DNA from: a virus | IMG/VR virus record: IMGVR_UViG_3300035212_003238 | Location: 1 to 21,231 of that record | Strand: one strand, 5' to 3' | Length of the DNA: 21,231 nt | Shown here: piece after piece, positions 1 to 21,231 of the stretch | Position numbering within the stretch: the stretch's first letter is position 1 | Layout: each line of letters starts with the position of its first letter | Translations under genes and position numbers: made by a program | Notes under the pieces: model-generated | Database searches by the model: none | Told to the model about the DNA's origin: nothing | Seen by the model: only the letters and a program-made list of their open reading frames with translations

Positions 1-2205
1 GAAAGCAGGATGCAATACAGGGAATTTTGTTCCTGTTAGCAATCTTCTACTTTTGAAAAGATGCATATTATCAATAATGAAGTTTAATTCAAATCCTCTA
101 AATTCAGGATTAGAACTTACAGCATTGTTATGTTCTTCATCAATGTATAAAGCATAGTCAGAAACCTTGCAATCTTCCCATTTTTTCATTTGCTTTAACA
201 AATTAGGGAAACTGCTATATGTGCATACAATCAATTCATCGCCTTCATGAACGTTCTTTTTATCTCTATAGAATACCGAAGCATTATAGTCATTGTCAAT
301 ATTCATCAGAAGCGGAATAATTGGCACGAGAATCAATCTTTTTCCTTTTGTGTGCTCACATATCCAAGTTGTTTTACCTTGACCTGTATTACCCCAAATA
401 ACTTGATTATCTCTATCGGGAATATCTAACTCATTTATATAATGACCATTCTCTAAGAAATATTCTTCAGTTATATTGAATCTTGAACGGATTTTCTCAG
501 GACTTAAAACTTTTATAGTTCTCAATCCAAATTTCCAAGTGTCATTCAAATAGATTTCATTTGAAACAAATTCACAAACGGATTTTAGCTTCTGAAGAAA
601 GTTCTTTTTTTCAAAGGTGGAAATTCTATTATCAATACGGATGATATCATTGAAATTTTCATCAGCAATTATATCTAAAAAATGATTCAATGAATCTTCC
701 TTTGAAATTGCGTATGATTTAGAATTTTTATAGTAGTAGTTAAAGTAATGGTAAATATTTTCATTTGAAATTGATTGGAAAATATTATTAGCTTCATCTA
801 CTATCTTATTGAGCGTTTTATTTAAGTCTCCACTAAAAGTTCCCATTTCGAGAACTTTCATAGAATTCTCATTAGCCCATTTGATAAATGATTCTTTTTT
901 GGATTTTAATCCTTCTTCATTTATAACCTTTACAATTCCAAAATGGATGTTGCTATCTCCATAAATTCTATCAACAATTTTATATAAAGAATCATCAAAA
1001 TCAAGAATTGCTTCCAAGAATTTTAAAACAGGTTTCTTTAGAATCCCCTCTTCTTTAGAAATTCTTGCAAACATGCTTATCTTCTTATTTTTCTCATAAG
1101 GTTTGCCTTTGATGTTATTCCAAGTATATTCAAGTTTCAAGTCAATATCACTTGAATATTGTTTGTATAGAGAATAGATAGTATAATCTGTATCTTTTGA
1201 AATAATCTTTCTTAATCCGAATTGATTACTATAATATTTTTTAATATTAGAAACAATTTCAGATTTAACTGCATAGATATCTCTATGCTTAAATAAGGCA
1301 GGGTAGTTATTTACATTTTCAATCAAATAATTTAAGGCATCATCTAAATTGATACCCATTTGATTACAAAATACAAAATAGTCGAAGTAGAATTTGTAGG
1401 AAATGTGGTTGTTAGACCAAGAGCTATCTTTCCTATAAAGAATGTTTAATTCATACTTTAGAACATCTGAAACAATTTCATAAGGAACTCCGCTTGTTTC
1501 GACAGTAACATAGTTTTCAGTTTTAGGTTCAACTGCATCAAAAGGAATAATATCTTGTTCATTTCTTATAAAAATTGTTGAGTCATATGGTAATACATTA
1601 CATCTCGTAATATCTTTTGTTTGTGGGTCGATTACAATATTCCATTGTAAAAACATTTCATTTAAAGCTTTCCAAGTAGAGCTGAAATTGTTCAGATTGA
1701 TGTCGGTAACTTTCACAAGAAATCCTAAACCATCTCCACCGAAAGAATCCCAAACGGCTTTAACAAATTTTAAGCTGTTTGATGATAATTGTTTTTTAAC
1801 ATATTCTTTTGCCTCTTTATCATTTGAAGCTTTGCCTGAATTTATCAATTTGGAAAAATCATCAACATCGCAATAAATATATCCTGAAGGAGCTTGAATT
1901 TTATCCTTCATCCTTTTTTCTTCTACGAAACAATTCCATGTAACAACAAGACATTCTTTTTGCTTCACATGGGTATAATAGTTTCTTTCAATGAATTTAA
2001 AAGTTCTTTCCTTTGAATCCCAAAGGCGGTCTTTGAATCTAATCAAAGGATTCTTCTTACCACCTGTTTCAGGATTGAATTTACAATCGGAAATTAAATC
2101 TTTTTTAGGGTTATTTTGTATGTAGCTTAATGCTTCATCAATAGTAAAGCTGCCAATAGGTTTTGAACTTTTATCTAAACATTCAAAAGTTGATATTTTT
2201 TGCAT
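1..2205 (-). CDS. Primase-helicase-like replication protein (partial, C-terminus off the left edge)
   Basis: The frame is open without stops from an ATG at 2205 to base 1, giving 735 residues with the C-terminus missing. An in-frame TAA lies just upstream of the ATG, which fixes the start. Residues about 85-215 match the BT4734/VirE_N primase-like domain: an acidic CDVDDF motif (112-117), a Gly-rich SFGGDGLGFLVKV segment (154-166), and DPQTKDITRCN (193-203) followed by PYD. A helical middle (about 230-570) may hold a primase C-terminal region. The end has a Walker A GNTGQGKTT (605-613), a Walker B/DEAH-like IDEEHN (688-693) and a motif III-like LTGT (723-726), as in SF2 helicases. Known family members occur in Bacteroidota mobile elements and phages. 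The inferred role is priming and unwinding at phage replication forks. It is last in the minus-strand unit, behind its own promoter-like sequence. The family call is by motif reading only. Confidence 0.8.
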   Translation of the reverse strand, partial: MQKISTFECLDKSSKPIGSFTIDEALSYIQNNPKKDLISDCKFNPETGGKKNPLIRFKDRLWDSKERTFKFIERNYYTHVKQKECLVVTWNCFVEEKRMKDKIQAPSGYIYCDVDDFSKLINSGKASNDKEAKEYVKKQLSSNSLKFVKAVWDSFGGDGLGFLVKVTDINLNNFSSTWKALNEMFLQWNIVIDPQTKDITRCNVLPYDSTIFIRNEQDIIPFDAVEPKTENYVTVETSGVPYEIVSDVLKYELNILYRKDSSWSNNHISYKFYFDYFVFCNQMGINLDDALNYLIENVNNYPALFKHRDIYAVKSEIVSNIKKYYSNQFGLRKIISKDTDYTIYSLYKQYSSDIDLKLEYTWNNIKGKPYEKNKKISMFARISKEEGILKKPVLKFLEAILDFDDSLYKIVDRIYGDSNIHFGIVKVINEEGLKSKKESFIKWANENSMKVLEMGTFSGDLNKTLNKIVDEANNIFQSISNENIYHYFNYYYKNSKSYAISKEDSLNHFLDIIADENFNDIIRIDNRISTFEKKNFLQKLKSVCEFVSNEIYLNDTWKFGLRTIKVLSPEKIRSRFNITEEYFLENGHYINELDIPDRDNQVIWGNTGQGKTTWICEHTKGKRLILVPIIPLLMNIDNDYNASVFYRDKKNVHEGDELIVCTYSSFPNLLKQMKKWEDCKVSDYALYIDEEHNNAVSSNPEFRGFELNFIIDNMHLFKSRRLLTGTKFPVLHPAF

Positions 2206-2266
2206 TTTGATACTTTTTGCTTTTTATAAATAACCCTTCCATTAAGAAAATCGGAGAAATTCTCAA

Positions 2267-2297
2267 CAAAGATAAAATCTTTTTTCTTAAAACCAAA
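2267..2297 (-). promoter_or_regulatory. Bacteroidota-type promoter for the primase-helicase gene
   Basis: Reading the minus strand, TTTG (2297-2294) is followed by 19 bases and then TATCTTTG (2274-2267). This fits the Bacteroidota primary-sigma consensus TTTG ... TAnnTTTG with the usual spacing. Transcription would begin near 2260, leaving a leader of roughly 55 bases before the ATG at 2205. The rest of the 2206-2326 gap is AT-rich and shows no RNA gene or convincing terminator. Confidence 0.6.
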
Positions 2298-2326
2298 AGA
2301 TATTTATTAAAATTTTTTGAAGACTC

Positions 2327-2653
2327 TTAAATGCCTTCAGTCAAATATTTCTTATATTGACTTTTGCTTATTTTCTCATAAGCCTTTTCTTCAATAGTTC
2401 TATGAGCGGATTCTATGGTAGTAAGGAATCCGTATCGTTCTTCCTCTTTTTTACTTTTGGAAGTTTTACTTTTCAAATATTGTACGTTTAACCAAAAGTG
2501 ACCTTTTTTCTCCCATTCAATCTCAATAACATATTTGTATTGCTTAAATTCACATAAGAATAAATCTCCAACTTTAATAGTGTCGAATTTCTTTTTAGGA
2601 ACTTCTTCAACAATAATTTCTTCAGCGATAACTTCTTTTTTCTTTCTGCCCAT
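2327..2653 (-). CDS. Small charged hypothetical protein, 108 aa
   Basis: I do not recognise this protein. It begins with a basic MGRKKKE stretch and an acidic EEIIVEEV stretch (residues 1-22, probably disordered). A short beta-rich segment follows (about 24-60, pattern KVGDLFLCEF...YVIEIEW), which could be a small SH3-like fold. The end is a lysine/glutamate-rich helical tail (about 64-108). The start codon lies two bases after the TAA of the Nudix gene, so the two genes are almost certainly co-transcribed and probably translationally coupled. No catalytic motif, cysteine pair or membrane segment is visible. Small basic or acidic proteins of this kind are common in phage early regions, and a nucleic-acid or host-protein-binding role is possible but unsupported. 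Coding is likely because the frame fits tightly between neighbours and shares their codon use. Confidence 0.75.
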   Translation of the reverse strand: MGRKKKEVIAEEIIVEEVPKKKFDTIKVGDLFLCEFKQYKYVIEIEWEKKGHFWLNVQYLKSKTSKSKKEEERYGFLTTIESAHRTIEEKAYEKISKSQYKKYLTEGI

Positions 2654-2655
2654 TT

Positions 2656-3111
2656 TTACAATTCTAATGATTTAATAACCCTTTTCACTTCATTAAACAT
2701 TTTTACTTGAGTTTCATGTATTTTAAACTCCCCATCAAAAATTGAATTAATATCTATCCATTCGATTTTATCAAATTCGGGTAAAGATTCCCCATTTTCA
2801 GTTTCAAAAAAAGTATTACATTTTAAATCCTTAAACTTGGTATCGGATACAATAGCCAAATAAGGTTTCAATATTTTTCTCTTACTTTTATATAATTGAC
2901 TTTCCAAACGATATACCTTACATTTTTTGATATAATCTGTATCAACGTTTACTTCTTCCTTTAGCTCTCTTAAAGCAGTTTGATAGTCATTTTCTTCATC
3001 TTCTTTTTTTCCTTTAGGAATAGACCATTCATTCCCTGAACGAGTTGCCCTCCCCATTAGCACACAATTAGAAGGATGGTGAAAAATTACAAATCCACAT
3101 GATGTTTCCAT
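2656..3111 (-). CDS. Nudix hydrolase
   Basis: This 151-residue protein has the length of a single Nudix domain. The Nudix box spans residues 34-56: Gly34, Glu40, Arg48-Glu49 and Glu52-Glu53 match GX5EX7REUXEEXGU, but the last glycine is replaced by Asn55. The preceding WSIPKG (29-34) is the form seen in Ap4A/RNA-cap-type Nudix enzymes. Known members hydrolyse nucleoside diphosphates linked to another moiety (dinucleoside polyphosphates, ADP-ribose, mutagenic nucleotides, RNA 5' pyrophosphate) using Mg2+ bound by the box glutamates. The substrate cannot be read from the sequence. The gene starts 12 bases after the metallophosphoesterase stop and runs directly into the 108-aa gene, so it belongs to the same unit. 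It would act in the cytoplasm on nucleotide or RNA 5'-end pools. Confidence 0.9.
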   Translation of the reverse strand: METSCGFVIFHHPSNCVLMGRATRSGNEWSIPKGKKEDEENDYQTALRELKEEVNVDTDYIKKCKVYRLESQLYKSKRKILKPYLAIVSDTKFKDLKCNTFFETENGESLPEFDKIEWIDINSIFDGEFKIHETQVKMFNEVKRVIKSLEL

Positions 3112-3123
3112 TATTTATTTTTG

Positions 3124-3870
3124 TTATAAATAGTACAGTTCATCAATATCTAACAAAACTGCTTTAACTTTTTCTTCAACTAATTCATTATTAGAACTAT
3201 GAAAATGTCCATAGAACCAATATTTAGGCATCAATTTATCATAAAACTTTTCATAAAGGTTTTGTAACAAATTTCTTTCGAGAACCAAATCATAAATAAG
3301 CATATCATCATTTTTTGCATATTCTGTTACAATATGGTTAAAATGTTGAGGATAAAACATTTTTGGTGCAGTATGGGTTACAACAATGTCTATTTGTAAT
3401 TTTTCAAGGATGTTATCTATTTCCACTTCATTATAATCAAATTTTTCATTTTCCCACCATAAATTTCTTCCGATGACAAGACTTCTTCCTTTTGAAATTC
3501 TTCTATCAACAGAAACTGCTCCACCTATACAAAGCACGTTATGAGAATTATTTTGAAGTATTGAATAGTCCTGTAAGAAAATTATATTAGAATAAGGATT
3601 TATACTTGAAGCATAAAAATAACTTGGGTCATCATGATTCCCTCTAATGACATATAGAAAACTATTTTTCTTTTTTAAAATTGAAGATAAGTGTTTTAGT
3701 CTTTGAGATTCTTCATCTTTTTTCAAATAACCTATACCAAAATCCCCTACTTGAATAAGGTTTACATTTGTAATATCGTTGCCTTCAAAATGGTTTATTA
3801 TTACATCCCAATTTCCATGTATATCCCCTAAGAAGCTTAAAGGATTTTCATTTATTCTTAATATGTTCAT
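3124..3870 (-). CDS. Calcineurin-like metallophosphoesterase
   Basis: This 248-residue protein has all the canonical metal-binding blocks in order: GDIHGN (15-20), GDFG (42-45), GNHDD (77-81), VTHTAP with His166 (164-169) and GHFH (221-224). A GGAVSVDRR segment (116-124) and a WWENE segment (138-142) are also present, as in single-domain bacterial and phage phosphoesterases. Such enzymes use a two-metal centre to cleave phosphomonoesters, phosphodiesters or dinucleoside polyphosphates. The substrate here is unknown. It is the first gene of the minus-strand unit, 21 bases downstream of a well-formed Bacteroidota-type promoter, and is followed by a Nudix hydrolase. The pair suggests joint handling of nucleotide signals or RNA/DNA ends during infection. 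A bacterial protein Ser/Thr phosphatase role is an alternative. Confidence 0.92.
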   Translation of the reverse strand: MNILRINENPLSFLGDIHGNWDVIINHFEGNDITNVNLIQVGDFGIGYLKKDEESQRLKHLSSILKKKNSFLYVIRGNHDDPSYFYASSINPYSNIIFLQDYSILQNNSHNVLCIGGAVSVDRRISKGRSLVIGRNLWWENEKFDYNEVEIDNILEKLQIDIVVTHTAPKMFYPQHFNHIVTEYAKNDDMLIYDLVLERNLLQNLYEKFYDKLMPKYWFYGHFHSSNNELVEEKVKAVLLDIDELYYL

Positions 3871-3889
3871 TGATTAATAATTTATCTTA

Positions 3890-3921
3890 CAAATATAGCA
3901 TAAAATTTTAATTTTTCCAAA
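3890..3921 (-). promoter_or_regulatory. Bacteroidota-type promoter for the phosphoesterase/Nudix unit
   Basis: On the minus strand TTTG (3921-3918) is followed by 20 bases and TATATTTG (3897-3890), matching the Bacteroidota -33 TTTG / -7 TAnnTTTG consensus. The expected start is near 3884, leaving about a dozen leader bases before the ATG at 3870. It lies in the 105-bp divergent gap 3871-3975, whose plus strand contains no TTTG at all. Confidence 0.65.
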
Positions 3922-3953
3922 ATTTATATAATTTAATATAAAATCGGTTTTCA

Positions 3954-3962
3954 GATATTTAT
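3954..3962 (+). promoter_or_regulatory. Candidate late-gene signal GATATTTAT ahead of the structural operon
   Basis: The motif GATATTTAT lies 13 bases before the first structural start codon (3976). The same nine bases occur ahead of the gene at 12975, also in a plus-strand gap without a host-type promoter. It may be a phage late promoter element or an AT-rich translation leader. In DNA this AT-rich, chance recurrence cannot be excluded. Confidence 0.25.
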
Positions 3963-3975
3963 TAGAAAAATTGAC

Positions 3976-5799
3976 ATGCAAAAGAAAATTAATTATTATA
4001 CAAGAGATTTTGCAGGAATCCGTGCAGAACTAATTAATTATACTAAAAAACATTTTCCTAATACTTATACAGAATTTGATGATGCCTCAATAGGTATGCT
4101 TTTGATAGAGTTGAATGCAGCTTTAGGCGATATGCTTTCATTCAATATTGATAAAGTAGCTCAAGAAAACTTGATTAACTATGCTCAAGAAAGACGTTCA
4201 ATTTTAGCATTAGCAAGAACATTTGGGCTTAGAGTTCCTTACAAAAGACCTGCAGTAACTATTTGTGATTTTAGTGTGGAAGTTCCTCCAAATTCGGATA
4301 CTTTTGATTTGAATTATGCTCCTTTGATTATCAGAGGTGCTGAAGTTTTAGGTGGTGGTCAATCTTTTGAAACATTATACGATATTGACTTTTCTTCACC
4401 TTATAATGCTCAAGGCGCATCCAATAGAATTATTATTCCAAATGTAGATAGTGGAGGTGGTATAGCTTCTTATACTTTGACAAAAAGAGAATTGGTAGTT
4501 GCAGGGAAAACAAAATTTTTCAAAAGAGCTATTACTCCAAGTGAAGTTACTAAATTCTTTGAAATAGACTTACCTGATAGTGATGTATTGTCTGTAGAAT
4601 CAATTATTTCTTTAGATGGAACTAACTATCAAAGACTTCCAACCTTATCAGAACAAACAGACCCAAATAATCTTTGGTATAATGTTGATTCTTTAGCTGA
4701 AAGTAAAATTTTCATAGAGAAGCCATTGCTTCCTTCGGATAAGCAAGGTGTATTGGTAGGTAGTTGGGAAAACATTACAAGAAGATTTATGTATGAATAT
4801 TCTGATAGAGGATTTGTTACTATCAGATTTGGTAATGGTGTTCAAGATACTTCTACTTCAAGCGAATATGTAACTGATTCAGATGTATTTTTGAAATCAA
4901 TACAGGATTATGTATTTGATAACTCATTGGGAGATATCCCTAAAGCTAATTCTACATTATTTGTAAAATATAGAGTAGGTGGAGGTTTAACAAGTAATAT
5001 TGGAGTTAACACTTTAACTTCATTAGGAAATTATACTATTTTCGTTACAGGGCAAAATAGTGGTGCAAATCAAAGAGTAAAAGCTTCTTTAACAGTAAAT
5101 AATCCATTGCCTGCATTTGGAGGTTCTGATGAACCTTCAGTTGAAGAAATGAGAAATATCGTAAGGTATAATTTTGCTGCTCAAAACAGATGTATAACTC
5201 TTCAAGATTACTACTCAAGGATTTATCAAATGAGTGGTAAGTTTGGTGTTCCATATAAAGCTTCTGTAGCTAAGATTGCTAATAAGGTGGAAATATCAAT
5301 TCTTGGGGTAAATTCAGATGGAAAATTGACAAATCAATCAACCAATACAATGAAAGAAAATCTTTCAACGTATCTTTCAAAATTTAAATCTTTGAATGAC
5401 TATATTTCAGTTAAGGATGGTAAAATATTGAATATTGGTTTTGAATTTGATTTATTCATTGACCCCAACTTCAATAGAAACGAAATTGCTTCTGAAGTGA
5501 TAAATGCTACAAGTAATTTCATTCAGGAACAAAATTTAATAATGGGTCAAGACATTTACTTATCACAACTTGTTGAAATTGTTAACAATATAGGTGGGGT
5601 ATTAAATGTTATTGACTTTAGAGTTTTTAATAAAGTCGGATTCGGTATATATTCATTGAACACAACAGGTCAACCATTGACAGATGCAACAACAGGTCAA
5701 ATTGATTTATTGGGTCAAAATGCAATATTTTCGGATTACGATGAAATTTTTGAAATAAAATATCCCGAAAAGGATATTAAAATAAGATTCTCAATTTAA
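3976..5799 (+). CDS. Baseplate wedge protein, T4 gp6 / P2 gpJ (Baseplate J) family
   Basis: At 607 aa this is close to T4 gp6 (about 660 aa). The N-terminus (residues about 8-90) has the family's opening: a DFAGIRAELINY helix, a TEFDDASIGMLLIELNAALGD segment in which each wedge subunit's early helices pack, an ERRSILALARTFG helix, then YKRPA before the first beta domain. A central beta region (about 100-370) follows. The C-terminal part (about 385-560) begins with a NFAAQNRCITLQDYYSRI segment, the usual Baseplate-J motif, and ends with alternating beta strands and helices. In T4, gp6 dimers form the ring of the inner baseplate and clamp the wedges. Here it is the first gene of the plus-strand operon and transcribes away from the early unit. 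There is no Shine-Dalgarno sequence, only an A-rich leader. This is the firmest structural assignment in the window. Confidence 0.88.
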   Translation: MQKKINYYTRDFAGIRAELINYTKKHFPNTYTEFDDASIGMLLIELNAALGDMLSFNIDKVAQENLINYAQERRSILALARTFGLRVPYKRPAVTICDFSVEVPPNSDTFDLNYAPLIIRGAEVLGGGQSFETLYDIDFSSPYNAQGASNRIIIPNVDSGGGIASYTLTKRELVVAGKTKFFKRAITPSEVTKFFEIDLPDSDVLSVESIISLDGTNYQRLPTLSEQTDPNNLWYNVDSLAESKIFIEKPLLPSDKQGVLVGSWENITRRFMYEYSDRGFVTIRFGNGVQDTSTSSEYVTDSDVFLKSIQDYVFDNSLGDIPKANSTLFVKYRVGGGLTSNIGVNTLTSLGNYTIFVTGQNSGANQRVKASLTVNNPLPAFGGSDEPSVEEMRNIVRYNFAAQNRCITLQDYYSRIYQMSGKFGVPYKASVAKIANKVEISILGVNSDGKLTNQSTNTMKENLSTYLSKFKSLNDYISVKDGKILNIGFEFDLFIDPNFNRNEIASEVINATSNFIQEQNLIMGQDIYLSQLVEIVNNIGGVLNVIDFRVFNKVGFGIYSLNTTGQPLTDATTGQIDLLGQNAIFSDYDEIFEIKYPEKDIKIRFSI

Positions 5800-5801
5800 T
5801 T

Positions 5802-6089
5802 ATGGCTTGTAGTACTTGTAAAACAAAAAAGAACATTAACTTAAAACAAAATTTAGGCTCTGATGGAGCTAATAATTTAACCGAATTAATTAACGATACA
5901 CAAGGAAGTGGAGTAGTCTTTTCAGGTAAAGTTGGAAAATTCTTCTTCTTTTTAATTTTATTAATTTGTGCAATTACACCAATTATAAATATTGCTGCAA
6001 TGTATGTTTTTTATATTGCAGTATACGGAAAAAATTCAAAAAAACAAAAGAATGTCACGGAACATACGAATACAGACGAAACCGAATGA
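5802..6089 (+). CDS. Small membrane protein with an N-terminal CxxC, 95 aa
   Basis: I do not recognise this protein as a known family. It opens with MACSTCKTKK, giving a CxxC pair at residues 3 and 6 near lysines. A hydrophilic stretch (10-44) leads to a strongly hydrophobic block (about 47-75, rich in Phe, Leu and Ile, with a proline at 60) that could be one long or two short membrane segments. A charged tail follows (77-95). It starts two bases after the baseplate wedge gene and overlaps the next gene by 38 bases in another frame, which argues that both are genuine and coupled. A membrane protein inside a baseplate operon might help DNA passage through the inner membrane, or be a holin-like or assembly factor. 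None of these can be chosen from sequence alone. Confidence 0.7.
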   Translation: MACSTCKTKKNINLKQNLGSDGANNLTELINDTQGSGVVFSGKVGKFFFFLILLICAITPIINIAAMYVFYIAVYGKNSKKQKNVTEHTNTDETE

Positions 6090-9000
6090 TGGAGACAAGT
6101 ATGTAAAAGTTAAACTTGACCATTCATTTGATTTCCTTGAAATATTATCATTAAGATTAACCCAAGCCGATGTATACAGAAAATTTGCAGCGGACTATGG
6201 TGTTATTGTAGGAAGAGTTATTGCTAATGGGGGATTTGGTGTTCCGAATGCCAAAGTTTCTGTATTTATACCATTGGATTCTAATGAAAGTAATCCTTTG
6301 ATAAAGCAATTGTACCCATATGAAAAAACAACTGATGTTAATAGTGATGGGGTTAGGTATAATCTGTTAGAAGATTTACCTCAAAAGTCATGTCATACTC
6401 CTGTTGGAACTTTCCCAAATAAAAGAAAAGTTTTGGATAACGATGTTTGGCTTGAAATATACGATAAATATTATAAATTTACAACCTCTACGAATTTCGC
6501 AGGGGATTTCATGCTTTTTGGTGTTCCCACAGGAAATCAAAATATGCATATGGATGTGGATTTAAGTAATATAGATTATATTTCTTTAAAACCATATGAT
6601 TTAATTGAACAAGGCTATACTGAAAATCTATTTGAATCAAAAACTACGTTTAAAAGTGGAAATGATTTAGATACTTTAGTTCAAGTACAATCAAAAGATT
6701 ATTCTGTAAACGTATTACCTTTTTGGGGCGATTTAGAGGAAAACGAAGTTGGTATAAATAGAGTGGATTTCACGTTGAATACAGAAATTATTACTAATTC
6801 AACATTCTTTGGTTCGATTTTTACTGATTCAAAAAAATCTTCAATACGAAAAAAATGCCAACCAAGAAAAACGCTTGGAAGAAATTGTGATTTAGCAACA
6901 GGTACAGGCACAATAGAGATGATACGGAGAGTGTCTGACACTTCTAATGAAGTTGAATACATGGAAATTGAATCTAAGCAAATTGATGAAAATGGTAATT
7001 GGGCTTTTACTATTCCAATGAATCTAAATAGATTAATTACGGATGAATTTGGCAATTTAATTGCCTCTGAAGACCCTAATGTGGGAATTGGTACAACTGC
7101 TAAAGTAAGATTTAGAATGTCTTTGAATGAGCGTAGAGATGATATAAAGTTTAGAACTGCTCATTATTTAGTGCCAAATATGTATAATAATTATCAATTT
7201 GGTAATGATACTGAAGACTTTGACTTTTTTGAAATGCGTTGGAAAAAAGCTTATACTGTAACTAATTATATCCCAAGATATCAAAAATCTACAGGTAGTG
7301 CAACATTATTACATACAGGAATAAAAGATATAGGCGAATGCGAAAACACCCAATCTTTCCCTTTTAATAGATTGAAATTAAATCCTTCTTTCTTCTTTAC
7401 AATAATTTGCATTTTTATTACTTTATTTGCAGTAGTAATAGACTTAATAAACAGATTAGTGGGGTTTATTATCTTTGATGTAGTAATGTCTTTTATATGT
7501 TTTGTTAAACACCCTTTTAGTAATAAACGAAGAAGTGCATGTAGATGTAAAGCTTGTTATGCTTTAAATAGTGGATTACAAGACCCCCCTGCTCCAACAA
7601 TACCTGTAGATTGGATTACTACACCATGTAATCTATGTATTGACTGTGCAGCATGTTATAATGCAGATGACGATGACAGTTCTTCAAGTTCAACTTATTC
7701 TTTTAAAGCAGTAACAACTTTAAATACTCCTGATATAAACATTGTAAATAATGGAGGTATAAATGGATTGCAACCTAATTATATAACTATAATACCTGTA
7801 GTTAATGCCGATTTCAGTTCAGTACTTCCTTCGCCTTCCACTACAGGTTTTTCATTTCATTTAGAAACTAATGCAAATGGGGAATTATCAAAAGTATATT
7901 TGATAAATCAAAGAGGGTTAGGTACATATCCACCTTATAATTCATTATATACTTTAAAATTAACCCCTGCTTCATATCCAAATTTATCTTTTTGGAACAC
8001 TGCAATAGAAGTAGAATTCACTTTACAGCCAAATGAAATTATTATATTAAATGATGTAAACAATGCTACGCCATCACCTCCAATATATTCTATTGATAAT
8101 ACTCAATATACTTATACAGGAGGAGGGCAAGATGTAATTTTTCAAGTTACAATAGATTCATATGGTCAATTAGATAATATAAATATTTTTACAGGAGATG
8201 AAGGTGCAGGCTATACTGCATATGTAGATATTTTTCCATTAATGGAAACGTTTACATTACCTTCAAGTATAATTGGTGGTACAAATAAAATAATTGCATT
8301 TTCTACTGCTGCATTTCAAACCTTGCAAGGTATAGGCACTCCTCCATATTATGTGGATTGCGATTCTTTTAATATAGATGATTGTAAAAATCAATGTCAG
8401 TCTTGCCCTGTATCAGTAATAGAATTACAATGTAATGATATTTTCTATGCTGATGCTTATGATTGGGCAGCTTGTGTTAAAGAACTATTAGCCGAAGAAC
8501 TTGGGTTGGTAAAATTTCATTTTTATAATGATTGGGTAATAGGCTCATTATATTCAGTGCTTTTTGATTATAAATCACGATTTAAGAAAAAAGGTAAATC
8601 TTTGGAAAGATTTTGTGATTATGATTGTAGAGCTCCTAATGTAGATGTTCCTACATTTTGCCCAACAACTCCACCTGAAAAAGACCCTAATTTTAAACAT
8701 CGAAGAAATCGTTGTTACGATTCTTATATAGCTGAAAGTTATATTTTTAATGACGAACCTCGTACTACTTGTTCTGAAGATACTCTCTTATGGAATATGG
8801 CTACTATTAATTCGCCAAACGGTTCACCAAATGGCAGAGGATTAATAGTTGAGCATAACGGATTCTTTTACTATACTGCAAGACATGATATTGAAATAAA
8901 TTCAGTTAATGGCAGTAATGTGGCATCAAATAATTTAACTGTTTCAGAAAAGTATAAATTACTTTTTGCAACAAATATTATAGAGCTTGGAAGTATGGTT

Positions 9001-9606
9001 ACTTGTGATAGAGATGGAGAGCCTTTTGTAATAAATAATGTAGAATCTACAACTTATCAATTAGATAATGGTACAAAAGTTTTATATGATTTTACAGACT
9101 GTTTCACTTCTTGCCCTATAAACAGATATGGAACACAACTTATGAGTCAAGCAGGTATAGAGATTGCATTTGCACAAGCTGCAGATAATGCACCTATTTA
9201 CACAGGAGATGATGGAGAATTATACGAACTTATAGGTGCTGAGAGTCAAGTACCTGATTATGATGATAATAATGGTGTTATTATTTTTGATAGGAATGAT
9301 ATAGTATTAAGAAGGTTACTCTGTGAAAACTTTAATTATTATGGAGTTTCAGGGACATATAATTCAAGTGAAGTTCCAACAGATTATCCATTAGCTCCAC
9401 CACCTGCATATTTAGAAGAAATTTCATTAGATTTATCTTCTCCTAATGATATATTAGAATTTACAATAGATGAATGTGTTGGTTTGGATGATGATGCAAA
9501 ACCTTCAAAAAAAATGCCACCATACTACATGTATTTTGGTATCAGACAAGGGCAATCTTCTTTGGATAAATTAAGAAAAAATTACTTTGACAGATGTATT
9601 GATTAA
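6052..9606 (+). CDS. Large Cys-rich tail/baseplate protein with an internal hydrophobic hairpin, 1184 aa
   Basis: I place the start at the ATG at 6052 (MSRNIRIQTKP) rather than 5992, because the extra 20 residues lie mostly inside the upstream gene and look unlike a protein start. Residues about 50-165 resemble a carboxypeptidase-regulatory-like beta sandwich (VGRVIANGGFGVPNAKV, then AGDFMLFGVPTG). A very hydrophobic 445-485 block looks like one or two membrane helices. Cys clusters follow (CRCKAC near 496, CNLCIDCAAC at 526-535), then a DDDDSSSSS linker and a beta-rich, Pro/Asn/Thr-rich region (about 550-766). More cysteines come after it (about 769-786, CKNQCQSC). The C-terminus ends in MPPYYMYFGIRQGQSSLDK. 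No enzyme motif is visible. By position it is probably a baseplate-associated virion protein. The membrane-type segment is unusual and could insert into the host envelope on contact. Confidence 0.75.
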   Translation: MSRNIRIQTKPNDGDKYVKVKLDHSFDFLEILSLRLTQADVYRKFAADYGVIVGRVIANGGFGVPNAKVSVFIPLDSNESNPLIKQLYPYEKTTDVNSDGVRYNLLEDLPQKSCHTPVGTFPNKRKVLDNDVWLEIYDKYYKFTTSTNFAGDFMLFGVPTGNQNMHMDVDLSNIDYISLKPYDLIEQGYTENLFESKTTFKSGNDLDTLVQVQSKDYSVNVLPFWGDLEENEVGINRVDFTLNTEIITNSTFFGSIFTDSKKSSIRKKCQPRKTLGRNCDLATGTGTIEMIRRVSDTSNEVEYMEIESKQIDENGNWAFTIPMNLNRLITDEFGNLIASEDPNVGIGTTAKVRFRMSLNERRDDIKFRTAHYLVPNMYNNYQFGNDTEDFDFFEMRWKKAYTVTNYIPRYQKSTGSATLLHTGIKDIGECENTQSFPFNRLKLNPSFFFTIICIFITLFAVVIDLINRLVGFIIFDVVMSFICFVKHPFSNKRRSACRCKACYALNSGLQDPPAPTIPVDWITTPCNLCIDCAACYNADDDDSSSSSTYSFKAVTTLNTPDINIVNNGGINGLQPNYITIIPVVNADFSSVLPSPSTTGFSFHLETNANGELSKVYLINQRGLGTYPPYNSLYTLKLTPASYPNLSFWNTAIEVEFTLQPNEIIILNDVNNATPSPPIYSIDNTQYTYTGGGQDVIFQVTIDSYGQLDNINIFTGDEGAGYTAYVDIFPLMETFTLPSSIIGGTNKIIAFSTAAFQTLQGIGTPPYYVDCDSFNIDDCKNQCQSCPVSVIELQCNDIFYADAYDWAACVKELLAEELGLVKFHFYNDWVIGSLYSVLFDYKSRFKKKGKSLERFCDYDCRAPNVDVPTFCPTTPPEKDPNFKHRRNRCYDSYIAESYIFNDEPRTTCSEDTLLWNMATINSPNGSPNGRGLIVEHNGFFYYTARHDIEINSVNGSNVASNNLTVSEKYKLLFATNIIELGSMVTCDRDGEPFVINNVESTTYQLDNGTKVLYDFTDCFTSCPINRYGTQLMSQAGIEIAFAQAADNAPIYTGDDGELYELIGAESQVPDYDDNNGVIIFDRNDIVLRRLLCENFNYYGVSGTYNSSEVPTDYPLAPPPAYLEEISLDLSSPNDILEFTIDECVGLDDDAKPSKKMPPYYMYFGIRQGQSSLDKLRKNYFDRCID

Positions 9607-9609
9607 AAA

Positions 9610-11241
9610 ATGGAATCTAACGAAAGAATAGTATTAAATGCGTTTAAATCAAAAAATGATGTAAATCTTGATATTCAATTGAAACAAGATTTTCATCAAA
9701 CGCATAACCTTGTTCCAATAGAACCTATTGATGAAGAGATTGATATTCCTGAATACTTTTCAATTGAAAGAGAAAACTCAACAACATACAGATTTCTTGG
9801 TAATATAAATGTTGTAGCATCAAATGTTTTATTTAATTGGGATGGAGCTCAATCATATCAAAATGTATTAGCTTTAATGGATTATGACACAGGAGAGCTT
9901 GATTCAACAGATGAATATGTTTTTACTCAAGATGAAATTTTAAAAGAAAAAGATGGTTGGTTTTATTATAATAATACAGGAGATACTGTTTCCTGCGATA
10001 AAGTTTATTTAGAGCCTGTCCCTGATAGATTTTATCCATATAATCTTGATGGGGAAAATAATTGGAATATTTGGTTAACTTATCCAAAAGAAATTGATTT
10101 AGTTCCTTTAGAGTTTAATGGAGTTCCTTTGAGTGATGGAATTGCGATATATTCAGGGACAACTGTTATAATTGATGAAAGACCCATGACCGCATTGATA
10201 TGTTCAATTAATCATGGACTATCAGTAGATGATGAAGTAATCATAAGAAGCAATCCAATTTTCCCTGCAACTGATACAGGATATGAAGGAACTTTTAATG
10301 TTTATGCTTTAGGATTTGGAGATGGTACTTATGAATCAAATACATTTATCATTGACTATGTTATCCCTGCATTTCCTGCACCACCTGCCAATGTTTTTGC
10401 CAATACAAGAACTTCTTTCAAAAAAATTATTGATGGGCAAGAATCTGAATATCATGGAAGATGGTTTGAAAAAATAACAAAATTATCCGATGTTGAACTT
10501 TATAATACTGCATTTGCAACCAATATCTATAATGACCAAATATTCTCATATAATTTCAGAAAAGATATTGACTTGAATCTTTATCTTGATTATTTGGGAA
10601 GACCATTGACTGAAGTTTATGTTTCTTTTGCAAAGAGGCAAGATTACTATCCAAGTGGAGGTCAAGTATGGACTTTAGTGGAAAGTGGTCTTAAAACTGT
10701 TACAATGAGTACTGAATACGATATCAATACAATCACTTCTATTAGTTTAAATGATTCTATTGAAAGTAATGTAAATGCTATAACCGATTATATATTTGGA
10801 GATATTATAGAGTATAATAAAGTTTCTCAACTTGAAAGAGTTTTAGAAGTTTCTTATCATAGATTTAATACTGTCAATAGAGAAGCTAATAATTTCTTAG
10901 AAGGATATTACTATAAAGCGCATTATAAAAATCAAGTTAAAAAATTTGCAAATTATTTAAATGTAGAATTTGAAAACGCTGAAACTATACCTTTTTATGC
11001 AGTTAATGTAGGAGATGGTAGATATATATGGAGAGATATTGAACCAAATGATTTCAGCAATGGAAACACAATACCATTTTTAAATGGTTGTCATTATATT
11101 TACAATAATATCAATCTACTTGTTCAAAGGCAAGACCCATGTAATATTTACTTTAACCAAAATACTAATAAAGTGACAGGTAGATGTGAAGATAATGAAC
11201 AATTTATTGAAACAATACCAACTAATAATTTCTGTGATTAA
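9610..11241 (+). CDS. Putative tail/baseplate structural protein, 543 aa
   Basis: No firm family can be named. The sequence is acidic and rich in Asn, Tyr and Asp with alternating beta-strand patterns, as in phage tail proteins. Residues about 195-250 contain an ALICSINHGLSVDDEVII segment followed by GYEGTFNVYALG and FIIDY. This is the HGL...GD.V.I...GTF.V pattern that recurs in phage tail-tip and baseplate proteins as a small beta barrel. A helical stretch near 425-460 (REANNFLEGYYYKAHYKNQVKKFANYL) breaks the beta pattern, and the C-terminus is Cys-containing (PC, RCED, FCD). The gene starts three bases after the preceding stop, and its TAA overlaps the next ATG (TAATG). Its place between the large Cys-rich protein and further structural genes supports a virion role. 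Confidence 0.7.
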   Translation: MESNERIVLNAFKSKNDVNLDIQLKQDFHQTHNLVPIEPIDEEIDIPEYFSIERENSTTYRFLGNINVVASNVLFNWDGAQSYQNVLALMDYDTGELDSTDEYVFTQDEILKEKDGWFYYNNTGDTVSCDKVYLEPVPDRFYPYNLDGENNWNIWLTYPKEIDLVPLEFNGVPLSDGIAIYSGTTVIIDERPMTALICSINHGLSVDDEVIIRSNPIFPATDTGYEGTFNVYALGFGDGTYESNTFIIDYVIPAFPAPPANVFANTRTSFKKIIDGQESEYHGRWFEKITKLSDVELYNTAFATNIYNDQIFSYNFRKDIDLNLYLDYLGRPLTEVYVSFAKRQDYYPSGGQVWTLVESGLKTVTMSTEYDINTITSISLNDSIESNVNAITDYIFGDIIEYNKVSQLERVLEVSYHRFNTVNREANNFLEGYYYKAHYKNQVKKFANYLNVEFENAETIPFYAVNVGDGRYIWRDIEPNDFSNGNTIPFLNGCHYIYNNINLLVQRQDPCNIYFNQNTNKVTGRCEDNEQFIETIPTNNFCD

Positions 11242-12083
11242 TGGAAAAATATAAATTAAATATAAATAAATTAAGTGGGGAAAATAATTTCATCAAAATT
11301 CCTATAGGGCAAGATTTTTCTCCTATGGATAATTCTGAAATTGCTGAAAATCAATTTTTAAATGATGCTATTGATGAAGGAGTTAATCCTATTGACGATT
11401 ATGAAAAGGTAAAATTTTATCCATTTAATGGCATAAATGAAATTATTATAAAGATACATGATTCAGGAAGCACCCCTCTTTATTATGGAGATACAATTCC
11501 GACTTCAACTTTCAATTTAGGCTATTCAGATGACGATGTTAAATTCTTTAGAAATCGTTTTAAGAATTCTTTTATTAAATTGAATTTTTATGATTCACCA
11601 AATCCTTCTGATAAAAGATTGGTATTTCAACAGATAATTTATAATCAGTTAAATGAAGACCAAAGAGATATAAATAGTAATTTATTACCTGTAGCAACAA
11701 TGCCTATCACATATAGAATAGTTGACCCTATAACGATAAGAAAAGGTTTATCTGAAGGTTATTATCTTTATTGGTTAAAAAATCCTTCTACACCCTATCC
11801 TAAGAGGTTTTACATGACTGCTACATATAACAATGCTTCTGATGGAATTGTTACTCCTTTGATGGCTTATGATGCTACAGATGTAATTAATCCTTTTGCT
11901 CCTACAATGCCTATAAATTTATATAACAGTTATAATAGTGTGAAATATTTGTTATCGAGTATAAACAATAATAATGTTTATTCAATAACAAGTTTAGATA
12001 CATCATTAGGAACAAATTATAGAACTATAAATGTAACAGGTAATACTTTAACAATAACATTGTACCCAATTAGAATTGCATGA
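11241..12083 (+). CDS. Putative structural protein, 280 aa
   Basis: I do not recognise this gene product. Its start codon shares a base with the upstream stop (TAATG), and its own stop overlaps the next ATG (ATGA), so it is translationally coupled on both sides. The N-terminal 50 residues are acidic and probably extended (NFIKIPIGQDFSPMDNSEI). The middle (about 55-170) is mixed beta, with KFYPFNGINEIIIKI and FKNSFIKLNFYDSP. The end is Asn/Thr/Ser-rich beta (NNNNVYSITSL, TGNTLTITLYPIRIA). There are no cysteines, membrane segments or catalytic signatures. The pattern of short hydrophobic strands with polar loops fits a tail accessory or baseplate protein, but only context supports this. Confidence 0.65.
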   Translation: MEKYKLNINKLSGENNFIKIPIGQDFSPMDNSEIAENQFLNDAIDEGVNPIDDYEKVKFYPFNGINEIIIKIHDSGSTPLYYGDTIPTSTFNLGYSDDDVKFFRNRFKNSFIKLNFYDSPNPSDKRLVFQQIIYNQLNEDQRDINSNLLPVATMPITYRIVDPITIRKGLSEGYYLYWLKNPSTPYPKRFYMTATYNNASDGIVTPLMAYDATDVINPFAPTMPINLYNSYNSVKYLLSSINNNNVYSITSLDTSLGTNYRTINVTGNTLTITLYPIRIA

Positions 12084-12931
12084 TAAAGATATATAAAAAA
12101 ATATCATTAGAACCATTTATCAATAGGGATTATCCTATAATCAGAGAAGGTATAAATACAACTATAACTACCGATGAATTAGGTAATCATGTAGAAAGTA
12201 TTCCTTTAGGTGCTGATGCATATGTAAACAAAAATGACAAATATGGGAAAATAGATAGGAGTTTTATTTATTTTCCTATTTATTTTACTCAGACATTTGA
12301 GAATATAGGCTTATTCACAAATGAAGATTTTATTGGTGCAGATGATTTGATTAATTCTGAACCTGATTATTTCGCAAGAAAAACAGGTTTGAATGTAGAA
12401 TACTATTATACTTTTGATGAATATTTAGTTACAGGTACAACAGAATCTCAAATAGAGTTTGTTCAATTGTATAATCAAAATAATCCTTATGCAGTAGGGT
12501 TAAATGTTTCTGATAGTCCTTCTGATGAATTCACAGGAGTTTTATCTATTACAACTGATAGTATCATTTATGTTATTGGAGGACAATTAGACAATTCAGG
12601 GAATTACGTTACTAATACAGGAATTGTTTATGAAACATTTTTATACAATAAATTAGTTCAAAATCCTTTAACAGGTGAATATTCTGAAGTACCATATACA
12701 ACTTTCAAATATTATACTAAAGGGTTTAGAGATTATAATACTGTACTGATGGCTTTGATTCATGAAGAGAAATATTTGAATGTTGTAGCAGAGCCTACAA
12801 TTGAAAATGAATTATTTTTTGATAGAGGAATAGTGAATGTAAATGAAAGACATTTAAGGATGTCTGAAATAGATTCTGTCGAACAATTGGTAAGATATAA
12901 TCAAAATTTCTTTAATGTGAAAAAATCTTAA
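12080..12931 (+). CDS. Putative structural protein, 283 aa
   Basis: No family is recognised. The ATG overlaps the upstream TGA (ATGA), which fixes the start and implies coupled translation. The N-terminus (MIKIYKKISLEPFINRDYPIIREG) leads into beta-rich sequence with many Tyr, Asn and Thr residues. The C-terminal 45 residues (EPTIENELFFDRGIVNVNERHLRMSEI and on to FFNVKKS) look like a compact helical module with conserved-looking charged residues and may be the interaction end of the protein. There are no cysteines or membrane segments. It is the last gene before a 43-base gap, the only real break between 3976 and 20078, so the first structural transcription block may end here. A baseplate or tail role is inferred from neighbours. 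Confidence 0.65.
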   Translation: MIKIYKKISLEPFINRDYPIIREGINTTITTDELGNHVESIPLGADAYVNKNDKYGKIDRSFIYFPIYFTQTFENIGLFTNEDFIGADDLINSEPDYFARKTGLNVEYYYTFDEYLVTGTTESQIEFVQLYNQNNPYAVGLNVSDSPSDEFTGVLSITTDSIIYVIGGQLDNSGNYVTNTGIVYETFLYNKLVQNPLTGEYSEVPYTTFKYYTKGFRDYNTVLMALIHEEKYLNVVAEPTIENELFFDRGIVNVNERHLRMSEIDSVEQLVRYNQNFFNVKKS

Positions 12932-12948
12932 TTTGAAATTTAAAAATT

Positions 12949-12957
12949 GATATTTAT
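12949..12957 (+). promoter_or_regulatory. Candidate late-gene signal GATATTTAT, second copy
   Basis: This is the same nine bases as at 3954-3962, here 17 bases ahead of the ATG at 12975 within the 12932-12974 gap and followed by an A-rich leader. No TAnnTTTG element is present in the gap. It is a weak candidate for an internal late promoter, supported only by recurrence and position. Confidence 0.25.
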
Positions 12958-12974
12958 ATTAAAATAAAAAAATA

Positions 12975-13877
12975 ATGGCAACAGGCGTATTTGGAACAAA
13001 AAGAAGTGCAGATTTCAGAGTACAGGATTGTGAAATTTTTTATATGTACAGTACTGATAGAGCAACTAACACCACTGAAGTTTTATCTTTGAATCCTGCA
13101 CAAGTTTTAGAAAAACTTGATGACCCTACAGATTCAGGATTAATTCTTGGAGGATTATATAATCTTATTTTACCAACTTCTATATTTAATAAAAAGGGAT
13201 TTTATAATATTGTTATAAGACCAAGAAGATTAAGAGTAAGAATTACAGATTGCGGTGTATTAGCTTCAAAACCTGATATCAGAGGCGTGTTATTTGATTT
13301 ATCGTCAATTCCTGCTGAAGATGTTTCTAAATTCGAAAATAGTAATTTAATTGGATATAGAATTGAGTATGTAACTACTAACACAAGTGCAGAGGAAAAG
13401 AAAATTCAAAACCTATTCAGAATTATCACTTCAAACAATAAAGTAGAACCTGTAAGTGAAACTTTGAACAATACAAATCAAAAATCTGTAAAATATAGAT
13501 TGAATGACAATAGTACTTTAGTTTTTTGTACAGTAACTCCATCTTCCGCACCATCTGTAAGACCAAATGGTGTTCCGTTTATAGGGTTGCCAAATCAAGA
13601 AGTATTTTTGATTCCTACGACATTTGACCCAATTCATTTGGAAATCGAATTAGTAGAACACGATTTTGATACGTTGGCTATTGGATTATTTGGTAATCAA
13701 ACTAAAGCTGTTGCAGATGGAACAAGAACTTACTATAATGAGAATAACCAAATCTACAAACAGTTTACTGAATATGTTATCAAGGATGAGGTTGGTGCAG
13801 AAAAATTGTATGAAGTAAAAGAAGAAAAAGAAACAATAGACTTTTCAAAAGATTTCAATAATATTAGTAACTTATAA
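12975..13877 (+). CDS. Putative baseplate/tail structural protein, 300 aa
   Basis: I do not recognise this family. The N-terminus (MATGVFGTKRSADFRVQDCEIFYMY) is basic and looks well conserved. Residues about 55-110 give clear beta strands (LYNLILPTSIFNKKGFYNIVIRPRRLRVRITDCG). A middle section rich in Asn, Ser and Thr is followed by PNGVPFIGLPNQEVFLIPTTFDPIHLEIELVEHD, and the last 60 residues are charged and helical (LYEVKEEKETIDFSKDF). The size is near T4 gp8 (334 aa), but I see no motif that would prove the link. It follows the only notable gap in the early part of the structural operon and may start a second transcription block. Its TAA overlaps the next ATG, so it is coupled to the 892-aa baseplate protein, which supports a shared assembly role. 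Confidence 0.7.
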   Translation: MATGVFGTKRSADFRVQDCEIFYMYSTDRATNTTEVLSLNPAQVLEKLDDPTDSGLILGGLYNLILPTSIFNKKGFYNIVIRPRRLRVRITDCGVLASKPDIRGVLFDLSSIPAEDVSKFENSNLIGYRIEYVTTNTSAEEKKIQNLFRIITSNNKVEPVSETLNNTNQKSVKYRLNDNSTLVFCTVTPSSAPSVRPNGVPFIGLPNQEVFLIPTTFDPIHLEIELVEHDFDTLAIGLFGNQTKAVADGTRTYYNENNQIYKQFTEYVIKDEVGAEKLYEVKEEKETIDFSKDFNNISNL

Positions 13878-16555
13878 TGGCTGAAAAATATGTAGGAGAA
13901 GTTCCACACAAAACTAATGACTTAACACTAAACGATGCTGCAACTGTAATATCTACAATTGGCGGAGTGGAAGTCACTACAAATTTAAATCCACCAAGAG
14001 TAAGAACATTTTTACCTCCAAAATTCTCTACGTTTTACACTTTAGAAAACGTAGAGACTGTTTCTTTGAAGAATACTGTATTCAATCCTGAGAAGTCATT
14101 AAAACTTTATTTGGATAAAACAAATCCAAAGTATTTTTCAAAGTATAGTTCTCTTTTGGAATTAGTAAGAGTTTCTTTGGAAACAATTCTTTTAAAATAT
14201 CCTGCATCCATATACTCAAGAACAGATGTATTAGGTATAGTAGGTCAAAATATAATCAATTCGGGATACTATTTTATTGATGAAACAACTACGTTTTCAG
14301 CAAACGTAAGTTTCTTTTCAAATCCTTTTGGAATTTATCATCAAAGCAATCCTAACTATAAATTTCCTGATGATAGAATTCCTTCTTTAAGAAATTTAAC
14401 TAAAAATTTTAATAAGTATGAATTAGTTGTAGATGGGATAAAATATCCTATTTTGGAATTCACCCCATCACAAACTACAAGTAACGACTTTGTTACAATA
14501 AAAATCAAAGGAAATCCTTTTGACCTTGGAAGTAGTTCTAAAGAATTCTATATCAAACCTATGGATTCTGAGATAAATCTGTTCTATGATTCCTTAGATG
14601 ATTTTGAAGCATATCTTTTGAACAAAGATGATAATTTCAGAGCAATCTTTCAAGCTACTGAAGAAGTTGATGGCGGATTGTTTTTGGATTATAACTTAGA
14701 ATTACAATTTCCAAAGGCAGATAATTATAACCTTGATATAGTTTCAGCTTTTTATGATATCTATGTAGCAGACTTAGTTGAATTTGCTAAAAAATTTGAT
14801 GATAAAAGGGGTAATCTCCTAATGAGGAAATTAGTCCCTGAAAGTGTACAAAGTGTTACTTTGGAAGATATTAATGCAGAATATCCCACTTATGGCGAAG
14901 TTAATAGGCTTTTAATAGTTTATGGAAGAAGTTTAGATGATATAAATTATTATATAGAAGGTATCAGAACTTTGAATTCCGTAACTTATACCAAAAGAGA
15001 TAGTATGCCTGAAGCATTGCTTTTTGATTTTATTAAATCTTTAGGATGGGATATGGATATTAATCCGCCACTTCCAAATGATTTACTAAGATTATTAGCA
15101 TTAAATTCGGCTTGGGTATTCAAATCAAAAGGAACAAGAAATGCTATAGATTTTATTTTAAATTTCTTAGGGATTCCTCAAGACATAGTTGATTTTAATG
15201 AATATGTCATCAGGGCAAAAAAACCTGTGGACGTTGATAAATTAAGGTTTTATTATAACCTTATAAATCCAAATGTTACATTTGATATTAGCACTCTACC
15301 TATTGATGAAGAAGGTTATCCAAAATTTTATCCCGATAATGAAATAGATTATTTCCAAAGATACGGTGAATTAGATAGAGGTTTATCGTATTTTTATAAA
15401 TATGTTAATTTATTCCCAAGTGAATTTACAGGAACTACTGTAACTTATACTGAAACTGTAGAAAGTTATAAAGTTCTTTTTGAACAAAATTGGGAATTGA
15501 CAGGAGTTAATTTAACCTATGATATAGTTGATAACGATTTGGTTCATAATGAATGTTTCACAGTTTCAGGTGAAACAACTGTAGACCCTTATCCTGAAAT
15601 CTTTTTGGATGATTGCGGATGTCCACTTCCTATCTCAGATAAAGTTTTAAAAATTTGTTCTACGCCTACAATATTCACAGGTTGTACCAATATTATATTA
15701 GATATTTGGTATGACTGTGTAAGTGGAGATACTGCAATTTTACACATAAATTCTTATGGAGGAAAAGGTGTAGTTTCAATTTCAGGTGCTACAGATGGGC
15801 AAGTTGTTTCCACAGGAGATACTTTTGCGATTTATGGAACAGATGAAGATGGATGTCTTTCTGATATTTATAATATCACAATTGATTGTCCTGACCCATG
15901 CTTGACAACAGACTTATTTGCAACTATAACATATATTTGTAATCTTGATGAATTTGGTCAAAACGATGGAACAGCAACTGTTTCAGTTACCCATAATGGG
16001 GTTTCTTCAACAGGAATTCAAGATGGCGATATTGTTAATGATAATAACTATGCGGAAATAACAATTTATGATATTTATGGATGTTCATTAACCGAAAAAG
16101 TATTAATTGATTGCCCTCTACCTGAACCTGTTGAATGCGAAGCAATAACAATAGAAATGTCACTTGAAACGACAAGTGTTTCTTTAGAATCACCGTGTTC
16201 AGGTAAATTAAATGTTGTTTATGATTTAGACCCTCTACCTGCAGGTCATATTATAGACCAAGTAACTTTATTTATTACAGGTAGCGGAGGGGATGATATA
16301 TACGTTGTTGGATATCCTCTTCCTGTACAAGCAACATTTAACTTGCTTGCAGGAGTAGAAACAATTGATTTAGATTTCAGTTCTTTGTGCAATGATGGAG
16401 ACCCTGTACCTACTGAAATAAAAATAAATGTAGGTGTTCTTGTAACCTTTGCAAATGGATGTGAATATACTGAATCTTTTGCAGATTTAACAGTTAATCC
16501 AAGACAATTAGGTGATAATGACTCACAAACAAAAATAACACTACCAAATCCATAA
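13877..16555 (+). CDS. Baseplate protein with P2 gpI / T4 gp7-like core and SprB-like C-terminal repeats, 892 aa
   Basis: Residues about 1-330 are a mixed alpha/beta region opening with a conserved-looking FLPPKFSTFYTLENVE. Residues about 335-440 resemble the P2 tail protein I family: paired helices (GEVNRLLIVYGRSLDDINYYI, EALLFDFIKSLGWDMD), then LLALNSAWVFKSKGTRNAIDF ending in LGIP, where the W...KGT...I...LG pattern is diagnostic. Proteins of this family (T4 gp7 counterpart) join the gp6/gpJ wedge. From about residue 600 the character changes to Cys- and Gly-rich beta repeats: two SprB-like units (607-672 and 679-747), each closing with IDCP, then one more beta domain (about 750-875). The result is a wedge core fused to adhesin-like modules. 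It overlaps the upstream stop and lies one base before the next gene. Confidence 0.72.
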   Translation: MAEKYVGEVPHKTNDLTLNDAATVISTIGGVEVTTNLNPPRVRTFLPPKFSTFYTLENVETVSLKNTVFNPEKSLKLYLDKTNPKYFSKYSSLLELVRVSLETILLKYPASIYSRTDVLGIVGQNIINSGYYFIDETTTFSANVSFFSNPFGIYHQSNPNYKFPDDRIPSLRNLTKNFNKYELVVDGIKYPILEFTPSQTTSNDFVTIKIKGNPFDLGSSSKEFYIKPMDSEINLFYDSLDDFEAYLLNKDDNFRAIFQATEEVDGGLFLDYNLELQFPKADNYNLDIVSAFYDIYVADLVEFAKKFDDKRGNLLMRKLVPESVQSVTLEDINAEYPTYGEVNRLLIVYGRSLDDINYYIEGIRTLNSVTYTKRDSMPEALLFDFIKSLGWDMDINPPLPNDLLRLLALNSAWVFKSKGTRNAIDFILNFLGIPQDIVDFNEYVIRAKKPVDVDKLRFYYNLINPNVTFDISTLPIDEEGYPKFYPDNEIDYFQRYGELDRGLSYFYKYVNLFPSEFTGTTVTYTETVESYKVLFEQNWELTGVNLTYDIVDNDLVHNECFTVSGETTVDPYPEIFLDDCGCPLPISDKVLKICSTPTIFTGCTNIILDIWYDCVSGDTAILHINSYGGKGVVSISGATDGQVVSTGDTFAIYGTDEDGCLSDIYNITIDCPDPCLTTDLFATITYICNLDEFGQNDGTATVSVTHNGVSSTGIQDGDIVNDNNYAEITIYDIYGCSLTEKVLIDCPLPEPVECEAITIEMSLETTSVSLESPCSGKLNVVYDLDPLPAGHIIDQVTLFITGSGGDDIYVVGYPLPVQATFNLLAGVETIDLDFSSLCNDGDPVPTEIKINVGVLVTFANGCEYTESFADLTVNPRQLGDNDSQTKITLPNP
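15695..15892 (+). repeat. SprB-like protein repeat, copy 1 (in the 892-aa baseplate protein)
   Basis: The unit encodes residues 607-672: LDIWYDC at the start, a Gly/Ser-rich middle (GGKGVVSISGATDGQVV), then YGTDEDGC and a closing ITIDCP. It matches the layout of SprB repeats from Bacteroidota surface adhesins: a GG turn, a strand pair, D.xGC, then a last strand. Similarity to copy 2 is at protein level, not as repeated DNA. Confidence 0.55.
15911..16117 (+). repeat. SprB-like protein repeat, copy 2 (in the 892-aa baseplate protein)
   Basis: The unit encodes residues 679-747: ATITYIC, then DGTATVSVTHNG, then ITIYDIYGC and closing LIDCP. It has the same order and spacing of elements as copy 1 but little nucleotide identity, so the two are anciently duplicated or independently acquired domains. 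Confidence 0.55.
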
Positions 16556-16556
16556 T

Positions 16557-19427
16557 ATGGCTTGTTTACAGAACGTAAGAATAAAACAAACAGTAACTTA
16601 TGATTCCACTCCCGATTTAGTAAATGGGTTGATTCAGGGACAAGTAGATGTTGAAATTTTCAACACCTATGGATTTCCTATTTCAGGTGAAGTTATTGTG
16701 GATAGAGTAAGGGATTTACCTGTTGTAAGTCTTGAGGATGCCTCCATTTCTGAGACACAGTATATTACTTCAACAGGAGATACTTTTAATTTCAATTTTT
16801 ATTATCCTTCAACCGAACCTATTAATGTTGTTATAAACATAAAGGTAAAAGTAAGAATTGAAGACTGTTTTTACGAACATACTTGCAGCCATATATTGTT
16901 GACACCTAATCCAACCGAAGATTTTTCTTATTGTGATGTCTTTGTTCAAGGATATGAAGTAATTTCAGGTTGTACTAATCCCCTTTATTATGAATTCAAT
17001 CCTAATGCAAATTTTGATGATGGCAGTTGTTCTTTATTAAAGCCTGTATATGGTTGCACAAATCCTCTTGCAGTCAATTATAATTCTAATGCGGACTATA
17101 ATGATGGAACTTGTATTTTTGCTTCAGGATGCACTAATCCTGTTGCAGTAAATTATGACCCTATTGCAGTAATAGATGATGGCTCATGTGAATGCGGTGA
17201 TATAAACGTTCAATTGAACTTTAATCAGTTATCAGGGGAAAGTTTTGTTATAGAATCTAATTGCCAATATCTTTTTGAATTTGATTGGTTTGCTCAAATT
17301 GATTGCGGAAAGCTTATAGAATACCTTCAAACTGATACAAGAACTATATTAGAAGTTTTAGGAGATTTAGCTGTCAATGCTCAGGCATTTGTATTAACAG
17401 ATGAAGAAGGATTGATATTAGATTATACAGGTGGAACTATTTCTTATACAGGAGATACCACCTATCTTTTAGCTCAAAATGAAAATCTATATACTTTTGA
17501 TTCAGAAGTTGTTCCTTATGGAATTGGTACAACAGGTTCTGAAGAAGATTGCGCTTTTGTCAATGATTTAATTTCAACTGAATTAGGAATAGATTGTCCT
17601 TCAAAAGAAGATTTAGAAAAAAGATTCAAAGGTTCTTGGACAAGGAGTACATTTATTTTAAATGCTGATTTAGTCGGTTCTTTTACCAAATTCAATTTGA
17701 ATTTTGCTAATTTCAATTTTGGAGCTTGCGTTCATTTGGATAATGTGAAAGTTTCAAAATTATGCAGTACCCCTCAAAATAAATGCGTAATCATACCAAG
17801 TCAATACGGTTTAGAATTTGATAAGGTTATTGATAATAAGAAAGGATGGTTGTACTCTGAAGAATTAACGAGTAGAACTTATGATTTTAAAAATCAGGAG
17901 ACTGATTATCAAGATTTCGATTCAAGATTAATTTTGAATACTAAAGAATTGGAATTGACTATCAATCCTGTAAAATATATTGAATCCGATGTACTTTCTT
18001 ATTATGAGTACTATCAGAAATTCTTTGTAAGTGTTGATGAAAGATATACCAATTTAAGTAAAGATTATATTACTTATGAAGCAATAAATCCTATTGGAAG
18101 GCAATTTACAAGACAGTATCCATTTTTAAATACTATATATGAGCAGTATTTGGATGGATTAGATTGCGCTCCAACGAAAGCTTTAAATTATCCTTATGGT
18201 ATTGAAATAATAAGCCGTACAGGGGATTATTGGTATTCTGCAGTAAAACAATTGCTTCCTGCTACTACAATTTGGAATGAAGCTCAATATACCTATAAAA
18301 ACAACATATTCCACAAACCTAAGCATAACTATAAAAAATATACTTTAGGCGGAGAAAGTGATACAGATATTGATTCACCTTCAGGAGTAACTGTTGTTTG
18401 TACCGTTGTAAGTGATAAATGTCTATCAGAAAGCTTTGATAGTATTGATGGATTCCTAAGCTTTGACTTTGGAAATGTTCAATGTACTTCTATTTATACA
18501 GGTGGTACAATTGGATATTCAGGTTCAGGTGGAGAAGGTAACTTCTCAGGGAAAATTATTCAATATTCTACAAATGAAAATGGTGAGAATACTATTGAAA
18601 ATTATTTTGGTTTCAATGGTTATGAATGTATAACAGGTGAACCTATTCCTACAGGTGATACTTGCGATACAGTAGTAATTGATGTTAATCTTTCTTATGA
18701 ATGTATTCAAGTTGAAAGTGAAAATACAGGATTTGCAGATGTAACATTAACTGTTTCAGGGGGTCAAGCACCATATATTATCACAGGATATTATTCAGGA
18801 ACTATTCTTACAGAAGGAGGAAGTGTTACTTTTGAAGCTGAACATGATGAAGTTATAATTATTTCTGTTGAAGATGCTAATGGATGTACAAGCACAAATA
18901 ATTTCATAGAGGTAGATTGTCCGATTCCTTTGGATAATTGCATTCCTGTTACTTGTGAAGGAAATCTTCCATTTGAATTAGAGGTTATATTAAGCAATTA
19001 TACATCAAGTTTAGGTGTTTATACATTAGAAGTTAATTTAACTTCTCCAACTTATACAGGTTCTTTGATGGGTAGTTATAAAATTTCAAATTTAGCTATT
19101 GATTCAATTGTAGCAACATTTCCAAGATATCATAATACTGCAAATTATACGCCCGATGTACAATTAAGTAATTATATGGAATTTGGATTTAATCAATTAA
19201 CTCCAAATGGGGATGCTACTACTGTAACAGCATCTGATTCACCTTGGTATTTATTGTTAACCCCTGCAGGATTTGGTGTAGATAATCCTAATTTTATAGA
19301 TGGAAATAATATTACTGTAGATATAGCTTTATTTGACGAAGATTATTGTGTACATAAAGCTTCTGTATCATTAACAATACCTACAGATGGTAATATAAGT
19401 ACAGTTACAACTTTAACACCTTTTTAA
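16557..19427 (+). CDS. Multidomain Cys-rich tail/baseplate protein with GCTNP and SprB-like repeats, 956 aa
   Basis: The N-terminal about 110 residues form a beta domain (VDVEIFNTYGFPISGEVIVD). Residues 138-158, 166-186 and 191-211 are three GCTNP...(D/N)DG(S/T)C repeats. A mixed domain follows (about 215-410), with cysteines and a FNLNFANFNFGACVHLDNVKV jelly-roll-like end, then a helical/beta region (about 415-600) containing YWYSAVKQLLPATTIW and a Tyr/Lys-rich KPKHNYKKYTL. A Gly/Ser/Thr segment leads to an SprB-like repeat (703-789) and a C-terminal beta domain (about 795-956). No enzyme motif or signal peptide is visible. The GCTNP and SprB modules are known from secreted Bacteroidota proteins and here suggest an exposed, host-contacting part of the virion. 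The gene starts one base after the gpI-like gene, with which it shares the SprB-like module. Confidence 0.7.
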   Translation: MACLQNVRIKQTVTYDSTPDLVNGLIQGQVDVEIFNTYGFPISGEVIVDRVRDLPVVSLEDASISETQYITSTGDTFNFNFYYPSTEPINVVINIKVKVRIEDCFYEHTCSHILLTPNPTEDFSYCDVFVQGYEVISGCTNPLYYEFNPNANFDDGSCSLLKPVYGCTNPLAVNYNSNADYNDGTCIFASGCTNPVAVNYDPIAVIDDGSCECGDINVQLNFNQLSGESFVIESNCQYLFEFDWFAQIDCGKLIEYLQTDTRTILEVLGDLAVNAQAFVLTDEEGLILDYTGGTISYTGDTTYLLAQNENLYTFDSEVVPYGIGTTGSEEDCAFVNDLISTELGIDCPSKEDLEKRFKGSWTRSTFILNADLVGSFTKFNLNFANFNFGACVHLDNVKVSKLCSTPQNKCVIIPSQYGLEFDKVIDNKKGWLYSEELTSRTYDFKNQETDYQDFDSRLILNTKELELTINPVKYIESDVLSYYEYYQKFFVSVDERYTNLSKDYITYEAINPIGRQFTRQYPFLNTIYEQYLDGLDCAPTKALNYPYGIEIISRTGDYWYSAVKQLLPATTIWNEAQYTYKNNIFHKPKHNYKKYTLGGESDTDIDSPSGVTVVCTVVSDKCLSESFDSIDGFLSFDFGNVQCTSIYTGGTIGYSGSGGEGNFSGKIIQYSTNENGENTIENYFGFNGYECITGEPIPTGDTCDTVVIDVNLSYECIQVESENTGFADVTLTVSGGQAPYIITGYYSGTILTEGGSVTFEAEHDEVIIISVEDANGCTSTNNFIEVDCPIPLDNCIPVTCEGNLPFELEVILSNYTSSLGVYTLEVNLTSPTYTGSLMGSYKISNLAIDSIVATFPRYHNTANYTPDVQLSNYMEFGFNQLTPNGDATTVTASDSPWYLLLTPAGFGVDNPNFIDGNNITVDIALFDEDYCVHKASVSLTIPTDGNISTVTTLTPF
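16968..17189 (+). repeat. Three GCTNP...DDGSC protein repeats
   Basis: There are three 21-residue units at 16968-17030, 17052-17114 and 17127-17189. Each starts GCTNP, has an N(Y/F)(N/D)P-like middle, and ends (D/N)DG(S/T)C. The two cysteines of each unit probably pair, and the acidic end may bind Ca2+. Spacers are seven and four residues. Such repeats are frequent in secreted proteins of marine Bacteroidota. The DNA copies are diverged. Confidence 0.8.
18663..18923 (+). repeat. SprB-like protein repeat (in the 956-aa protein)
   Basis: The unit encodes residues 703-789: LSYECI, then GFADVTLTVSGGQAPYIIT, then IISVEDANGCTS and closing IEVDCP. GGQAPY and DANGCT are the hallmark turns of the SprB family, making this the best-formed of the three copies in the window. 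Confidence 0.65.
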
Positions 19428-19430
19428 GAT

Positions 19431-20078
19431 ATGCCTTTTACTACTTTTGATGTTAATATATTTGGAACTTCTCATGTAGATTTAGATGGTTCTAATTCAA
19501 ATGGTTATTCTCGTGAATTTGTAATACATGTATTACAGGTTGAATGTAATCAAACTATTACTAACTTTGATATGTTTATTGAGTTTTATGTTTATCCCTT
19601 TAGAAAAGGTACTACTAATAGCCCTGTGACCCCTTCTCCAAATGGGTTATGGTTAAATGCATTTAATGTTGATAAAATGAAATTAAATGGTAGACCTCAA
19701 GTAATACATTTAGATACAATGACACCTGCTTCACCTGTAGCATTATATCCTACATGCTTTACATCTCCTGCTTTGCCTTGTCCATCACCTGCGGATATTA
19801 GATTATGTTCAATGGCATTTCAAACACCTATACCTATAGGGGTTACTCCTACAGGTTATGATGCAAATTACACTGACATGTATGATTTTGGAAGTAATGC
19901 TAAATTACCTGTGAACATAACAATTATTGCAGATGGTTGTAGATATAGTTCTGAAATCGGTACAACTATAAATATTTATACTGATTACAATACAGCAGAA
20001 GCCCTTTGTGGAGGTATAACAGTAATTACACCATGTTCAAATCCAATAGGTTTCAACGAAAAAATAACAATCTCATAA
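19431..20078 (+). CDS. Putative structural protein, 215 aa
   Basis: I do not recognise this protein. It is beta-rich with many Thr, Pro and Asn residues and six cysteines (among them PTCFTSPALPCPSP and TPCSNP), in line with the Cys-rich style of its upstream neighbour. The N-terminus (MPFTTFDVNIFGTSHVDLDGS) starts directly with a beta strand, and there is no signal peptide or membrane segment. The ATG is three bases after the preceding stop. It resembles the C-terminal beta domain of the 956-aa protein in general character (short strands, Pro/Thr loops) and may be a small accessory tip or fibre-like subunit. Only location and composition support this. Confidence 0.65.
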   Translation: MPFTTFDVNIFGTSHVDLDGSNSNGYSREFVIHVLQVECNQTITNFDMFIEFYVYPFRKGTTNSPVTPSPNGLWLNAFNVDKMKLNGRPQVIHLDTMTPASPVALYPTCFTSPALPCPSPADIRLCSMAFQTPIPIGVTPTGYDANYTDMYDFGSNAKLPVNITIIADGCRYSSEIGTTINIYTDYNTAEALCGGITVITPCSNPIGFNEKITIS

Positions 20079-20096
20079 TTATAAATAAAAATACAT

Positions 20097-21231
20097 ATGT
20101 CTTATATAATTGAAAAGAAAAGTCCGTTAATTTTAACAAGGCTGACAGCAAAAGGAAGAGAGAAAATCGCAAGAGGAACTTTGACTTGGGGTTTTTGGAG
20201 TTTAGGTGATTCTGAAGTGGATTACAAAAACATTGAAGATATCCCTGCAGAATTTGGAACTTCAAATATTTTGAAGCCAAAAGATTTTCAACCGAACACC
20301 AAAACTTTCTTAGAGAAAGCTGAATGTGCAATCTTATCTCCAATTGCTGCAGGTGAAAGACAAACAATTGAATGTTGTGTCAAAAATCAAGCTATTGAGA
20401 GAGGTTTTTTCAGTGGAACTACAGATGAGCTAATAACAAGCAATAATTACCTGAGAACTTCAGGAACAGTTTTGCTTTCACAATTTAATGGTAGTAACAC
20501 TATTGATATTGGAACTGTTAATTTTGAGGATGGAGATTATATTCTTTTCAAAATAACAAATACAATTGTAGGAGCTTTGACTCCTGAAGAAACTGAAGAA
20601 CCTGTATTATATCTTTGGTATAAGATAGAAAAAACACCTCTTTCAACAATAATAACAGTTGACAGATATTTGCCTTATTTTTCATTCTTGTCAGATGTTT
20701 CAGTAAATTATTATATTTTCCCTAAAGGAGAATCAATACTTGAATTCTATGGAAGTGGTTCTACAATTCCTTATTGGAATAAAGAAACTCTCGAATTTGT
20801 TACTACTTGTGATGTTTCACAATACGATGTTAATGTTTTGAATATGAATAATGTTTGGAATGAAAGCATGGCAGGAACTCAAACTAATAACGAAGATTAT
20901 CATTATTATGGTTCTATTGATTATGTAGGTCAAAAGGAATATTTCGGTTACAATATTGATTTACCCGAAGCCTTGAATAGCGGAATAGATTGTGAGGATA
21001 AGTTTTTAAGTGTGTATGATAACTACATCAAAGGAATTGGCATTATCCACTTCAGTAATTTAAATATTTCCAATGATTACGGTGAAAAATATTATATCAA
21101 TCATGCAGAAGGAAATCCTTTGACAATCAAAATGCCAACAGTTATGTGGCACAGAAGATGGTTTGGTGGCTCAGGATTGGGTAATACTATTGGAATGAAC
21201 TTTATTACTTCAGGAGATACTAAAACTGTTC
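20097..21231 (+). CDS. Putative virion structural protein (partial, runs off the right edge)
   Basis: The frame is open from the ATG at 20097 to the end of the window, 378 codons without a stop. The N-terminus contains LTAKGREKIARGTLTWGFWSLGDSEVDY (about residues 14-41). The pattern of a short helix followed by a ...LGDSEVDY strand is reminiscent of structural proteins of large tailed phages, but I cannot name the family. The rest is mixed beta with Tyr/Asn-rich loops, few cysteines, and MPTVMWHRRWFGGSG near the visible end. It follows an 18-base gap that contains TATAAATA and an A-rich leader without Shine-Dalgarno sequence. Orientation and packing place it in the structural operon. Function and full length cannot be judged from this fragment. 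Confidence 0.75.
   Translation, partial: MSYIIEKKSPLILTRLTAKGREKIARGTLTWGFWSLGDSEVDYKNIEDIPAEFGTSNILKPKDFQPNTKTFLEKAECAILSPIAAGERQTIECCVKNQAIERGFFSGTTDELITSNNYLRTSGTVLLSQFNGSNTIDIGTVNFEDGDYILFKITNTIVGALTPEETEEPVLYLWYKIEKTPLSTIITVDRYLPYFSFLSDVSVNYYIFPKGESILEFYGSGSTIPYWNKETLEFVTTCDVSQYDVNVLNMNNVWNESMAGTQTNNEDYHYYGSIDYVGQKEYFGYNIDLPEALNSGIDCEDKFLSVYDNYIKGIGIIHFSNLNISNDYGEKYYINHAEGNPLTIKMPTVMWHRRWFGGSGLGNTIGMNFITSGDTKTV

Follow-up and report, generated by a model that had tools for sequence, protein, structure and literature searches.

SprB repeats come from the gliding adhesins of Bacteroidota. A sequence-only reading of a viral genome fragment, a 21,231-base IMG/VR virus record analysed here over its whole length (the window), described three units of this type in two adjacent genes of the baseplate region. 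It proposed that the phage had captured a host surface module for cell attachment, or mimics a host adhesin that could serve as its receptor. This raises the question of whether the units are of SprB type, whether they belong to a phage tail, how long they have been there and what they might do for the virus.

Three related units in adjacent tail genes

The genes on the plus strand from position 3976 onward form a tail module; all features described below lie on this strand unless stated otherwise. The module is marked by a baseplate wedge protein (3976..5799; PHROG 219, E 1.2e-16), which is followed in order by a 1204-aa protein (5992..9606), proteins of 543, 280, 283 and 300 aa, an 892-aa protein (13877-16555), a 956-aa protein (16557-19427), a 215-aa protein 3′ of the 956-aa gene (19431..20078) and a 694-aa protein. 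Only the start of the last lies inside the window, and its length was taken from the relative L002. The nearest named relative of the wedge protein is the wedge of Flavobacterium phage immuto, 30% identical over its full length (E 1e-61). The gene order is akin to that of immuto, and synteny was also found with more than 30 IMG/VR loci. The presence of a baseplate wedge gene and the conserved order of the tail genes identify the block as a phage tail/baseplate module, and the proposed placement of the units in the baseplate region is borne out by the wedge gene upstream and the synteny with immuto. The other end of the window (1-3870) carries a divergent block on the minus strand, with a NUDIX protein (2656-3111), a calcineurin-like phosphoesterase (3124-3870) and a 735-aa protein that matches BT4734-like_N below threshold.

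The 892-aa and 956-aa open reading frames were both confirmed. The N-terminal part of the 892-aa protein (residues 1-590; 13877..15646) has homologues at the same gene position in L105, L118 and other loci (E ~1e-45), could be aligned with immuto gp109 and matches PHROG 718 weakly (E 1.2e-4). From its gene position, we infer that this is a tail-tip protein of the gpI/gp7 type. A tblastn search of named phages with the 892-aa protein gave no match. By eye, immuto gp109 (L005, 23255-27052) ends in apparent Cys-containing repeat domains, a region in which no SprB profile match was found.

The 956-aa protein has a body (residues 1-700; 16557..18656) in which residues 357-606 are homologous to proteins encoded by the downstream gene in many related phages, SprB-repeat proteins such as that of L104 among them. 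In L119, the gpI-like protein of the preceding gene is matched in its C-terminal part by residues 417-594, which suggests that domains are shuffled among adjacent tail genes. The 956-aa protein also contains three tandem Cys-rich repeats (residues 138-211; 16968..17189), read directly as type GCTNP..NYNP.A..DDGSC; in the form GCTNP.A.NYNP.A..DDGSC they match no Pfam family above cut-off. Similar Cys-rich repeats occur in virion proteins of Synechococcus phages and in one marine virus, and a 3043-aa protein of L141 has about ten such matches in addition to SprB repeats.

The three units, each about 75-90 aa long, were delimited by refined boundaries. U1 (residues 602-673; 15680..15895) and U2 (residues 674-748; 15896..16120) lie in tandem towards the end of the 892-aa protein, and U3 (residues 702-790; 18660..18926) lies in the 956-aa protein. 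The two landmark motifs are present as described in the sequence-only reading, with D..GC at residues 656 and 732 of the 892-aa protein and 773 of the 956-aa protein, and I.(V/I)DCP at 667, 742 and 784, respectively. The units are related to one another beyond chance. Local alignment scores were 56 for U1-U2, 66 for U1-U3 and 59 for U2-U3, against 29-31 ± 6 for shuffled sequences, and the observed scores were reached by 3, 0 and 1 of 1000 shuffles, respectively. The domains adjoining U1-U3 did not match the units at that alignment level. These include the C-terminal domain of the 892-aa protein (D3; 16121..16552), which is beta-rich in the model and without similarity to U1 or U2. Its counterpart at the end of the 956-aa protein is E4 (18927..19424). 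Both cysteines are invariant in a 12-row alignment of the units (C16 and C77); a fixed-column count recovered the first in 1 of 13 units because the loop that follows it varies in length.

SprB-type identity and predicted fold

The SprB repeat is represented in Pfam by PF13573, with a curated cut-off of 28 bits. U3 scored 17.1 bits against this model (E 0.0043) and thus fell under the cut-off, while U1 and U2 gave no match. Whole-protein scans of the 892-aa and 956-aa proteins against Pfam, NCBIfam and PHROG likewise returned no SprB match at E 1 or 0.1. At the Pfam threshold, the proposed family membership therefore fails for the units of the window and holds only in relatives. Because the short Pfam model reaches U3 alone, we built our own bacterial SprB profile of 76 positions from 1179 repeats in 80 Bacteroidota genome loci. 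The loci were collected with a hand-written generic SprB consensus, and in three of the genomes the repeats are also recognised by the Pfam model.

The SprB signal required short unit queries and these profiles. Among 563 open reading frames of the window and other phages, the bacterial profile found only U3 in the window, together with its copy in L002 (E 1.9e-4 and 3.9e-5, respectively). Cut out of its protein, U3 scored 22.7 bits against the bacterial profile and 26.7 bits against a viral profile, with the best of 500 shuffles below 10 bits; the bacterial match is significant on its own (E 4.5e-6 for 1000 sequences). The scores of U2 were marginal (14.9 and 10.3 bits; shuffle maximum 5.7-9.5), and those of U1 were not significant alone (3.0 and 4.6 bits). 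In the close relatives L169 and L170, which are 79-80% identical to the window in the adjoining 300-aa protein, U1 retains GGTPPYEI ... DSNGC and reaches 16-21 bits (viral-profile E 2e-5). A profile-profile comparison matched the unit family to the bacterial SprB profile with a probability of 96.8% (E 2.2e-10). The SprB-type identity thus stands for U3 and for the unit family as a whole, but not for U1 of the window taken alone or at the Pfam cut-off. U3 was recognised by its profile scores and its Ig-like model. The link of U1 and U2 to SprB is weaker and runs through U3 and near relatives: U2 adds a marginal profile match to its likeness to U3, and U1 resembles U3 and the U1 of relatives. 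Used as the only query, U3 recovered no relative from the bacterial genomes scanned, and a PDB sequence search with U3 gave chance-level matches only.

The units do not make either protein a SprB gliding adhesin. Such adhesins are very large bacterial surface proteins, and the proteins described here have 892 and 956 aa and are encoded among the baseplate genes of a virus. No T9SS C-terminal sorting domain was found in the window proteins with Pfam or NCBIfam.

AlphaFold2 predicted six strands in each of U1 and U2 (mean pLDDT 73.6 over 307 residues, about 90 in U2) and a six-stranded Ig-like unit for U3 (pLDDT 86.4). The fold of all three units is accordingly described as a predicted Ig-like sandwich. 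The models are Ig/FN3-like, but they match other structures only weakly, as any sandwich of this size would. Foldseek gave no E-value under 0.001; for the 892-aa C-terminus, the best-ranking PDB structure was the grappling-hook adhesin of Aureispira, a member of the Bacteroidota (E 3.5e-3). Re-alignment of U3 returned PKD, FN3 and Ig folds (Z ≤7.8), which would fit any such sandwich, and no solved SprB unit was prominent. RemZ and other gliding proteins were not listed in this re-alignment, an absence that carries no evidence. The viral structural neighbours of U3 include A0A6J5LDA4 and A0A6J5MUM3 (TM 0.64 and 0.54, by query length), two proteins of uncultured Caudovirales phages that bear the name 'SprB repeat' in UniProt.

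Repeats in related phages

Two scans of IMG/VR addressed the distribution of the repeats. The first used the SprB consensus, without the window as a reference, and yielded 80 loci, 37 of which encode a homologue of the 892-aa protein. The gene directly after this homologue carries SprB repeats in 30 loci, usually six or seven; several of these loci are near-identical, so that the number of independent cases is lower. The 37 loci contain 35 distinct repeat ORFs. All eight array proteins tested scored well above the Pfam SprB cut-off (E 3e-11 to 3e-26). Relatives above the PF13573 cut-off are L103, L104, L105, L116, L119, L101, L154, L147, L171 and L233. The 1096-aa SprB-array protein of L119 (6456-9743) also has a C-terminal DUF285 region (Pfam E 8e-65).

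In the second scan, 80 loci, including the near relatives of the window, were chosen through the conserved 300-aa protein and not through SprB. SprB-bearing ORFs were found in 42 of them (39 at E <1e-6), and in none of the shuffled or reversed ORFs that served as controls. Where at least 7 kb of downstream sequence was available, 28 of 42 loci had a SprB-bearing ORF, directly after the 892-aa homologue in 12. Our profile is broader than that of Pfam, whose cut-off was passed by 2 of 8 second-scan proteins, with one more just below it. The main site of the repeats in these relatives is the homologue of the 1204-aa protein, which accounts for 32 of the 52 SprB-bearing ORFs; the others are at the 956-aa position or elsewhere, and no repeat was detected in the window's own 1204-aa protein. 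The 956-aa homologue in L169 has three units, as against one in the window. In L176, L194, L201 and similar loci, the 892-aa homologue is 2500-2800 aa long and no SprB repeats were detected.

The modules are gained, lost and multiplied across several neighbouring tail proteins of this phage group. They resemble a regular, interchangeable component of its host-contact apparatus.

Candidate roles, host and precedents

A comparison of the window with L002 showed purifying selection on the units, with dN/dS values of 0.10-0.13 for U1-U3. The parts that follow them change faster, namely D3 (dN/dS 0.33; 73% identity), E4, the fastest-evolving part (0.39; 62%), and the 215-aa protein (0.35; 63%). The 1204-aa protein is 74% identical between the window and L002, and its neighbours are 86-98% identical. 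On balance, we consider it probable that U1-U3 are diverged SprB-type modules in the distal tail (baseplate or fibre) of a contractile-tailed phage, where such modules are gained, lost and multiplied, and that they most likely act as a stalk or spacer. The stalk or spacer role is favoured because the units are under purifying selection and the domains after them change faster. Each unit would act as a rigid element, a small sandwich held together by its two conserved cysteines. Units of this kind would extend the 892-aa and 956-aa proteins, presumably as parts of the virion, outward, carrying the terminal domains D3 and E4, and perhaps the 215-aa protein, to the host surface, which these parts would touch. 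The faster change of D3 and E4 could instead reflect relaxed constraint.

The units might also bind a host-surface ligand themselves, for example a glycan, as adhesive modules derived from or shared with host adhesins, and additional copies would then add avidity. SprB-type repeats are known in gliding adhesins, and both the arrays of six to seven units and the change in copy number between relatives (one versus three) are consistent with such a role. Ig-like phage domains that mediate cell binding exist (PMC13370021). However, the units evolve slowly relative to the domains after them, and a solved structure of the analogous BACON repeats suggested a linker that does not bind glycans (PMC6949934). 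We regard binding by the units as rather unlikely.

A stalk of SprB-type modules also has to be weighed against ordinary phage Ig-like domains, such as those of Hoc, decoration and whisker proteins of T4- and T5-like phages, whose resemblance to SprB would follow from the shared Ig fold. In these proteins, too, the Ig-like domains are encoded by phages, and their GGT.PYTY core is similar. Among the matches of the SprB consensus are decoration proteins and a neck-whisker protein of solved structure; those of the viral consensus comprise 424 phage records, the majority enterobacterial and many T4-/T5-like; and the Hoc-like family PHROG 2973 matches the viral arrays. We therefore compared the units with a coliphage Ig profile derived from seven T4-/T5-like phages among the viral-consensus matches. 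The bacterial SprB profile outscored it in 13 of 13 units and in 287 of 288 viral repeats, the latter, unlike the units, having been preselected with the SprB profile. Every unit (13 of 13) has the D.nGC cysteine, as do 96% of the bacterial repeats; the cysteine pair is present in 89% of the bacterial repeats, and coliphage Ig domains have neither. In L105, the Pfam SprB match (E 7.5e-24) exceeds the Hoc-like PHROG match (9.2e-13). Hoc, decoration and whisker proteins, moreover, belong to the head or neck and not to a baseplate block. Judged by these sequence comparisons, SprB repeats and phage Ig domains form one wide Ig-like family, and the window units fall on its SprB side because of their higher SprB scores and the D.nGC cysteine absent from coliphage domains. 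An origin of the units as ordinary phage Ig-like domains is distinctly unlikely.

The proposed capture of a host surface module can be judged by the distance between viral and bacterial repeats. The nearest bacterial repeats are 29-47% identical to the units. Across all viral repeats, identity to the nearest of 1140 bacterial repeats is at most 61% (median 42%), and the nearest neighbour of most viral repeats is another viral repeat. Any transfer, in either direction, was thus not recent, given the low identity to bacterial repeats, and recent capture from bacteria was rejected.

The host of the phage is probably a member of the Bacteroidota. This is indicated by the SprB-type repeats, the relation to immuto and the lack of Shine-Dalgarno-like motifs, which were found at 0 of 14 genes in the window, 2 of 68 in immuto, 18 of 44 in Mel-JY01 and 20 of 20 in enterobacterial phages. 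A Microcystis host is less likely, given the contrast between Mel-JY01 and the window in this count. The conserved 300-aa tail protein was absent from all 395 Bacteroidota genomes searched, a result that, without a positive control, has little bearing on the host. That a widespread group of Bacteroidota phages uses host gliding-adhesin-type modules as interchangeable baseplate parts, which interact with the adhesin or gliding system of the host at adsorption, seems to us very unlikely. Less probable still is receptor mimicry, in which the phage would display adhesin-like repeats to engage or imitate the gliding-adhesin machinery: SprB and RemA may act as phage receptors (PMC13288928) and the receptors of F. 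columnare phages likely belong to the gliding machinery (PMC7345892), but no sequence feature indicates mimicry, and scans of the phage repeat proteins yielded no secretion sorting domain above cut-off, Por_Secre_tail occurring only below threshold inside L147 and L177.

Diverged SprB-type modules in a stalk or spacer have their closest precedent in the BACON repeats of crAss-like phage tails. Tandem BACON repeats occur in or near tail proteins of crAss-like and other gut phages, the bacterial BACON domain was found to be a linker, and the C-terminus after the phage array is poorly conserved (PMC6949934). Both systems involve a Bacteroidota-associated domain, Ig-like by prediction in the present phages, that is arranged in tandem in or near the tail proteins of phages with a predicted Bacteroidota host, together with a poorly conserved C-terminus after the array, and horizontal transfer and duplication. 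What sets the present case apart is the SprB-type version, a different domain family with the D.nGC cysteine and several insertion sites per tail module, in phages of contractile-tail type from aquatic or mixed metagenomes. With the bacterial SprB repeat (PF13573), the phage repeats share the sequence type, the GG.PPY and D.nGC landmarks and the tandem arrangement, and relatives exceed the Pfam cut-off. Unlike bacterial SprB repeats, the window units are diverged and below the cut-off, and the repeats lie in phage tail genes, at one to seven per protein and without a T9SS sorting domain. Phage SprB repeats are already labelled automatically in UniProt; a search of open full text found no paper on SprB repeats in phage tails.

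SprB-type repeats, although usually read as a sign of gliding adhesins, are thus a recurrent part of phage tail modules, and a 'SprB repeat' annotation in a metagenome therefore cannot safely be taken as bacterial. With BACON as the first, they are a second case in which Ig domains of the Bacteroidota surface type occur in phage tails, and they come with a large set of loci in which module gain, loss and duplication can be followed. Contact between phages and the gliding surface of their hosts thereby becomes testable.
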